Assembly (NCBI GenBank): GCA_003164035.1
Contig: PLRS01000092.1
Coordinates: forward strand, 124,001-188,000
Origin: Bryobacterales bacterium
GTDB taxonomy: Bacteria; Acidobacteriota; Terriglobia; Bryobacterales; Bryobacteraceae
DNA length: 64,000 nucleotides
Direction: 5' to 3'
The notes beneath the pieces were generated by a model, which saw nothing but the letters and a program-made list of their open reading frames with translations, searched no databases and was not told where the DNA came from. Within the stretch, counting starts at the first letter, position 1. Each line of letters starts with the position of its first letter. The translations under genes were made by a program, and so were the position numbers. Below are positions 1 through 64,000 of the stretch, piece after piece.

Positions 1-510
1 CACATTCTTATGCGGCCTGAAGGCTCCAACGTACAGGAAGTACGGCTCCCCGGCCGCGTAGGCCGGGCCTTCCGGGGTGAAGTCCTCGCTGACGCCGTTG
101 CCGACGACCAGCACCTTGGAGGAGGGTATCCCTGCCCAGTCGATGATTTCGTTTTTCGAGGACTCGCTAACGGTCAGCAAGGCGGCGGCCCGATGCGCCG
201 CGGGCTTCACGATGCTTTGGTAGTACAGCCTCTTTACGGGAGAGGCTTCGCAGTCGCCAAGGTGGATCAGATCGTGGATGGCAAAGACGGTGGGGCAAGC
301 GCTGTGAAGCGGCGGGTTGAAGCCAGGGCTGAAATATACCGAGGGCTTAAAGTGTCTCAATGTGTGCATGAGCCAAAGCGGCTCCAGGGGATGCAGTATG
401 GGGAGCGTCGCGGGAACCGCCCTGTAGGGGCCGATGCGCTGCAGCACTTCAAGCGCAAAACGCCCAATCCCGTGCTGGCCGCGCCAACGAGCATCCGCGA
501 GTATCCGCAC
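1..510 (-). CDS. Glycosyltransferase family 4-type, N-terminal part (3' end outside window)
   Basis: Reading the minus strand from a GTG at 510 gives a protein beginning RILADARW, then GQHGIGRFALEVL, a typical N-terminus of group 1 (GT4, GT-B fold) glycosyltransferases. Further on come the family-like stretches FAIHDLIHLGD, LLTVSESSKNEIIDW and FLYVGAFRPHKNV; the last is the usual hinge before the nucleotide-sugar-binding C-terminal domain, which lies beyond position 1. It follows the polymerase gene by 84 nt on the same strand and in the same frame, so it is likely the next gene of the exopolysaccharide operon, adding a sugar to a lipid-linked repeat unit in the cytoplasm. The sugar donor cannot be told. 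The GTG start is chosen because it is the first start codon after the upstream stop that gives the family N-terminus. Confidence 0.85.
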   Translation of the reverse strand, partial: MRILADARWRGQHGIGRFALEVLQRIGPYRAVPATLPILHPLEPLWLMHTLRHFKPSVYFSPGFNPPLHSACPTVFAIHDLIHLGDCEASPVKRLYYQSIVKPAAHRAAALLTVSESSKNEIIDWAGIPSSKVLVVGNGVSEDFTPEGPAYAAGEPYFLYVGAFRPHKNV

Positions 511-594
511 AATATCCCAGTCTTTTCGTTCAGACGCAGGCAGCGAGACCGTCGTCGGATGCCCCAGCGCCCCAGAAATCGGCGATCTTCCAGC

Positions 595-1815
595 CTAGAA
601 CCGCAGGCGCGGCCGCATGAAACAATACATCACAAGGGGCACGACCACGGCTATGATCAGATTTGTGTAGAAGATCCCTTCACGGAAGAAATCGAGGCGC
701 CAGATCTCCGCAAACGCGTACAAGACCACGGGATACCCCAGAAACAGATACGTACCGCGAAACTGGAGGAGGCAGCCCGCCAAGGCGCTATAAGCAAAGG
801 CCGTGGCCGCCATGTAAGGTAGGGCCCACCAACCCATTTCCGGCACCAACTGCTCCAAGGCCGACTTTCGGTTCAGGTTCGACTCCCAGTCAACGTAGTA
901 CTGCGATGTCACACCTGAGAGCGCGCTGTCAAAGTTATTCGCCACGCCGAGGGAGACCTGGAACGGGGAACCCAGATAGGCCTGTACCTCGCTTAGGCCA
1001 GCCATGATCACGGAGTCAGCGCCGCGCTGAGCGTAATAGTGCGCATTTCTGCTGTAGTTCAGGAGCCACAGCGCGCCGACCACTGTCAGTGCCAGCAGCA
1101 CAAGGCGCCGACATTGGCGCCGGTCAAGTTCGATTCCAGTGCTAACCCACAAGGAAATTCCGATTATCGTCGCCCAGACCAGGCTCAGCCTGCTGGAGAC
1201 CGCGGAGGTGCCGAGAAGTGCTACCGCGTTCAGGCTGTCCAGTAGCCATGCCGGACGGCCGACTATTAGGTGGTAGAGTGCGATACCACCGGCAAGTGCC
1301 GCTGCATAACGGAGAGAGCATAAGCCGATATCGTAGTTAGAGTAGAGGGCGGTTTTCAAGTCGTTGACGGTGTTGCGCGAGAATGCGCCCAGCACTCCTC
1401 CTAGTCCGATCTGATCTATGATCTGGAAGTACGCGCTTCCCACGCCCAGCCACGCGATTAGGCTGATCGACAGGTAGGGCCGAATGTCCGCAAGGCCCAG
1501 CACGCTGGCCTTGTGCCTTGACAGCAAGATGCGCCGACCGAAGTGGAATCCTGCCAGGGAGGCGAGTATGATCGACGCGTACCAACTGCCAAGTATCAAC
1601 ACCCCCTCGAGGGTAGGGTTCTCCCTGATGGTGAAGCCCTTTCTGAGTCCTGCGTCCGGGAGGGACCAGGCCATCGCGGATAGGGCGACGCCGGCGGCGA
1701 CAATACCCTGGGGCCTCCATAACGGCATTGGAAGCCTGGCGCGCTCCTGCCCTTCACTCGGTTCGGCGGCGGCCGCCGGGTCTATCATGTGCTCGCTCGC
1801 TGCCGAGGACATCAT
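595..1815 (-). CDS. O-antigen/exopolysaccharide polymerase-like membrane protein (Wzy type)
   Basis: A 406-residue protein with many hydrophobic segments (about ten, from residue 36 to the C-terminus) and a larger hydrophilic loop around residues 265-325. This layout matches oligosaccharide repeat-unit polymerases/ligases, which act in the inner membrane on undecaprenyl-linked glycans; such proteins have little sequence identity, so the call rests on topology and context. It lies 12 nt downstream of the Wzc-like kinase and upstream of a glycosyltransferase, all on the minus strand. A likely ribosome binding site (GGCGAGG) precedes the ATG. It could also be a ligase of the WaaL type. Confidence 0.65.
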   Translation of the reverse strand: MMSSAASEHMIDPAAAAEPSEGQERARLPMPLWRPQGIVAAGVALSAMAWSLPDAGLRKGFTIRENPTLEGVLILGSWYASIILASLAGFHFGRRILLSRHKASVLGLADIRPYLSISLIAWLGVGSAYFQIIDQIGLGGVLGAFSRNTVNDLKTALYSNYDIGLCSLRYAAALAGGIALYHLIVGRPAWLLDSLNAVALLGTSAVSSRLSLVWATIIGISLWVSTGIELDRRQCRRLVLLALTVVGALWLLNYSRNAHYYAQRGADSVIMAGLSEVQAYLGSPFQVSLGVANNFDSALSGVTSQYYVDWESNLNRKSALEQLVPEMGWWALPYMAATAFAYSALAGCLLQFRGTYLFLGYPVVLYAFAEIWRLDFFREGIFYTNLIIAVVVPLVMYCFMRPRLRF

Positions 1816-1827
1816 GGCATGCCTCGC

Positions 1828-4053
1828 CTAGACAGGCTCCGATTCGTACCGCTTATAGTATTTCCCGTAATATCCGTAGTAATAATAGTGATCGCTGTGG
1901 TTCTTCTTCACCTGGTTCAAGACGAGCCCTACGACGTTGGCTCGCAAGTGATTTAGTGTCGCCACCGCTGCCGCTACGGCCTTTCGGTTTGTATCGCCGG
2001 CCCGGGTGACCACCACTACGCCGTCCGCGGTCGCCGCCAATTGCAGAGACTCGGCAAAGCCCAGCAACGGCGGGGCGTCCAGGGCGATCAGGTCAAAGTC
2101 CCGCGACATATCTTCCAGCAGGTTTGCCAGGACCGAACCGAGCAGGTCGGCGGCTCGGCGGCTGGAGGGCCCGGCGGTGATGACGCTCAACGAGGAGCCG
2201 GGAAACGGATGGTTGATCGCTTCCCGCCATCCCAATTCGCCGTTCAACACGTTGGAAAGCCCGACGCCGAGCGGGATGCCGTGAATCTTGTGCTGCGAGG
2301 GGCGCCTGAGGTCGCAGTCGATCAGCAGGGTCCGCTGGTTTTGCTCGGCGTGGGCGCAGGCGAAGTGGCTGGCGGTGGTCGATTTTCCTTCGCCCGCCGT
2401 AGCGCTGGTGAAGAGCAGAGTCTTGATGCGCCGGTCGAAGTCGGCCAGCAGCACCGAACTGCGAATAGTGCGGATGGCTTCATCGTAAGTAGTGAGCCGG
2501 CGATCGGTTCTGCCGGAGCCATTGCCATTTGGGCCGGGGATGAGCGGCAGCAGGCCGCCGGTCATCGGCCTGATCAAAAGGTCGGTGGGGTTCTTGACCG
2601 ACGGAAGCGTGCCGGCCACATGGATCTTGAGCGTCCGCATTACCTGTTCGGGATCGCGGACCGTGTCGTCCATGGTGTCGACGAGGATGGCTAGGCCGGA
2701 AGCCAGGATGGCGGAAAGGAGAAACGCCAGCAGCAGGTTCAGCCAAAGTTTGGGAAAGACCTGCTTCCAGGCGGGGCGCGCGCCGTCGGCGATGCGCACG
2801 GTGTTGTTCTGGAAGCCGGCGTTGATGCCCGCCTCGCGAATTTTGCGCACCAGTTCTTCGTACAGGTTCTTGTCGGCTTCGGCTTCGCGTTTGGCGCGCT
2901 GATACTCGAACGACCGCAGGTTGAGCTTGTCGTAGTCGGCCTTGGTATCGGCCACGTCCTTTTCCAGCATAGCCTCCCGATCGAGCGCTTCCTGGTACTC
3001 CACGCCAACCTCTCCCGCGATGCCCTGGCGCGCGGCGTTCACCTGCGATTCGAGCTCGTGGATCACGGCCTGAGCCTGGCGGTACTCCTGGTGGTTGGCG
3101 CCATAGCGCTCCGCGACCTCGGCGAATTTCTGGCGCGCGTCGTTGAGGTTCTGGGTTAGCTTCTTCAGCTCCTCGCCCTGCCCGGAAACCCGCGCCGCTT
3201 CCATGGCGCCGCCCTTGGTGGACAGATACACCGCCTCGGCTCGGACACGGTCCGATTGAGCTTTGGTGTATTCGGTATTGAGCTGCAGCAGCCGCGACGC
3301 CAGAATGTTGGTCTTTTCCTCCGGATTCACCACGTTGAGCTCACGTTCCAGTTGCGCCAGGCGCGCACTGGAGGCTTCCATCTGGGCCCGCAGTTCTTCG
3401 ATCTCCCGCTCCATGAATTTCGACATCCGGTTCGAGCTAAGAATCCGGATGTTGTAGCTGTGCTCAATGTAGGAATCGGCAATTCCGTTGGCCACGTCCG
3501 CCGCCAGGGATGGGTCCGGCGACCGGTAAGTCACCTGCACCAGGTAGGTGTTCGGCGGCCGGGTCACCGTCAGGCGCTTCAACACGATGGGAGCGTTCTT
3601 GGCACGGAGCGTGTCGGACTCCCTGTGGATCTGCCCCTCCCGTTCCAGCAGGCTGTACTTCTCCGCCACCGGACGCACCACCGAATCGGATTGGATCAGC
3701 TTGATCTGCGAGGCCAGAAAGGCCTCGTCGTCGAGATTCGAATAGTTCGTGACCTGCGAATCCTGTCCCACCACGCCCTTGGCCTCCTGGCGGTCGACAT
3801 AGAGGGTCGCTGTGGATTCGAACATCGGCGTCAGCCGGAGCGAAACGATGGCCGCGGCCACCGTCACCACGACTACAAAAGCGGCGATAGCCCCGAGGTG
3901 CCGCCGCAGTATCCAGAGGTAATGAGACAAGGGCAGGGCGAGGTCTTCGGTTTCGACTCTTGAAAAGGTGACGGCTGGCGGCGGCATTGCCGCGGGCCTG
4001 GCCGGCGCGACCTGTAAGGACTTGGGGACGCCTGGGTATTCGAGGGGTTCCAT
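1828..4053 (-). CDS. Polysaccharide co-polymerase / BY-type tyrosine kinase (Wzc-like)
   Basis: 741 residues with the Wzc order: a Wzz domain with the first membrane helix about 53-72, long coiled-coil periplasmic region (about 200-400) with a GNVR-like section before the second helix (about 433-456), then a cytoplasmic kinase. Kinase motifs are visible: Walker A SATAGEGKST (about 550), Walker A' LLIDCDLRRP (about 577) and Walker B LIALDAPP (about 656). The tail has nine tyrosines in positions 723-736 (YYYYGYYGKYYKRY), the autophosphorylation cluster expected of BY-kinases. It controls chain length and export of exopolysaccharide with the Wza-like partner encoded 6 nt upstream. Confidence 0.93.
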   Translation of the reverse strand: MEPLEYPGVPKSLQVAPARPAAMPPPAVTFSRVETEDLALPLSHYLWILRRHLGAIAAFVVVVTVAAAIVSLRLTPMFESTATLYVDRQEAKGVVGQDSQVTNYSNLDDEAFLASQIKLIQSDSVVRPVAEKYSLLEREGQIHRESDTLRAKNAPIVLKRLTVTRPPNTYLVQVTYRSPDPSLAADVANGIADSYIEHSYNIRILSSNRMSKFMEREIEELRAQMEASSARLAQLERELNVVNPEEKTNILASRLLQLNTEYTKAQSDRVRAEAVYLSTKGGAMEAARVSGQGEELKKLTQNLNDARQKFAEVAERYGANHQEYRQAQAVIHELESQVNAARQGIAGEVGVEYQEALDREAMLEKDVADTKADYDKLNLRSFEYQRAKREAEADKNLYEELVRKIREAGINAGFQNNTVRIADGARPAWKQVFPKLWLNLLLAFLLSAILASGLAILVDTMDDTVRDPEQVMRTLKIHVAGTLPSVKNPTDLLIRPMTGGLLPLIPGPNGNGSGRTDRRLTTYDEAIRTIRSSVLLADFDRRIKTLLFTSATAGEGKSTTASHFACAHAEQNQRTLLIDCDLRRPSQHKIHGIPLGVGLSNVLNGELGWREAINHPFPGSSLSVITAGPSSRRAADLLGSVLANLLEDMSRDFDLIALDAPPLLGFAESLQLAATADGVVVVTRAGDTNRKAVAAAVATLNHLRANVVGLVLNQVKKNHSDHYYYYGYYGKYYKRYESEPV

Positions 4054-4059
4054 GGAACG

Positions 4060-5010
4060 TTACCTTGCGCCCGCGTAGATCACCGCCGCGGCTGCTCCGC
4101 TGCCGTACATGGCGACCTTTTCGAGGGTAGTGACGCCGATGCGCTTGCCGGTGGAATCGGGTATATAAAGGATGTCGTCGGGCACGAGCGGGACATCGGG
4201 GGCTTTGCGGGCCAGGATCTTTTTGAGCTCGATGCGAAGCTCCACGCGCGGCTGGCCGTCGCCGGCGGGGCGGTAGATGTAGGCCTGTTTGCTGGCATAG
4301 GGGGCGACGCCTTCAACCATGGCGAGGAGCTTCATGACGGTGTTTTCCGAGCCGTCGCGGACGGGGAAGGCGCCGGGGCGTTTCACGTTGCCCAGGACGT
4401 AGATCTTGCGGGCCTCGGGGACGCGCACGGTTTCACCGCCGAGGAGCGGGATATTGAGGGCGGGGTCCCGGCCGTCGAGCAGGTTCTTCAGGTTGATGCG
4501 GTCGGCGAGGGCGGCGGGGCCGGAGTGGGTGACGAGGACTTCAGGGCCGGCGTCGGCACTGACGCCTTCGGCGCGGGCCAGGGCGTCGAGCAGGGTGACT
4601 TTGCCCACGGCCTGGAAGACCAGCGGGTGGCGGACGGCGCCCATGACGCCGATGGTGCGGGCGCTGGAGTACTCGACGATGGTGACGGTGACTTCGGGAT
4701 GGACCAGTACCTGGCCTTTTTCGAGCGCGTCGGCGGCGGCCTGTTCGAGTTCGGGCGGCAGCAGGCCGGCGGCGTGGACCGGGTTGGGGAGCATGGGAAT
4801 GCGGATGGAACCGTCGGCCGAAACGCGGACGGTGCGGGTCAATTCCGGCTCGTTGTAGACGGAGATGGCGAGCAGATCGTCGGGCGCGATTCTTTGCGCC
4901 GGCAGGTTGGCGACATTGGCGACGGTGCTATCGACGACGCCCTTGGTCTGGGCGCGGCCGGCGTTCGAGAGAGCGCAGGCCAAAAGAAACATGCCGATGG
5001 CGGTCTTCAC
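4060..5010 (-). CDS. Polysaccharide biosynthesis/export outer-membrane protein (Wza-like)
   Basis: 316 residues starting from a GTG at 5010 preceded by GGGAGG nine bases upstream. The N-terminus is a signal peptide (hydrophobic MFLLACALSNAGRAQ). The body has a Poly_export domain (RIAPDDLLAISVYNEPELTRTVRVSADGSIRIPML, split here as RIAPDDLLAISVYNEPE and VRVSADGSIRIPML) followed by two SLBB-like repeats (TIGVMGAVRHP and KIYVLGNVKRPGAFPV). No lipobox is obvious, though LLACAL contains a cysteine. The frame stays open about 98 codons further upstream, but that stretch overlaps another good gene, so the GTG start, which overlaps the preceding stop (GTGA), is preferred. Role: outer-membrane channel for exopolysaccharide. 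Confidence 0.88.
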   Translation of the reverse strand: MKTAIGMFLLACALSNAGRAQTKGVVDSTVANVANLPAQRIAPDDLLAISVYNEPELTRTVRVSADGSIRIPMLPNPVHAAGLLPPELEQAAADALEKGQVLVHPEVTVTIVEYSSARTIGVMGAVRHPLVFQAVGKVTLLDALARAEGVSADAGPEVLVTHSGPAALADRINLKNLLDGRDPALNIPLLGGETVRVPEARKIYVLGNVKRPGAFPVRDGSENTVMKLLAMVEGVAPYASKQAYIYRPAGDGQPRVELRIELKKILARKAPDVPLVPDDILYIPDSTGKRIGVTTLEKVAMYGSGAAAAVIYAGAR

Positions 5011-5294
5011 GATTGTTTTCCTCCCTGAAAGCGGGCCTCTTCGGAAGACAGATGGCCGATCTTCGCCGCCATGCGGCCGACTTCCTCCTGCAAACCCGCC
5101 AAAGTGCGGCGGACTTCCTCCAGGGTTCCGGCGCCGTCGCCATCGCCTCTGCCGAGGGCCGACAGCAGCAGCGAGCGGGCAAAATCCGAGGTGCTTCGCG
5201 CGCCCCGGTCGCCGCTGGCCGTCTTCAAAGTGTCGTATTCGTCCTGCGTCAGCCGGATCAGGAAAATCCGGTTTCGGGGATTCAATACCGCCAT
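5007..5294 (-). CDS. Small ribbon-helix-helix-like protein of the exopolysaccharide operon
   Basis: 95 residues. The first half (NRIFLIRLTQDEYDTLK, then a helix ending DFARSLLLSAL) reads like a CopG/Arc ribbon-helix-helix fold: a short beta strand, two helices, with FLIRLT as the strand. The second half (EEVRRTLAGLQEEVGRMAAKI) is a predicted coiled coil. It is coupled to the Wza-like gene by a GTGA overlap and lies 32 nt after the antiterminator gene, so it is probably an operon-linked regulator or assembly factor. I do not recognise a named family; the fold call is from pattern only. Confidence 0.6.
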   Translation of the reverse strand: MAVLNPRNRIFLIRLTQDEYDTLKTASGDRGARSTSDFARSLLLSALGRGDGDGAGTLEEVRRTLAGLQEEVGRMAAKIGHLSSEEARFQGGKQS

Positions 5295-5326
5295 TCGCCG
5301 TCACCCAATCTCAAACGGTTTGCGCC

Positions 5327-5893
5327 TCATCGGAGGGGCGCGATACTGTCGCACTCCACTTCCACGGCCACCGAACGCATTAGCATCTCGATGCTGATGA
5401 CGACGCGCGCGCGGGCCTCTTCCCGAGCCAGGATTCCCTGAAGGCCGGCCAGACAGCCCTTCACCACCTGCACCCGCTCGCCGGCGCGCAAGTGCGGCCA
5501 AGGCCGCGCGGGAAGGCCCGACCTGCCAATGGATTGCAGGGCGGCGATTTCGGCTTCGGGTATGGGCTGGGGCGCCGATCCGAAGCCGACGATGGACCGC
5601 ACCCCGACCGTACTCAGAGCGACGAGGCGCTGCCGGTAGGAGAAACAGCAGAACACATAACCCGCAAACAGCGGGAGATCGACGACTTTCACCCGGTCCG
5701 ACCAGCGCCTGGCAGCGCGGTAGGTGGGGCACAACGCTTCCAGGCCCCTTTTTCGCAGGTACTCGTCGACCACCTTCTCATGCCGGGGTTGGACCACCAG
5801 CGCGTACCAACTCCGCTGGGAATCGGAGCAGTCCTGGACCGGCATCCGGTTGACATTGTTCAGGTTTCCCTGAGATAGATGTGGAGCGCACAT
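5327..5893 (-). CDS. NusG-like (UpxY/RfaH type) transcription antiterminator
   Basis: Up to 188 residues. The NGN domain starts at SWYALVVQPRHEKVVDEYL (about residue 28) and includes PLFAGYVFCCF, the family signature PLFPGYVFV; the C-terminal part has the KOW-like LRAGERVQVVKGCLAGLQG. Specialised NusG paralogues are commonly the first gene of capsule and exopolysaccharide operons and suppress early termination across them; here it is the first gene of the minus-strand locus. The start may be the ATG at 5893 or the ATG at 5845 (MPVQD); no ribosome binding site separates the two. Confidence 0.85.
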   Translation of the reverse strand: MCAPHLSQGNLNNVNRMPVQDCSDSQRSWYALVVQPRHEKVVDEYLRKRGLEALCPTYRAARRWSDRVKVVDLPLFAGYVFCCFSYRQRLVALSTVGVRSIVGFGSAPQPIPEAEIAALQSIGRSGLPARPWPHLRAGERVQVVKGCLAGLQGILAREEARARVVISIEMLMRSVAVEVECDSIAPLR

Positions 5894-5982
5894 CGAGGTC
5901 GATCACGTTGGGCAAAGCTTCCGCTAGCTCACTCCCACCGCTCATTGTGGAAGCAGACTGAGAACAAGCCGATTAGGGAAAT

Positions 5983-6009
5983 AGTATACAAATAGCTTAC
6001 AGAAATCAA
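5983..6009 (-). promoter_or_regulatory. Candidate promoter of the exopolysaccharide operon
   Basis: The gap 5894-6089 is AT-rich compared with its surroundings. On the minus strand TTGATT (6009-6004) and TATACT (5988-5983) resemble -35 and -10 boxes, but the 15-nt spacer is short; TACTAT two bases further gives 17 nt. It lies about 90 nt upstream of the antiterminator gene, leaving room for a leader on which a NusG paralogue could be recruited. Confidence 0.3.
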
Positions 6010-6089
6010 GAATTAAATCAACGTGACCACCGCATTTTGTGTTAGTTTCATCACAAGTACAACCACGAGGGTGGCGTATGACGGGCAGA

Positions 6090-8645
6090 CTACTCTTCCC
6101 AGTGAATCCAGGGCAATTCGTAGGGCAAGAGTGCGTCCGGGTGGAACGGGACGACGCGGACGGCGAAGCCACAGCTTCCGCTCCGGGCGCACTCGACTTC
6201 ACCCGCATAGAGGTGATCGGCGCCGGAGGATTGGCTCAGGGCCAGATCGATGTGGGCGCCCTCGCCGATGCTGCCGTCCGCGGCGACGAGGCCGTAGTAG
6301 GCCTCGACGCCGACGTCGGCTGGAGAGAGCCCACCCAGGGAAACCCGGGCGGAAACCTTCAGCTTCGACCCCACCAGGAACTCGCTGCTGCCGCCGTCCA
6401 CATCCACGTGGGTGACCTTCACTTCCGATCCGTGAGCGTGCAGGCGTTTCCGCCATGCCAGCAGGGATTCGACGCGGGCTTTGTCGCCGGCGAGGCGGAT
6501 GAGCCGTTTGGCGGCCGGGAGATAGAAGCGCTCGGCGTATTCGGCAACCATGCGGTTGGTGCTGAAGACGGGCGAGAGCCTCTTCATGGACGCCTTCATT
6601 TTGGCGAGCCAGCCGCGCGGGATGCCGGCGGCGTCGCGATCGTAGTAGAGCGGCACGATGTCGTTTTCGAGGATGTGGTAGAGCGCCTCGGACTCCACCT
6701 GGTCCTGATATTCGGGGTTGCTGTACTCTTCCCCATTGCCAATGGCCCAGCCCACTTCTCGGTCGTAAGCCTCGTCCCACCAGCCGTCGAGAATAGAGAG
6801 GTTGAGCCCGCCGTTGGCGAGCAGCTTCATGCCGCTGGTGCCGCTGGCTTCGTTGGGGCGCCGGGGGGTGTTCAACCACACGTCGGCGCCCTGCACCAGG
6901 TAGCGCGCCACGGAGATGTCGTAATCTTCCAGGAACACGACGCTGCGCCTGACCTGGGGGTCGCGGGCGAAGCGGATGATCTGGCGGATCAGTTCCTTGC
7001 CTTCGTTATCGTGAGGGTGGGCCTTGCCGGCGAGCAGGATCTGGACGGGGCGGCCGGAGTTGACGAGGATGCGTTTGAGCCGCTCGACGTCGCGGAGCAG
7101 GAGGGTAGCGCGTTTGTAGGTGGCGAAGCGGCGGGCGAAGCCGATGGTGAGGGCGTCTGGGGAAAGCACGCCGGCGGCGACGGTGATGTCGGCGTCGGAG
7201 CCGCCTCTCTGCCTGACCTGGGAGACCAGGCGCGTGCGGGCGTAGTTGATCAGGCGCTCCCGGCGGATCTCGTGGACGCGCCACAATTCCTGATCGGGAA
7301 TGCGGTCGATGCGCTGCCAGAGGGCGGTATCGGCGGGTTTCTCGCCCCACTGCGGGCCCAGGTAGCGGTTGAGCAGGGCGCTCATTTCCATGGAGATCCA
7401 GGAGCGCGTATGGACGCCATTGGTCACCGAGCCGATGGGCACTTCGTCCAGGGGGTAGCCGGGCCACATGGGCTGGGCCATCTTGCGGGTCACCACGCCG
7501 TGGAGCCTGGCGACGCCATTGGTGTAGGAGCTGTGACGGGCGGCCAGGTAGGCCATGTTGAAGGGCTCGGCAGGTTCGGTTGGTGCCTGTCTGCCGTAGG
7601 CCAGGAACTGGTCGACGGTGAGTCCGACCGATGCCGCATATTGGCGAAAGTATTTGTCCATCAGGGCGGGATCGAAGCGGTCGAAGCCGGCCTCGACCGG
7701 CGTATGGGTGGTGAAGATATTGCCGGCGGCGGCCACCTGGCGCGCTGCCTGGTAGGGAAAGCCAAGCTCCTGCATGACCATCCGGGTCCGTTCCGGCCCA
7801 AGAAACGCGGAGTGGCCTTCGTTCATGTGGCAAATGGTGGGCCGCAAACCCAAGGCGTGAAGGGCGCGCATGCCGCCGATGCCCAGCACGATTTCCTGCT
7901 GGATGCGGAGCTCGCGATCGCCTCCGTACAGGGCGCCGGTTACGCGCCGGTCATCGTCGGCATTTTCGGGGACGTTGGTATCGAGCAGATAGAGCGGCAC
8001 CCGCCCCACCTGGGCTCTCCAGATCTGGGCGGCGAGGCGGCGTCCGGGGAAGTCGATCTGGATGGCGAGTTGCTTCGCCGGTCCGTCTTCCACCGGTTGG
8101 ATGGGCAGATTGTGGAAGTCGTTAATGGGATAAGTTTCCTGTTGCCATCCATCCGCATTGAGGTATTGATGGAAGTAGCCGCCCTGGTAGAGGAGGCCGA
8201 CGCCGACCAGGGGCAGGCCGAGGTCGCTGGCGGATTTGAGGTGATCGCCGGCCAGGATACCGAGGCCGCCGGCGTAATTGGGAACGCACTCGGTCAATCC
8301 GAACTCGGCGGAAAAATAGGCGATGCGGATGCCTGCGGCTTCCGGGTGCGCGGCGGCGAACCAGCCGGAGCCGGCGAGGTACTCGTCCAGATCGGCCGAG
8401 GCCCGGTCCATTTGCGCCAGGAAGGCCTCATCGGCGCAGAGCTCGGCCAGCCGCCTCTGATCGATGCGGCTGAGAATCAGGCGGGGATTATGCCCGGTTT
8501 CTTCCCAGAGGTCGGAATCGAGGGCGCGGAAGAGTTCGATGGTGGGGTGATGCCAGGACCAGCGAAGATTCAGGGACAGTTTCTGCAGGCACTCGAGGCG
8601 AGCCGGTAAGCAAGGGGTGACATGGTAGGCGTGAACTCGGGGCAT
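6090..8645 (-). CDS. glgP: Alpha-glucan phosphorylase (GT35)
   Basis: 851 residues, the length of the short glycogen phosphorylases ('alpha-glucan family') that start with a DUF3417-like region (LSLNLRWSWHHPTIELFRALD). Catalytic-core signatures are present: FSAEFGLTECVPNYAGGLG, CHMNEGHSAF, TNGVHTRSW, FARRFATYKRA, and the pyridoxal-phosphate lysine motif NEASGTSGMKLLANG. It releases glucose-1-phosphate from glycogen or maltodextrin in the cytoplasm. It stands alone and faces the same way as the exopolysaccharide operon, and could feed it sugar phosphate; that link is an inference. Confidence 0.95.
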   Translation of the reverse strand: MPRVHAYHVTPCLPARLECLQKLSLNLRWSWHHPTIELFRALDSDLWEETGHNPRLILSRIDQRRLAELCADEAFLAQMDRASADLDEYLAGSGWFAAAHPEAAGIRIAYFSAEFGLTECVPNYAGGLGILAGDHLKSASDLGLPLVGVGLLYQGGYFHQYLNADGWQQETYPINDFHNLPIQPVEDGPAKQLAIQIDFPGRRLAAQIWRAQVGRVPLYLLDTNVPENADDDRRVTGALYGGDRELRIQQEIVLGIGGMRALHALGLRPTICHMNEGHSAFLGPERTRMVMQELGFPYQAARQVAAAGNIFTTHTPVEAGFDRFDPALMDKYFRQYAASVGLTVDQFLAYGRQAPTEPAEPFNMAYLAARHSSYTNGVARLHGVVTRKMAQPMWPGYPLDEVPIGSVTNGVHTRSWISMEMSALLNRYLGPQWGEKPADTALWQRIDRIPDQELWRVHEIRRERLINYARTRLVSQVRQRGGSDADITVAAGVLSPDALTIGFARRFATYKRATLLLRDVERLKRILVNSGRPVQILLAGKAHPHDNEGKELIRQIIRFARDPQVRRSVVFLEDYDISVARYLVQGADVWLNTPRRPNEASGTSGMKLLANGGLNLSILDGWWDEAYDREVGWAIGNGEEYSNPEYQDQVESEALYHILENDIVPLYYDRDAAGIPRGWLAKMKASMKRLSPVFSTNRMVAEYAERFYLPAAKRLIRLAGDKARVESLLAWRKRLHAHGSEVKVTHVDVDGGSSEFLVGSKLKVSARVSLGGLSPADVGVEAYYGLVAADGSIGEGAHIDLALSQSSGADHLYAGEVECARSGSCGFAVRVVPFHPDALLPYELPWIHWEE

Positions 8646-8870
8646 CGTTGGGACCTCCGGAGGTCCATTCCAGCTTAACCGTAAATGTTATCGATTCGAT
8701 TACGGCTGGTACGAATTGATGGGCGAGGCGACGAATGGACGTGCGCATGCACGGCAAAGTCGAACCTTTCGTGAAATCGGAACCTGCCGGGCCATTCGTG
8801 CCTGCTGTGTCGAGAGTCCGGAGAGTCGTCTCGACAGTTCTTCCGGCTGCGACACAGTGTCGGAGGCAAA

Positions 8871-8928
8871 CGTCGGCATGACTGCCGACGCGGCAGGCAG
8901 GACCGCCTGGCAGGACCGCCTGCGCCAC
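8871..8928 (-). repeat. Nested-hairpin repeat, GTGGCGCA head
   Basis: Read on the minus strand it begins GTGGCGCAGGCGGTCC, continues with GCCTGCC, then GCGTCGGCA and a partner TGCCGACG. The same plan recurs at 15865 and 34519 with different stem sequences. It has a small internal duplication (GGCAGGACCGCCT twice). Confidence 0.7.
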
Positions 8929-8995
8929 GACACGGCACCAGAGCCTCTGTGAGAAATGCGGGCTAGGACCATGACCGGGAGATATGGTGCCAATC

Positions 8996-9056
8996 GGCAA
9001 CCGCTTGCTGACGCGCGCGGCTCGGTTACGAGCCACGACCGTAAGGGAGTGGTTTC
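8996..9056. repeat. CCGCTCCCT-type palindrome, degenerate copy
   Basis: Left arm GCAACCGCTTGCTGACG..GGCTCGG and right arm CGAGCCACGACCGTAAGGG..GTGG are a diverged inverted pair of the family seen in clean form at 31997-32070. Confidence 0.6.
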
Positions 9057-9098
9057 ACGCTAGCGCACAAAATCATGCGGTCAGAGACCGAGGACGGG

Positions 9099-9527
9099 CT
9101 AGGACGCTTGGGTGGACAGGCGGATGGCGTCTTCGATTTCGTAAATTCGGTCTTCCAGGTTCTTGGTGGGAGCGCCGCCGGCTTTGGCCTGCTCCAGTTT
9201 CTGCTGCGCCGCCAGGAGCCGCTTCTGAAGTCCCGCGGTCTTAGGGCTTGTCTTGGCGGGCGGCGGCGGTGAGCTTGCGCCTTTCGCCGCCGCGTTCGGT
9301 TTCCGGTCTTTCCTGGGTTTCGGCTTGACCGAGGCTTTGTAGCGGAACGAAGTAATTCCGGGCGGCGGCTTCAGTACCGCGCCGAAATCGGAGCGGTACT
9401 CTTCGGCGATCTGAACCGCTTCGACCAGCAATTCCCGGAACCTGGATTCCATGGCCTGCTTTGCCTGCACACGCAGGTCTTCGCCCTGCTGTTTCCATTT
9501 CTGGTAATCGGAGATGACATTGTTCAT
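9099..9527 (-). CDS. Hypothetical coiled-coil protein
   Basis: 142 residues, unrecognised. The N-terminal half is charged and helical (KWKQQGEDLRVQAKQAMESR), the middle is a lysine/proline/alanine-rich linker (about 70-95), and the C-terminus is another coiled coil (LQKRLLAAQQKLEQA). The layout (helix, basic linker, helix) recalls nucleoid-associated H-NS-like proteins but no signature proves it. A GAGG-type ribosome binding site precedes ATG 9527. Divergent from the dehydratase gene at 9591. Confidence 0.6.
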   Translation of the reverse strand: MNNVISDYQKWKQQGEDLRVQAKQAMESRFRELLVEAVQIAEEYRSDFGAVLKPPPGITSFRYKASVKPKPRKDRKPNAAAKGASSPPPPAKTSPKTAGLQKRLLAAQQKLEQAKAGGAPTKNLEDRIYEIEDAIRLSTQAS

Positions 9528-9590
9528 GCGGGTCTCTTCCTCGCCAAGCAGCGATTATAATCGACCTCGGCGTGGTAAAACGGGGAGACC

Positions 9591-10556
9591 ATGACCTTGC
9601 CCCGGATTGGCGAACTCGAAGCCGCGGCTGCGATCGTTCATCGCGCCATACCACCGACGCCGCAGATCCGCTGGCCGCTGCTGTGCGAGCGAACCGGCGC
9701 GGAAGTGTGGATTAAGCATGAGAACCATAACCCGGCCGGAGCTTTCAAGATTCGCGGCGGATTGGTGTACATGGAGCAGCTCCGGCGCACCGAACCGAAC
9801 GTGACCGGGGTGATTGCGGCCACTCGGGGCAACCACGGGCAGAGCGTCGCTTTCGCCGCCGTGCGGGCGGGGTTGCGGGCCGTCATCGTCGTGCCGCACG
9901 GAAACAGCCGCGAGAAGAACCGCGCCATGCGGGCGCTGGGCGCCGAGCTGGTGGAGCACGGCGACGATTTCCAGGAGGCGTACGAGTACGCCGTGGGCGT
10001 GGCCGAGGCGCAATCGCTGCACCTGGTGCGATCCTTCGACGGAGCGCTGATTGCGGGCGTGGCGAGTTATGCGCTGGAACTGTTCGAGGCGGTATCGGGT
10101 CTCGATGCGATGTATGTGCCGATCGGAATGGGCTCGGGCATTTGCGCCGCCATCGCCGCCCGCGACGCGCTCGGGCTGAAGACGGAAATGATCGGGGTGG
10201 TGGCGGCCGGAGCGCCGGCGTACGCGCTTTCCTTTGCGGCCGGCCGGCCCATTGCGACCAGTGCCGCGGAGACGATGGCCGACGGGCTGGCGTGCCGGAC
10301 GCCGGACCCGGAGGCGGTGCGGATCATCTTGGCTGGCGCAGCTCGGGTTGTCACCGTGGACGACGGCGAGATTCGGGCGGCGATGCGGCACCTGTTCACC
10401 GACACGCACAATGTGGCGGAGGGCGCGGGCGCGGCGCCGCTGGCGGCGCTACTGCGGGAACACGCGCGGATGGAGGGGCGCCGGGTGGCGCTCGTGCTGA
10501 GCGGCGGTAACGTGGACCGGGAAGTATTCGCGGGGGCACTCGCGGAGAACCCATGA
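9591..10556 (+). CDS. Threonine/serine dehydratase-like PLP enzyme (fold type II)
   Basis: 321 residues. The PLP lysine motif is NPAGAFKIRGG (K53), the phosphate-binding glycine loop is PIGMGSGI, and the C-terminal LSGGNVD is typical of the threonine dehydratase/serine racemase group. No ACT regulatory domain follows, as in catabolic forms. The expected reaction is removal of water and ammonia from L-threonine or L-serine, but related lyases and racemases share these motifs. A GGGGAG site lies just before the ATG. Its stop overlaps the ATPase start (ATGA). Confidence 0.85.
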   Translation: MTLPRIGELEAAAAIVHRAIPPTPQIRWPLLCERTGAEVWIKHENHNPAGAFKIRGGLVYMEQLRRTEPNVTGVIAATRGNHGQSVAFAAVRAGLRAVIVVPHGNSREKNRAMRALGAELVEHGDDFQEAYEYAVGVAEAQSLHLVRSFDGALIAGVASYALELFEAVSGLDAMYVPIGMGSGICAAIAARDALGLKTEMIGVVAAGAPAYALSFAAGRPIATSAAETMADGLACRTPDPEAVRIILAGAARVVTVDDGEIRAAMRHLFTDTHNVAEGAGAAPLAALLREHARMEGRRVALVLSGGNVDREVFAGALAENP

Positions 10557-11296
10557 ACACGAGCCCGCAACGTTCCGCGGTGCTGTTTGAGGTGAGCGGC
10601 CTGTCCAAGCGATTCGGCCGGATCGCCGCGTTGACGGAGGTGAGCTTCCAGGTGCGGGCGGGCGAGGTGCTGGGGCTGATCGGTCCGAACGGGGCAGGGA
10701 AGTCGACCCTATTCGAATGCCTGGCGGGAATGTTGCCGCGCGATAGCGGTGCGATCGGGGCCGGGGGCCGGCCGGTGGGCTCGCGCGAGCTGTCTTCCCT
10801 GCTGTTCTACATCCCCGACAATATCGCCCCATGGCCGGCTCAATCGGTGCGATGGGCGCTCGATTTCACCATTGGCTTCCTGGGAGGAAGGGCGGATCTG
10901 CGCGAGGAAGCGATCGAGCGGCTCGATCTCGCGGAGCTGCTGCGGCAGCCGGTGGGCGCGCTCTCGAAGGGCCAGCGGAAGCGGGTGCTGCTGGCCATCG
11001 GGCTGCTAACGCCACAGCCGGCCCTGCTCGTCGACGAGCCTTTTGAAGGGCTCGACCTGCGCCAGGCGCGCGACACGGCAACCGCCCTTAGAACGCACGC
11101 GGCACGGGGGAGGACGCTGTTCCTCTCGATTCACCAGATTGGCGAGGCCGCGCGCTTCTGCGACCGGTTCGTACTGCTCAGCGCCGGACGGGTGCGCGGC
11201 GAAGGCACAGTAGAGGAATTGGCTGCGCTGGCGGCGGCGCGCGACCGGTCGAAGCCGTGCCAGGACCTGGAAGAGGTGTTCCTTGCGCTCACCTAG
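10553..11296 (+). CDS. ABC transporter ATP-binding protein
   Basis: 247 residues with Walker A GPNGAGKST (44-52), signature ALSKGQRKR, Walker B ALLVDEPFEGLD and a switch histidine in LSIHQIGEA. Of the ABC-2 exporter type; the cognate membrane subunit is encoded directly downstream. The substrate is unknown. Its 3' end is followed after 30 nt by a repeat array that now separates it from its permease. Confidence 0.93.
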   Translation: MNTSPQRSAVLFEVSGLSKRFGRIAALTEVSFQVRAGEVLGLIGPNGAGKSTLFECLAGMLPRDSGAIGAGGRPVGSRELSSLLFYIPDNIAPWPAQSVRWALDFTIGFLGGRADLREEAIERLDLAELLRQPVGALSKGQRKRVLLAIGLLTPQPALLVDEPFEGLDLRQARDTATALRTHAARGRTLFLSIHQIGEAARFCDRFVLLSAGRVRGEGTVEELAALAAARDRSKPCQDLEEVFLALT

Positions 11297-11326
11297 CCGG
11301 TGGCTCCGCAGGGTGACCCAATTTTT

Positions 11327-11477
11327 GTGGGGCAGGTTGGCAACCTGCGGACCGATTGTCAATCGGTCCAGCCGGGCCCAGCCCGGCCGTTCGCTGGCCG
11401 GTTCGAACCTTGGCTCAACCCAAATTCCACGACTTCAGGAGTTCGGAGACTCGACGCGGCAAGCAAGAGTGCGCGCG
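11327..11477 (+). repeat. Compound repeat array inserted between ABC ATPase and permease
   Basis: Begins GTGGGGCAGGTTGGCAACCT, then stems GGACCGATT/AATCGGTCC and GCCGGGC/GCCCGGC. The second half, from GTTCGAACCTTGGCTCA to TTCGGAGACTCGACGC and GTGCGCGCGCC, has an inverted relative at 15931-15995 and a short one at 16244-16285. A GTGAGGCAGGTTGGCAACC copy lies at 56862-56936. Confidence 0.75.
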
Positions 11478-12788
11478 CCATGGTTGTGGCTCCTGGAAAA
11501 GGAATGCCGCGAGCTCGTCGTGTCCAGGGCCTGGTGGGTGTTGCTGTTCGCCATGGGGCCGCTGGTGGGAGTGTCTTTTATCAGCGCCGTACGGACTTAT
11601 GCGGAAGTGAGCGGGCTGAACGGAACTTCGGCCGGCGTGGGAGAGGCTCTGTCGCCATTGGTCGGGGTATGGGCTCCGGCGTTCAGCGCCTGTGAACTGG
11701 CGGCGGTTTTCCTGCTGCCGTTCGTGGCGATTCGGCTGTTGGCCGGGGATCGGCAGAGCGGCGGGCTCAAGCTCGAATCGCAGCAAGGCATGTCGCCGTT
11801 CGCCCGCATTCTGGTGAAGGCGGCGGTGCTCGTGGCGGGGTGGCTCGCGGCGATGCTGCCGCCGCTCAGCGCGATCCTGCTGTGGAAGAGCTACGGCGGC
11901 CAGGTTTACGCGCCCGAGCTGATCACGCTCGGTTTCGGGCACGTGCTCAACGCGGGGCTCACGATCGGGCTTGCCGCCGCCATGGCGGCAATCGCCGAGC
12001 ATCCCTCCACGGCGGCGATCCTGACGCTCGGCATCACCGTGGGCACATGGATTGTGAGTTTCTTCGGCGCGATTCAGGGCGGCTGGTGGGAGCGCGCGGC
12101 CGGCTATACGCCCGCGGCCATGGTGGCGGAATTCCAACACGGACTGGTGCGGCTCGACACGGTGCTCGTCGCGCTGGTGCTGACGCTGACGGGCCTCGGC
12201 GTGGCGGCGGTGTGGATGCGGCTTGGAATCGGGGTTAGGCGGCGGGCGTTCCAATCGGCTGCGATCGGCGCGCTGGCGGCGGCGAGCGTCTTCGCGTGTA
12301 CCTTCGCGAGGCCAAGCTGGGATACATCGGAAGCCCGAAGCAACTCGTTCCCGGAAGGCGACGAGCGCGCACTGCTCCAGATCCATGCGCCGCTACGGAT
12401 CGAGGTGCACCTGGCGCCGGAGGATCCGCGGCGAGACGATCTGGAACATCGCGCCCTTTCGAAGTTGCGCCGCGCGATGCCGAACCTGGAGGTGCGGTAC
12501 GTATCCGCCACCTCGATCGGGCTTTTCGAGCAGACCGGCGCCGGCTACGGGGAGATCCGGTACGAACTGGGCGGGCGCCGGACGATGAGCCGGGCGACCA
12601 CGGCCGAAGCCGTGCTGGAGGCGATTTACTCGCTGGCCGGCGTCGCGCCGCCGGCGGAGAATGAAGGAGCGGTTTTTCGCGGGCATCCGCTCGCCGTGGC
12701 GCCGAAATGGGCTGGTACGATCTTCTATGGCGTCTGGCCGGGACTGATCCTGGCGGGCGCTATACTGACACGAAAGAGGTTCCAATGA
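11469..12788 (+). CDS. ABC-2 type permease with extracytoplasmic C-terminal domain
   Basis: From GTG 11469, 439 residues. The N-terminus LWLLEKECRELVVSRAWWVLL is split here as LWLLEKECREL and VVSRAWWVLL, a usual ABC-2 permease start; about six membrane helices follow to residue 270. The last 160 residues are hydrophilic (DERALLQIHAPLRIEVHLAP, NLEVRYVSATSIGLFEQTG) and end with one more helix, resembling a short GldG/auxiliary-type domain. An in-frame TTG at 11283 with a GAGG site would extend the protein by 62 residues translated from the repeat array, so the original start has probably been displaced by repeat insertion. Couples to the next gene by ATGA. Confidence 0.75.
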   Translation: MRAPWLWLLEKECRELVVSRAWWVLLFAMGPLVGVSFISAVRTYAEVSGLNGTSAGVGEALSPLVGVWAPAFSACELAAVFLLPFVAIRLLAGDRQSGGLKLESQQGMSPFARILVKAAVLVAGWLAAMLPPLSAILLWKSYGGQVYAPELITLGFGHVLNAGLTIGLAAAMAAIAEHPSTAAILTLGITVGTWIVSFFGAIQGGWWERAAGYTPAAMVAEFQHGLVRLDTVLVALVLTLTGLGVAAVWMRLGIGVRRRAFQSAAIGALAAASVFACTFARPSWDTSEARSNSFPEGDERALLQIHAPLRIEVHLAPEDPRRDDLEHRALSKLRRAMPNLEVRYVSATSIGLFEQTGAGYGEIRYELGGRRTMSRATTAEAVLEAIYSLAGVAPPAENEGAVFRGHPLAVAPKWAGTIFYGVWPGLILAGAILTRKRFQ

Positions 12789-13582
12789 AGGCACTCATAC
12801 GACACGGATTGGTTGTGTCCGGCGCCGTTCTTCTATCCGCCACGGCCGGCGCGGCGGATCTCAAAGCCGATCTCGGCCGCGAACAGGTTGGCAAGCCGCC
12901 GGTCGCGTTCGAGCCGATGGTGGGAACGTGGATCGTCGCTCAGGATGGCGGCGAGAAAGTGATCATGCTCGACGGCCGGCCGTGGGTCGCGAGCAAGGAT
13001 AATCCCACCAGGCTGCTGCTCCAGACAGCGCGCAAGCTGTATGGCACCTCGAACGAGGAACTGATGGACAATGCCAAGCAGTTCGCCTACTATCCGGTGG
13101 CTGTGCTGAAGAGCGTCGACAACTTCTCGAACGGCGCCATCGGCATGAAGTTCAAAACCGTCGGCGGCGATTCGGACCGCTGCTCCGGCATCCTGTTCAA
13201 CGTGAAGCCCAATGGAGACTGGCTGGCGGTCCGCTACAACGATACGGAGAACAACGTCGCGCTGTGGGAGTTCCACAACGGCATCCGGCGGAACATGAAG
13301 TTCAGCGACCGCGACAAGCCATTCATGCTCGACCGGAACAATTGGCACGAGTTGAAGATGACGGTGGATGGCGCCAGCTTCAAAGCCTGGCTCGACGGCA
13401 CGCTGGCGCTGGAGTATACGCTCGGCAGCGAACCGCGCGCAGGGAAGAGAGGCCCGCCGAACGAGGACTTGTTCCCCGCCAACAATCCGGTGCTCCGCCC
13501 GCCGGTCGCGGGCAGGATCGGGCTGTGGTCGAAGACCGATAGCACCAGTTATTTCAAAGATTACGTGGTGAGCCCGCAATAG
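12785..13582 (+). CDS. Secreted concanavalin-A/lectin-fold protein (DUF1080/laminin-G-like)
   Basis: 265 residues with a clear signal peptide (LVVSGAVLLSATAGAA). The core reads like the jelly-roll of family-16-type/3-keto-disaccharide hydrolase domains: GAIGMKFKTVGG, RCSGILFNVKPNGDWLAVRY, NNWHELKMTVDGASFKAWLD and RIGLWSKTDSTSYFKDYVV. These proteins bind or cleave glycans outside the cytoplasm. It is the last gene of the dehydratase-ABC unit, overlapping the permease by ATGA. No catalytic residues can be assigned from sequence alone. Confidence 0.75.
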   Translation: MKALIRHGLVVSGAVLLSATAGAADLKADLGREQVGKPPVAFEPMVGTWIVAQDGGEKVIMLDGRPWVASKDNPTRLLLQTARKLYGTSNEELMDNAKQFAYYPVAVLKSVDNFSNGAIGMKFKTVGGDSDRCSGILFNVKPNGDWLAVRYNDTENNVALWEFHNGIRRNMKFSDRDKPFMLDRNNWHELKMTVDGASFKAWLDGTLALEYTLGSEPRAGKRGPPNEDLFPANNPVLRPPVAGRIGLWSKTDSTSYFKDYVVSPQ

Positions 13583-13783
13583 AGCCTCTCGCCAAGGCTC
13601 ATCGAAGGCAGATCCGCAAGTTGGGGACAATCCGTCGCCTGGCTCTTGATGGGGCCGGTCAGTTTCCAGAAGGTCCTTTTTTTCCGTGCTGCAGCCGCCA
13701 TCTTACTGCCTGTGCGAGGTTCAGAACGATATCTGGACTAACCAAGACATGAGCGGCCGGCTAAATGGAAGGTGGGTGCCCGG
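13583..13783. other. Convergent intergenic region with a weak hairpin
   Basis: Contains GAGCC-N9-GGCTC just after the upstream stop (about 13586-13604), which could form a short terminator-like stem without a T run. A TTTTTTT tract occurs about 13677 without a stem. No gene seen. Confidence 0.35.
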
Positions 13784-14071
13784 CTACGCCCGCCGGCGCT
13801 CCTTCTCTAGCCTCTCGGCGAGGAACACCTTGAGCAGGGACTGATAGGGTACGTCGCGCTTGTTGGCCAGGACTTTGAGATCCTCGATCATGTAGACCGG
13901 CAGCCGCAGAGAAATGGTCCGCAGGGTGGGCTTCAGGTTTGGAAACTTGCGGCGCTCGGCGGACCGCCAATCGAAGAACTCCGTCGAATCCTGGGTCGCC
14001 CAGAACTCGCGCTCCTCATTTTCGGAGTGGAACTCAGGCACCGGCTTCATTTTCGTGTTTGGCATAGGCAT
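13784..14071 (-). CDS. brnA: BrnA-type ribbon-helix-helix antitoxin
   Basis: 95 residues. N-terminal acidic region (FHSENEEREFWATQDSTEFFDW) followed by a CopG-like DNA-binding end (RTISLRLPVYMIEDLKVLANKRDV), the layout of BrnA antitoxins: toxin-binding part first, RHH last. It starts inside the 3' end of the toxin gene (38-nt overlap), the usual brnT-brnA order. Expected to neutralise BrnT and repress the operon. Confidence 0.88.
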   Translation of the reverse strand: MPMPNTKMKPVPEFHSENEEREFWATQDSTEFFDWRSAERRKFPNLKPTLRTISLRLPVYMIEDLKVLANKRDVPYQSLLKVFLAERLEKERRRA

Positions 14072-14357
14072 CCCTTTCTCGTCGATTCATGTCCCGGACG
14101 GAGATTACGCGCACAAGGGATCGGCGGATGGTGAACGCCACGAACAGGTATCGCCCGCCGCCGGTCTGCCCAAGCGCGTAGTACCTTTTTTCCCGCCGGG
14201 AGTGTCGGATATCGCCGCGCACGACCAGGGGCTCGTTGAAGAAGACGTCCTCAGCCTCTTCGGAGCTGACTCGATGCCGCTCCCAGTTCTTGTGCGCGTT
14301 TGCTTCGTCCCATTCAAAACCGGAGCAGCCATCGAGGAGATCGCCCGGTTCCGCCAC
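14034..14357 (-). CDS. brnT: BrnT-type toxin
   Basis: 107 residues from GTG 14357. BrnT signatures are plain: FEWDEANAHKNWERHRVSSEEA at the N-terminus (here FEWDEANAH, KNWERHRVS), then RYYALGQTGGGRYLFVAFTI and VRVISVRDMNRRERDAY. BrnT is a RelE-fold RNase that stalls translation. The frame is open further upstream but family proteins begin right before FEWDE; GTG 14357 is the nearest start codon. A palindrome lies 9 nt upstream. Confidence 0.88.
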   Translation of the reverse strand: MAEPGDLLDGCSGFEWDEANAHKNWERHRVSSEEAEDVFFNEPLVVRGDIRHSRREKRYYALGQTGGGRYLFVAFTIRRSLVRVISVRDMNRRERDAYAKHENEAGA

Positions 14358-14365
14358 ATCACCGA

Positions 14366-14384
14366 GTATATATCTGCCATATAC
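14366..14384. promoter_or_regulatory. Candidate brnTA operator
   Basis: GTATAT-N7-ATATAC, a perfect 6-bp dyad nine bases before the brnT start, overlapping a TATATA run that could be the -10 box. Autoregulation by the RHH antitoxin at such a site is expected for this family; binding here is inference. Confidence 0.5.
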
Positions 14385-14601
14385 ACGAAGCAAGACGAGC
14401 CAGCACAGCGAAGCGCAACTTCCTCGAAAGTGGCATATCGGAAACGAACCTCCGCCGATCTGCCACGCCACGTGGCCGAGAAACGCGCGTTGCTGACAGT
14501 TGGCGGCGCGCTGGCGGGATCGTGACTAACGCTGCCTGCGGCCGGCGATGCTGCCTTGTTGCGCCGATGCGGCACGAGTGGTTGCCCCGCGTGACGCCGC
14601 T

Positions 14602-15873
14602 TCAATTCGTTTCGCGCTGGTAGACGCAGGTTCCCGCCGAATAGACGGCGAGCGCTGGCTCACGGCCGAAGAAGTAGGCGAGCTCGCGGTAATCGGCGCA
14701 ATCGTGGATGGCGAAGTCGGCGAATTTGCCGGGTTCGAGCGAGCCGATCTCGCCTCCGCGGCCGAGGCTGTAGGCGGCGTTGATGGTCGCTGCCGCGATC
14801 GATTCGGCTGGAGTCAGATGCAACTGAGTCGAAGCCAACGAAAGCACCATGGGCATGGAGGCGGTGGGCGAGGAGCCGGGGTTGAAATCGGTGGCGAGCA
14901 CGATGGCGAGTCCGGCTTCGATCATGGCGCGCGCGGCGGGGTAGCGCGTGGAGCCGAGGTGATAGACCGACGCGGGCAGCAGAACGGGCTGGACGCAGGC
15001 TCGGGCGAGTGCGGCAAAGCCCGCTGCGGTGGTCGATTCCAGGTGATCGGCGGTCGCGGCTCCAATTTCCGCCGCCAGCAGCGCGCCGGCATCGGGGCTG
15101 AACTGATCGGCGTGAATTCGCGCGCCGAGGCCGAGGGCTTGCGCGGCGCGCAGAATGGCGCGGGCGTTCGGCACGTCGAAGATATGGGGTTCGCAGAAAA
15201 CGTCGCAGTAATCGGCCAGTTTCTTTTCGGCGACACGGGGCAGCATTTCGTCGATGACGAGACGCACGTATTCGCCGGTGCGGCCGCGGTATTCGTCGGG
15301 GATCTCGTGCGCGCCAAGGAACGTGGGCACCGTGCGGAGGAGCCCGGAAGCGCCCAGCGCGCGGATGACGCGGAGAATTTTCAGCTCGGCCGCGAGCGAG
15401 AGGCCGTAGCCGGACTTGACTTCGATGGTGGTGGTGCCTCCGGCGAGGAACCAGCGGGCGTAGCGGCGGGCGGCGTCCAGAAGATCGTCTTCGGAAGCCT
15501 CGCGGGTATGGCGCACGGTGGAGCGAATGCCTCCGCCGGCCGCCGCGATTTCGGCGTAGGTTGCGCCCAGAGCGCGGCGTTCGAACTCATCGGCGCGGTT
15601 GCCGGCGAAGACGGCGTGAGTGTGGGCGTCGACAAAGCCCGGCAGAACGACGCGGCCGCCTGCGTCCACAATTTTGGTGTCGCGGGAAAGACCCGGCTCG
15701 ATAGCCGCGCGCGGACCAATGACGGCGATGCGGCCGTCGCGCACGAGCATGGCGCCATCGGGGATGATGGCGAGTTCGCGCAACTCGGCGCCGGTGCGCG
15801 CGCGGGCGGGTCCGGCCAGGGTGACGAGTTGGGAGCAGTTCAGAAGGGCGAGATCAGACTTAATGTGGCGCAC
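14602..15873 (-). CDS. hutI: Imidazolonepropionase
   Basis: 423 residues; hydrolyses 4-imidazolone-5-propanoate to N-formimino-L-glutamate, the third step of histidine breakdown. Amidohydrolase features: metal ligands DAHTHAVF (H84, H86), [22 protein letters not shown] and [11 protein letters not shown]. The only suitable start is GTG 15873, which lies inside a GTGGCGCA-headed repeat (the repeat's GCGCAC read on the other strand), so the original start may have been replaced. The gene follows ftcD after a 428-nt repeat-filled gap but keeps operon orientation. Confidence 0.95.
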
Positions 15874-15995
15874 GCACTCCTGCGTGCCGCGTCGGCACTC
15901 TTGCCGACGCCCGTCTTGCTATGGCACGGAGGCGTCGAGTGGAGACTCCGAATTCCTGAGGCCGTGGAAATTAAGGTGAGCCAAGTTTCGAACTC
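15865..15995. repeat. Nested-hairpin array: GTGGCGCA head plus TTCGGAG block
   Basis: 15865-15911 reads GTGGCGCACGCACTCCTGCG then GCGTCGGCACTCTTGCCGAC: two stems of the common plan. 15931-15995 is the inverse of the second half of the array at 11400-11460 (GTTCGAAACTTGGCTCA read on the minus strand). It supplies the start region of hutI. Confidence 0.75.
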
Positions 15996-16015
15996 GCGGG
16001 GCAGTGGGGCGGTCC

Positions 16016-16160
16016 GTGGGGCAGACCATCGTTTTTTGTGGTCTGCCACCGTGCCATCGGACCGCTGGCAATCTCGCGCTGGTGAGAGGCTGAATAGGAG
16101 GACGAGCGAGGATGTTCGGGTAGTGCAGGGCAGACCACAAAAAACGATGGTCTGCCCCAC
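16016..16160. repeat. Inverted pair of GTGGGGCAGACCA elements
   Basis: Two near-identical hairpins in opposite orientation: GTGGGGCAGACCATCG..GTGGTCTGCC at 16016-16049 and its inverse ending GATGGTCTGCCCCAC at 16129-16160. Each half is itself a hairpin (GGCAGACCA/TGGTCTGCC with a T6 or A6 loop), so the 145-nt unit resembles a REPIN. The rest of the gene-free stretch 15874-16301 holds a TTCGGAGACTCAACG copy at 16244-16285. Confidence 0.8.
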
Positions 16161-16243
16161 AGGTTCTGCCAGCGGTCGTAGTGCGACGGAAGGGCTCAGC
16201 TTATTCTCCTTGACGGCGCGAAATGCCGGGACGGCCTCAGTAG

Positions 16244-16285
16244 AGTTCGGAGACTCAACGCTGCACCCAAGTGTGTGTGCGCCAC
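16244..16285 (+). repeat. Short TTCGGAGACTC repeat copy
   Basis: GAGTTCGGAGACTCAACG followed by GTGTGTGCGCCAC, matching the end of the array at 11440-11477 (GAGTTCGGAGACTCGACG, GTGCGCGCGCCA). Lies 17 nt before the ftcD stop. Confidence 0.6.
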
Positions 16286-16301
16286 GTCTGCAACTCTAAC
16301 C

Positions 16302-17708
16302 CTACAGCGCATCCACGCGCCGCTGAACTGCTGCTTTGAATTCGGCATCCTGAATCGAGTCCAGATTGATCTTGACGTTTTCCCATGCACCGGCGCGGGC
16401 GGCGGCGGCTAGCGACTTCGCTACCGCCAGGTCGCTCGAGAACCTGGAGGGCACAACCAGCCCGTCCAGGCGCGCGCCCAGGTTGCGGGACCGCTCCATC
16501 GCTTCGAGCGGGACCTCGGCGGCGCCGTGGAGGGCGGCTTCCACGTAGGGGGCGCGTTCGTCCTTGGGGCGTTTGTAGGCGGCCATGACCTGGTTGAACG
16601 CTGCCGCGTCGCGATCCACGGCCTCGGTGAAGAAGCGCCGATCGGATTCGAAGGGCGCGGGATCGAGTTTCGCCAGCCGCGTCACCATCGAACCCAGCGC
16701 GGCGGCCATGGCGCCGGCGGCCGCGGCGGCGCTGCCTCCACCGGGAGTCGCCGCGGGGGAAGCGAGCGCGTCCAGGAACTCCGGCAACCCGCCGCGCGCC
16801 GACACGGCTTCGGCGATGCGGTTTTCCAGCACCAGCTCGGGGCGGAAGTTTTCAAAGCGCAGGAAATACTCGGCGGAGAGCTCGATGGATTTCTTCGGGA
16901 TCAGCCCGACGATCTCGCTGCCAGCCACGCCCACGCCATACCGTTCGGCCTCACGCCGCACGGTCTCGAAAACCAGGTGCATGGGCGTCTGTTCGAAATC
17001 GGTAAGGTTGATCGAAACCTGCGCCAGGTTGCGCGAGGCCAGCATGACGCCCATCGACTTCACGAAGCGGAAGCCGCCGTTCGAAAAGCGGATCGTTTTC
17101 GCGATGCGCTTGGCGATGGAAAGATCGGCCGTGTTCAGGTTGACGTTGTAGGCGATGAGGAACTTGCGCGCGCCGACGACGATGGCGCCGGCGGTGGGAT
17201 GGCAGACCGCGTCGCCGATATCGGGATCGCGCGCCGCCGCCGTACCCATCTCGCGCAGCAGAGCCTCGAACTGGCCCTTGCGAATGTTTTCGAGATTAGT
17301 GCGCTCCGGACGCCGCGCCGCGGCTTCATAGAGGTAGACGGGCAGATGGAGTCTCGTCCATAGCTCCTGCCCGAGCCGCTCGGCCAGTTGCACGCACTCT
17401 TCCACGGTGACGCCTTCGATGGGAATGAACGGCAGCACGTCGGCGGCGCCGATGCGCGGATGGGCGCCGGTGTGATGGGTGAGGTCGATCAGCGCGACCG
17501 CTTTCTCGACCGAGGCAAAGGCCGCGGTCGCCACGGCGTTCGGAGGGCCGACGAACGTCAGCACGCTGCGATTGTGATCGGGGTCGCTCTCGCGATCGAG
17601 CAGCACGACGTCGGGAACCGCCAGGATCGACTGCACGATGGCGTCGACCTTGGCCATGTCGCGCCCTTCGCTGAAATTGGGTACACACTCTACGAGCTGT
17701 CGGGGCAT
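16302..17708 (-). CDS. ftcD: Bifunctional glutamate formimidoyltransferase / formimidoyl-THF cyclodeaminase
   Basis: 468 residues from ATG 17708 (PRQLVECVPNFSEGRD, the family start). The transferase domain (1 to about 300) has THHTGAHPRIGAADVLPFIP with the catalytic histidine; the cyclodeaminase domain (about 310-468) has SPAATPGGGSAAAAAGAMAA. It moves the formimino group from formiminoglutamate to THF and deaminates it to 5,10-methenyl-THF, so this strain ends histidine breakdown by the folate route rather than by HutF/HutG. Starts 7 nt after hutU. Confidence 0.95.
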   Translation of the reverse strand: MPRQLVECVPNFSEGRDMAKVDAIVQSILAVPDVVLLDRESDPDHNRSVLTFVGPPNAVATAAFASVEKAVALIDLTHHTGAHPRIGAADVLPFIPIEGVTVEECVQLAERLGQELWTRLHLPVYLYEAAARRPERTNLENIRKGQFEALLREMGTAAARDPDIGDAVCHPTAGAIVVGARKFLIAYNVNLNTADLSIAKRIAKTIRFSNGGFRFVKSMGVMLASRNLAQVSINLTDFEQTPMHLVFETVRREAERYGVGVAGSEIVGLIPKKSIELSAEYFLRFENFRPELVLENRIAEAVSARGGLPEFLDALASPAATPGGGSAAAAAGAMAAALGSMVTRLAKLDPAPFESDRRFFTEAVDRDAAAFNQVMAAYKRPKDERAPYVEAALHGAAEVPLEAMERSRNLGARLDGLVVPSRFSSDLAVAKSLAAAARAGAWENVKINLDSIQDAEFKAAVQRRVDAL

Positions 17709-17715
17709 TCGACTC

Positions 17716-19365
17716 CTAATGTAACGAATCCATGGGACGGCGAATGCCGCGGTCGCGCGCGAAGGCGGCGGCTTGCTCGTAACCCGCGTCGGCATGGCGC
17801 ACCACGCCAATGCCGGGGTCGCAGGTGAGGACGCGTTCCAGCCGGCGATCCGATTCTTCGGTGCCGTCCGCCACCACCACCATGCCGGCATGTTGCGAGT
17901 AGCCGATGCCCACGCCGCCGCCGTTGTGGATGCTGACCCAGGAAGCGCCGGCCGCGGTATTGACCAGCGCGTTGAGCAGCGGCCAATCGGCAATGGCGTC
18001 GGAGCCGTCGCGCATGCCCTCGGTCTCGCGGAACGGGCTGGCCACGCTGCCGGTGTCCAGGTGATCGCGGCCGATCACGATGGGCGCTTTCAATTCCCCG
18101 TTGCGCACAAGGCGGTTGATGGCGAGCCCGAATTCGGCGCGCTCGCCGTAGCCGAGCCAGCAGATGCGCGCGGGAAGGCCCTGGAAACGAATGCGCTGTT
18201 GGGCGAGCGGGATCCAGCGTGCCAGCGTTTCGTCGCGCGGGAACAGCGCGAGCGCCAGTTCGTCGGTGCGGTGGATATCGGCCGGATCGCCCGAAAGCGC
18301 CACCCAGCGGAACGGGCCGCGGCCTTCGCAGAAAAGCGGCCGGATGTACTCGGGCACGAACCCCGGAATATCGAACGCGCGCTCCACGCCGGCCTGCTTG
18401 GCATGGGTGCGGATGTTGTTGCCGTAGTCAAACGTCACCGCGCCGGCCTTCTGCAGCGCCAGCATGGCTTCGACGTGCGCCGCCATCGCGGCCATGGATC
18501 GCGCGATGTATTGCTCCGGATCGCGCGTGCGCAGCGCCAGTGCTTCGGCTAGCGTCATACCGTTGGGCACGTAGCCGTTGAGAGGGTCGTGCGCGCTGGT
18601 CTGGTCGGTAACGACGTCGGGCACCGTACCGCGGCGCACCAGTTCGGGGAGCACGTCGGCGCAGTTGCCCACCAGCGCCACCGAAACCGCGTCACTGGTG
18701 TCGAGCAGGCGCAGGGCTTCGTCGAGCGTATAGGCGACGCGGTCGCAATAACCGGTATCGAGCCGTCGCTGAATACGCGCGGCGTCGACCTCGATGCCAA
18801 GGAAGCGCGCGCCGTTCATGGTGGCGGCCAGCGGCTGCGCGCCGCCCATTCCGCCCATTCCGCCCGACACCACCAGCTTGCCCGCCAACGATCCGCCGTA
18901 GTGCTTGCGCGCCAGCGCGGCGAAGGTCTCGAAGGTTCCCTGTACGATGCCCTGGCTGCCGATGTAGATCCAGGAGCCGGCCGTCATCTGCCCGTACATG
19001 GTGAGGCCGAGCCGCTCCAGCCGGTTGAATTCGTCCCAGTTGGACCAGTGGCCCACCAGGTTCGAATTGGCCAGCAGCACGCGCGGCGCTTCGGGGTGGG
19101 TGCGGAAGATGCCCACCGGACGGCCCGATTGCACCAGCAGGGTTTCGTCGTTGGCGAGCGATTCCAGCGAGCGCACGATGGCGTGAAAGCTGGGCCAATC
19201 GCGCGCCGCGCGTCCGGTGCCGCCGTAGACGATGAGCTGGTCCGGCTTTTCGGCAACCTCCGGATCGAGGTTGTTGTGAAGCATGCGCAAGGCGGCCTCC
19301 TGATGCCAACCCTGGCAGCGCAGGCGGCTCCCGCGCGGAGCCTGAATCGCGGTCTCTACATTCAT
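17716..19365 (-). CDS. hutU: Urocanate hydratase
   Basis: 549 residues from ATG 19365, which overlaps the hutH stop (ATGA) and has GGAGG seven bases before it inside hutH. Signatures: QIVYGGTG-like [17 protein letters not shown]-binding [16 protein letters not shown], and [18 protein letters not shown], with [17 protein letters not shown] downstream. It hydrates urocanate to 4-imidazolone-5-propanoate. The frame remains open 15 codons upstream but those overlap hutH. Confidence 0.97.
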
Positions 19366-20903
19366 TGCATTACCTCCGCCGGAGACGGCAGCGTTTCCGG
19401 CATGGCCCATTCGTCGAAGCGGCCTTCGCGGACGGCCGCGGCCACGGCTTCGATGTCGCGCGAAAGCGGACGGTCATCCCTCGAGGGCGGGGCAATGGCG
19501 CGCACCGCTTCGAGCACCCGGCCGAGTTCCCTGCCGGCCTCGAACGGTGCGCGAAAATGCAAAGCCTGGCTGGCAGTCAACAGTTCGATGGCGGCGATTG
19601 CTTCACCGTTTTCGACGATCTGCCGCAGCTTGAGCGCCGCCGTCATGCCCATGGAAACGTGATCCTCCTGGCCGCCCGACGTGGGCAGATTGTCCACGCT
19701 GGCCGGATGCGCCAGCACCTTCGATTCGGCGAGCAGGGAAACCGCGGCCACGTGCGCGATCATGAAGCCGCTACCGACGCCGGGATGCGCGGCCAGGAAC
19801 GCGGGCAGCCCCTGGTTGAGATCGGGATTCACCAACCGATCGATGCGGCGCTCGGTGATGGAGGCCAGCGTGGTGAGAGCGATGGCCGCCGTGTCGAACC
19901 CGAGTGCCAGCGGCGCCCCGTGGAAGTTGCCGCCGCTCAGCACGTCGCCGGATTCGGGAAAGACCAGCGGATTGTCGGTGGCGCTGCCGGATTCGATCTC
20001 GACCGTGGCGCGGGCAAATTCCAGCGCGCCGCGCACCGCGCCGTGTACCTGCGGCATGCAGCGCAGGCTGTAGGCGTCCTGGACGCGCGCGGGCGCCGTC
20101 CGCCGATCCGGAGCGACGTCGCTTTCCTCTAATAGGTCGCGCAATCGCGCCGCTACCACCGCCTGTCCCGCGTGCGGACGCGCGGCGTGGATGCGGGGGT
20201 CGAAGGCGACCGGCGTGCCGAGCAGCGCTTTAAGCGAAAGCGCGCCGCCCAGATCGGCGATGCCGGCCAGGCGATGAGCGCGCCAGAGCGCCAGCGCGCC
20301 CACCGCCGTCAACGCCTGCGTACCGTTCAACAGCGCAAGCCCTTCCTTGGCCTCCAGTTTCAGCGGTTCGATCCCCGCGCGCACAAGCGCCACGCCGCCC
20401 GGCACGCGCTCGCCGCGATAAACCGCCTCACCTTCGCCGATGGCGCACAATGCCAGATGTGCCAGCGGCGCCAGATCCCCGCTCGCGCCTACCGATCCTT
20501 TTTCCGGAATCACCGGGTGCACGCCGCGATTCAGCATCTCGCACAGCGCCTCGGCCACGGCTGGCCGCACCCCGCTGTAGCCGAGGGCCAGCGTGTTGGC
20601 GCGCAGCGCCACCATGGCGCGCGTCTCTCCCGCGGAGAGCGGACGCCCGATTCCGCAGGCGTGGCTGCGCACCAGATTCAGTTGCAGCCGTTCGATGTCC
20701 TCGCACGGAATCTTCACGCCGCACAGCTTGCCGAACCCGGTATTGATTCCGTAGACCGGCAGACGCTCTTCGGCCGCTTTGCGCACCACCCGCCGCGAGG
20801 CCTCCATCCGTCCGATGGCATCCGGCGCGAGCCGCACCCGTTCGCCGGACGCGATAGCCGCGATATCGCACAGTTTCAGGGGCTGGCCGCCGAGTAGCAT
20901 CAT
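19362..20903 (-). CDS. hutH: Histidine ammonia-lyase
   Basis: 513 residues. The self-formed MIO cofactor triad Ala-Ser-Gly is at 140-142 in [17 protein letters not shown], and the catalytic tyrosine is in VYGINTGFG (Y51). It turns histidine into urocanate and ammonia. First gene of the hutH-hutU-ftcD-hutI operon, divergent from an Lrp-type regulator 65 nt away. Either of two adjacent ATGs may be used. Confidence 0.97.
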
Positions 20904-20956
20904 CCTGCGGAAATGATAACGCCGCCGCTCGTTCCTCGAACAGTAGGATTCGCTGG

Positions 20957-20962
20957 TAAAAT
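20957..20962 (+). promoter_or_regulatory. Possible -10 box giving a leaderless lrp-type mRNA
   Basis: TAAAAT ends 6 nt before ATG 20969 and no ribosome binding site is visible. A transcript starting about seven bases later would begin at the start codon. No good -35 is seen. Confidence 0.3.
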
Positions 20963-20968
20963 TGCCGC

Positions 20969-21448
20969 ATGGCCATTGAATCTGCTGGTCTGCTGGATGA
21001 TTTAGGCTATAACCTACTTTCGATACTACAAAAGGACGCCCGCATCTCCTATGCCGAGCTCGGCCGGCGGATCGGCCTTTCCCCCGCGGCCACCGCCGAA
21101 CGCATGCGCCGCATGGAAGAGGCCGGCATCATTCGCGGCTACCGCGTCGATATCGACCGGGAAGCGCTGGGATTCCAGGTGCTCGCCATCGTGCGCCTGA
21201 GTTGCGATGGGCCCAAGTACCGGCCGTTCCTCAATGCCGTGAAGAGCATGGACCTGATCGCGGAATGCCACCACGTGGCCGGCGGCGATGCCTTTATCCT
21301 CAAGGTGGTGGCCGCGTCCGTGGAGGAACTGGAGCGCCTGGTGGAAAAGCTGCTCGATTTCGGCGTCCCCACTACCAGCGTGGTCTTCTCCTCCCCGGTG
21401 GTGGGCCCGGTAACGGACCTGCCCGCGCGGTACTGGATTTCGCGTTGA
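20969..21448 (+). CDS. Lrp/AsnC family transcriptional regulator
   Basis: 159 residues: N-terminal HTH (LLSILQKDARISYAELGRRIGLSPAATAERMRRME, positions about 16-50; key part ELGRRIGLSPAA) and C-terminal RAM effector domain with AECHHVAGGDAFILKV. Divergent from hutH, so it is the obvious candidate regulator of histidine use, possibly sensing histidine or a breakdown product; this is inference. The -10-like TAAAAT sits only six bases before the ATG, suggesting a leaderless transcript. Confidence 0.92.
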   Translation: MAIESAGLLDDLGYNLLSILQKDARISYAELGRRIGLSPAATAERMRRMEEAGIIRGYRVDIDREALGFQVLAIVRLSCDGPKYRPFLNAVKSMDLIAECHHVAGGDAFILKVVAASVEELERLVEKLLDFGVPTTSVVFSSPVVGPVTDLPARYWISR

Positions 21449-21545
21449 GACGGCCGTGGCGAAGGCATGATTGCGGCTCAACCGCCTGACAGCCTGCCAC
21501 GAGGACAATTCGTAACCTTTTCCGCCCGGCGCAGTATATCCGTCC

Positions 21546-24050
21546 ATGGGTGTCCTACTGCGGGATTTCCGGTATTCGCTGCGCACGCTGCGCAAGTCGC
21601 CCGTGTTTTTGGCCGTGGCCGTGCTTTCGCTCGCACTCGGCATCGGCGCCAACGCGGCCATCTTCACCCTCATCAACCAGCTCATTTTGCAGCCGCTTCC
21701 GGTGAAAAATCCGGAGCAGCTCACGATGCTGGCCGGACGCGGCAAACATTACGGCGGCAACAACGGGAGGGACAAGCTCTCTTACCCGATGTATCGGGAA
21801 ATCCGCGACAAGAACCAGGTCTTCAGCGGCATGTTCTGCACCTACCCGAATACCGTAAGCGCGTCGTTTGAGGGCCGCACGGAGCTGATCGGGGCCGATT
21901 TTGTGTCGGGCAACTACTTCCCGGTTCTGGGCATCGGCGCGGCCATCGGGCGCGTCTTCACCGCTTCCGACGATTTGTATCAAGGCGGGCATCCGCTGGC
22001 CGTACTGAGCTACGGCTATTGGCGGGCGCGTTTCGGCGCGGACCGCGGCATTGTGGGAAAACAGATCGTGGTGAATGGCCGGGCGCTCACGATCGTCGGC
22101 GTGAGCCAGGCCGGGTTCGACGGCGTGGAACCGGGCCGCGCGCCGCAGATTCGCATTCCCATGACCATGAAAGACGACCTGCCGCGCGATACAAATTATA
22201 GCCGCTTGAACGACGACCGCTTCCGCTGGGTGGAAGTTTTCGGACGCCTCAAACCGGACGTGTCCCTGCAAAAAGCGCAAGCCGGACTGCAGCCGCTCTT
22301 TCACCAGCTTCTCAACCGCGAAGTGACGGAGAAACCTTTCGCCAAGGCATCGCCCCTCGTCAAACAGGAATTCCTGAAGATGTGGATGGACGTGATGCCT
22401 GGCTCGAAGGGCCGCTCCAACCTGCGCCGGACATACGCGAAGCCGCTTTTTGCGCTGATGGGCGTCGTTGGCCTGGTGCTGCTGATCGCATGTTCGAACC
22501 TGGCCAATCTGCTGATCGCGCGCGCCTCGGCGCGGCAGAAGGAAATCGCCGTGAGGCTGGCGCTGGGCGCGGGCCGCGGCAGGCTCGTCCGCCAACTGCT
22601 GGTGGAAAGCCTGGTCCTCGCCGCCATTGGCGGGTCTCTGGGAGTCGGTTTGGGAGTCCTGCTCGACCAGGCGTTGATCGATTTTCTACCCTCCGGCCAT
22701 ACCCCGCTCTCGCTCACCGCCACGCCGGATTGGACGGTCCTCTCGTTTACCTTCGCGATTTCGCTGCTCGCCGGCGCGCTTTTCGGATTGGTTCCGGCCT
22801 GGCAATCCACGCGGCCGAAATTGGCCAATACGTTGAAGGACCAGGCGGGCGCGGTGATCCATGGCGCCTCGGCCGGATTGCGCAAAGGGCTGGTGGTGGC
22901 GCAGGTTTCGCTCTCGCTGCTGCTGCTGATCGGCGCCGGCCTGTTCCTGCAGAGCTTGCGCAATCTGAAGACGCTGAACCCCGGTTTCGAGGTCAAGAAC
23001 CTGGTCGCCTTCGACGTCGACCCCACCTTGAGCCGCTACGACCCCAAGTGGACCGTGGATTACTACCGCCGCCTGCACGACCGGTTGAGCGCGCTCCCCG
23101 GCGTGGAGTCTCACACTATCGCGGAGGTCCCGGTGCTGGAAGACAACGAGTGGGATAACTGGATCACCATCGAAGGCTATTCGGTAAAGCCGGACGAACG
23201 CCCCGATCCGCACATGCAGTCTTGCAGCCCCGGGTTCTTCAAGACGCTCAAAATCCCGGTGCTGCTGGGCCGCGACTTCAACGAACGCGACGTAACCGGC
23301 GCGCCCAAAGTGGGGATCGTGAACCAGAAATTCGTCAAGCGATATTTTGGAACGGCCAATCCGCTGGGCCGCCACGTCGGCTTCGGCATCGACCCGGGAA
23401 CCAAGACGGATATCGAGATCGTGGGCGTGGTGGGAGATACGAAATACGAAAACATGCGCGACGAAATTCCCTACGAGCTGTATATTCCCGATCGTCAGAA
23501 GGACTGGGTGGACGGGGAGACAGTCTACGTGCGCGCCCAGGGCGACCCCACGCGCCTGTTTCACACGCTGTATGCAGCAGCGGTGGGAGTGGATACCAGC
23601 GTGCCCGTGCACGACATGCGCACGCTCGACGACCAAATGGAAATCTCGCTGCTCACCGAGCGGCTGCTGGCCACGCTTTCGAGCGCGTTCGGCTGCCTGG
23701 CCACGCTGCTGGCCGCGCTCGGCCTGTATGGCGTGATGGCGTTCATGGTGGCGCGGCGCACCCGCGAGATCGGCATCCGCATGGCGCTGGGCGCGGGGCG
23801 AAGCTCGGTAATGTGGATGGTGCTGCGCGAGACGCTGACCCTGGCCGCCATCGGCGTGGCCATCGGACTGACCGGCGCCTACGCCGTAACCCGCCTGATT
23901 CAGGCGCAGTTGTTCGGAGTGCAGCCTACCGACCTGCTCACGCTGGCCGCCGCATCGCTCGGCATCGCGGCCGTGACGGCGCTGGCGGGCTATATCCCGG
24001 CGCGGCGGGCCACCGCGATCGATCCCATGAACGCCTTGCGCTGGGAGTAG
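21546..24050 (+). CDS. ADOP-type MacB/FtsX ABC permease
   Basis: 834 residues. Starts LLRDFRYSLRTLRKSPVFLA, followed by a helix (AVAVLSLALGIGANAAIF), a MacB_PCD periplasmic domain, three helices (about 320-430) with the FtsX motif SARQKEIAVRLALGAGRGRL, a second periplasmic domain, and three final helices with RTREIGIRMALGAGRSSVMW. This duplicated architecture without a linked ATPase gene is that of acidobacterial duplicated orphan permeases. It may extrude an unknown compound or act as a mechanotransmission device. No neighbour suggests a substrate. Confidence 0.9.
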   Translation: MGVLLRDFRYSLRTLRKSPVFLAVAVLSLALGIGANAAIFTLINQLILQPLPVKNPEQLTMLAGRGKHYGGNNGRDKLSYPMYREIRDKNQVFSGMFCTYPNTVSASFEGRTELIGADFVSGNYFPVLGIGAAIGRVFTASDDLYQGGHPLAVLSYGYWRARFGADRGIVGKQIVVNGRALTIVGVSQAGFDGVEPGRAPQIRIPMTMKDDLPRDTNYSRLNDDRFRWVEVFGRLKPDVSLQKAQAGLQPLFHQLLNREVTEKPFAKASPLVKQEFLKMWMDVMPGSKGRSNLRRTYAKPLFALMGVVGLVLLIACSNLANLLIARASARQKEIAVRLALGAGRGRLVRQLLVESLVLAAIGGSLGVGLGVLLDQALIDFLPSGHTPLSLTATPDWTVLSFTFAISLLAGALFGLVPAWQSTRPKLANTLKDQAGAVIHGASAGLRKGLVVAQVSLSLLLLIGAGLFLQSLRNLKTLNPGFEVKNLVAFDVDPTLSRYDPKWTVDYYRRLHDRLSALPGVESHTIAEVPVLEDNEWDNWITIEGYSVKPDERPDPHMQSCSPGFFKTLKIPVLLGRDFNERDVTGAPKVGIVNQKFVKRYFGTANPLGRHVGFGIDPGTKTDIEIVGVVGDTKYENMRDEIPYELYIPDRQKDWVDGETVYVRAQGDPTRLFHTLYAAAVGVDTSVPVHDMRTLDDQMEISLLTERLLATLSSAFGCLATLLAALGLYGVMAFMVARRTREIGIRMALGAGRSSVMWMVLRETLTLAAIGVAIGLTGAYAVTRLIQAQLFGVQPTDLLTLAAASLGIAAVTALAGYIPARRATAIDPMNALRWE

Positions 24051-24168
24051 GCGCAAGCAAGTCCGGCGATTGCATCGGACTGAAGCGGGCCGGCGAAAAG
24101 CGGTCGCGGGCGAAAGCTATGAAAACGCCGCCCCGTTTCCCATCCCCGCTCATCGACTCGGGTACAAG

Positions 24169-24753
24169 CTACCGTTGCGGTGCACTGGCCGCCGCCGGAG
24201 GAAGACGCTCGCCGATCAATCTCACCAGTTCGCTCTGATTCTGAGTCATCTTAAGCTCCAGCTTCAAGACAGCGGCATCCATTTGCGCCTTCACCAACTC
24301 CTCGGCCCGCGCCCTGTCCGTTTGCATTTCGGATCGCAACTCGCTTCTGTGAGCCTTGAGTTCGGCCCCCAGGCCGGTCAGTTGGCCGCTAACGTCGTTC
24401 TGCAGTTTCGTAACCGCGGACACGTTCTGGTCAATTCTCCAAATCAGGTCGGCCTTCTGGCTGGTCAGGTTGGCGTCGACCCGTTTGATCAGTTCCGTAA
24501 CAACGGCCCCATTCTGGTCGATTCTCTTATCGAGGTCGGCTCTCAGGTCGGTCACGCGGGCATGGAGGTTAGCCATTGATTCGGTCAGTTCCATTTTGAC
24601 TTGCTCCGCCCTCTTGTTGTTCTGCGAAAACGCCCACATGATGGCTACAATGGTTGCAACCGGTGCGACGGCGACCACCACGATGAACTGCCATACCGCC
24701 AGCGTTTGAGCCGGTTGCGCGCTTTCCGCCAAAATGATCATATGACCGCGCAA
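24169..24753 (-). CDS. Membrane-anchored coiled-coil protein, unknown function
   Basis: 194 residues. One N-terminal helix (FIVVVAVAPVATIVAIMWAF, about 23-42) and then an unbroken charged helix with near-heptad repeats (RIDQNGAVV, RVDANLTSQKADLIWRIDQNVSAV) to residue 185. Short internal repeats around RIDQN are visible. Probably a tethered rod-like protein; no family recognised. Confidence 0.65.
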   Translation of the reverse strand: MRGHMIILAESAQPAQTLAVWQFIVVVAVAPVATIVAIMWAFSQNNKRAEQVKMELTESMANLHARVTDLRADLDKRIDQNGAVVTELIKRVDANLTSQKADLIWRIDQNVSAVTKLQNDVSGQLTGLGAELKAHRSELRSEMQTDRARAEELVKAQMDAAVLKLELKMTQNQSELVRLIGERLPPAAASAPQR

Positions 24754-24887
24754 TTATACCACTCTTACCCTGAAACGCAACGAAGTTTGAGCCTTTCTTC
24801 ACCACTGGACTCGCCTTCCGTAGAATGTGACGCGCGCGATCGTCTGGTTAGTACAGAAACGTAAACCCGCTTTCCTACTCCCCATAT

Positions 24888-24928
24888 CGGCAAAGTGTCG
24901 TCTTTTGTTCGGCAAAGTGTCGTCTTTT
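24888..24928 (+). repeat. Two direct copies of a 19-nt sequence
   Basis: CGGCAAAGTGTCGTCTTTT occurs at 24888-24906 and 24910-24928, a 22-nt period (two helical turns). It lies in the 269-nt gap before fumarase. It could be a regulator's tandem site or the multi-copy end of a lost insertion sequence. Confidence 0.7.
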
Positions 24929-25022
24929 TCTAGGGTTAGTGTCACGGAGTGCGAGATCGGCGGCAGGCGGACGGTGATCGCTAATTTTCAGCCGCTGCCT
25001 TAAGATAGAAGTAGGCCTGATT

Positions 25023-26540
25023 ATGGAATTTCTTACTAATAGTCTGCTGGAACTGATCACACAGACCTCGACCAATCTGCCGCCCGACGTGCGCGCCGCC
25101 ATGTCCATCGCGGCCCAGGGCGAAACGCCGGGGACGCAGTCCTCGCAGGCGCTCGACATCATTCTTTCCAACGTGGATATGGCCAAAGACGACGAAGGCC
25201 CCATTTGCCAGGACACCGGTATGCCGACCTTCGTCATCCATACGCCGGTGGGAGTCAACCAGATCGCCATCGCGAAAGCCATTCGGGCAGCCGTTGCCGA
25301 AGCCACGCGCCGCGGCAAATTGCGCCCCAATTCGGTGGATTCGCTGACCGGGAAAAACAGCGGCGACAACCTGGGTACGGAAACCCCGGTCATTCACTTC
25401 GAGCAATGGGAAGAGGACGAAATCGAGGTGAAGCTGATCCTGAAGGGCGGCGGCTGCGAGAACAAGAATATTCAATATTCGGTGCCCTGCAACCTGGATC
25501 ATTTGGGCCGCGCCGACCGCAACCTGGAGGGCGTGCGCAAGTGCATCCTGCACGCGGTGTGGCAGGCGCAGGGACAGGGTTGCGCGCCCGGCGCGCTGGG
25601 CGTGTGCATCGGCAGCGACCGCGCGCACGGCTACGATCTGGCCAAGGGGCAATTGTTCCGCACCCTGGATGATACCAACCCCAATCCGACTCTGGCCAAG
25701 CTGGAAGCCGAGATCATGGAGGAAGCCAACCGCCTGGGGGTGGGCGCCATGGGCTTCGGCGGCAAAGCTTCTCTGATCGGGTGCAAAATCACCGCCGCCA
25801 ATCGCCTGCCCGCCAGTTTCTTCGTCTCGGTGGCCTACGACTGTTGGGCGTTTCGCCGGCTGGGCGTGCGGCTGGACCCCTCGAGCGGCGCTATCACCCA
25901 ATGGATGTACCGCGACCCGGCCCGCAATGTGGAGCGCATGGCGCGGGGCGAGGGCTTCCCGCTGAGCGGCCGCGAGGTGGTGCTGACGCCGCCTCTCACC
26001 GAAGCCCAGGTGCGCGCTCTGAAGGTGGGCGACGTGGTGCTGATTACGGGCGAGATGTTCACCGGCCGCGATAACGTTCATGCCTACCTGATGAAGAACC
26101 CGCCGCCGGTGGACCTGCACGGCACCGTGCTGTACCATTGCGGTCCGGTGATGCTCCAGGAAGGCGGCGAATGGAAAGTCAAAGCCGCCGGACCCACCAC
26201 CAGCATCCGCGAAGAGCCCTACCAGGCCGACGTCATCAAACGATACGGCGTGCGCGCCGTGATCGGCAAGGGCGGCATGGGGCCCAAGACTCTGGCGGCG
26301 CTCAAAGAATACGGCGCGGTCTACCTGAACGGCATCGGCGGCGCGGCGCAGTACTACGCCCGCACGGTGGAGAAAGTCCTGGGCGTGTACCTCACTGAGT
26401 TCGGCATCCCGGAATCGATGTGGCACCTGCGGGTCGCCAACTTCGCCGCCATCGTGACCATGGATGCTCACGGCAACAGCCTGCACGCCGATGTGGAAGC
26501 CGCCACGGGTGCGGCTTTGGAAGAGCTGCAAAAGGCGTAG
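25023..26540 (+). CDS. Fumarate hydratase, class I (fused alpha and beta parts)
   Basis: 505 residues covering both the Fe-S alpha part (to about 285) and the beta part (from about 300) in one chain. Iron-sulfur cysteines are in PICQDTGMP (C62), GGGCENKN and QGCAPGALGVCIGSDRAHGY (C then GVCIG). The beta part has VLYHCGPVM and VRAVIGKGGMG. It interconverts fumarate and malate in the TCA cycle. The ATG follows AGTAGG by seven bases. A hairpin repeat follows the stop. Confidence 0.95.
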   Translation: MEFLTNSLLELITQTSTNLPPDVRAAMSIAAQGETPGTQSSQALDIILSNVDMAKDDEGPICQDTGMPTFVIHTPVGVNQIAIAKAIRAAVAEATRRGKLRPNSVDSLTGKNSGDNLGTETPVIHFEQWEEDEIEVKLILKGGGCENKNIQYSVPCNLDHLGRADRNLEGVRKCILHAVWQAQGQGCAPGALGVCIGSDRAHGYDLAKGQLFRTLDDTNPNPTLAKLEAEIMEEANRLGVGAMGFGGKASLIGCKITAANRLPASFFVSVAYDCWAFRRLGVRLDPSSGAITQWMYRDPARNVERMARGEGFPLSGREVVLTPPLTEAQVRALKVGDVVLITGEMFTGRDNVHAYLMKNPPPVDLHGTVLYHCGPVMLQEGGEWKVKAAGPTTSIREEPYQADVIKRYGVRAVIGKGGMGPKTLAALKEYGAVYLNGIGGAAQYYARTVEKVLGVYLTEFGIPESMWHLRVANFAAIVTMDAHGNSLHADVEAATGAALEELQKA

Positions 26541-26548
26541 CTTCACCG

Positions 26549-26580
26549 TGGGGCAGACCATCGTTTTGTGTGGTCTGCCC
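26549..26580. repeat. Single GTGGGGCAGACCA hairpin between convergent genes
   Basis: GTGGGGCAGACCATCG-TTTTGT-GTGGTCTGCC: a strong stem with a T-rich loop, in the 45 nt between two convergent stops. It could work as a two-way terminator although it belongs to a repeat family (16016, 37670). Confidence 0.75.
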
Positions 26581-26585
26581 TGCAA

Positions 26586-26963
26586 TTACTCCGCTTGCCC
26601 CTTCTTCCGCTTCCGCCCGGCCTGCAATTTGGCCTGGCGCTTCTTCGGCAGCCTGGCCAGCACCAAACCATAAGACTCGCGCAGCAACTCCCGAATCTCC
26701 GCCCTGGGCAGCGCGTCTTCGTTTTCGAGCGCCACCCAGTGCGCCCGCGCCGAATAAGGCGCGGGAATCACGCCCGGCCGTTCAGTCAATTCGGCGAACC
26801 GCTCGGGCGTGCATTTGAAAGACAGGCAGACCGGCGCCGGCTCCATGGGCGCGGCCGCGAACATTTTGCCGCCGATCTTGAACACCAGGTCCGCGCCCCA
26901 CAGGACTTGCTCGGTCGCGTGCGGCAAACCTATGCACACGCGCCGGATCCACTCTACGTCCAT
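26586..26963 (-). CDS. MmcQ/YjbR family protein
   Basis: 125 residues. The CyaY-like fold family is recognisable from WIRRVCIGLPHATEQVLWG, FKIGGKMFA, SFKCTPERFAEL and the C-terminal ELLRESYGLVLARLPKK. Members are called DNA-binding but their biochemical role is unclear. Starts inside the last codons of the upstream gene (10-nt overlap). Confidence 0.88.
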   Translation of the reverse strand: MDVEWIRRVCIGLPHATEQVLWGADLVFKIGGKMFAAAPMEPAPVCLSFKCTPERFAELTERPGVIPAPYSARAHWVALENEDALPRAEIRELLRESYGLVLARLPKKRQAKLQAGRKRKKGQAE

Positions 26964-27586
26964 AACGCCTCCGCGTTTCGAGAACAGTCTATCGGCCGGC
27001 CCTCCCGCAACGCCGCCTCCAGCAGCCGGCCAGCGGTCGCGGAGCGCGCGCGGGTTTCCATATCCGCCCGTGGCGGGACGCCGAGAAAGGCCGGAGTCGG
27101 GACGGACGATGCCCTTGCGTCGTCTGTCAGGCTGTCGTCCCCGGGCAAGACGCGAAAGACGCCAAAACGCGGTCGTCTGTCCCAGCCTATCGCGAGTGTG
27201 GCCGCGGCTCCGCAGATGACGGTGTTCTCCGCCGCTCCGGCGCGTTGCTCGAAGCTGGCGACGAAGGCAGGATAGCGGAAGGTGGCGATCACGCTCCCCC
27301 GTTGGCCCGGCGGGCCGGCCTGCGCACTGACGCAAACCGGCTCGGCGCCGTCAAAGACGAACCGTACGCAATCGATCGCAGCCAGCAGACTGTCGCGGCA
27401 GCCAAGCACACTCCGGCAAAAGGCAATCCTGCCCAGTTGCCCGCTGCGCACCACCGTGCGCGCCCTCTGCCATACGGGGCTCGGCCGAAAAGGCATCTTC
27501 CATCCGGCCGGCGGGATCCACGCGCCCGCAACCGCACCGCCGGCAACCAGCAGAAAGCATCGGCGATCCTGCCGTTTCTCGCTCAT
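26954..27586 (-). CDS. Short Tat-exported protein resembling a Gfo/Idh/MocA C-terminal domain
   Basis: 210 residues from ATG 27586. It begins with a twin-arginine-type signal (DRRCFLLVAGGAVAGAW). The rest recalls the substrate-binding half of Gfo/Idh/MocA oxidoreductases (VRSGQLGRIAFCRS, AIDCVRFVFDGAEP, SVIATFRYPAFVASFEQ, LLEAALREGRPID), but the NAD-binding Rossmann half (GxGxxG) is missing. Either a degenerate gene or a domain used alone. Translation-coupled to the MmcQ gene. Confidence 0.55.
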   Translation of the reverse strand: MSEKRQDRRCFLLVAGGAVAGAWIPPAGWKMPFRPSPVWQRARTVVRSGQLGRIAFCRSVLGCRDSLLAAIDCVRFVFDGAEPVCVSAQAGPPGQRGSVIATFRYPAFVASFEQRAGAAENTVICGAAATLAIGWDRRPRFGVFRVLPGDDSLTDDARASSVPTPAFLGVPPRADMETRARSATAGRLLEAALREGRPIDCSRNAEALWT

Positions 27587-27770
27587 TCCCTCCTTTGTAC
27601 CAGGTATGCAGTCGCGCCCATTGGCGGGTGCGGATTCGAACAATCCCGCCGTGGGACGTTTCCCGCCAATCCTTGGCCTGTCGTACTCTGGTAGAGAACA
27701 GTTTTTCCGCGTGGGGTCATCTTTTTTTTGCCACATTCTTGGATACAAAAATTGCTAGAGAGGAACGTGG

Positions 27771-29072
27771 ATGGAACTTCAATCCGATAACAAAACCGGC
27801 GGCGGCCACGCCGCCTTTCGCGTGGATGTTCAGTTGCACCAGTTGCTTGTCGATAAAGACGCCAAGAACGGCAGCCGGCCGAAGAGCCTGGTACCGTCTC
27901 CGAGCGACCCGTTGACACTCCCGGAACCCGTCTATCCGCATCGTCCGGAGCTCCAAAGCATTCCGGACCCCGAAGTCTTTCCCGATAAACGTTCGTGGGG
28001 CGCGCCCTACGTCTACCGCGCCGTGCGCGGCTGGATGTTCCCATATCTTCGTTCGCGCTTTTATACAGGCAATTTTCATCCCATCATCGCTTACCTGTTT
28101 ACCGAGTGGAAGTGTAATCTGGACTGTCATTACTGTTGGGCGTTCGACAACAGCGTCAAGGGCATGACGGAAGACGTGGCGCGGCGCTCCATCGACTGGC
28201 TTCACGACAATGGCTGCCGTGTGCTGGCCCTGATGGGCGGCGAGCCGCTGCTGCGCCCGCAGTTCGTCCATAAGGTGGTTTACTACGCCGCCAAGAAGGG
28301 CTTTTGGATCTACGTGCCCACCAATGGGCGGCTCTTGCGGCCCGACGTGATCGACCGGCTGGGAGACTCCGGCGTCGCTACCTTCAACCTGGCCGTCGAC
28401 GCGGTGGACGAAAAGCCGGGCCTGCCCAAGGCGCTCACTCCCATCCGTAAGTACTTCGATCACCTGGTGAGGCGCCAGTACCGCTACGGTTACACCGTGT
28501 TCTTCAACATGAATATCTGCCGCAATAACATGGACGATATCCGCCAGTTGACCGAAATCGCCCGCGAGCATCGCATCGCCACCGATTATCACATCAATGA
28601 AACACCGATGATCGAGCCCGATAACTTCGCGCACCTGGAGAACAATGTCACTTACATCCGGCAGGAAGATTGGCCGCGGGTGGACGAGTTAGTGGATTGG
28701 CTGATCGAAAAGAACAAATCCGGTTACAAGATGGTGAACTCGGTGCAGCGGCTGGACGAAATGCGCCAGTTCATGCGCGGCAAGCTGCAGGAGTGGAGCT
28801 GCCGGGCGGGCCACAACAACGTGATCGTCCGCGTGGATGGCACGCTGGCCCCTTGCTTCCCGATGTACTCGGCCACTTACGATTGGGGCACGGTGGGAGA
28901 GCACAAATTCGAGACGAAGCAGCTCAATGAGATGAAGAAGGGCTGCCAGCCGCATTGCTTCTCCACTCTGAACCACAACCTGGCGTATTGCTACGATGCC
29001 ACGCGCGTGATTAAGTGGATGGGCAAGCAGGCTGTCCGCGGGTTTCAGGGCGCAACCGGGAGCTTTTCGTAA
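27771..29072 (+). CDS. Radical SAM protein with SPASM-like C-terminal cysteines
   Basis: 433 residues. The SAM-cluster motif CNLDCHYC (C115, C119, C122) sits after an unusual 110-residue N-terminal extension rich in prolines. MGGEPLLRP is the GGE motif. The C-terminal part has further cysteines (WSCRAG about 345, APCFP about 363, KGCQPHC about 391-395, AYCYD about 407) that could hold an auxiliary cluster, as in SPASM enzymes that modify peptides or sugars. GAGAGGA precedes the ATG. A methyltransferase gene follows 87 nt later. No precursor peptide gene is visible beside it; function unknown. Confidence 0.88.
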   Translation: MELQSDNKTGGGHAAFRVDVQLHQLLVDKDAKNGSRPKSLVPSPSDPLTLPEPVYPHRPELQSIPDPEVFPDKRSWGAPYVYRAVRGWMFPYLRSRFYTGNFHPIIAYLFTEWKCNLDCHYCWAFDNSVKGMTEDVARRSIDWLHDNGCRVLALMGGEPLLRPQFVHKVVYYAAKKGFWIYVPTNGRLLRPDVIDRLGDSGVATFNLAVDAVDEKPGLPKALTPIRKYFDHLVRRQYRYGYTVFFNMNICRNNMDDIRQLTEIAREHRIATDYHINETPMIEPDNFAHLENNVTYIRQEDWPRVDELVDWLIEKNKSGYKMVNSVQRLDEMRQFMRGKLQEWSCRAGHNNVIVRVDGTLAPCFPMYSATYDWGTVGEHKFETKQLNEMKKGCQPHCFSTLNHNLAYCYDATRVIKWMGKQAVRGFQGATGSFS

Positions 29073-29078
29073 AGGAGC

Positions 29079-29147
29079 GGGAGTCGGAAGACAGAAGTGA
29101 GAAGACGGAAGTTTGCGCTTCCGGCTTCTTGACTTCTGGCTTCCGCC
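29079..29147. repeat. GGAAG-rich hairpin between radical SAM and methyltransferase genes
   Basis: Left arm GTCGGAAGACAGAAGTGAG..GACGGAAG and right arm CTTCCGGCTTCTTGACTTCT..GGCTTCCG pair over about 30 bases around a TTTGCG loop. Each arm is a run of short GAAG units. It may be structural or slow the transcript between the two genes. Confidence 0.75.
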
Positions 29148-29159
29148 TTCTTCAAGAAC

Positions 29160-29879
29160 ATGGAACGTGCCGATAAAGTTTGGCAGAACTCCGCCCTGGT
29201 GGCCACCTACCTGGAAGGAGTGCGCGGCGGGATCCCTCTGGCCCAGGAACAGATCGACGTGATGCTGCGGCTGATTGCGGCCGCAGGCGGGGAGCGAGCT
29301 CTCTCGTTTCTCGACCTGGGTTGCGGCGACGGCGTGCTGGGCAACGCGGTGCTCGACCGCTTCCCTTCCGCGCATGGCGTGCTGGCGGATTTCTCCGAGC
29401 CGATGCTCGAAGCCGCGCGCCAGCGCATGGCGCAGCATACCGGCCGCGCTCAATATGTCCACGCCGATTACGGCTTGCCGGACTGGGTCGATGCCGTCCG
29501 GCCCTTTGCGCCTTTCGATGCGGTGGTGTCCGGCTATTCCATCCACCATCAACCGGACCAACGCAAGCGTGAGGTCTACGGCGAAATCTACGGCCTGTTG
29601 GCCAGCGGCGGCATATTCGTCAACGTGGAACACGTGTCGTCGCCCACCGATTGGCTGGGCGCGATGCAAGACGAACTGTTCGTCGACAACCTCCACGCCA
29701 TCCACCCCGGCCAAACCCGCGCCGAAGTGGCGTCCGTCTATTACAACCGCTCCGATAAGGCCGCCAACATTCTGGCGCCGGTCGAGCTGCAGTGCCAGTG
29801 GCTGCGCGAAATCGGATTTACCGACGTGGATTGCTATCTGAAAATCTTCGAGGAGGCCGTGTTCGGCGGGCGGAAGTAG
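29160..29879 (+). CDS. SAM-dependent methyltransferase (class I)
   Basis: 239 residues. Motif I is FLDLGCGDGVLGNAVLD, followed by GVLADFSEPMLEAARQRM, FDAVVSGYSIHHQPD and GGIFVNVEHVSSPTD, typical of small-molecule C/N/O-methyltransferases of the UbiE/tRNA-like superfamily. Probably works with the radical SAM enzyme encoded just before it. Substrate unknown. Confidence 0.88.
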   Translation: MERADKVWQNSALVATYLEGVRGGIPLAQEQIDVMLRLIAAAGGERALSFLDLGCGDGVLGNAVLDRFPSAHGVLADFSEPMLEAARQRMAQHTGRAQYVHADYGLPDWVDAVRPFAPFDAVVSGYSIHHQPDQRKREVYGEIYGLLASGGIFVNVEHVSSPTDWLGAMQDELFVDNLHAIHPGQTRAEVASVYYNRSDKAANILAPVELQCQWLREIGFTDVDCYLKIFEEAVFGGRK

Positions 29880-29943
29880 GACAGGCCTCCTGGCCTGTCG
29901 CTGAAGCTCAGCCGAAGCCGACAGGCCGGGAGTTCTGTCCCAG
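29879..29943. repeat. GACAGGCC hairpin pair between convergent genes
   Basis: GGACAGGCCTCCTGGCCTGTC is a perfect stem at 29879-29899 (8-bp arms); a second part (GCTCAGCC.., CCGACAGGCCGGGAG) ends TTCTGTCC near 29940. It fills the gap between two convergent stops. A related head GTGGGACAGGCC is at 31796. Confidence 0.7.
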
Positions 29944-29948
29944 TCTAC

Positions 29949-30884
29949 CTACTGAGTCCGGTACCACTCCAGCGTTCGCCGCATGCCTTCTTCGAAGCTG
30001 AACCTCGGCGCGTGGCCCAGGTCGCGCACCGCCAGCGTGGTATCGGCTTGGGAGTCGTGTACGTCGCCGGCGCGCGGCGGGCCGTAGCGGGCCGGGATTT
30101 CCACTCCCTCCAGCTTCTGCAGCAGCGCCCACGCCTGGTTGAGCGTAATGCACCCGCCGTTGCCGCCGTTGTAGAGCTTGCCGGAAACGTTGGGCGCGCG
30201 CGCCGCCTTCAGGTTGAGCGCGGCCACGTCTTCCACGTAAGTGAAATCGCGCGACTGGCTGCCGTCGCCGAAAATCGTGGGCTGAGTGCGCTCCAGGACC
30301 GCCTTCATGAACAGGGACAGCACCCCCGAATAGGGGCTGCCGGGGTCCTGCCGGGGGCCGTAAACATTGAAGTAGCGCAGCGCCACCGTTTCCAGGCCGA
30401 AGACGGAAGAAAAGACGTTCATGTAATATTCGCCCACCAGCTTTTGCAGCGCATAGGGCGATTTCGGCCGCGGCGTCATCCACTCCTGCTTGGGCAGAAC
30501 TTCGGTGTCGCCATACGCCGAGGACGATGCCGCGTAGACCACCCGCCCCACGTTGCCATCCCGCGCCGCCCGCAGCACGTTGAACGTGCCGTTGATATTG
30601 ACGTCGTGCGAAGGCACCGGATCGTCGATCGAGCGCGGCACCGATGGGATGGCCGCCTCGTGGAATATCACCGCCGCGCCGCGGACGAGCGGTGCGATCT
30701 CATCGTAATTCCGAATGTCCGATTTTTGAAAATCGACCGCGCCGCGCACCTCCTCCAGGTTCGATTCGCTGCCCGATAGCAGGTTATCGATGACAACGAT
30801 CCGGCGCGCTCCCTCGGCGAGAAGCGCCCGCACAATAGCGGAACCGATGAACCCGGCTCCTCCGGTAACGACGTAGTGGCTCAT
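29949..30884 (-). CDS. NAD-dependent sugar epimerase/dehydratase (SDR, UDP-sugar 4-epimerase-like)
   Basis: 311 residues. NAD motif VTGGAGFIGSAIV, catalytic SSSAYG and YALQK, and the substrate region ALRYFNVYGPRQDP and GDGSQSRDFTYVEDV. Closest in look to UDP-GlcNAc/UDP-glucose 4-epimerases of the WbpP type. Likely makes a nucleotide sugar for surface glycans. Coupled by ATGA overlap to the TIM-barrel gene upstream. Confidence 0.9.
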   Translation of the reverse strand: MSHYVVTGGAGFIGSAIVRALLAEGARRIVVIDNLLSGSESNLEEVRGAVDFQKSDIRNYDEIAPLVRGAAVIFHEAAIPSVPRSIDDPVPSHDVNINGTFNVLRAARDGNVGRVVYAASSSAYGDTEVLPKQEWMTPRPKSPYALQKLVGEYYMNVFSSVFGLETVALRYFNVYGPRQDPGSPYSGVLSLFMKAVLERTQPTIFGDGSQSRDFTYVEDVAALNLKAARAPNVSGKLYNGGNGGCITLNQAWALLQKLEGVEIPARYGPPRAGDVHDSQADTTLAVRDLGHAPRFSFEEGMRRTLEWYRTQ

Positions 30885-31747
30885 AAGGCGTGACTGTCCA
30901 GTTGGGCGATTTCGGATTCCAGATGACGCAGCGATTCGTCGGCGATGCGCTCGGCGCCGGGAGTAAAGTCGAAAGCTTCCAGCGAAATCCAGCCGCGGTA
31001 GCCGCGCCGCCGCAGCACCTCGAATACCGGTTTGAAATCGTAGCCGCGGCTCGCCAATGGTGATCCGCAGTGGCGCCCGTCCAGCTCATTGACGTGTACG
31101 TGGCGGATATAGGGGAAGTTGCGCTCCACCAGCGCGGCGTGAGGTTCGGCCTCGTCAACGGCATTGTGCACGTCGAACATGGTGCCGACGGCCGGGCTTG
31201 CGATCTCATCCACGATGGAGACGGCTTCCGCGAGCGTCTCGACTACGTCCGATTGGGCGATGGGCAGCGCCTCCACCAGCACCGTAACACCGCGGGATTC
31301 GGCATCGGGCGCTACCGAGCGTAGGCCGTCGATGAAATGGCGCGTCGCTTCCGCCCGCGTCAGCCCGCCAGTGGTCGATCGCTGCCGGGGCGAGCCGAAA
31401 ACCATCACCGCGTCCGGACCCAGATCGGCGGCCAGATCGATGAGATCCCGAATGTGATCCCAACTCCGGGCGCGCAGCGCGGCATCGGGCGTGGTCACGT
31501 GCAGACCCTTGGGGCTGACCATGAGCCAGTGTAAACCGACAAATGCCAGTCCCTCGCCCGCCATCGCCGCCCGGTATTCGCGGCGCTGGCCCGCGCCAAT
31601 GTCCGCCGGGCACTCCGCCAAGGTGAAAGGAGCGATCTCGATGCCCGTATACCCCGCCCGCCGGATCGCCTTGGCGGTATCGGCAAACAAGCGGCCCTCA
31701 AACGCCTCGTTGCACATGGACTGCCGAAATACGAAGGGCATAAACAA
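30881..31747 (-). CDS. Sugar phosphate isomerase/epimerase family (AP endonuclease 2-like TIM barrel)
   Basis: 288 residues with the xylose-isomerase-like TIM-barrel signature: GYTGIEIAPFTLAE, GLHWLMVSP, VLVEALPIAQSD (metal-binding glutamate), GTMFDVHNAVDEAEP, IRHVHVNELDGRH and GYRGWISLEAFDFTPG. Such enzymes isomerise or epimerise sugars or polyols using a divalent metal. First gene of a two-gene unit with the epimerase. Confidence 0.85.
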   Translation of the reverse strand: MFMPFVFRQSMCNEAFEGRLFADTAKAIRRAGYTGIEIAPFTLAECPADIGAGQRREYRAAMAGEGLAFVGLHWLMVSPKGLHVTTPDAALRARSWDHIRDLIDLAADLGPDAVMVFGSPRQRSTTGGLTRAEATRHFIDGLRSVAPDAESRGVTVLVEALPIAQSDVVETLAEAVSIVDEIASPAVGTMFDVHNAVDEAEPHAALVERNFPYIRHVHVNELDGRHCGSPLASRGYDFKPVFEVLRRRGYRGWISLEAFDFTPGAERIADESLRHLESEIAQLDSHAL

Positions 31748-31795
31748 TTAGTGTACGATGGCGCCCGATTCGGTACGGCGGGTGAGTTACGGGAA

Positions 31796-31830
31796 GTGGG
31801 ACAGGCCGCCTAGCCTGTCGACGGCCCGGG
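31796..31830 (+). repeat. GTGGGACAGGCC hairpin
   Basis: GTGGGACAGGCCGCCTAGCC then TGTCGACGGCCCGGG: same head-plus-stem plan as the other GTGGNNC elements. Confidence 0.55.
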
Positions 31831-31996
31831 TGAGAATCTGCGAGGTTTACTGCGGACGGTCCTCGATTTTCGTGTCGCGCTTGGAAAGGGCTTCCATTTC
31901 CAGATCGATCGCACGGATCACTGCCGCGCGGGTACGCAGCCGGGCCTCCGTGGGAGAAGCCCAATTCTCACTTCGTTGGCAAGCCAATCCCGTTCA

Positions 31997-32070
31997 GGCA
32001 ACCGCTCCCTTACGGTCGCGGCTCGGTTTGAATGCCCTTTCCGAGCCGCGACCGTCAGGGAGCGGTTGCC
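31997..32070. repeat. CCGCTCCCT-type palindrome, clean copy
   Basis: Arms of about 30 nt: GGCAACCGCTCCCTTACGG plus TCGCGGCTCGG on the left, CCGAGCCGCGACCG plus TCAGGGAGCGGTTGCC on the right, nearly perfectly complementary, with a 14-nt loop. Confidence 0.85.
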
Positions 32071-32103
32071 ACGCCCACACAGCGAAATGCGCCTGCTTCC
32101 AAC

Positions 32104-33258
32104 TCAGTCCAGGCTCTTATGGAACCTCACCGTGCTCAGCCCCAGCACAGTCACTCCGTACACTGCCAGCGCCACCATTTGCGGCCATAGCGTGGCCGCG
32201 CCCGTGCCTTTCAGAAAAATGCCGCGCAGGATTTCGATGAAGTAGCGCAGCGGATTCAGATAGGTCAGCCACTGCACCACCACCGGCATATTGCGGATGG
32301 GGAACGCAAACCCGCTCAGCATGAAGGCCGGCGTGGTGAAGAAAAAATTGCCCATCATGGCCTGCTGCTGGGTGTTGGATACGGTGGATAGGAACAAGCC
32401 CGCGCCCAGGCTCGTCATCAGAAACAGCGACGCGCAACAGAACAGCAGCGGCACGCTGCCCCGCAGCGGGATATGGAAAATCACCAGCGCCGCGGTGGTG
32501 ACCAGCGCCACCTGGACCAGGCCGACCAGGGCGAACGGCAGCGTCTTGCCCAGCATCAGCTCCAGCGGCTTCACCGGCGTCACCATCAATTGTTCCAGCG
32601 TGCCGATTTCCTTTTCGCGCACGATGGCCATGGCCGTAAGCATGATCGTGACAATCATGATGATGTTGGCGATTACGCCGGGGACGAAGTAATTGCGGCT
32701 GTACAAATCCGGGTTGAACCACACCCGGGTTTGCGCCGTAACGGTGGGCAATCCCGGATTCGCCGGCGCCGCCGCGCCGCGCATCAGCAGGCGGGTATTC
32801 TGCTGCTGGGCCGACATCGAATTGCCGAACTCCGCCACCACGCTGGCCGCGTAGCTCGAAACCAGCGATGCCGTGTTGGAGTTGGTGCCGTCGATCAGCA
32901 CCTGCACTTGCGCATCGCCGCCGCGGCGCAGGTTGCGCTCGAATTCCGGCAGGATGCGCACCACCGCCTGCGCCTGGCCGCGGTCCAGCACGTTCTGCAC
33001 GTCCTGCTCGTTGCGCGCCAGCGCCACCACGTCGAAGCGGCCGGAGCCTTCGAAGCGCTCGCGCAGTTCGCGGCTGGCCGGCGTGCGGTCCAGGTCCATC
33101 CAGGCGATGCGCGCGTGGTCCACGTCCAGGTTCACGGCGAAGCCGAACACGACAAGCTGAATCATGGGCGGCAGGAACAGCAGAAACCGCATGCGCGGGT
33201 CGCGCAAGGCCTGGATCAGCTCCTTGCGCAAAATGATGACGATCCGTTCCCAACTCAT
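32104..33258 (-). CDS. ABC-2 type permease (YbhR-like)
   Basis: 384 residues: first helix in FLLFLPPMIQLVVFGFAV, a large extracytoplasmic domain (about 45-175, with DGTNSNTASLVSSYAASVV), then five helices; IVREKEIGTLEQLMVTPVKP is the ABC-2 signature loop. Follows its partner permease without a spacer, so the two probably form a heterodimer in an HlyD/TolC-linked exporter. Confidence 0.92.
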   Translation of the reverse strand: MSWERIVIILRKELIQALRDPRMRFLLFLPPMIQLVVFGFAVNLDVDHARIAWMDLDRTPASRELRERFEGSGRFDVVALARNEQDVQNVLDRGQAQAVVRILPEFERNLRRGGDAQVQVLIDGTNSNTASLVSSYAASVVAEFGNSMSAQQQNTRLLMRGAAAPANPGLPTVTAQTRVWFNPDLYSRNYFVPGVIANIIMIVTIMLTAMAIVREKEIGTLEQLMVTPVKPLELMLGKTLPFALVGLVQVALVTTAALVIFHIPLRGSVPLLFCCASLFLMTSLGAGLFLSTVSNTQQQAMMGNFFFTTPAFMLSGFAFPIRNMPVVVQWLTYLNPLRYFIEILRGIFLKGTGAATLWPQMVALAVYGVTVLGLSTVRFHKSLD

Positions 33259-34398
33259 TTATGCCACCTTCTGGTTCAGCTTGCGTGTGGCCGCCCAGGC
33301 GATCAGGACCGCAAATGCGGCCAGAAAAACATATTCCTTCCACAAAATGGACAATCCCACCCCCTTCAGAAACACGCCTTTCATGATTGTCACCACGTAG
33401 CGCGCGGGGACGACGATGGTCACCGCCTGAATCACTTTGGGCATGGTGTCGATCGAATAGACGAACCCGGAGAGCAGGAACGCCGGCAGAAACGAGCTGA
33501 GCACGCCCATCTGGTAGGCCTGCAACTGGGTCTTCGAAACCGCCGAAATAAAGATGCCCCAGAACAGCACGCCAAACAGGAACAGCCCGGTGCCCGCCGC
33601 CACCAGCAGCAGGCTGCCGCGCAATGGCACGGTGAACACAAACAGGCCCACCAGCAGCGCCACCACCGAATCCACCGCGCCCACCACCGAGTACGCCAGC
33701 ATTTTGCCCAGCACGATTTCCACCGGCCGCAGCGGCGTGGAAAGCAATTGCTCCAGCGTTCCCATCTCCAGTTCCCGCGCGATGGTCAGCGAGGTTAGCA
33801 GCGCGGAGATAATTTGCAGAATCACCGCGATCAGTCCCGGCACCACGTAGTTCTTCGATTCCAGCGAGCTGTTGTACCACACCCGCAGGCGCAGGTCGAT
33901 GGGCGTGCCGCCGCGCTGTCCGGCCCGGCGATTCTGGGCGTCCGCGCGCAGCGTGAGCGAATAATTGTTGACCACGCTTTCGGCGTAGCCCAGCGCGATG
34001 GAAGCCGTGTTGGAGTCGCTGCCGTCCAGCAGAAGCTGCACCGGCGCCACCCGCCCGGAGCCCTCCTGCTTGCCGTAGTCGCGCGGAATCACCACCCCCA
34101 GCAGGACGCTGCCGCGGTCGATGGCGCGCTCGATGGGCGCATATGCCCGCACATAGCCCAGCACGTCGAAGTACCGCGAAGCCTGGAATTGTTTCACCAG
34201 GTCGCGGCTGGCCTCGGTATCGGACTGATCGTAAACCAAAGTGGGAATATGATCCACGTCCAGGCTCAAGGCGTAGCCGTAGAGCAGCAGCATCATCACC
34301 GGCAGAAACAGCGCCAGCGAAAGGCTGCGCTTGTCGCGCACGATGTGGCGCAGCTCTTTGATCCAGATGGCCCGCAGGCGCCGCAGGCTAGTCCGCAT
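33259..34398 (-). CDS. ABC-2 type permease (YbhS-like)
   Basis: 379 residues from ATG 34398. Same layout as its neighbour: N-terminal helix (LALFLPVMMLLLYGYAL), extracytoplasmic domain with DGSDSNTASIALGYAES, five C-terminal helices and IARELEMGTLEQLLSTPLRP. The frame stays open further upstream only through repeat sequence. Ends directly at the start of the next permease gene. Confidence 0.92.
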   Translation of the reverse strand: MRTSLRRLRAIWIKELRHIVRDKRSLSLALFLPVMMLLLYGYALSLDVDHIPTLVYDQSDTEASRDLVKQFQASRYFDVLGYVRAYAPIERAIDRGSVLLGVVIPRDYGKQEGSGRVAPVQLLLDGSDSNTASIALGYAESVVNNYSLTLRADAQNRRAGQRGGTPIDLRLRVWYNSSLESKNYVVPGLIAVILQIISALLTSLTIARELEMGTLEQLLSTPLRPVEIVLGKMLAYSVVGAVDSVVALLVGLFVFTVPLRGSLLLVAAGTGLFLFGVLFWGIFISAVSKTQLQAYQMGVLSSFLPAFLLSGFVYSIDTMPKVIQAVTIVVPARYVVTIMKGVFLKGVGLSILWKEYVFLAAFAVLIAWAATRKLNQKVA

Positions 34399-34686
34399 GG
34401 GAACCACACCTGCCTTTACCGTGGCGCAGGCTGTCAAGCCTGCTGAGCCGAGATTCGTCTCGGCTTTTCTTCTCCTGCACTTGCCACGAAATAACCGTTC
34501 CAAATCTTGGAGGCCGACGTGGCGCACGCACTCGTGCGTGCCGCGTCGAGACTCTTCTCGACGCCCGCTCGCGCATGGTAGACGAGGCGTCGTGCTTGGC
34601 CGCACTAATCTCTTGACGGGCCCCAACTGACCAGCCTCGCGGCCAGGATTGCTCCCTGACGGTCGCGGCTCGGTTACGCGCGTCCC
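34399..34686. repeat. Repeat cluster inside the exporter operon
   Basis: Three elements in 288 nt: GTGGCGCAGGCTGTCAAGCC plus GCCGAG/CTCGGC (34421-34468); GTGGCGCACGCACTCGTGCG plus GTCGAGACTCTTCTCGAC (34519-34566); and a half copy of the CCGCTCCCT palindrome (34646-34674, GCTCCCTGACGGTCGCGG). They separate the ATPase genes from the permease genes. Confidence 0.8.
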
Positions 34687-35621
<935 letters not shown>

Positions 35622-35625
<4 letters not shown>

Positions 35626-36371
35626 GTTCTGGCCGCCTCCAACTCGCGAATGGTGCTGATAAACGCGCCTTCCAGGTTCACCGCGCCCGCCTCCCGGCGC
35701 AGTTCCTCCGGCGGCGCGCAGCGCACCAGCCGGCCGCGGTACATCAGGCCCACCCGGTTCATCCGCTCGGCTTCGTCCAGGTACGCCGTGGTGATGAAGA
35801 TGGTGGTGCCGTCTTTCAACAGTTGATACAGAATCGCCCAGAAATCGCGCCGCGATACCGGGTCCACGCCGTTGGTCGGCTCGTCCAGAAACAGAATGCG
35901 CGGCTTGTGCAGCAGGGTACACATCAGCGCCAGCTTCTGTTTCATGCCGCCCGACAAGCGCCCCGCCTGCCGCCCGCGAAACTCCTCCATGCGGGTCATG
36001 CGCAGCAGCTCCACCGTCAGCCGGTCGCGCTCGGCGCCGGTGATGTCGAACAGGTCGGCGTAGAACTCCATGTTTTCCTGCACGGTCAAATCCACGTACA
36101 GGCCGAAACGCTGCGCCATGTAACCGATCTGGTCTTTCACCTTCTGCGATTCCGTCACCACGTCGCAGCCGGCCACGCGCGCCGAGCCCTCGGTCGGGTT
36201 CATCAGCCCGCACAGCAGGCGCAGCGTAGTGGTCTTTCCCGCCCCGTCCGGCCCCACCAGCCCGAAAATCTCTCCCGGCGCCACGGTCAGGTTCAGATGG
36301 TCCACCGCCGTGAGCTGCCCGAAACGGCGGGTCAGATCGTGAGTCTCGATAATCGGTTCGGCGCCGTTCAC
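35622..36371 (-). CDS. ABC transporter ATP-binding protein (first ATPase of exporter)
   Basis: 249 residues from GTG 36371, overlapping the HlyD stop (GTGA). Walker A GPDGAGKTT, signature RLSGGMKQKLAL, Walker B ILFLDEPTNGVDP. In E. coli YbhF the two ATPase halves are fused; here they are two coupled genes. Confidence 0.93.
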
Positions 36372-37540
36372 TGCAACACGATCTCCGCGTCGGCCGGCAT
36401 ATTGCTCTTCAGCTCGTGCGCCGGATTGTCCGCTTCGATCTTGATGCGGTAGACCAGCTTCACCCGCTCCTGCTCGGTCTGAATCTGTTTGGGAGTGAAT
36501 TCGGCCTCCGACGCAATGAACGTCACCCTCCCCCAGTACACTTTTCCCGGATACGAATCCGTGGTGACGCGCGCCTTCGATCCCAGTTTGACTTTGCCCA
36601 GATCGCTTTCGTTGATATAGCCGCGCAGCCACGGATGGTCGATGTCGCCCACCGTCACCACGCTGGTTCCCGGCGCCAGGATTTCGCCCACGTCCGCCGA
36701 TTTCACCAGCACCACCCCATCCACCGGCGAAACCTCGATGGTGTCGGAAAGCTGCGAATCGATCAGCGCCAGGTTGGCCCGGGCGCGCTCGATCTCGGCC
36801 CGCCGGGTGCCCATGTCCTGCTCCCGCCGCCGCGTTTCCAGATGATTGGCCTCGGCCACTTTCAGCGCCGCCCGCGCGCTTTCCACCTGGCCCTGCTGGG
36901 CGCGAATCACCTCCGCGCGCTGCCCCTCCAGCGTCAGCGACTGCCGCTCTTTGGCCGATTTCAAAGCCGCCACGGCGTTCTCCCACCGGTTGCGGTATTG
37001 ATCGAATTGTTGGGTCGAAATATCGTCGTCCTTGAACAGCACCTGGGCGCGGTCCCAATCGCGCTTGGAGCGTTCCACCTCCGATTGCGACGAATCCACC
37101 GCCGCCTGCGCGTCCAGCTTTTCCTGCGGCCGCGCTCCGTTGTGCAGCTCCGCCAGGCGCGCCTCCATCGATTCCAGATTGGCGCGCCGCTCGTCGATAT
37201 CGGCCGCCACCGTCTGCTTCTCGTATTCGTGCGAAGTGATCGCCTGGGCCAGTTGCGTCTCGGCCGACGTCAGCGCCGCCGCTTGCGCTTCCCGCTGCGC
37301 CACCAGTTGATCGCGATCCAGACGCGCCAGCACTTCGCCTTTCTTCACCGTGTCGCCTTCGTCCACGTCACGCTCGATCAGCCGTCCGGCGGTCTTGAAT
37401 GCGATATTCACTTCGGTCAGTTCGATGTTGCCCGAGACCACGATGCGGTTGTCCGGCCGCCGGGTCATGCCGCGGTAAGCGTACACCGCCGCTCCCGCCG
37501 CCAGTAAAATAATCGCGATTACCAGAATTCGTTTTTTCAT
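36368..37540 (-). CDS. HlyD-family periplasmic adaptor (YbhG-like)
   Basis: 390 residues: N-terminal membrane anchor (LVIAIILLAAGAAVYAY), barrel-sandwich start (GRLIERDVDEGDTVKKGEVLARLD), long alpha-helical hairpin (about 75-240) and closing lipoyl half (SPVDGVVLVKSADVGEIL), then a beta-barrel. Links the inner-membrane ABC pump to TolC. Confidence 0.93.
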   Translation of the reverse strand: MKKRILVIAIILLAAGAAVYAYRGMTRRPDNRIVVSGNIELTEVNIAFKTAGRLIERDVDEGDTVKKGEVLARLDRDQLVAQREAQAAALTSAETQLAQAITSHEYEKQTVAADIDERRANLESMEARLAELHNGARPQEKLDAQAAVDSSQSEVERSKRDWDRAQVLFKDDDISTQQFDQYRNRWENAVAALKSAKERQSLTLEGQRAEVIRAQQGQVESARAALKVAEANHLETRRREQDMGTRRAEIERARANLALIDSQLSDTIEVSPVDGVVLVKSADVGEILAPGTSVVTVGDIDHPWLRGYINESDLGKVKLGSKARVTTDSYPGKVYWGRVTFIASEAEFTPKQIQTEQERVKLVYRIKIEADNPAHELKSNMPADAEIVLQ

Positions 37541-37986
37541 GCTTTAAGCTCTTTTTGGCTGGTAGAACAACCCGTCAGATCCTCTTGCCGCCTCGTGGCG
37601 CGGGCCTCCGGCCTGCAGCGTCGGCTTTCGAGCCGACGTGGTTTCTTTGTCGCCGGTGGGCTCTTTTCTGTGGGGCAGACCATCGTTTTTTGTGGTCTGC
37701 CACCTCGGGGCCTTCGGCCCTCGCAAGCTCATGAAAACCGTGGAGCGGACTCTCAGTCTGCCACGCCGGGACTCGTCCCGGCGCGTTTTTCGACCCTGCC
37801 ACCTGTGCGCTTTCTCGCGGCCGAAAAACAAGAATGAGTGGACAAGACGGAGTGCCGGGTGCAGGGCAGACCACGAAAAACGATGGTCTGCCCCACAAGC
37901 GCCCCAGCACACGTAATTGCACTTCGGATGTCATGCGCTCAGGCCAGACCCCTTGTTGGAATTCCATACGTTGTCATACGCAGCCC
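37541..37986. repeat. Large compound repeat array between exporter genes
   Basis: No gene seen. Contains GTGGCGCGGGCCTCCGGCC plus GTCGGCTTTCGAGCCGAC (37595-37638); an inverted pair of GTGGGGCAGACCA hairpins bounding 37670-37895; and, inside that pair, GTGGAGCGGACTCTCAGTC plus GCCGGGACTCGTCCCGGC (37740-37784). The pair is the same family as 16016-16160 but with a longer, different interior. Confidence 0.8.
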
Positions 37987-38229
37987 CTATCCATTCACGT
38001 CGGCGACAAGCCGGTTGGTGATTTCCTCGAGCGTGAAACTTCGTACGTCGCTAGGCGGCCCGAACGTCTGCGCCTCGATATGGCCATCCTCAAAGAACTC
38101 GACCTCGTAGCATTTGCTCGGTGTCGGCACGACCACCATGATGGCGTCACGCACGCATTGCAGGTTGAAGGAAATCTTCTCTTCCTGTAGCCCAAGAATA
38201 AATTCCAGTAGCTGCCCTAGACTATTCAC
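37987..38229 (-). CDS. Small hypothetical protein
   Basis: 80 residues, unrecognised. Sequence looks protein-like and alternates beta-type stretches (AIMVVVPTPSKCYEVEFFED) with a C-terminal helix (TLEEITNRLVADV). Lies 40 nt after tolC on the same strand inside the exporter cluster. It resembles small immunity-type proteins in size only. Confidence 0.6.
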   Translation of the reverse strand: MNSLGQLLEFILGLQEEKISFNLQCVRDAIMVVVPTPSKCYEVEFFEDGHIEAQTFGPPSDVRSFTLEEITNRLVADVNG

Positions 38230-38269
38230 GGTGCGCCCTGTATGCTCTGCTTCAGGCCTATTGCCCCCC

Positions 38270-39685
38270 TCACTGCACCAGACTCCGCACGCGACCCATG
38301 GATTGCGCCAGATCGATGCGCGCCAGGTTGTAGTTATAGAGCGCGGCCGTCTGGTTGTCCCGCGCCCTCTCCAGCCGCGTCTGCGCGTCGGTCACTTCAA
38401 TGCTATTGGTGACCCCCGCCGCATAGCGGCGCCGCGCCTGTGCCAGCTCGCTTGCGGAAAGGTCCAGACCCTCGCGGGCGACTTTCACTTCGTCGTCGGC
38501 CGAACCTAGTTCATCCAGCGCCAGCCGCACATCCAGCTCGATCTGCTCTTTCAGATCGTTGCTGCGCGCCTGTTCGGCGCGAAGCTGCGACGCCGATTCG
38601 GCCCGCCGCGCGTCCCGCCGCCCACCATCGAAAATCGGCACCCGCACCGAAATCCCCACCGTGCGGGTGGGCAATGAGTTGTCGAAGCCCGTGCCGCTGG
38701 TGCCGTAATCGCCGAAACCTGAAACCGACGGCAGCCGCTCCATCCTGGTGGCGCTGGCCGAAAGCCGCGCGTTGGCTTCCCGCTGGCGCTGCGCCTCGTA
38801 ATCCGGCCGCTGCTTCAGCGCCGCCGCGCGCGCCTGCTCCAGCGTGACCGTGTCCACCGGAAGATACTGCAGTTTGTCGGTCAGTTGAACCGCCGCGTCC
38901 AGCCGCACGTTCATGGCGCGCAGCAGCCGCAAGTAGGCCGCCCGCCGCGCGTTGCGCGCTTCCAGCAGCCGCTGCCGGTCGTTGGCAAGCTGCACCCGCG
39001 CGCGCGTGATTTCGATCCCCGTCCCGGTTCCCGCTGTCTTCTCGTTGCCGGCCTGCGTCAGCAGCGCCTCGGAAAGCGCCACGTTGGCTTCCGCCGATTC
39101 CAGGTCGGCGTCGGCCTTGACGCCCGCCACATAACCCTTGGCCACTTGCGCCGCCACCTGCTCGCCGGTGCTCGCCAGGTCCGACCGCGCCGCTTCCGTC
39201 GTTCGCTTGGAAGCCTGAAAGCGCCGAATCGAGCTGAAGTCGAACACGCTTTGGGTGGCGCTCACCCGCGCATCCATGGTGGTGAACGGGCCCACGAAAG
39301 CCGGAAACGCGAAGCCGGCGATCGGGATGGAGGCGAAGAGCCTGGAGGAGAGTCCCTGGGCCGCCAGATCTTCCGTCCGGCTCTCGGTCGAGTACGCCCC
39401 TTCCACGTCGGGCAGCAGCGCCGCCCGCGCTTCGTCGGCGCGGTCGCGTGCCTGCGCCAGCGATTCGCCCGCCAGTTCGATGGCCGTGTTCCCTTGCGGC
39501 GACAACGCGATATCCACGGCCCGCTTCAGGCTCAGCGGCAGCGGTCCCTGATTGCCAGCCGTCGGGCCGGCCTCGAGCTGCGGCGGCCGCGGCTCGGCGG
39601 CGGGAACGCTCGCGCCGGTGATCGCCTGTTGACCAGCCGCCGTCGCCACTGCCACCGCCGCCGGCCAGATCCATCGCATCTTCAT
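38270..39685 (-). CDS. TolC-family outer membrane efflux protein
   Basis: 471 residues from ATG 39685 overlapping the TetR stop (ATGA). Signal peptide (WIWPAAVAVATAAG), then two OEP repeats with long helices: LSLKRAVDIALSPQGNTAIE and later GISVRVPIFDGGRRDARRAE and YAAGVTNSIEVTDAQTRL, all typical of TolC proteins. Outer-membrane exit duct for the exporter. Confidence 0.93.
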   Translation of the reverse strand: MKMRWIWPAAVAVATAAGQQAITGASVPAAEPRPPQLEAGPTAGNQGPLPLSLKRAVDIALSPQGNTAIELAGESLAQARDRADEARAALLPDVEGAYSTESRTEDLAAQGLSSRLFASIPIAGFAFPAFVGPFTTMDARVSATQSVFDFSSIRRFQASKRTTEAARSDLASTGEQVAAQVAKGYVAGVKADADLESAEANVALSEALLTQAGNEKTAGTGTGIEITRARVQLANDRQRLLEARNARRAAYLRLLRAMNVRLDAAVQLTDKLQYLPVDTVTLEQARAAALKQRPDYEAQRQREANARLSASATRMERLPSVSGFGDYGTSGTGFDNSLPTRTVGISVRVPIFDGGRRDARRAESASQLRAEQARSNDLKEQIELDVRLALDELGSADDEVKVAREGLDLSASELAQARRRYAAGVTNSIEVTDAQTRLERARDNQTAALYNYNLARIDLAQSMGRVRSLVQ

Positions 39686-40338
39686 ATCTGTTCTCCCCGC
39701 TGGCCGCTTGCCGCGCTCGTCGCCCTGGCTGACAGCGCCGATGGCGCCCGAAAACCGGCCGTCAAAAACGTCACCAACTCCTTCACCATGTGCGCCGGAT
39801 CGAGCGTCGCATCGAGCGGCACCTGCCACTCCAACGGTCCGCGGCACAAACAGTGCGCCATGGCGCCGATCAGGAAGTTCAGTCTCCAAGCCAGTTCCGA
39901 TTCCGTAAGGTCCGGCAGCGCCCGCCTCAACGCCCCCCAGAAACGCCGCCCCACTTCGGCAAAGTGCCTGCTCGCCAGATCCGGCATCAGCCCTTCGCCG
40001 ATTAACCGGCCCATCATGCGGGGAAACTCGGGGTTCTGCTTCACCACCACCATCGTTGGCGCCAGAAACGCCTCCAGAATCTCATCCACCGCCACCGGCT
40101 TCCCTACGGCCCGTTCTTCCAGCCGCGTCAGCCGATCCAGGCGCTCGGCGTTTACCGGTTCTATATTTCGCGCGATTGCCGCGTCCAGCAGTTCCTCTTT
40201 AGACCCGAAATGGTAATGGATGGCCGCCAGGTTGACCTGTGCTTCGGCAATGATGTGACGCAGCGACGTGCCGCCATAACCTTGTTCGGCAAATACCCGT
40301 ACCGCGGTATCCATGATTTTCTGTTTCGTGTCAATCAC
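39682..40338 (-). CDS. TetR-family repressor (CecR/YbiH-like)
   Basis: 218 residues. HTH at residues about 8-50 (KIMDTAVRVFAEQGYGGTSL, NLAAIHYHFGSKEEL) and a CecR-like C-terminal domain. In E. coli CecR controls the homologous ybhGFSR pump genes; the same gene set follows here. A palindrome lies 4 nt upstream of the start, so it probably represses itself and the exporter. Confidence 0.93.
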   Translation of the reverse strand: MIDTKQKIMDTAVRVFAEQGYGGTSLRHIIAEAQVNLAAIHYHFGSKEELLDAAIARNIEPVNAERLDRLTRLEERAVGKPVAVDEILEAFLAPTMVVVKQNPEFPRMMGRLIGEGLMPDLASRHFAEVGRRFWGALRRALPDLTESELAWRLNFLIGAMAHCLCRGPLEWQVPLDATLDPAHMVKELVTFLTAGFRAPSALSARATSAASGQRGEQI

Positions 40339-40341
40339 AGG

Positions 40342-40361
40342 ATTTAATCACTCGATTAAAT
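40342..40361. promoter_or_regulatory. Candidate TetR-family operator
   Basis: ATTTAATC-ACTC-GATTAAAT, a perfect 8-bp dyad with 4-nt centre, 4-23 nt upstream of the repressor start. It is the only AT-rich palindrome in the gap and fits autoregulation. Confidence 0.65.
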
Positions 40362-40485
40362 TGTATGTTTCAGAGAGCCCGGTGTCAAGTCTTCCTTTGG
40401 CAATCCGATTGCTGCTTACTGTGTAACGAATCAGACGCCGCTTATATTGCAGCGGACTGTTTGTCGGTTGGAGGAGGAGTGGATT

Positions 40486-40686
40486 ATGACCGAACGAATT
40501 GCTAATTTCTGGTGCCGCGTGGCCCACACCAAAGCTATGTGGCCGATGCATGGAAAATATATTTGCCCGCAATGCTTGCGGGAGCATCCGGTATTCTGGG
40601 AAGGAATCGACGCGCCCGCCCCGGTTGCGGCCGTTAACACGGCACACGAATATCGCGTGTCCACCGCCATTACCGCCACCCATTGA
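40486..40686 (+). CDS. Small putative zinc-ribbon protein
   Basis: 66 residues after a very strong GGAGGAGG site. Pattern C-x3-H (CRVAH) then C-x2-C (YICPQCLREHPVFW) with the motif AMWPMHGKY between; this suggests one bound zinc. The tail ends without a domain. Not recognised as a named family. It is divergent from the TetR gene. Confidence 0.6.
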   Translation: MTERIANFWCRVAHTKAMWPMHGKYICPQCLREHPVFWEGIDAPAPVAAVNTAHEYRVSTAITATH

Positions 40687-40825
40687 CAGCCTGTCCACCT
40701 TGTGGACCGCGTGCGGCGCCAATACCCCGGAAGCCGTGGGATTTCGAGAGGTCGGCAGCGGCAAGCCCGGCAGCTTGCCCCATAACTTCCGTCTCCCTTC
40801 CAGCACCCGCCGCAACGGCCTCTTC

Positions 40826-40870
40826 GTGGAGCGGACTCTCAGTCTGTCACGCCGGGACTCATCCCGGCGC
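40826..40870 (+). repeat. GTGGAGCGGACTC hairpin array
   Basis: Two stems, GGACT/AGTC and GCCGGGA/TCCCGGC. Nearly identical to 37740-37784 and 44426-44470, so probably a recent copy. Confidence 0.8.
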
Positions 40871-40965
40871 TTCTCTCGCATGACCTGCCATGCTCCCGAA
40901 CGCGGAGGTGGCCCCCGCTTTCATGTCGCCCCCACGCACTTCCGGGGCGAACTTCCCGGCGCGGG

Positions 40966-40991
40966 TTGGTACGATAAGGATTCCGTACCAA
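40966..40991 (+). promoter_or_regulatory. Hairpin presenting the leuS ribosome binding site
   Basis: TTGGTACG-N10-CGTACCAA, a perfect 8-bp stem ending one base before the leuS ATG. The loop ATAAGGATTC contains the only ribosome binding site (AAGGA). This could modulate leuS translation; alternatively TACGAT is simply a -10 box and the dyad is chance. Confidence 0.5.
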
Positions 40992-40992
40992 T

Positions 40993-43434
40993 ATGCCCGA
41001 AAAGCCCTACGACCATCGTGCCATCGAGCTGAAGTGGCACGCCCTTTGGCGGGACGCCGACTTTTACCAGGCGGAAGAGAATTCCTCCAAGCCCAAATTT
41101 TACGTACTCGAAATGCTCCCGTATCCCAGCGGGACGCTCCACATCGGCCACATCCGCAACTACGCCATCGGCGACGCCCTAGCCCGTTACAAGTGGATGA
41201 GAGGCTTCAACGTCCTCCATCCCATGGGCTGGGACGCTTTCGGCTTGCCCGCCGAAAACGCCGCTATTGCCAACCGGCGGGCACCCCGCGAATGGACCCT
41301 GGCCAATATCGCGGCGATGAAGAAGACCCATCGCCGCTTTGCCTTCAGCTACGATTGGAATCGCGAAGTCACCACCTGCGACCCCGCCTATTACCGTTGG
41401 AATCAATGGTTTTTCCTGCGCATGCTGGAACGCGGCCTGGCTTACCGCAAGAAAGCCCTGCTCAACTGGTGCCCCAAATGCAACACCGTTCTGGCCAATG
41501 AGCAGGTAGTCGAAGGCTCCTGCTGGCGTCACGAAGATACCCCCGTCGAACAGCGCGCCCTCCAGCAGTGGTTCCTCAAAATCACCGCTTACGCCGACCA
41601 GTTGCTGGACGACATGGCCACCCTCGAGAGCGGCTGGCCGGAGCGCGTCCTCACCATGCAGCGCAACTGGATCGGCCGCTCCGAGGGCGCCGAAATCGAT
41701 TTCACCCTGGCCGGCGCCCCCGCCCAGCCCATCCGCGTCTTCACCACTCGCGTGGATACCATCTACGGCGCCACCTGTGTCATTCTGGCCCCTGAGCACC
41801 CCCTGAACGACACTCTGCTCGATCCCGGCGGGCGTGCCAAAGCCAAGGCCATGGTCGACGCCCGCTCCGCCCGCGACCTCGGCGACGTCGAAAAAGAAGG
41901 CTTCTTCTCCGGCCACTACGCCGTCAATCCCTACAGCGGCGAACAGGTACCCATCTGGATTGGTAATTTCGTACTGATGAGCTACGGTACCGGAGCCATC
42001 ATGGCCGTTCCGGCACATGACGAACGCGATTTTGAATTCTGCCGAAAATACGGCATCCTGATCCGCCCCGTGATCCGCCCCGCCGATGGCGTCCTGGCCG
42101 AGGAACCCGGTATGACCGAGGCGTTCCTCGACTACGGCGTAGTGGAGAGCTCCGGCCCCTGGTCCGGCCTCCCGAGCGAAGAGGCGCGCCGGCAGATGGC
42201 TGCTTTTGCCTTGGAAAAGGGCTTCGGCCAATCCGCCATCACCTTCCGCATCAAGGATTGGGGCATCTCCCGCCAGCGATATTGGGGCACGCCCATCCCC
42301 GTGATTCATTGCCCCGCCTGCGGCGTGGTTGCCGTCCCCGACGACCAGCTCCCCGTGCTGCTGCCCGACCATGTCGATATCGCCGGCGCCGGCCGCTCGC
42401 CGCTCGAAACCGTTCCCGAGTTCGTCAACGCCGCCTGCCCCAAATGCGGCGGCGCGGCGCGGCGCGAAACCGACACCATGGACACGTTCATCGATTCGTC
42501 CTGGTATTTCTATCGCTATTGCGACCCGCACAACGACCGCGCTCCTTTCGATTCCGCCAAGATCGCCTACTGGTTCGAGATCGATCAGTACATCGGCGGT
42601 GTCGAGCACGCCATCCTGCATCTGATCTACTCGCGCTTCTTCACCAAGGTCATGCGCGATCTCGGCCTGGTCGCAAACAACGAGCCGGTTCGGCGCATGT
42701 TTACCCAGGGGATGGTGATCGCCGAAGGCACCAAAATGTCGAAGTCCAGGGGCAACGTGGTGGGAGCCGACGCCCTCGCCGAGCAGTTCGGCGCCGACAC
42801 CGCCCGCATGTTCGTGCTCTTCGCCGCCCCTCCCGAAAAAGAGCTCGACTGGCGCCAGGAGGGTGCCGAAGGCATCTACCGCTTCCTCGGCCGCGTCTAC
42901 CGCTTCGTCACCCGCAACACTCCGCCCACCGGTAACACCGGCGCCGCCGACCGCGACGCCCTCCGCAAGCTCCACCAGACCCTCCGGAAGATCACCGAGG
43001 ATTTCGAGACCCGCTGGCATTTCAACACCTGCATCGCCGCCATCATGGAATTAATGAACCTGCTAACTGAGCGGGAGGCCGCCATCTCGCCCACCGCCAT
43101 GCTCGAAGTGCACGAAACCCTGGCCCTGATGCTCGCCCCCCTCGCGCCCTATCTCTCCCAGGAAATCTGGGAGGAATTGGGAAACCAGGGCCCGGTTTTC
43201 CGCCAGCCCTGGCCCGCCTATAATCCTGAGCTCGCGCGCGAAGACGAAGCCGAGATCGTGGTCCAGGTGAACGGCAAAGTTCGCGGCCGCATCGCCGCGC
43301 CCTTCGGCGCCGCTGCCCAGGAACTCGAGCGCCGCGCCTTGGCCGACGAAAAGGTCCGCGCCGCCATTGCCGGAAAAACCGTGGTCAAAGTCGTCGCCGT
43401 GCCCGACAAATTGCTCAATATCGTGGCCAGGTAA
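40993..43434 (+). CDS. leuS: Leucyl-tRNA synthetase
   Basis: 813 residues, normal length. HIGH motif PSGTLHIGHIRNY (HIGH at 50-53), KMSKS at about 581-585 (GTKMSKSRGNVV), a CP1 editing domain with TTRVDTIYGATC and YGTGAIMAVPAHDERD, zinc-type cysteines WCPKCNTVLA, and the C-terminal tail VNGKVRGRI. Charges tRNA-Leu. Stands alone. Confidence 0.98.
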   Translation: MPEKPYDHRAIELKWHALWRDADFYQAEENSSKPKFYVLEMLPYPSGTLHIGHIRNYAIGDALARYKWMRGFNVLHPMGWDAFGLPAENAAIANRRAPREWTLANIAAMKKTHRRFAFSYDWNREVTTCDPAYYRWNQWFFLRMLERGLAYRKKALLNWCPKCNTVLANEQVVEGSCWRHEDTPVEQRALQQWFLKITAYADQLLDDMATLESGWPERVLTMQRNWIGRSEGAEIDFTLAGAPAQPIRVFTTRVDTIYGATCVILAPEHPLNDTLLDPGGRAKAKAMVDARSARDLGDVEKEGFFSGHYAVNPYSGEQVPIWIGNFVLMSYGTGAIMAVPAHDERDFEFCRKYGILIRPVIRPADGVLAEEPGMTEAFLDYGVVESSGPWSGLPSEEARRQMAAFALEKGFGQSAITFRIKDWGISRQRYWGTPIPVIHCPACGVVAVPDDQLPVLLPDHVDIAGAGRSPLETVPEFVNAACPKCGGAARRETDTMDTFIDSSWYFYRYCDPHNDRAPFDSAKIAYWFEIDQYIGGVEHAILHLIYSRFFTKVMRDLGLVANNEPVRRMFTQGMVIAEGTKMSKSRGNVVGADALAEQFGADTARMFVLFAAPPEKELDWRQEGAEGIYRFLGRVYRFVTRNTPPTGNTGAADRDALRKLHQTLRKITEDFETRWHFNTCIAAIMELMNLLTEREAAISPTAMLEVHETLALMLAPLAPYLSQEIWEELGNQGPVFRQPWPAYNPELAREDEAEIVVQVNGKVRGRIAAPFGAAAQELERRALADEKVRAAIAGKTVVKVVAVPDKLLNIVAR

Positions 43435-43462
43435 TTGAGCCGCCCGGATGCCCACCGCCTTG

Positions 43463-43585
43463 GTGGCGCAGGCGGTTCCGCCTGCGGCTTATGATTTTTT
43501 CACCGCTCCCGACCGTTGCGGCTCGGTCACGGGCGCCGCGTGTCTTCAATCACTTACCGAGCCGCGACCGCCAGGGAGCGGTTGC
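43463..43585. repeat. Short GTGGCGCAGGC hairpin and CCGCTCCCT palindrome
   Basis: 43463-43488 reads GTGGCGCAGGCGGTTCCGCC; 43501-43585 is a palindrome pair (CACCGCTCCCGACCGTTGCG / CCGCGACCGCCAGGGAGCGG) with a longer centre. They lie 28 nt after leuS and may end its transcript. The remaining part of 43435-43743 is the leader of the next gene. Confidence 0.75.
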
Positions 43586-43611
43586 GTTCCGGCGACGGCC
43601 CGTAATATCTG

Positions 43612-43743
43612 TATAATCGGGTCACAAAATCTCAAAATATTTTTAACTCGATCCGTTTCATTCAATTACAGCCAATCTGCGTTCCTCGCCGCACCCCTTT
43701 TCCGTCGCTCGCCCGTTATCGTGTGACCGGAAGCTAACAACTT
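43612..43743 (+). promoter_or_regulatory. Promoter and conserved 126-nt leader of the HTH gene
   Basis: TATAAT at 43612-43617 is a perfect -10. From CGGGTCAC (43618) to the ATG at 43744 there are 126 nt without a gene, including a T-rich run and CGTTATCGTGT near the end. A colinear relative of the same length occurs at 48861-48986. Confidence 0.6.
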
Positions 43744-44331
43744 ATGACCGATTCCGGACTCTCCCCGAAACAGCTCGAGGTAATCGACGCCCTGTCAGCC
43801 GGCGCCAGCCTCTCCGATGCCGCCGACCTGGCTGCGGTCAACTGCGCCACCATAGCCTACTGGCGCCGCAATTTCCCCCGCTTTTGCGCCGCTCTGGTCC
43901 ACGCCCAGTACGACCGCGCCCTCCTGACTCGCGAGCGCGCCTATGTCCTCTCCGACCTGGCCTTCGAAACCCTCGGTAAGGTCCTCATCGATCCCAAGGC
44001 TTCCCCCTCCGTCCGCCTCAGAGCCGCCATCTTCATCATCGAAAAGTCCGTTAACCCGGCGCCTCCCAAGCCCGATAAACCGACAACCTCCAATGACCCC
44101 GACAGCGCCCCCATCCCCGAAGACGAAGCCGCCGAGCTCCAGGACGACGACTCCAACCCCGTCGCCCCCGCCGCCCAAAAATGCACCCCCATCACCGGCC
44201 CACAAACCCGCCATAAGATGCACAATATTGCACAAATGCCGTCGCCCGCCCGCCGCGAACCCTGCCGCTGCGCCAGTTGCAGAAAGTACCAACACGACGC
44301 CCTCCGCCAGACCCTCGACGCCGCGGCCTGA
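43744..44331 (+). CDS. HTH protein with SEC-C-like C-terminal motif
   Basis: 195 residues. The N-terminus (SPKQLEVIDALSAGASLSDA, ADLAAVNCATIAYWRRNFPRF) is a helix-turn-helix of the homeodomain-like/terminase-small-subunit type; a helical middle (ERAYVLSDLAFETLGKVL, SVRLRAAIFIIEKS) follows; then a proline/aspartate-rich linker (about 110-165) and a tail EPCRCASCRKYQHD, which resembles the zinc-binding SEC-C motif but lacks its last CC/CH pair. Function unknown; DNA binding is likely. No toxin or transposase partner lies next to it. Confidence 0.65.
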   Translation: MTDSGLSPKQLEVIDALSAGASLSDAADLAAVNCATIAYWRRNFPRFCAALVHAQYDRALLTRERAYVLSDLAFETLGKVLIDPKASPSVRLRAAIFIIEKSVNPAPPKPDKPTTSNDPDSAPIPEDEAAELQDDDSNPVAPAAQKCTPITGPQTRHKMHNIAQMPSPARREPCRCASCRKYQHDALRQTLDAAA

Positions 44332-44344
44332 CACCTCTATTTTG

Positions 44345-44538
44345 GTGGGCCAGGCCTCCCGGCCTGTCGTAGCCGCGAAGCGGCTCCTCCAGGCCGCAAT
44401 AAATAACTGGCCAGACCATAGTTTTGTGGAGCGGACTCTCAGTCTGCCACGCCGGGACCCATCCCGGCGCTCTTTGGTTGCGGCTATGCTGCGCCGTGGG
44501 GCAGCCAATCATAGCTGCAGCCGCCTTCAGGCGGCTCT
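44345..44538 (+). repeat. Three nested-hairpin elements in a row
   Basis: GTGGGCCAGGCCTCCCGGCC with CCGCGAAGCGG; then GGCCAGACCATAGTTTT running directly into GTGGAGCGGACTCTCAGTC and GCCGGGACCCATCCCGGC; then GTGGGGCAGCCAATC with GCCGCCTTCAGGCGGC. The middle one is a chimera of the GGCAGACCA and GGAGCGGACTC types. Confidence 0.75.
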
Positions 44539-44573
44539 TTCCGTCGCGCGCCTACCCGCCTATTTCGTGGACA

Positions 44574-44654
44574 CTACACCAGCTCGCGAGCGATCAGTTC
44601 CCGTTCGCTCATGGCAGCCTCAATCTCATCGTAAGGCAATTTGGCTTCCTGGGA
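44574..44654 (-). pseudogene. 3' remnant of an unknown small gene
   Basis: The minus strand encodes QEAKLPYDEIEAAMSEREL followed by IARELV and a stop, with no start in front. The charged helical composition looks like the end of a small antitoxin-type protein, but the family is not recognised. It abuts the opposite-strand remnant at 44651. Confidence 0.4.
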
Positions 44655-44767
44655 GCTTGGTCGCCGACCTCGAACAACTCCTGGGCCAGCGCGTACAGGT
44701 GGTCATTCGACGCTCGTTGAGCCCGCTGATCCGCGACGACGTCCTGCGAGAATCCGTGCCGCTGTGA
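44651..44767 (+). pseudogene. 3' remnant of a nucleotidyltransferase (MNT-domain) gene
   Basis: Encodes LVADLEQLLGQRVQVV, then IRRSLSPLIRDDVLRESVPL (split), the characteristic end of small MNT/MntA-type nucleotidyltransferases that act as antitoxins to HEPN proteins. The active-site N-terminal half (GSxxxG..D) is absent. Confidence 0.65.
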
Positions 44768-44813
44768 AATCGCAGCGCCCTTATGTCTTGGGGGCACCGC
44801 GTGTTTCCAGCTA

Positions 44814-44876
44814 CTTACCGAGCCGCGACCCGAGGGAGCGGTTGTCGGGAACGGACTCCCCGAGATCGGTTAAGCA
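44814..44876. repeat. Half CCGCTCCCT palindrome with GATCGGTTAAG tail
   Basis: CCGAGCCGCGACCCGAGGG..AGCGGTTG followed by CGAGATCGGTTAAGC. The tail also bounds the full element at 49813-49964, so it is part of the repeat. Confidence 0.7.
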
Positions 44877-44931
44877 CCCCTGGCTGAATCGCTTTTCCCC
44901 ATTCCACTCGGACCGCCTACAATGGTTGGTT

Positions 44932-45180
44932 ATGAAGCGTAAGATCCCCCCGGCCTTTTCCTATTCAGTCTTCTACGAAAAAGCCCCGGAAGGCGGCTAC
45001 GCAGCCCTCGTTCCGGCCTTGCCTGGTTGTCACACCCAGGGCGAAACCCTGGAAGAGACGGAGAGCAACGTCAAGGAGGCCATCGGCGTGTACCTGGAAA
45101 GCTTGGCGGCGCATGGGGAAGCTATTCCCGAGGAGGGCCCGTCATTTCAGGGAAAGGTGACTGTTCCGGTTCCCGCTTGA
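44932..45180 (+). CDS. hicB: HicB-family antitoxin (orphan)
   Basis: 82 residues. The partial RNase-H-fold HicB motif is clear: FSYSVFYEKAPEGGYAALVP, ALPGCHTQGETLEETESNV, KEAIGVYLESL. No C-terminal DNA-binding domain follows. A complete hicA toxin gene is lacking; only its first codons remain downstream. Confidence 0.85.
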   Translation: MKRKIPPAFSYSVFYEKAPEGGYAALVPALPGCHTQGETLEETESNVKEAIGVYLESLAAHGEAIPEEGPSFQGKVTVPVPA

Positions 45181-45183
45181 CCC

Positions 45184-45234
45184 ATGCCCAAGCTCCCGTC
45201 CCTTACCCCGCCAGATACAAGAATCGCCCAATGA
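45184..45234 (+). pseudogene. Vestige of hicA (first codons only)
   Basis: ATG at 45184, three bases after the hicB stop, encodes MPKLPSLTP, the usual opening of HicA toxins (MPKLPxLT/SxxE), and then departs into the 3' end of the opposite-strand permease gene, stopping at 45234. The dsRNA-binding HicA fold with its histidine is gone. Confidence 0.6.
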
Positions 45235-46321
45235 ACAGCGCCGTCAGCACATAGACGAACCAATGCACCTGGGCGAACTTACCCCGCGCAACTTTCAATA
45301 GAGTAAATGCGCAGAAACCGAACGCCAGTCCATTGGCGATGCTGTAAGTCAGCGGGATCGTCATCATGGTCAGGAAGGCCGGCACCGAGACTTCCGGGTC
45401 GCGCCAGTCGATTTCCACCACCACCTGCATCATGAGGCTTCCCACCACGATCAGGGCCGGTGCCGTGGCCGCGGCCGGGATCGCACCCACCGCCGGCGCC
45501 ACAAACAGCGCCAGAAAAAACAAACCGCCGGTGACGATCGCGGTCACGCCCGTCCGCCCTCCCGCCGCCACTCCGGCCGCGCTCTCGATGTAGCTCACCA
45601 CCGTGGACGTCCCCGCCACCGAACCTACGATGGTAGCCGTGGCATCGGCGAACAGGATCCGGTTCACCCGCGGAATCCGGTTGGCGTGGTCGAACAGCCC
45701 GGCCCGCTTGCCCACCGCCACCAGCGTCCCGATATTGTCGAAAAGGTCGATGAACAGAAAGACGAAAACGATTTCGAGGAACCCCAGCCGCGCCGCGGCT
45801 CTCAGATCCAGCTTTCCCGCCGTCGCGGCCAGGTCGCTCAGCCGGTACGCCTGCGGCGCGAAGCGCGCCACCCCCGTCACCAGGCCCAAACCCGTAGTGG
45901 CCAGGATCCCGATCAACATCGCCGCCCGTACCCGCCAGGCCAGCAGCGCCGCCATCAGCAGTAGCCCGAATACCGCCAGCGCGGTCGCCGGCTCCCGCAG
46001 ATTCCCCAGCGTCACCGTGGTGGCCGCGCTCGGTACGATGATGCCAGAGTTGCGAAACCCGATCAGCGCGATGAACAGCCCCACCCCCGCCGCCACCGCC
46101 GCGTACAGTTCGAACGGAATGGTGGAGATGATGAGCTGCCGCACCCCCGCCGCCGTCAACACCAGAAACGCCACCCCGGAAAGGAACACCGCGCCCAGCG
46201 CCGCCTGCCATGGAACGCCCATCTGCTTCACCACCGTGTAGGTGAAATACGCGTTGAGCCCCATCCCCGGCGCCATCGCAATCGGATACCGCGCCAGCGC
46301 GCCCATCAGGACGCTGCCCAC
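45203..46321 (-). pseudogene. NCS2 purine permease (AzgA type), N-terminally truncated
   Basis: 372 codons from a GTG at 46321. Homology to AzgA/GhxP guanine-hypoxanthine permeases is strong (ALARYPIAMAPGMGLNAYFT, DLFDNIGTLVAVGKRAG, GTSTVVSYIESAAGVAAGGR), but these proteins have about 60 more N-terminal residues including the first helix. The homology here starts abruptly (AVGSVLMG) at the edge of a 7-bp tandem-repeat hairpin, and an in-frame TAA lies four codons before. It may be inactive or use the GTG as a new start. Confidence 0.75.
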
Positions 46322-46326
46322 GGCCT

Positions 46327-46445
46327 TGACAGTTATCAGTTATCAGTTGTCAGTCGTCAGTCCCCCGAAGTGCGCCCGCTCGCTGTCCGTGACTGATAAC
46401 TGATAACTGATAACTGATAACTGATAACTGATAACTGACAACTGT
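46327..46445. repeat. Inverted arrays of a 7-bp tandem repeat (ACTGATA)
   Basis: Right arm (46390-46445) is seven or so copies of ACTGATA ending GACAACTGTC; left arm (46327-46361) is the same in inverse orientation (GACAGTTATCAGTTATCAG). The two can fold into a long AT-rich hairpin round a 30-nt GC-rich loop. It marks the truncation point of the permease. Confidence 0.85.
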
Positions 46446-47909
46446 CTACTTTCTTCCCTTCGGTCCCCAGAATACCGGGCACTCCCCCACCTTTTCCTTG
46501 TGATAGAAGCGTTCCTCCAGCTTGTAGTCCGTCACCGTGTCGTCGTCGCAGGTTGCCGCCGAATAGAAGGCTCCGGCTTGTAACTTGGCTTGTAACTCGC
46601 TGTCCGGCATCACGTGCAGCAGCGCCAGCTTGGCGGGCGGCAGGTTGAGCTTGTGCGAATAGTCGAACTCCATGCCGGCCGGCGGACGTTGCCCGGTCAG
46701 GAAGTAAACCAGGCCGTCGGTGAAGAACTGGTCGCCCTTGGGAGTCACCTGGGTAACCTTGCGCGCGATCGCTTCGTAATCCCTCCACGTATAAACATCG
46801 CGGTCGCAGACAGTTCGTATGGCGGCGCCCACACTCAGAAAGCACAGCACCGCGCACGGCCAGAAGGGTCGGCTGGGTCCCAGCGCGCGCGAACCGATGG
46901 CGTACAGCCCCGCCACTGCCAGAATCCCGAAAAACGGCGTCAGCGTGATGAAATAGCGCGCAAAAGTGGGGTGCCCGAAGGCCAGCTCCAGGAACATTCC
47001 CGCCAACAGCCAGACACACAGATAGAACTCCGCGCGCGTCTCGCGGTCGAACGGTTTCAGCCACGCCAGCCACACTACGCCGATCGCCGCCAGCAACCCC
47101 AACAGCATGGCCTGTGGATCGTCCAGCCACGCCGTAACCGTTCCGATATCGTGGGTCAGCGGCTGGGGCCAATAAATCTCCCGGTAATACAGGTGGTATT
47201 CGGCCAGGTTGAACCACACCACCCAATGCTGGCGCGTAAACAGCCAGATCACCGGAGCGAAAGGCACCACGGCGGCACAAGTGAACCACGCGCCGCGCCA
47301 CCAGCGCTGCCTCGCCGGGCTCCTCCACAGCATCCAGACCAGCAGCACCGGCGCCACCGGCGCGGTCAGCAGCGAACTGGCCGCCGCCGCTCCCGCCAGC
47401 GCCCCTCCCAGCCCCGCCAGCCAGGTGTTCCCGCGCACCGCCGCGATGGTGGCGCGAAAAGCCGCCACCGTCAGAAACAGGCACATCCCGTAGGCTTGCC
47501 CCAGCGGTCCGAATTCCACCAGTATGTTGTTCGTCCCGATCAGCACTCCCGCCGTCACCGCCGCCGGCAGCCGCCACGGCCCCGGTTCCCAGCGCCGGTA
47601 AACGAAATCGGCCGCCAGTACAACCCCGAGCGAGGTCAGCAAAGATGCCAGCGCGTGGATCGTCCGCCAGCTCTCCGGCAGCACCCAAATCCAAAAGGCG
47701 TTCCAATACGCGTTCAGCGGCGTTTGCGGAAAACAAAAATCCAGGTAAGGACGAAATCCCGCCTTGATCATCTTCGCCGCCACTACATGAAAGCTCTCGT
47801 CGCCGGTGAAAGCCACGGTCTGCGCGTACGCCATCAGCACCGCCGCCAGGCACGCCATCGCCGCCCAAAACCACAGGCGCGGCCGTTGTTCGAACCGAAA
47901 CAATACCAT
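46446..47909 (-). CDS. GT39/ArnT-like integral membrane glycosyltransferase
   Basis: 487 residues with about ten to twelve helices and a C-terminal soluble tail. The first extracytoplasmic loop has AFTGDESFHVVAAKMI, whose acidic pair matches the catalytic loop of GT39/PMT/ArnT enzymes, and GFRPYLDFCFPQTPLNAYW follows as in the family. It would move a sugar from a polyprenyl-phosphate donor to a lipid or protein acceptor on the outer face of the membrane. Substrate unknown. Divergent from uppP. Confidence 0.78.
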   Translation of the reverse strand: MVLFRFEQRPRLWFWAAMACLAAVLMAYAQTVAFTGDESFHVVAAKMIKAGFRPYLDFCFPQTPLNAYWNAFWIWVLPESWRTIHALASLLTSLGVVLAADFVYRRWEPGPWRLPAAVTAGVLIGTNNILVEFGPLGQAYGMCLFLTVAAFRATIAAVRGNTWLAGLGGALAGAAAASSLLTAPVAPVLLVWMLWRSPARQRWWRGAWFTCAAVVPFAPVIWLFTRQHWVVWFNLAEYHLYYREIYWPQPLTHDIGTVTAWLDDPQAMLLGLLAAIGVVWLAWLKPFDRETRAEFYLCVWLLAGMFLELAFGHPTFARYFITLTPFFGILAVAGLYAIGSRALGPSRPFWPCAVLCFLSVGAAIRTVCDRDVYTWRDYEAIARKVTQVTPKGDQFFTDGLVYFLTGQRPPAGMEFDYSHKLNLPPAKLALLHVMPDSELQAKLQAGAFYSAATCDDDTVTDYKLEERFYHKEKVGECPVFWGPKGRK

Positions 47910-47979
47910 TCCCTGGCATCATAGGGCTTCGGCGAGTCGGTTTTCAACGTGGGGCGGCTCGTGCGGTATCCTGAAGTGC

Positions 47980-48840
47980 TTGCCTTCTTTCCTTCAAGTA
48001 CTCATCCTGGCCGTCGTGCAGGGCTTGGCCGAATTGCTGCCGGTTTCCAGTTCGGCTCACGTCGTGGTAGCCGAAAAGCTGATGGGCCTCGACCCCTCCG
48101 CCCCCGCCATGACCCTATTGCTGGTGATGCTCCACACCGGGACCATGTTCGCCGTGATTCTCTATTTCTGGAAAACCTGGCGCGACACCTATTTCCGCAG
48201 CGCCTACGTGGCCAAGGAATTCGGCATCCTGCTGGTGCTGGCCACTGTGATCACCGGCGTCATAGGCGAAGTTCTCATCAAGCTCATCGAGAAGGTGGCG
48301 CTACGCTCTTCCCCGGCGGCGGAGGTCGAGCAATTGTTCGGCCGCCTGGAACTGATCGCCCCCGCTCTGGCCGCGGCCGGAATTCTGATTCTGGTTGCCG
48401 GCGTGGCGGAAAGAAAGCGCCAGGCGAAGCCGGTTGCCTTGGGCGCGCGGCAAGCCGGACTGATTGGCGCGGTGCAAGGCCTGTGCCTTCCCTTCCGCGG
48501 CTTCTCGCGCTCCGGCGCCACCATTTCCACCGGCATGCTGGCCGGCGTCCCCAAGGACCAGGCTGAAAAATTCAGCTTCGCGCTGGCCGTACTGCTGACC
48601 CCGGCGGCAATCGGCCGTGAAGCCCTGCGCCTCTTCAAAACCGCCCACGGCAGCGGCCTGGGAGCCTTCGCCGCCCCCCTCGCGCCCTGCCTCCTCGGAG
48701 CCGCCCTGGCCTTCCTCGCCGGCCTCGTAGCCCTAAAATGGTTGAGCCGCTGGCTCGAAACCGGCCGCTGGTACCTGTTCGGCATCTATTGCCTGGCGGC
48801 CTCCGCCGTGGTAGCCGCGCTCCATTTCAACGGATACTGA
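47980..48840 (+). CDS. uppP: Undecaprenyl-diphosphatase
   Basis: 286 residues from TTG 47980. Membrane protein with family motif VVQGLAELLPVSSSAHVVV near the N-terminus and FRGFSRSGATISTG in the second half; the usual proline of PGxSRSGxT is arginine here. It recycles undecaprenyl pyrophosphate to the monophosphate carrier for peptidoglycan and exopolysaccharide. The start is chosen because it gives the family length; no strong ribosome binding site is seen. Confidence 0.9.
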   Translation: MPSFLQVLILAVVQGLAELLPVSSSAHVVVAEKLMGLDPSAPAMTLLLVMLHTGTMFAVILYFWKTWRDTYFRSAYVAKEFGILLVLATVITGVIGEVLIKLIEKVALRSSPAAEVEQLFGRLELIAPALAAAGILILVAGVAERKRQAKPVALGARQAGLIGAVQGLCLPFRGFSRSGATISTGMLAGVPKDQAEKFSFALAVLLTPAAIGREALRLFKTAHGSGLGAFAAPLAPCLLGAALAFLAGLVALKWLSRWLETGRWYLFGIYCLAASAVVAALHFNGY

Positions 48841-48860
48841 TCGCGGGGAGAAGATTTCCT

Positions 48861-48991
48861 CGGTCACAAGACTTGAAGGTAATTTCTTGCCCCTGTCGTT
48901 TCAATCTGGTGCAGGCCATCCGCGCCCTTCGCCGCCCCCCAATCCTTGGCGTCCGCGCGTTATCGTGTAGTCGGAAACTGACCGCCATGAC
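48861..48991 (+). repeat. Second copy of the 126-nt leader, gene body lost
   Basis: CGGTCACAAG (48861) to ATGAC (48987) aligns colinearly with 43618-43748: CGTTTCA, GCCATC, TCGCCGC, CCCC and CGTTATCGTGT followed by CGGAA fall at matching places and the distance to the ATG is the same 126 nt. The -10 TATAAT is missing and the frame after the ATG does not match the HTH protein beyond a few bases. Confidence 0.65.
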
Positions 48992-49027
48992 GAACCTGCC
49001 TCGTCAAGCGTCGCCAACAGCGGGCAT

Positions 49028-49465
49028 TCAGCCACGCTGCCCGCCACTCTCAGCGTCCTTCAGGATCTCGATCATCGCGGCGGGAGTAATAATCCGGGTG
49101 GCTTTGTGCCGTTTCAGGGAGAGGAGCTGCTTGTCGCCGGTCACAAGGAACTCGGCCTGGCTAGCTTCCGCCAGCGCGAGCAGGTAGCTGTCCTTGGGGT
49201 CCGGAGCGATCGGGCCGGAGGGCAGGCGCCGGCAGAAAAAGGAGAAGTCACGAAGGCCGGCGGCGAGCAGTTCGGCCGCGCTGGCGCGAAGTCTCGCACG
49301 GAAGAAGGGCCGGCCGGCGACGTCGCGGAGTTCCGCAATGAGCGCGTCACAGGCGACCAGCGTGAACGTCTTGCGCTCCCAGGCGTCGAGAAGTTGTGCC
49401 GGCGCGCCCAAAGGCGAGAGCAGGGAGGAGAGCAGGATGTTGGTATCGAGGACGACGCGCATCAA
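49028..49465 (-). CDS. PIN-domain toxin (VapC-like, COG1569 type)
   Basis: 145 residues. PIN acidic residues are visible: VVLDTNILLSSLLSP (first Asp), ACDALIAELRDV (Glu), DPKDSYLLALAEA (Asp) and LVTGDKQLLSLKRH (Asp). Expected Mg-dependent RNase. Its start overlaps the antitoxin stop (ATGA). Intact, unlike the PIN gene at 63788. Confidence 0.9.
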   Translation of the reverse strand: MMRVVLDTNILLSSLLSPLGAPAQLLDAWERKTFTLVACDALIAELRDVAGRPFFRARLRASAAELLAAGLRDFSFFCRRLPSGPIAPDPKDSYLLALAEASQAEFLVTGDKQLLSLKRHKATRIITPAAMIEILKDAESGGQRG

Positions 49466-49752
49466 GCTCGTTTGGCGCGCTCGCGATACTGTTTCGCGCG
49501 GGCATCTTCGACGGCGTCGTCAATCCTCTTCTGGAGTTCATCCGGGGAAACGTCGGCGAAGGCTTCGCGGGCGTCGCTGACAGTCTGATGAAAGATGCGC
49601 CAGCGAACCGCCTCTTCGATGAATTTCGAGAGATCGCCCTTTTTCATGCCCTGGGCGCCCAGGAAAGTTCGCAAGGCATAGTCGGCTTGCTTGGACCAGG
49701 TAATCGTCAGACGGGTAGTTTCCTGGGGCTCGGACATAGCATTTTTCGTCAT
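49462..49752 (-). CDS. Ribbon-helix-helix antitoxin of the PIN module
   Basis: 96 residues. RLTITWSKQADYALRTFLGA with GMKKGDLSKFIEEAVRWRIF is an RHH DNA-binding unit; the acidic C-terminal helix (ELQKRIDDAVEDARAKQY) would bind the toxin. Start at ATG 49752 or at ATG 49739 (MSEPQ). The upstream region has direct repeats suited to autoregulation. Confidence 0.8.
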   Translation of the reverse strand: MTKNAMSEPQETTRLTITWSKQADYALRTFLGAQGMKKGDLSKFIEEAVRWRIFHQTVSDAREAFADVSPDELQKRIDDAVEDARAKQYRERAKRA

Positions 49753-49779
49753 ATAAGCATACAGCCATCTATAAGTATA
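49752..49779. promoter_or_regulatory. Candidate operator of the RHH-PIN operon
   Basis: TATAAGCATA (49752-49761) and TATAAGTATA (49770-49779) are direct repeats 18 bp apart in an AT-rich stretch touching the antitoxin start. RHH proteins often bind such paired sites. Confidence 0.4.
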
Positions 49780-49812
49780 AGCTACGGGGCTTCCTGCCGC
49801 GCGTACGGGGTA

Positions 49813-49964
49813 CTTAACCGATCTGGGGGAAATCTGTTCCGGAAACCGCTCCCTTGCGGTCGCCGCTCGGTAAGTGACTGAAAACAAGCGGCATTCGTAA
49901 CCGAGCCGCGACCGCGAGGGAGCGGTTTCCGCGCCTAAACCGTGAAATCCCCAGATCGGTTAAG
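49813..49964. repeat. Full CCGCTCCCT element with outer arms
   Basis: Outer arms CTTAACCGATCTGGGG (49813-49828) and CCCCAGATCGGTTAAG (49949-49964) enclose inner arms GGAAACCGCTCCCTTGCGG and CCGCGAGGGAGCGGTTTCC (49841-49930). This shows the element is a nested inverted repeat of about 150 nt. Its right end runs into the GH5 remnant. Confidence 0.85.
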
Positions 49965-50213
49965 CACTCGCGCGTACGCCGACCAGCGGATCACCAGGCG
50001 CACGCTCTTGAAACCGGCATCGCCGATCTTCTTGAAGTACTCCGGCGCCGTGGGCGGATCGGGAACGGGCTCCCCTTTGAGATCGAACACGCCGGGGATG
50101 TTGATGCCGCGGCCGAGCCCGCGGTTCTGTCCGAACGGATCGGTGAGGGGCGCGGTCCTGGTGTGCGGCGACACCAGGGCCATCAGGGCAAGGACGATAG
50201 GCAAGCGTCTCAT
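49935..50213 (-). pseudogene. N-terminal fragment of a GH5-type glycosidase
   Basis: 92 codons: a signal peptide (LPIVLALMALVSPHTRTA), GLGRGINIPGVFDLKGE and YFKKIGDAGFKSVRLVIRWS, the first strands and RxxxxW region of family 5 cellulase-like TIM barrels. After SAYA the frame enters the repeat element (LNRSGDFTV) and stops; the catalytic domain is lost. It follows the GH42-like gene on the same strand, so the two may once have formed a unit. Confidence 0.7.
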
Positions 50214-50267
50214 ACAGATGCTTGGTAAGCGGTTGCGCGGCCTATGTCAACCGGGAGCCCGGTCCAC

Positions 50268-52346
50268 TCAATGTGCCCACAAAACAACGGATGTCCCGAA
50301 TGGCGCGAGATCGAATTGCGCCGCGCCCCCGGCACGCCGGGGGGAATCGCCCCAAAGGGAAGTCGCCTTCAGGTCGCCCGGAGGCTCGATCGCGCAAGTT
50401 GTTTGCCGGGCGCCGCCGTTGGTCACGATGGAAAGATAAGAGTCGCCGTTACCGAGTACACGCAGAAGGCAATCGTCGTTGTCCGAAGCGAATCGGAACG
50501 AGGGCGTGGGCGGCATCGCCTCTTTGAGGAACCTGGCGAGCGGAGCCGCGTCGCCAAACCACGCACCCTGCCCCACCAACGCCGGGAGCCAGAGGACCCG
50601 GCCACCGTTTTCCAGGCGGCGATCGGTCGCCAGGACCTCGCTGTCGCGCTCAGCCAGGACTCGAGCGGTGCGATTGGCGATACTCGACAGCCATAGCCGC
50701 GCCGGCAGCGCCGGACGGCCATCGCCCATGGGTAATTCGACGGCATCGGCTACGAAGTGCACCTCCTTCCAAGCCGCGCCAGTGAGCCGCTGCAGCGGAA
50801 AGCCCGCCAGCGGCCATGCCTTGGCGTACGGGTCGTAAAAACCGGTCAGGCCGGTGATGAGCAGCGTGTTGCCATTGGCAACGAAACCCTCCAACCGGCG
50901 AATCTGGGCGTCCGTGATCGCGCGCACATCGGGTAGGATCGCCATGCGGCGCGTGGTGCCGCGCGCGGTCCAATCGTAGTCGTCAAAGTGCTTGACCCGC
51001 GGCGGGACACCCAGGCGTGCGAGCGCGTAGTAGCAGCCCAGAGCCTCGAGCACGTGCGCATTGGCGCCGCGGCCCGGGTAATCCGCCATGGCAAACTGTT
51101 CCTGCAGAGTCATCGTCTCGAGGCTGAGAATCACCGTTACCGGCGACTCCACCGGACGCGCCTGGTCGAAGAAGTTTGCATGCCCATCGATCGTACGTGC
51201 GATGCGCTCGGCGGTGGTCAGCCGCACGCTGGGTTGCTGATCGAAGTCGAGCATCGACCATTCCGCGGCCTCGACGCCCTCGCGCCTGGCGTTGAGTAGC
51301 CAGAAGATGACGCGCTCAGCACCTGAGCCGACGCTGGTCCAGACCCATTGCGCGATGTCGGCGGACGTCGGGTCCATCGGCCTTGAGGCGCTATAGATAT
51401 TGTTGCCACCCTGCAATTCAGTCACCCAGTAGGGCTTCGGCTCGACAGAGCCGGCGATGAGGTCGTTGACATAGGAGACACCCAGCGCGAACCGTTGGCG
51501 CGGGAGCAGGCCGAAGTGCCAGCCGGGATGGATGGAACACCCCAGCGAGTCGAGAAAGCCTCTCCATTGGGGCAGATCGTCGGAAATGGCGGCGAGGTTG
51601 CCGACCAGCGCATGGGGGTTCACGTGCAACGGATGCGCCGGGTCGTTGCGGCGTACGACCGAAGCAAGCCAGGAAAGGCCGGCCGTCTGGTAGCTGCGCC
51701 AATAGGATGCCCAGTCGATCGCGCTATTCGGATTCCAACCGTTGCCACGCTGGGCGGGCTTTGCCTCGTCGAAACGGGCCAGAGCGCTACCCCAACTCCA
51801 GTTCAGCCCGGCGACATTGCCGTAGCGCTGTTCCAGCCAGCTACCGTAGCCTGCCAGGGCGAGTGGCTGTGGCGCCGGGGACTGGCCGGGTTCGTTCACC
51901 AGGAGCCATGTGTCCAGCGCCGGGCTCTGCCTGTAGCGCGCGACGACCTTTTCGATGTAGAGTTCGGCTTCCTTGCGGCTTTCGGTCGTGCCGACGATAC
52001 CGCCGCCCTGCGTGCCCGCGCCGCGCCGAAAAGGCGGTGGACCGCTGGGCGTCAGCGTCGCGACTATCCTAACGTGATGTTTTTCGGCGGCCTGAAATGC
52101 GGTGTCGTAAAGAGAATAGTCCCAGACGTCTGGCGCCGTTTCCAGGTAGCTCCACATCAAGAACAGCCGCGCTACCGGCATATGCGAATCGGCCAGACGC
52201 TGAAACCAGCCGTCGATCTCGGCCGGCGTCTGGCCAGGCTCGATCCAGACCTGCGCTCCCAACAGCGGATGCTCGTGCGCTTGCACATCGGCGGCTGGAA
52301 ACAAGAAGAAGGCGAGAAGAGCGGGAAGCGAACGATGCAGCTTCAT
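50268..52346 (-). CDS. Secreted GH42-like beta-galactosidase family protein
   Basis: 692 residues from ATG 52346 with a signal peptide (LPALLAFFLFPAADVQA). The N-terminal TIM barrel has GAQVWIEPGQTPAEIDGW, ARLFLMWSYLE, the acid/base-type LLVNEPGQSP and a nucleophile-type YWVTELQGGNNIY; next comes a trimerisation-like flavodoxin fold (VKHFDDYDW, ILPDVRAITDAQIRRLEGFV) and a final beta domain. This order matches GH42. It probably trims galactosides or related oligosaccharides outside the cytoplasm. A longer start at ATG 52367 is possible. Confidence 0.8.
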   Translation of the reverse strand: MKLHRSLPALLAFFLFPAADVQAHEHPLLGAQVWIEPGQTPAEIDGWFQRLADSHMPVARLFLMWSYLETAPDVWDYSLYDTAFQAAEKHHVRIVATLTPSGPPPFRRGAGTQGGGIVGTTESRKEAELYIEKVVARYRQSPALDTWLLVNEPGQSPAPQPLALAGYGSWLEQRYGNVAGLNWSWGSALARFDEAKPAQRGNGWNPNSAIDWASYWRSYQTAGLSWLASVVRRNDPAHPLHVNPHALVGNLAAISDDLPQWRGFLDSLGCSIHPGWHFGLLPRQRFALGVSYVNDLIAGSVEPKPYWVTELQGGNNIYSASRPMDPTSADIAQWVWTSVGSGAERVIFWLLNARREGVEAAEWSMLDFDQQPSVRLTTAERIARTIDGHANFFDQARPVESPVTVILSLETMTLQEQFAMADYPGRGANAHVLEALGCYYALARLGVPPRVKHFDDYDWTARGTTRRMAILPDVRAITDAQIRRLEGFVANGNTLLITGLTGFYDPYAKAWPLAGFPLQRLTGAAWKEVHFVADAVELPMGDGRPALPARLWLSSIANRTARVLAERDSEVLATDRRLENGGRVLWLPALVGQGAWFGDAAPLARFLKEAMPPTPSFRFASDNDDCLLRVLGNGDSYLSIVTNGGARQTTCAIEPPGDLKATSLWGDSPRRAGGAAQFDLAPFGTSVVLWAH

Positions 52347-52432
52347 GGAGGCATTGACCCTCAACATCTTCTCACGATGCGGGCTACGGTGACCGATCCG
52401 TGGGCACCCGCGCTCCTCGGGTTTCACGGTTT

Positions 52433-53404
52433 TCAGGCGGTTGCCGTCCGCGGTTGCGATTCCTGAGCCTGGCGACGGCGGCGGCCGCTCAGCAAATAAA
52501 CCGCGGCACGCAATTCGAGCAGGGGGTCGTCCGAGGGCTCGATACCGTCCACGCGAGGAATCGGGTCGAAAATGATGTGCCTCTGCTGCAGTTCGTTATC
52601 CGCCGCCCGCGCGTCCAGAGCGACGGTGCCAAAGGGGATCCAGGGCCGCTCTTCGGGCCAATGAACGGTTGCGTCGTCCACCACGTCGCTCTCGCTCGCG
52701 ATCTGGACGGCGATTTGAAATCGGATAGGCCCGGTTGCCAGGCGATGTGTAAGCTCCTCGAACAGGTAGTTGGCGCCCTTCGCCTGGGCCGCCGCATCGC
52801 TAAGATGTTCGACGCCCGATTCCGGCGTAATGCGGTAGCGGCCGTACCGGGCGACCCCGGCGTGATTGATGAAACGGAGCGCTGTGATGCCGAAATATGT
52901 CTCCTTGGCGAAGCTGGCGGGACTGGGCTTGGGCGTCCGCACGAATGCGAGGGCGGCCGGATGTGTACCAAGGAATTTCTCGATCGGCGATGGCGAAGGA
53001 CCGGACGGGTCGCTGGCCGCGGCAGCACGCAGGAATTCGAGGAACTCCTGGCCGGTTCGGGTGGGGAAGCCGTCCGTCGAATGGGCAATGATATCGGTGT
53101 GGACGCGATCGGCCAGATGGAAGCGGATCGCCAGACCGCGCGGATTTGCGTTGGGGTCGTTATCGGGGATCGTCGGAAGTCCGGTGGAATCCGAGAACCG
53201 CGCACTGATAGGAGTGGACTCGCGACTGATGTGTGGCGCTCGCGTGAGAGACGTGGCTTCGGGCGACGGAGTGAACGTGCCTGTAAGCAGAACGCCCTTG
53301 GCGTGAGCCGGGCGAAGGCCGGGATGCAGACCAAACATGGTGTCGAACTGCTGGAGCAAGTCGTCGGCGAGTTGGATAAGCTTCTCGTCGGTTGGAAGCG
53401 GCAT
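52433..53404 (-). CDS. Catalase-family (SrpA-like) peroxidase
   Basis: 323 residues, shorter than true catalases (about 480). Catalase-fold signatures are present: RPAHAKGVLLTGTFTPSPEA with the distal histidine, NPRGLAIRF, KPSPASFAKETYFGITAL, FINHAGVARYGRYRITPE. A heme-ligand tyrosine in the usual RLFSYPDTH motif is not visible, which fits catalase-related minimal peroxidases with a shortened C-terminus. Cytoplasmic or soluble; no signal peptide. Confidence 0.85.
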   Translation of the reverse strand: MPLPTDEKLIQLADDLLQQFDTMFGLHPGLRPAHAKGVLLTGTFTPSPEATSLTRAPHISRESTPISARFSDSTGLPTIPDNDPNANPRGLAIRFHLADRVHTDIIAHSTDGFPTRTGQEFLEFLRAAAASDPSGPSPSPIEKFLGTHPAALAFVRTPKPSPASFAKETYFGITALRFINHAGVARYGRYRITPESGVEHLSDAAAQAKGANYLFEELTHRLATGPIRFQIAVQIASESDVVDDATVHWPEERPWIPFGTVALDARAADNELQQRHIIFDPIPRVDGIEPSDDPLLELRAAVYLLSGRRRRQAQESQPRTATA

Positions 53405-53539
53405 GTTTCCTCCCTCTGGGTACTATTTAAAGATACTAAAACAGATGCGAATCGACGGCAATTGGCGGAGCGGGGAAAGTATCTACTGTATGAATTTATA
53501 CGAGAGTATCGTAATGCGTCGACCACCACCATTCCAGAG

Positions 53540-54013
53540 ATGTTCCATTTCCTAACCGCGGTCGTAATGTTCTTACACTGTCCCGCGCCGAACCTTGAGT
53601 CGAACCTCGGCTACTGGCAGCGTGAGCTTGGCCTTCAAGACTGGAAGATCTCGGTTCGGCTAGTTGCAGTCGGTGAACTGGAGAGGAACACCTTAGGCGA
53701 TATTGAGGTTGTATCCCGCAACAAGACGGCAATCGTCCGCATTTTGCGAGAACAAGATTCCGATCTGGCGCGATGCCTTGCACGCTCCGACGAACAACTG
53801 ACGCTCGTTCATGAACTTGTCCATCTGAAGCGGCGGATAAGTGGCGACGATTGGGGAAATGAAGCGGCAACCGTGGCGGAGACGACGGCCCTGGTTCGGG
53901 CCCATCGTCGCTGGCGAGAAGCCGCGGCCATCGAAGGATTCCGCAAACCCCCGGCTGCGCCCGGTCGCGGTTCGGCATCGGGGCCGCTACAGGGCACGGA
54001 ACTGCTTCCGTAG
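53540..54013 (+). CDS. Hypothetical protein with HEXXH motif
   Basis: 157 residues from ATG 53540. YWQRELGLQDWKISVRLVAV begins a predicted alpha/beta domain, and LTLVHELVHLKRR carries HELVH, a zinc-metalloprotease-type HEXXH. The later EAATVAETTALVRAH could give the third ligand. It looks like a small metallopeptidase or metallopeptidase-like protein of unknown substrate. The first residues after ATG (FHFLTAVVMFLHC) are hydrophobic. The frame is open far upstream but only as antisense to the catalase gene. Confidence 0.6.
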   Translation: MFHFLTAVVMFLHCPAPNLESNLGYWQRELGLQDWKISVRLVAVGELERNTLGDIEVVSRNKTAIVRILREQDSDLARCLARSDEQLTLVHELVHLKRRISGDDWGNEAATVAETTALVRAHRRWREAAAIEGFRKPPAAPGRGSASGPLQGTELLP

Positions 54014-54046
54014 TCGTAGGACTCGTTCGCCGGGAAGGCGGCCGGT

Positions 54047-54253
54047 TTACTCCCAATATCTGGCGGAGGGCGGTCTCAGGTAGTCGAGTCCTTCTTCCCG
54101 ATCCTCCCGCAGGGCAATGGCGGCAATCTCCGAGTAGTTGCGGCGCGCGCGGTATATCCCCAGCTCGTCCGTCTCGCTGAAATCGCCCAACTCGCTATCG
54201 GGCACTCGATTCAGGGGTAACCTTGAGGTGAAAATGTCGACCCTACGTCCCAT
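54047..54253 (-). CDS. Small hypothetical protein
   Basis: 68 residues from ATG 54253 with GGAGG eight bases before it. Acidic, with VDIFTSRLPLNRVPDSELG and SEIAAIALREDREEGLDYL; no motif recognised. Ends 33 nt from the convergent HEXXH gene. Confidence 0.5.
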   Translation of the reverse strand: MGRRVDIFTSRLPLNRVPDSELGDFSETDELGIYRARRNYSEIAAIALREDREEGLDYLRPPSARYWE

Positions 54254-54471
54254 ACCGTCCGCCTCCACTGAGAGACTTATTGCAGGCTGTGTGCCGAACC
54301 TTCTGGTATTGGTTCTAACAGCTCGGAATCACCTGTGATTATCGTAGAGCGCGAGCCGGAGATTCTCGAATTTCTTTCAGGTCCAGGACAGGTAGCCGGC
54401 GGGGCGAATTCGGAATGCGAATCTGGTATCATCGCACCGTGCGGGCTCGTACCGCTCGCTGGAGAGTGACT

Positions 54472-54747
54472 ATGCCTTGCTTCGCTCTGCTCGTCATCCT
54501 GCTGTTTCCGCGCGTCGCGCTCGTGTTGATGTGGATTTATTCAACTTACCTGCAGCGCGCATTCCACGGCGGTCTGGTACTGCCGGTACTCGGCTTTATT
54601 TTCCTGCCGCTCACCACGATCGTATACGCCTGGGAACTGAACAGCGGCATGCCGACGGCGGGAATCAACCTCTTGTGGCTGCTGATCGCGGTGATCATCG
54701 ATCTGGGTGGTCTGGGCGGAGGCGCGCATCGCCAGTCGCGCCGCTGA
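54472..54747 (+). CDS. Small three-helix membrane protein
   Basis: 91 residues from ATG 54472 with GGAGAG seven bases upstream. Hydrophobic segments at about 4-23 (LLVILLFPRVALVLMWIY), 34-52 (VLPVLGFIFLPLTTIVYAW) and 62-78 (LLWLLIAVIIDLGGLGGG). Unknown function; similar short proteins are common in soil bacteria. Upstream of the YihY gene on the same strand. Confidence 0.7.
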   Translation: MPCFALLVILLFPRVALVLMWIYSTYLQRAFHGGLVLPVLGFIFLPLTTIVYAWELNSGMPTAGINLLWLLIAVIIDLGGLGGGAHRQSRR

Positions 54748-54817
54748 GTGGCGCAGCCGCCAGCGGCAATAGACTGATCCATGGGCTAAGCTGATCTGTC
54801 AAGAGGAGACGTGGCAA

Positions 54818-55684
54818 GTGGAGCGGCGAACCGGGAGACGTGTTGTACGGCTGCGGGATTTGGCTGCCAAGGTGTGGGAGCGCGTCTGGGAACACGATGT
54901 ACTCGGAAGAGCGGCCCAGTTGGCGTACTTCTTCCTGCTCTCCCTGTTTCCTTTTCTCTTGTTCCTCATCGCTCTGCTGGGCACCTTCGTCGGTTCCAAC
55001 GCGGCGTTGCGAACGCGGCTGCTGGACTATATCGGCGTCCTCGCTCCCACGGAGACTCGCGATCTCTTGCGCAAGACGGTGGACGAAATCGGCGCTTCGA
55101 GCGGGGGCGGCAAGGTCGCGCTCGGCTTCCTGACCGGGATCTGGATTGCGTCCTTCGGAACCGGGGCCGTACAGGAGGGTCTTCGGCTGGCTTATGGCGT
55201 CAGGGAGACCCGGCCCTGGTGGAGGACGAGCTTCGGGACCCTGCTTCTGACAATCGCCCTCGCCTTACTGGGTGCCTGCACCATGGGTGTTCTGCTTTAT
55301 GGCGGAACGATGGGCCCGCTTCTGGGGGCGAGTTTTGGCCTGGGCACGGCGTTCCATCTGGCGTGGCGCGCACTGCAATGGCCACTTCTGCTCGTCTTTG
55401 CGTTTGCCTTTTATGCGTTCACTTACCGCTTCGCCTCGAACCTCTATGGGCTGCACTGGAGAAAGGTCGTACCCGGATCGGTTGTCGCCGTCGGCCTATG
55501 GCTGGCTGCGTCGTTCGGCCTGCGCCTGTACCTCTTCCTGATTCCTTCTTACAGCAGGGTCTATGGATCGCTGGGCGCGGTGGTCGCGTTGTTGCTGTGG
55601 CTATACCTGACTGGCGCCGCCATCCTGATCGGAGGCGAGGTGAACGCGGAATGTGAATGCGTCGCGGTCGCCAAACCAGCCTAA
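54818..55684 (+). CDS. YihY/BrkB family membrane protein
   Basis: 288 residues from GTG 54818 with AAGAGGAG upstream. Six helices and family motifs RAAQLAYFFLLSLFPFLLF, FGTGAVQEGLRLAYGV, WRKVVPGSVVAVGLWLAA and YGSLGAVVALLLWLYLTGAA. Formerly annotated as RNase BN; transport or envelope role unknown. Converges on the M19 gene with a 4-nt overlap of ends. Confidence 0.92.
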   Translation: MERRTGRRVVRLRDLAAKVWERVWEHDVLGRAAQLAYFFLLSLFPFLLFLIALLGTFVGSNAALRTRLLDYIGVLAPTETRDLLRKTVDEIGASSGGGKVALGFLTGIWIASFGTGAVQEGLRLAYGVRETRPWWRTSFGTLLLTIALALLGACTMGVLLYGGTMGPLLGASFGLGTAFHLAWRALQWPLLLVFAFAFYAFTYRFASNLYGLHWRKVVPGSVVAVGLWLAASFGLRLYLFLIPSYSRVYGSLGAVVALLLWLYLTGAAILIGGEVNAECECVAVAKPA

Positions 55685-56781
55685 ACAGCCCACGTCTGGG
55701 CGAGCGCACGCTCGAAATTTCCACCGAGAATGAGTTCAATGTTCCGGCTGGAATAGTTCCGCTTCACTAAGCCCTCGGTCAGATCGTAGATCTTCTTTGC
55801 ATAGTCGATTCCATCCAGGTCGAATCTTCTGGTGGTTGTGGCACGAACCTGAATATCCCGTCCGTCCAGATCGACGTCGCTCCCTATACCGGCGTGCTCG
55901 ACTCCAACCAGGTTGGTCAAATGGTCGAAGTGATCCAGTACGTGCTCGATCGTGACTCGTCCCGCGGCCCGAACAAAGGAGCGGACCATGGTAATACCCA
56001 TGACGCCTCCCGTCGCCGCCAGATGCTTGATTGCCTCATCCGTTTTGCAGCGGGCACTACCGGGAACCAGCGCGCGACAGTTGGAGTGCGTAACGAAGAC
56101 AGGCTTTCGAGATGTTTCGATCGCATTCATGGTGGTCCGATCGCCGCAATGGGAAACATCCACGGCCATACCAACTGCATTCATACGCTCCACGATCTGA
56201 ACGCCGTATTGGCTGAGGCCATCGTCTCGCGGGTCGGAGGATCCTCCGCCGATCCTGTTACCACCATAGGTAAGCTGCGAGACCCGCTGGCCCAGATCAT
56301 AGAAGCAGTTTACGTCCCCGACGGTTCGAAAATGCGCGGAGTTCTGCTCGCCAATGAGAATGCCGATCTTTCCGAGCGCTTTTGCCTGTTTGAAATGGGC
56401 GACTCCGTCGATGCGATGGAACTGCTCCCCGTGCGCCGCGATGAAGGCGTTCCACCCGATAATGTCTCTCCATGCCTCCGTGTAGATGTCCCCCGCGGTG
56501 TACCCGACAGCGGGGTGGAACACCGTAGTTCCCGAGTTTTTTAGGCGGACGAAATCCGTTTGCCGGAACCGGCCCGGATCGCTTTCCCAGACCAACAGTT
56601 TCCTATAGTCCAAAGTCAATAGGCCCAACATGTCGATCACGGTGGAACGACGAACCAAGTCCACGGTGCGAGCCGAATACTCCGTTTCACTTTGGGCAAA
56701 CAGGGAGAATCGGCCGCGGTTGATCATCGGCGCACCCAGGGATAGCGCCGCGCCTTTCAGAACCGAGCGACGAGAGATCAT
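55681..56781 (-). CDS. Tat-exported membrane dipeptidase homologue (peptidase M19)
   Basis: 366 residues. Twin-arginine signal SRRSVLKGAALSLGAP. M19 signatures: IGILIGEQNSAHF, QLTYGGNRIGGG, AVDVSHCGDRTTMNAI (zinc histidine), VFVTHSNCRALVPGSARC (zinc histidine), HAGIGSDVDLDG and ILGGNFERAL. The N-terminal HxD pair of typical members (VIDGHNDL) is replaced by VIDMLGLL, so the two-metal site may be incomplete. Confidence 0.88.
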   Translation of the reverse strand: MISRRSVLKGAALSLGAPMINRGRFSLFAQSETEYSARTVDLVRRSTVIDMLGLLTLDYRKLLVWESDPGRFRQTDFVRLKNSGTTVFHPAVGYTAGDIYTEAWRDIIGWNAFIAAHGEQFHRIDGVAHFKQAKALGKIGILIGEQNSAHFRTVGDVNCFYDLGQRVSQLTYGGNRIGGGSSDPRDDGLSQYGVQIVERMNAVGMAVDVSHCGDRTTMNAIETSRKPVFVTHSNCRALVPGSARCKTDEAIKHLAATGGVMGITMVRSFVRAAGRVTIEHVLDHFDHLTNLVGVEHAGIGSDVDLDGRDIQVRATTTRRFDLDGIDYAKKIYDLTEGLVKRNYSSRNIELILGGNFERALAQTWAV

Positions 56782-57282
56782 AAAGCGTTGAATACCGTTG
56801 AATCATTAATCGGCACGATGAGCCTACAACTTTACAAGCGGGCGCTGTTCCGCGTCAAACCCGGACGGTCTGGCACCCGGCTGGACCGGGTCCGGAGGGC
56901 GCACCAACCGGTCCGCAGGTTGCCAACCTGCCTCACAGGGCGGCATAGCCGCAATCAAAGACACCGGCGACAAAGATCGCCGGCGCTACGAGGGACAAGA
57001 ACGTCGGCTCGAAATGCGGGGGCGAGAGCGGGAGTTCGGAGGGTCGTCGCGCAATCCGGAGGCAGCAGGCCGACTGGTCTCCGGAACTGACGGGAGTGGC
57101 TAATAAGTTTCTACTATTGAAGCCTCCTATAAGTTCGGATAGAATCGCCTAAGCGATCTGACACAGGGGGCGACCAGTGCCGCACATCGAACTACCTGAG
57201 GCGGAAACGTCCGAGGAGGGCCACCGCCCGCAGGGGCGGCATCTGGCCCGGCACGGCTGCGTTCGCAAGGAGACCGACTGAC
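56782..57282. other. Gene-free stretch with a GTGAGGCAGG repeat
   Basis: 56862-56936 (minus) is the GCAGGTTGGCAACCTGC repeat with a second GGACCGG dyad, related to 11327. Between 57120 and 57280 a GTG-initiated 34-codon frame (57177-57281, ending just before the MFS gene) reads PHIELPEAETSEEGHRPQGR; it may be a leader peptide or chance. Confidence 0.5.
56862..56936 (-). repeat. GTGAGGCAGGTTGG hairpin array
   Basis: On the minus strand: GTGAGGCAGGTTGGCAACCT, GCGGACCGGTT, then CCGGACCCGGTCCAGCCGGG. Same order of stems as 11327-11404. Confidence 0.7.
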
Positions 57283-58530
57283 CTGGCACCCGTCCTTCAG
57301 CCGGCCACGCCTTCCGCACCGGACGAGCACAGCATCCGCTACCGGGGCTGGCGCGTGGCGGCCGCGTCCTCCATTTGCGTGCTGGTCAGCTTCGCGTCGC
57401 TGCTAGTCTACACCTTCGCCATTTTTCTGAAGCCTCTTGCCGCCGAGTTTGGCTGGTCGCGCGAGGGCGTCTCCGCGGCCTTCAGCATCGCGGCACTGGC
57501 GGTTGCGGCCTGCTCGCCGCCGCTTGGCTGGCTTCTGGACCGCTATCCGGCCCGGCGCATCATCCTGCCCTGCCTGGCTATTTTCGGATGCGCGTTCGCG
57601 TCCCTGTCGCTGCTGACGCGCCATTTGTGGCACCTCTACGCCGTCTTCCTGATTCTCGGCATGGTGGGAAACGGGACCGCTCACCTGGCTTACTCCCGAG
57701 TGCTGACCACCTGGTTCCGGGAGCGCCGCGGGGTGGCGTTCTCCATATTGTTGGGTGGTGGCGCGGTAGGCGCCATGGTTCTTCCCCCCATCGCCGAAGC
57801 CCTGATTCATGCCGTGGGATGGCGGGCATCGTTCGCCATTCTCGGCGCCGGGGTTCTCGCCATCGGGCTGCCATGCGGCGCCCAGGTCCGCGAGCGTTCC
57901 CGCGTCGCGCGGTCCATCGCAGTGCCGGCTACCGGCGTCTCCGTGAGCGATGGCGTTCGCTCGCGCACCTTCTGGATCGTCGTCGCGGCGCTGTTTCTGA
58001 TCTCGGTCAGCCAGAATGGCGCCATTACGCATCTCCCGGCCGTGCTGACCGATCGCGGAATTTCGGCTGGAAACGCCGCCTTCGCGGTATCCGCCATGGG
58101 GGCGTCGATTCTCACGGGCAGGCTGCTCACGGGATGGCTGCTCGACCGCTACTTCGCGCCGCGGGTAGGCGTTTGTCTCTTTGCACTTTCCGCGCTCGGC
58201 ACGTTCCTGCTGGCCGGTGCGCATTCCCTCACGCTGGGCATCGGGTCCGCCGCCCTAATCGGATTCGGTATGGGCGGGGAAGGCGACGTCACTCCCTACC
58301 TGCTTTCCAGATATTTCGGCCTGAGGTCGTTTTCCACTCTTTACGGCTTCACCTGGACCGCATACGCCATCGCCGGCGCGGTAGGACCGATCGTCATGGG
58401 CCGAGCCTTCGACGTTTCGGGATCTTATCGCACACTACTTCTGCAACTTGCCGTTGCCACACTCGCCGCCGCGGCGCTGATGCTGCTGCTGCCGCGGTAT
58501 AAGAGGGCCTTTGCAAGCGACGGGGACTAG
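57283..58530 (+). CDS. MFS transporter (oxalate/formate-antiporter-like)
   Basis: About 415 residues if a CTG at 57283 (10 nt after AAGGAG) is the start; 391 from the GTG at 57355. The longer form restores the expected lead-in SIRYRGWRVAAASSICVLVS before helix 1. Twelve helices; family traits FGWSREGVSAAFSIAAL and TWFRERRGVAFSILLGGGA resemble the OFA/monocarboxylate branch. Substrate unknown. Confidence 0.82.
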   Translation: MAPVLQPATPSAPDEHSIRYRGWRVAAASSICVLVSFASLLVYTFAIFLKPLAAEFGWSREGVSAAFSIAALAVAACSPPLGWLLDRYPARRIILPCLAIFGCAFASLSLLTRHLWHLYAVFLILGMVGNGTAHLAYSRVLTTWFRERRGVAFSILLGGGAVGAMVLPPIAEALIHAVGWRASFAILGAGVLAIGLPCGAQVRERSRVARSIAVPATGVSVSDGVRSRTFWIVVAALFLISVSQNGAITHLPAVLTDRGISAGNAAFAVSAMGASILTGRLLTGWLLDRYFAPRVGVCLFALSALGTFLLAGAHSLTLGIGSAALIGFGMGGEGDVTPYLLSRYFGLRSFSTLYGFTWTAYAIAGAVGPIVMGRAFDVSGSYRTLLLQLAVATLAAAALMLLLPRYKRAFASDGD

Positions 58531-58536
58531 GCCTCT

Positions 58537-58680
58537 GTCAGGAAATAACCACTCCATTCGGCAACAACCGCTCCTTGACAGTCGCGGCTCCGACCTGCAG
58601 CTTTATGCGCCGAGTGCTTGAGTCCGAGCCTCGACCGTGAGGGAGCGGTTGCCGAAGATTGGAACAGTTATTTCCCTGAC
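58537..58680. repeat. CCGCTCCCT-type element with different outer arms
   Basis: Outer arms GTCAGGAAATAAC (58537-58549) and GTTATTTCCCTGAC (58667-58680); inner arms GGCAACAACCGCTCCTTGAC and GTGAGGGAGCGGTTGCC (58560-58653). Fills the gap between convergent genes. Confidence 0.8.
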
Positions 58681-58759
58681 GGGTCCTAAAGACAAGGCGT
58701 CCGGGCAACCGGGCTGATTCGCCGATCGGCAATCGCGGTTTGCGCCACGAGCGGGGGCG

Positions 58760-59482
58760 TCAGCGTTGGCTCAAGCCGCCATCGACGGCGAGAAGCTGGC
58801 CGGTGATAAATTCCGAGGCGCGCAGGAAATACGCCACGGCGTCGGCAACTTCCTCGGGCTTGCCGGCGCGGCGGGCGGGAGTGAGCTCGATCAGGCGTTT
58901 GACATCGTCCTCGACGTCGCCGAAGGGAATGATTCCGGGGGCCACCGAGTTGACGCTGATGGCGGGAGCCCAAGCCTTGGCCAGCGCCCGCGTTAGCATA
59001 ATCACGCCCGCCTTGGATGCGGAGTAGTGGGCATGCTCGGCCGCCGGCCGGATGCCTCCCAAGGAGCTGATGTTGACGATGCGTCCGCCGCCGGAGGCCA
59101 GCATGAGCTTAGCCGCCTGCTGGCAGCAGAAGAACGTGGCTTTCAGGTTAACGGAATGAATGAAGTCCCAATCGCGCTCGGTGATTTGGAGCGGATCGAA
59201 GAGGGTGAACCGGGCGGCGTTATTGACCAGGCCGTCCAGGCGCCCGAGGCGTTCGCCCACCTGGCGGAACATGTTCTCGATTTCGGCCACGCTCTCCAGG
59301 TTGGCCTGGAACAGCTCCGCGCCGCCGGCTTCGTCGGCCGTGCGCCGCGCCTCGGCTTCGGACGTATAGAAATGGATCGCCACGCGGGCGCCTTCTTCCG
59401 CCAGGCGAAGGGCGATGGCGCGGCCGATGCGTTTGGCCGCGCCGGTCACCAGAATCGTTTTGCCGCGCAAGTCGTTGGTCAA
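58760..59482 (-). CDS. SDR oxidoreductase, pteridine-reductase/FolM-like
   Basis: 240 residues from TTG 59482 with GAGG seven bases upstream. LVTGAAKRIGRAIALRLAEE is the TGxxKRIG variant seen in FolM/pteridine reductases rather than the FabG TGxxxGIG; then LVNNAARF, HYSASKAGVIMLTRALA and SVAPGIIPF. Reduces a carbonyl or pterin with NADPH. The frame upstream of the TTG reads only repeat sequence. Confidence 0.85.
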   Translation of the reverse strand: MTNDLRGKTILVTGAAKRIGRAIALRLAEEGARVAIHFYTSEAEARRTADEAGGAELFQANLESVAEIENMFRQVGERLGRLDGLVNNAARFTLFDPLQITERDWDFIHSVNLKATFFCCQQAAKLMLASGGGRIVNISSLGGIRPAAEHAHYSASKAGVIMLTRALAKAWAPAISVNSVAPGIIPFGDVEDDVKRLIELTPARRAGKPEEVADAVAYFLRASEFITGQLLAVDGGLSQR

Positions 59483-59514
59483 GGGTTTTCCTCGGTATTC
59501 AGAGTCGCACATCC

Positions 59515-59544
59515 GGCAACCGCTCCCTGACGGTCGCGGCTCGG
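59515..59544 (+). repeat. Half CCGCTCCCT palindrome
   Basis: GGCAACCGCTCCCTGACGG followed by TCGCGGCTCGG, without its partner arm. Lies between the MFS stop and the SDR start. Confidence 0.75.
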
Positions 59545-59558
59545 ACTCGCGCATTCGA

Positions 59559-60854
59559 CTACCCCGCCGGTTCGGCGTGCACTTCGATCTCCTCGGGCTC
59601 GACGCCTTTCGGCTCCGGGGCCGGTAAGCGGCCGGTGAGATGCGCCCAAGCCCAGAATATCGCGGTCGAGGAGCTGAGCGCGCCGGCTACGGCCCCGATC
59701 AGGCGAGGGCTCCAGTATTCGGTAGCCCAGCCGGCGGCCGTCATCGACAACAGCATCACCGACCACGTTAGCGAGTCCATGGTGGCGAACACCCGGCCGC
59801 GAAATTCGTCCGGTATGATGCGCAGCAACTGCGACATGTTCAGCACGGAGCTGACGCCGACGCCCGCCCGGGACAGCGCAATGAAAAGCAGGGCCCAGCC
59901 GAAGCCGCGGGCCTGGCTGAACAGAATGTAGGAGCCGCCGTGGACGATGTAGCAGAGGGCGATGGTGCGTTTGTACTGGGCGAAGCTGAGGCGCCGGCCG
60001 ATGCGGTAGCCCACGGCGCCGCCGGCAAGCAGGCCGACACCGGCGAATCCCCAGACCGTTCCGAGGCCGCTGGGGCCGCGCTTGAAAACGATTTCGCCGA
60101 AAATCGAGAACAGAATCTGCGCCGCGCCGCCGCCGGTGGCCCAGCCCACGTTGATCAGCATCAGCCCCATCACCAGCGGAATGCCGCGCATGTAACGGAG
60201 GCCCTCGGCGTACTCGTGCCAGGGACGCACCACGTCGGCTTCGGTAATGGCGCGCCGCGCCGGCTGAAATCCGCGCCCCGGCAGAAACAGCCGGGAAATG
60301 CAGAACGCCGAGATCAGAAACGAAAGCGAATTGCCGGCGAAGGCCCACACATACCCGAATTGGCCCACGCTGGCGCCGCCCAGAAAGGTGCCGATGGCGA
60401 GCGTGGTCCACTGCGTGGTCTGGGTGAGCGAGTTGGCCGTGTGGAGCTCTTCGCGGGTGGCGATGGTGGGCAAAATGGCGGCGCGGCCGGCGGTGAAAAA
60501 GGGCGATGCTCCCATCAGCAGCGCGCTCAGCAGGTACAACAGCCAGGTATGGCCGCGATGCACGGTGAAGATGAATGCCAGCGCGACCGCGGCGCGGGTC
60601 AGGTCGCTCGCGATCATGACGCGCTTGCGGTCCATCCGGTCGAGCACCACGCCCGCCGCCGGGCCGATCAGCATGGCGGGGATGGCTCGCGCCAGCATGA
60701 TGCCGCTCACCACGAGACCGGATTTGGTATTGGCCAGCGCCAGGCTGAATACGGCGATGTTATTGAAATGGTCGCCGATTTCGCTGACTACCTGGCCGAT
60801 CCAGGTATTGCGATAGTTGCGGTTGGCGCCCAGCAGCGAGACGAAGGCATTCAA
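59559..60854 (-). CDS. MFS transporter (EntS/TetA-like)
   Basis: 431 residues, twelve helices, starting NYRNTWIGQVVSEIGDHFNNI, with LARAIPAMLIGPAAGVVLDR and DRKRVMIASDLTRA, the loop 2-3 signature of the MFS_3/EntS branch. Its ATG overlaps the racemase-like gene stop (ATGA), so it is tied to that pathway, perhaps as exporter or importer of the substrate. Confidence 0.88.
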   Translation of the reverse strand: MNAFVSLLGANRNYRNTWIGQVVSEIGDHFNNIAVFSLALANTKSGLVVSGIMLARAIPAMLIGPAAGVVLDRMDRKRVMIASDLTRAAVALAFIFTVHRGHTWLLYLLSALLMGASPFFTAGRAAILPTIATREELHTANSLTQTTQWTTLAIGTFLGGASVGQFGYVWAFAGNSLSFLISAFCISRLFLPGRGFQPARRAITEADVVRPWHEYAEGLRYMRGIPLVMGLMLINVGWATGGGAAQILFSIFGEIVFKRGPSGLGTVWGFAGVGLLAGGAVGYRIGRRLSFAQYKRTIALCYIVHGGSYILFSQARGFGWALLFIALSRAGVGVSSVLNMSQLLRIIPDEFRGRVFATMDSLTWSVMLLSMTAAGWATEYWSPRLIGAVAGALSSSTAIFWAWAHLTGRLPAPEPKGVEPEEIEVHAEPAG

Positions 60855-61960
60855 CCCACGGTCTCCTCGCGCACCGTGATACTGCGAATGAAGTCGTGGT
60901 CCAGCGCGTAGCCGAAACCGGGTTCGTCGCGCAAGGCGATGGTGCCGTCGGCGGCGGTTTCCACCGGCGGTTGAATGATGTCGCGCTTCCAGTAGCGGCG
61001 GCTGGCGGAGACGTCGCCCGGAAGGACGAAGTTTTCGAGCGAGGCCAGGGCCACGTTATGAGCGCGGCCTACGCCGGATTCGAGCATGCCTCCGCACCAC
61101 ACCGGAATGCCGGCCGCTTGCGCCACGTCGTGCAGGCGTTTGGCTTCGCCGAAACCGCCCACGCGTCCCAGCTTGATATTGATCATGCCGCAGGCATGCA
61201 GCCGAATGGCTTGTTGGGCGTGGTGGGCCGTGCGGATCGATTCGTCCAGGCAAATCGGGGTTTCGAGCAGGGCCTGCAACTGGGCGTGGTCGATGATGTC
61301 GTCGTGCGCCAGCGGCTGCTCGATCATCATCAGGTAGAATTCGTCCAGCTTTCTGAGGTGCTCGGCGTCGGCCAGGGTATACGCCGAATTCGCGTCGGCC
61401 ATCAGCCGGATGGAGGGAAACCTCTCGCGGACGCGCCGCACCACGTTCACGTCCCAACCCGGTTTAATCTTGATCTTGATGCGCTGGTAGCCGGCCTCCA
61501 GCTCTTTCTCGATGAGAGCCAGCAGCTCTTCGACCGAATCCTGAATGCCGATGGAGACGCCGCACGGGATTTGCCGGCGGGCGCCGCCGCCGATCTTGCT
61601 CCACAGCGGAACTCCGTCCCGCCGCGCTTCCAGGTCCCAAATGGCCGCCTCCAGCCCACCGCGCGCCATGTTGTGGCCCCGGATATGCGCCGTCAGGGGA
61701 TAGACGTCCCCGGCGCTGGCGAGATCGCGCCCCAAGACGCGGGGGATGGCGTAATCGCGCAGAATCATCCATGCCGATTCGGTCCACTCCTCGTTGTAGA
61801 AGGGGTTCTCCCCGGCGGTGACTTCGCCCCATCCCGACAGGCCTTCACTCGACACCTCCACCAGCACGATGTCCCGCTGGTAAGTGCGGCCGAAGCTGGT
61901 TTCGAAAAAGTGCACCAGAGGCATGCGGATCCGGCGCAGTGTCACGCGTTCGATTTTCAT
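60851..61960 (-). CDS. menC: o-Succinylbenzoate synthase / N-succinylamino acid racemase
   Basis: 369 residues of the enolase superfamily, MLE subgroup. Catalytic pieces: RIKIKIKPGWD (KxK lysine), MADANSAY (Asp ligand), MMIEQPLAHDD (Glu), CLDESIRT (Asp) and NIKLGRVGG (second Lys). NSAR/OSBS proteins do both menaquinone synthesis and N-succinylamino acid racemisation. The neighbouring GNAT gene, coupled by ATGA, favours the racemase role. Start at ATG 61960 (4-nt overlap) or 61966. Confidence 0.88.
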   Translation of the reverse strand: MKIERVTLRRIRMPLVHFFETSFGRTYQRDIVLVEVSSEGLSGWGEVTAGENPFYNEEWTESAWMILRDYAIPRVLGRDLASAGDVYPLTAHIRGHNMARGGLEAAIWDLEARRDGVPLWSKIGGGARRQIPCGVSIGIQDSVEELLALIEKELEAGYQRIKIKIKPGWDVNVVRRVRERFPSIRLMADANSAYTLADAEHLRKLDEFYLMMIEQPLAHDDIIDHAQLQALLETPICLDESIRTAHHAQQAIRLHACGMINIKLGRVGGFGEAKRLHDVAQAAGIPVWCGGMLESGVGRAHNVALASLENFVLPGDVSASRRYWKRDIIQPPVETAADGTIALRDEPGFGYALDHDFIRSITVREETVG

Positions 61961-62700
61961 TCCCATGGCCTCAACAGATAACTCGATTCGGAAGGCCCGC
62001 GTTCGAAGCCGGTAACGGCGAGGCCGCGCCCGAAGGCATCCTGGAATTTCTCCGCGTTGCGGCGCTGGATGTCGCGCGCCCGCGCGCTCTCCTCCACGCG
62101 GAGGCGCGCCATATCGGTGGGATAGGCGACGCGCTCGGTGGCGGGTTCCTGGCGTGGCGCGCGCGCCAGAATGCCGCCGACGCGCGGGGAACCGATCCAC
62201 CATTCGGCGTAGCAGCGGTCGGTCGGGAGGCCGCCGTGCAGGGGGCTGCCGGTGATGCCGTACTGGTTTTCGGCGTAGAGCCGCATGATCGCGCCCAGCC
62301 GCTCGATATTGAAATACGCGTTCTTGAGCTCGAGCGGATCGAAGGTCCATTCGACCAGGGGGATGGCGCGATCGAGCGCATCTTCCCGCTGCCGCAGCTT
62401 GAGGGTGCGCCCGATGCCCCGATCGCGATATTCGGGCTGGACTCCCATCATGTGGCTGTGCAGATACGGGCGCGGGCCCGGTTTGATGCCCGGAATGGCG
62501 GCGAGGAAGGCGATCATCCGCTCGCCGTCGAACGCGCCGAACACCTGGCCGCCCACGTGCGTGGCCACCACCATGAAACGCAACGGCAGCAGGTCGGTGT
62601 CGTCATACCCCCAGATCTCCCGCTGCAGCCGCACCACGTGCTCGTATTCGGAAAGCCGGGTCAATCGCCGGATTTCAATTGCCGTTTCGCCTGCTGCCAA
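61957..62700 (-). CDS. GNAT-family N-acyltransferase (COG3375-like)
   Basis: 247 residues from TTG 62700 with GGAGG a few bases before it. IRRLTRLSEYEHVVRLQREIW and HSHMMGVQPEYRDRGIGRTL contain the acetyl-CoA-type pyrophosphate loop (RDRGIG). COG3375-type proteins are linked to NSAR genes, where a succinyltransferase acylates D-amino acids before racemisation. Overlaps mazG by 40 nt. Confidence 0.82.
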   Translation of the reverse strand: MAAGETAIEIRRLTRLSEYEHVVRLQREIWGYDDTDLLPLRFMVVATHVGGQVFGAFDGERMIAFLAAIPGIKPGPRPYLHSHMMGVQPEYRDRGIGRTLKLRQREDALDRAIPLVEWTFDPLELKNAYFNIERLGAIMRLYAENQYGITGSPLHGGLPTDRCYAEWWIGSPRVGGILARAPRQEPATERVAYPTDMARLRVEESARARDIQRRNAEKFQDAFGRGLAVTGFERGPSESSYLLRPWE

Positions 62701-63437
62701 AGCTCCTCCATTTCGCCGATATTCGAATCTCCGAGCGTCTTGCCGCGTTCGGCCAGGGCGCGCTCGATGTGGCCGAAACGCGCGCGGAACTTGGCGTTGG
62801 TGCGGCGCAGCGCCTGCTCGGGATCCACCTTCAGGAAACGCGCCAGGTTCACCACGACGAACAGCAGATCGCCCAGTTCGTCTTCGATGGCGTCGTGCGG
62901 CCCGGTGCGCCGCGCCGCCTCCAGTTCGTCCAGCTCTTCATCGAGCTTCTCCATCACCTGGGCGGTATTTTCCCAATCGAAACCCGCGGCGGCCGCGCGA
63001 GAGGCGATCTGCTGCGCTTCCACCAGCGCCGGCATGGCCCGCGGCACGCCGTCCAGCAACCCGGCCGCGTGGCTGCCGGCCTGGCTTTCCGTCTGGCGGG
63101 CTTTTTCGGCCGCTTTCACCTCGCCCCAGATTCGCTTGACGTCGTCGGCGGTACGCGCCGATTCCTCGCCGAATACATGCGGATGCCGGCGCACCAGCTT
63201 GCGATTGATGGCGTCGAGCGCGTCCTCGATGGTAAACAGCCCGCGCTCGGCGGCCATCTGCGCGTAGAACACCGCTTGCAGGATGAAGTCGCCGAGTTCG
63301 TCGGCCAACTCCGGCCAGGCGCGGCGGTCGATGGCGTCCAGAACCTCGTAGGTTTCCTCCAGAGTGTAAGGCTTAATGGAGTCGAAGCTCTGCTCGCGAT
63401 CCCACGGGCACCCGTCCGGCTCCCGCAACCGCGCCAT
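62661..63437 (-). CDS. mazG: Nucleoside triphosphate pyrophosphohydrolase
   Basis: 258 residues, two MazG repeats: MARLREPDGCPWDREQSFDS with ELADELGDFILQAVFYAQ, then ELDELEAARR with IEDELGDLLFVVVNLARF; the EExxE/ExxD metal sites are present in both. Removes pyrophosphate from damaged or excess NTPs. Family members usually have a few more residues (FxxLVxIMARLR); that sequence (KFQELVAI) is encoded just upstream in frame but without an ATG, GTG or TTG start. Confidence 0.95.
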   Translation of the reverse strand: MARLREPDGCPWDREQSFDSIKPYTLEETYEVLDAIDRRAWPELADELGDFILQAVFYAQMAAERGLFTIEDALDAINRKLVRRHPHVFGEESARTADDVKRIWGEVKAAEKARQTESQAGSHAAGLLDGVPRAMPALVEAQQIASRAAAAGFDWENTAQVMEKLDEELDELEAARRTGPHDAIEDELGDLLFVVVNLARFLKVDPEQALRRTNAKFRARFGHIERALAERGKTLGDSNIGEMEELWQQAKRQLKSGD

Positions 63438-63542
63438 GATCGCGACTAATTCTTGGAATTTCTCTCCCGCTGTACCGATGCTTCCAATTTATCACGCGGC
63501 CTTCCCCGCGCGGCGCGCGCCGGGCGGCACCGGTATCTTCGA

Positions 63543-63566
63543 GATATACAATAGGGTAGGTATATC
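63543..63566. promoter_or_regulatory. Candidate operator of the AbrB-PIN operon
   Basis: GATATAC-N10-GTATATC, a perfect 7-bp dyad ending one base before the antitoxin ATG and enclosing GGGTAGG, which may be the ribosome binding site. Fits autorepression by the AbrB/MazE-type protein. Confidence 0.5.
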
Positions 63567-63567
63567 C

Positions 63568-63798
63568 ATGCAGGTTTCCAAATGGGGCAACAGTTTGGCT
63601 GTGCGTCTTCCCGCTGTGGTTGTCGAAGCTCTCGATCTCAAAGAGGGCGACGAAATCGAGATTTCCATCGCAGGTAAACGCGACTTCAAGGTGGGCCGTG
63701 ACCGGTCCAAAGAGAAGGCACTCGAGCAACTCCGTCAAATGAAGTGGTCCTTGCCTTCCGATTTCAAATTCAATCGCGAAGAGATCAATGAACGATAA
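63568..63798 (+). CDS. AbrB/MazE-type antitoxin
   Basis: 76 residues. The swapped-hairpin DNA-binding unit is clear: MQVSKWGNSLAVRLPAVVVE then ALDLKEGDEIEISIAG. The C-terminus (LEQLRQMKWSLPSDFKFNRE) is a toxin-binding tail seen in VapB partners of PIN toxins. Intact, while the toxin gene overlapping its end is broken. Confidence 0.9.
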   Translation: MQVSKWGNSLAVRLPAVVVEALDLKEGDEIEISIAGKRDFKVGRDRSKEKALEQLRQMKWSLPSDFKFNREEINER

Positions 63799-63932
63799 GC
63801 CGTTCTTTGATACCAACATTATCCTATACGCTTTCCGCAAAGACGATACGCGCGGTCAGGTGGCTGAGGCGCTGCTGGCCGCGGGAGGAGCACTATCCGT
63901 TCAGGTGCTGGCCGCTTTCCTTCCCAGGTGAA
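63788..63932 (+). pseudogene. PIN-domain toxin, frameshifted and truncated
   Basis: ATG 63788 overlaps the antitoxin end. It encodes FFDTNIILYAFRK, then a run of four A (63839-63842) shifts the frame and a stop follows at 63866. Removing one A restores DDTRGQVAEALLAAGGALSVQVL, the normal PIN continuation, but homology then ends near 63911 where the opposite-strand ubiE gene lies. Two lesions make it non-functional unless the A run is a sequencing error. Confidence 0.8.
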
Positions 63933-64000
63933 GGGCCACGATACCGCCGGTGAGATATTCGAATTCGACGGCGTCAAGGCCGGCGGCGCGCATGCGGCTG
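63902..64000 (-). CDS. UbiE/MenG-type methyltransferase, C-terminal end (5' part outside window)
   Basis: The last 32 codons on the minus strand read SRMRAAGLDAVEFEYLTGG then IVALHLGRKAAST and stop at 63904-63902. LTGGIVALHxGRK is the hallmark C-terminus of ubiquinone/menaquinone methyltransferases. With menC nearby this could serve menaquinone synthesis. Confidence 0.85.

Follow-up and report, generated by a model that had tools for sequence, protein, structure and literature searches.

The window analyzed here, a stretch of 64,000 nucleotides from a Bryobacterales bacterium (contig PLRS01000092.1), carries on its forward strand a gene for a predicted radical SAM protein followed by a methyltransferase gene, with a hairpin between them. 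The features of this locus, in window coordinates, are as follows.

27771 to 29072, forward strand: predicted radical SAM protein of 433 amino acids, with PF04055 and a SPASM/Twitch-like tail (structure model available)
27816 to 27848, forward strand: motif FRVDVQLHQLL, residues 16–26, predicted with low confidence as a short helix
27918 to 27947, forward strand: conserved segment LPEPVYPHRP, residues 50–59
28113 to 28136, forward strand: CxxxCxxC (C115, C119, C122), putative site of the SAM-binding [4Fe-4S] cluster, Cys in 52 of 52 relatives
28800 to 28958, forward strand: putative auxiliary-cluster cysteines C344, C362, C392, and C396 (CX12GX4C ... CX3C), in 52 of 52 relatives
29082 to 29148, no strand assigned: GAAG-rich inverted repeat that can form a hairpin in the intergenic stretch; as far as tested, it does not belong to the system
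29160 to 29879, forward strand: class I methyltransferase of 239 amino acids, a neighbor only, with linkage that is not conserved

Elsewhere in the window, inspection by eye identified an efflux array on the reverse strand (32104–40338) with two ABC-2-type permeases, two ATPases, and HlyD-like, outer membrane factor-like, and TetR-like regulator genes, as well as a gene resembling a PIN-domain toxin, preceded upstream by a small partner gene (49028–49752, reverse strand).

The radical SAM gene and its methyltransferase neighbor

The CxxxCxxC motif and a PF04055 match of 68.7 bits (Pfam cut-off 29.5) place the product of the first gene, as judged from its sequence, in the radical SAM superfamily; PF04055 was also detected (E ≤ 0.01) in each of the 52 relatives. 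Seven cysteines are invariant across the 52 aligned proteins: C115, C119, and C122 of the CxxxCxxC motif, and C344, C362, C392, and C396, four residues that could hold an auxiliary cluster. Twitch and SPASM domains are defined by a CX9-15GX4C motif, and the full SPASM set reads CX2CX5CX3C-gap-C. The protein has C344-x12-G357-x4-C362, with all three residues invariant; from the full SPASM set only C392-x3-C396 is invariant, C407 being a cysteine in 43 of the 52 aligned relatives. Because the full set is incomplete, we consider the tail to be Twitch-like rather than full SPASM. The Pfam SPASM family (PF13186) is found in 23 of 52 relatives and is absent from the window protein. A first-pass annotation of this DNA had proposed a radical SAM reading frame with auxiliary cysteines and a SPASM-like tail, and these assignments hold in the comparison with relatives. 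Selenocysteine was considered and rejected: an in-frame TGA was flagged in six genomes of family f28, the aligned part of the protein (query residues up to 424) is stop-free, and the TGA was taken as an ordinary stop because it lies outside the conserved region.

The same annotation had noted a long N-terminal extension, which is borne out by the structure model, in which the first core strand begins at residue 106, and by conserved motifs at residues 16–26 and 50–59; the presence of these motifs also supports the start codon. The first motif typically reads [FY]R[LVI]DVx[LV]H[DE]LL; a strict pattern for it matched 56 of 88 loci, and a relaxed pattern matched 64 of 86 called proteins. In the second (LPEPVFPxxP), P51, P53, and P56 are invariant in all 10 rows of alignment A1, and the segment is predicted with high confidence (block 51–60, mean pLDDT 93). 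The extension could be a substrate-recognition part, as had been suggested, but nine relatives (L158–L166) lack approximately its first 70 residues, which argues that these residues are dispensable for the core; of the 100 loci scored below, nine lack most of the extension. In our view, a tethered docking tag is the better description of the N-terminal motif.

The second gene starts 87 bases after the radical SAM reading frame on the same strand, and its 239-residue product matches Methyltransf_25 at 58.9 bits (Pfam cut-off 27), in agreement with its annotation as an adjacent class I methyltransferase. It also matches the PADLOC model mad2 (E 3.8e-16) over part of that longer model, which we took as generic. 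The GAAG-type hairpin reported between the genes is present as well (−43.4 kcal/mol, z −4.1); the rest of the genome contains a single further copy, a partial one (79% over 62 bases), and a match of 23 bases.

On the basis of the SPASM-like tail and their adjacency, the two genes had been read as a pair that carries out a two-step modification, a view that the shared strand and the 87-base spacing would favor, with the absence of conserved linkage named in advance as the result that would count against it. That result is what the co-occurrence analysis gave. Methyltransferase orthologs at ≥60% identity were found in 2 of 60 related genomes; in one (G036) the ortholog is on contig C10 and the radical SAM gene on C93, and in the other (G044) the radical SAM ortholog is absent. 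When matches at E ≤ 1e-10 were counted, 22 of 61 genomes had one, again on other contigs in G033 and G035, and none of the 61 genomes except the window's own had such a match on the contig of its radical SAM ortholog. In the loci read, the methyltransferase clustered with no called neighbor gene, and no ortholog of it lies beside the nearest relatives of the radical SAM gene (L031 and L032). A different methyltransferase-like gene (assigned by eye) does lie upstream of the family gene in L164–L166, on the opposite strand, and would favor a methyltransferase partner. In the window, the stable hairpin that separates the two genes counts against the pair. We therefore consider a two-step pathway with this methyltransferase very unlikely. 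As far as tested, the methyltransferase is a chance neighbor.

Class and spread of the radical SAM family

Confirmed loci in the genome collection number 209; among the best 80 of these, all those named to a taxon belong to Acidobacteriota, and three are titled only "bacterium." Orthologs at 58–86% identity are present in 8 of the 60 other related genomes searched, 8 of the 37 genomes that represent its own family carry the gene, and a phylum-wide sample of 297 genomes contains it in 22 at E ≤ 1e-60, own genome counted. No match was found in plasmid records at E ≤ 1e-30. One genome (G027) carries three diverged copies (L033, L035, and L038), none of which was seen beside the C1 or C2 genes described below.

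Comparison with NCBIfam returned 62 models at E ≤ 0.01, the best 25 of which all scored far below their cut-offs. The highest score was for PapB (63.3 bits, cut-off 340), and viperin reached 45.9 bits (cut-off 180); among these best 25 of the 62, none of the radical SAM equivalogs (PapB, PqqE, MoaA, NirJ, HpnH, viperin, and others) reached its cut-off. The earlier remark that the enzyme matches no nameable pathway is consistent with this finding, as no radical SAM family of known function fits among these best 25 of 62 matches in the libraries searched. Judged by these comparisons, the window protein belongs to a conserved, uncharacterized family. A prokaryotic viperin (pVip) was rejected as an identity since the PADLOC pVip match (E 4.4e-15) covers residues 111–215 only and is not full-length; for the Tes/Mss lipid synthase, viperin, and NifB identities alike, the match is limited to the shared core.

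The structure model of the radical SAM protein (mean pLDDT 79.4) has as its nearest folds in VIA-align BlsE, SkfB, 5wgg/5why, SuiB, and anSME, with BlsE at the top (Z 21.9, rmsd 3.3, 290 residues). These neighbors fix the class of the protein, not its function.

Several of the nearest folds and best library matches (SkfB, 5wgg/5why, SuiB, and PapB) are consistent with a peptide (RiPP) maturase whose precursor is unlinked or undetected. However, the search for conserved small open reading frames beside the gene, which had been recommended as a check, yielded no convincing one when the 700 bases around the gene were compared across 100 distinct loci, as judged from the ten widest clusters: nine of these look like off-frame C1 or C2 sequence, and the remaining one, which comes from five near relatives of f28, lies on either strand. 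In addition, the top fold match, BlsE, acts on a small molecule. Based on these results, we regard a role in peptide maturation as unlikely.

A membrane-spanning lipid synthase of the Tes or Mss kind was also considered. GDGT-MAS appears among both the sequence matches (7tol, E 7.1e-5) and the fold matches (7tom, Z 15.9; 7tol, Z 15.6), these synthases are the subject of PMC8941075 and PMC13274423, and the former reports Tes homologs in Acidobacteria. The published criterion for identifying Tes is E < 1e-50 with a length over 400 amino acids (PMC8941075), and the 7tol match, which is limited to residues 105–226, is far from it. Many other folds, BlsE and SkfB among them, score higher than GDGT-MAS, and the gene occurs in just those 8 of the 37 genomes of its own family, so we consider this identity extremely unlikely.

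Linkage to C1 and C2

In neighborhoods of the family radical SAM gene (hereafter R), two other genes recur, C1 (∼600 amino acids) and C2 (∼1,200 amino acids), and the three form an operon-like array. By tblastn, C1 and/or C2 lie on the same strand and within 6 kb of R (measured between midpoints) in 32 of 100 distinct loci, a count that is rough because 11 of 111 loci were dropped (same translated match, or a match shorter than 300 residues), because the sample leans to near relatives (80 of the 111 were best hits to the alignment led by the window protein), and because contig ends hide some neighbors. The gene orders among the 32 linked loci are R-C1-C2 (9 loci), C1-R-C2 (9), C1-C2-R (8), R-C1 (5), and C2-R (1). 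Parsimony on the family tree, a quick tree with 36 of 97 inner branches starred, requires at least 7 changes between the linked and unlinked state and at least 5 changes of gene order, which suggests either that R, C1, and C2 came together repeatedly or that they were retained with reshuffling. In a table of neighboring gene clusters, C1 accounts for 30 loci and C2 for 25. They are followed by c3, with 8 loci (in the same operons), and by c4, c5, and c6, with 6 each, some of these loci being duplicated. From these results, we conclude that the R family is repeatedly linked to C1/C2 and not to the methyltransferase. This linkage was not found described in the titles and abstracts of the open-access literature searched.

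The window's own clade has no linked locus among its 10 rows, and the window's genome has its C1-C2 pair on a different contig (G000:C71:93070-98245). Of 17 stretches read around C1, 13 show C1 and C2 as direct neighbors but lack a family R next to them; three of the other four have no gene calls and one has C1 alone. The R-C1-C2 arrangement is carried by Granulicella sp. dw_53, a cultivable soil member of the Acidobacteria (L117).

Other genes were observed at some of these loci. A conserved small protein (c3, ∼94 amino acids) follows C2 or precedes C1 in L074, L075, L077, L081, L084, L086, L090, and L093, and c3 of L077 has no Pfam or NCBIfam match. A gene that by eye is UbiD-like (c7) lies divergently upstream of C1 in L074, L075, L077, L081, and L084. 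A second, different radical SAM gene (c5, ∼250–330 amino acids, CPLxCPGCYA) lies near R in L038, L040, L082, L088, L092, and L111 (L038 and L111 represent a single place). In one of the C1 stretches (L157), a distantly related radical SAM gene (26%) lies close by.

C2 contains PF01869 (BadF/BcrA-type ATPase) in two stretches (225.8 bits) plus PF09989 (DUF2229). When C2 is aligned with the activator HgdC (1hux), C487 and C526 fall on two of its cysteines, those that hold the bridging cluster in HgdC, and the first ATPase domain of C2 has the pair C145 and C184, both domains' pairs being spaced 39. With an ATPase domain and two putative cluster cysteines, C2 has the sequence characteristics of an acyl-CoA dehydratase activase of the HgdC type. 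C1 has no Pfam family and no PDB sequence match at E ≤ 0.001, and its profile gives only an unrelated match at E 0.34; the possibility that C1 and C2 are homologs of each other was rejected, as no profile match was found between them.

The structure model of C1 has a mean pLDDT of 81.3. In Foldseek, chains of benzoyl-CoA reductase, double-cubane protein, or hydroxyisocaproyl-CoA dehydratase fill the first 16 rows, with E no better than 0.003 (0.003–0.15) and TM-scores of 0.23–0.32 on the model. Its first nine VIA-align rows belong to the same reductase/dehydratase family (Z 8.1–11.1, 271–290 residues), the weakest of them tied with an unrelated response regulator (Z 8.1, 99 residues). With regard to the [8Fe-9S] cluster of double-cubane proteins and its ligands, the C1 cysteines C102, C144, and C467 are present in 23 of 23 proteins, and C141 and C456 in 22 of 23. 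The predicted fold of C1 appears to resemble the subunits of 2-hydroxyacyl-CoA dehydratases, double-cubane proteins, and benzoyl-CoA reductases, and together C1 and C2 look like an ATP-driven low-potential reductase. Double-cubane assembly is addressed in PMC12491067. For large activase-like proteins with DUF2229 (the C2 type), and for this radical SAM family, no function was found in the libraries and open-access literature searched.

As a separate measure of association, the presence of R and C1 in whole genomes was compared. A strong C1 match (E no higher than 1.5e-79, including a single partial match; weak matches in G017, G019, and G025 not counted) is present in 8 of 9 genomes with R and in 18 of 61 overall (Fisher p 1.1e-4, with relatedness ignored). 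Across the 297 phylum genomes, R is present in 22, C1 in 25, and both in 10 (p 9e-7, relatedness again ignored), and in family f8 exactly the same six genomes carry R and C1. Nevertheless, 12 of the 22 R genomes have neither C1 (E ≤ 1e-60) nor C2 (E ≤ 1e-80), and 15 of the 25 C1 genomes have no R. By these counts, co-occurrence of R and C1 exceeds chance but is far from strict; a common anaerobic lifestyle could raise it.

Two further observations concern these distributions. Two f8 genomes (G199 and G296) have C2-like matches with neither C1 nor R, the G199 match being in two pieces. Members of the R family that lack most of the N-terminal extension (L158–L163, ∼45–49% identical) come from six genomes of one genus, in which no C1 or C2 gene was found at the cut-offs used.

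The N-terminal motif of R has look-alikes in its neighbors. In 7 of the 9 C1-R-C2 loci (L074, L077, L081, L084, L086, L090, and L093) C2 has such a look-alike near its N terminus, and some C1 proteins have a weaker one. By shuffling, 6 of 18 R/C2 pairs gave p ≤ 0.02 with windows on the motif (L074, L077, L081, L084, L086, and L093), and a further pair (L112) gave p 0.03 with a window unrelated to it; no R/C1 pair was significant (best p 0.062, L086), and one C1/C2 pair was (L086, p 0.012). With a motif profile, 7 of 38 C2 and 5 of 44 C1 proteins scored in the top 2% when set against 932 other called proteins, whereas the other 31 C2 and 39 C1 proteins, including those of the window's genome (L141), did not. 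Since the positive loci are related, we treat a shared tag as a lead only. A three-protein system in which C1/C2 feeds electrons to the radical SAM enzyme or shares its substrate, within a complex formed via short N-terminal tags, is a reading that we consider doubtful. If true, it would be a new way to power radical SAM chemistry in soil bacteria.

Proposed role and comparison with known systems

Based on the linkage, the predicted folds, and the co-occurrence data, the window protein is probably a Twitch/SPASM-like enzyme of an uncharacterized family that has a C1/C2 ATP-driven reductase as its partner, either in the same pathway or as an electron supply. The enzyme would cleave SAM to a 5′-deoxyadenosyl radical, which would take hydrogen from a substrate, either a small molecule or a peptide, and the auxiliary cluster may serve electron exit or substrate binding. 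C1/C2 would supply a neighboring reductive step, or electrons, to the radical SAM enzyme. Because each also occurs without the other, neither R nor C1/C2 is obligatory to its partner. The likeliest relation is that R and C1/C2 carry out two steps of one pathway, or that C1/C2 supplies electrons.

The existence of each partner alone fits poorly with an obligatory donor and equally with an obligatory maturase. In the latter case the radical SAM protein would modify C1/C2 or build a large Fe-S cluster for it, as NifB does for nitrogenase. The repeated linkage to a protein predicted to be double-cubane- or benzoyl-CoA-reductase-like is in keeping with such a role, as is the appearance of NifB among the weak sequence matches (E 0.004) and the fold matches (Z 13.3). 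However, many radical SAM enzymes with the same core score higher than NifB, and the 15 C1 genomes with no enzyme and 12 enzyme genomes with no C1 count against maturation. We consider this role distinctly unlikely and favor a shared pathway or electron supply.

The repeated linkage joins two unknowns, the R family and the C2-type proteins, both of which are testable in cultivable soil Acidobacteria, and C1/C2 offers a concrete route to the role of the radical SAM family. If C1/C2 serves the radical SAM enzyme, radical chemistry would have an ATP-driven source of electrons akin to that of nitrogenase.

The radical SAM protein is like BlsE (7vob), SkfB (6efn), the sactipeptide maturase of 5wgg/5why (which we take to be CteB), SuiB (5v1s), and anSME (4k36) in having a radical SAM core followed by an auxiliary-cluster tail, with VIA-align Z of 18.9–21.9 over 263–290 residues at 13–18% identity. 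Unlike these enzymes, the window family has its own conserved N-terminal extension, a CX12GX4C...CX3C arrangement in place of the full set of SPASM cysteines, and linkage to C1/C2 in a third of the loci read, where the search for a peptide precursor found none. A likeness to NifB and nitrogenase exists in the broadest sense, in that an ATP-driven Fe-S reductase would operate alongside a radical SAM protein; unlike NifB, the window protein shares only the core (Z 13.3 at best) and gives no evidence of cluster building. C2 is like the activators of 2-hydroxyacyl-CoA dehydratases in its BadF/BcrA ATPase domains and activator cysteine pair, and C1, by its predicted fold, may be like the subunits of 2-hydroxyacyl-CoA dehydratases, class I benzoyl-CoA reductases (BzdNO and MbdONPQ), and double-cubane proteins (DCCP/DCCP-R). 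In contrast to those families, C1 has no sequence match in the PDB, C2 combines two ATPase domains and DUF2229 in a single chain, and a radical SAM gene is often attached.
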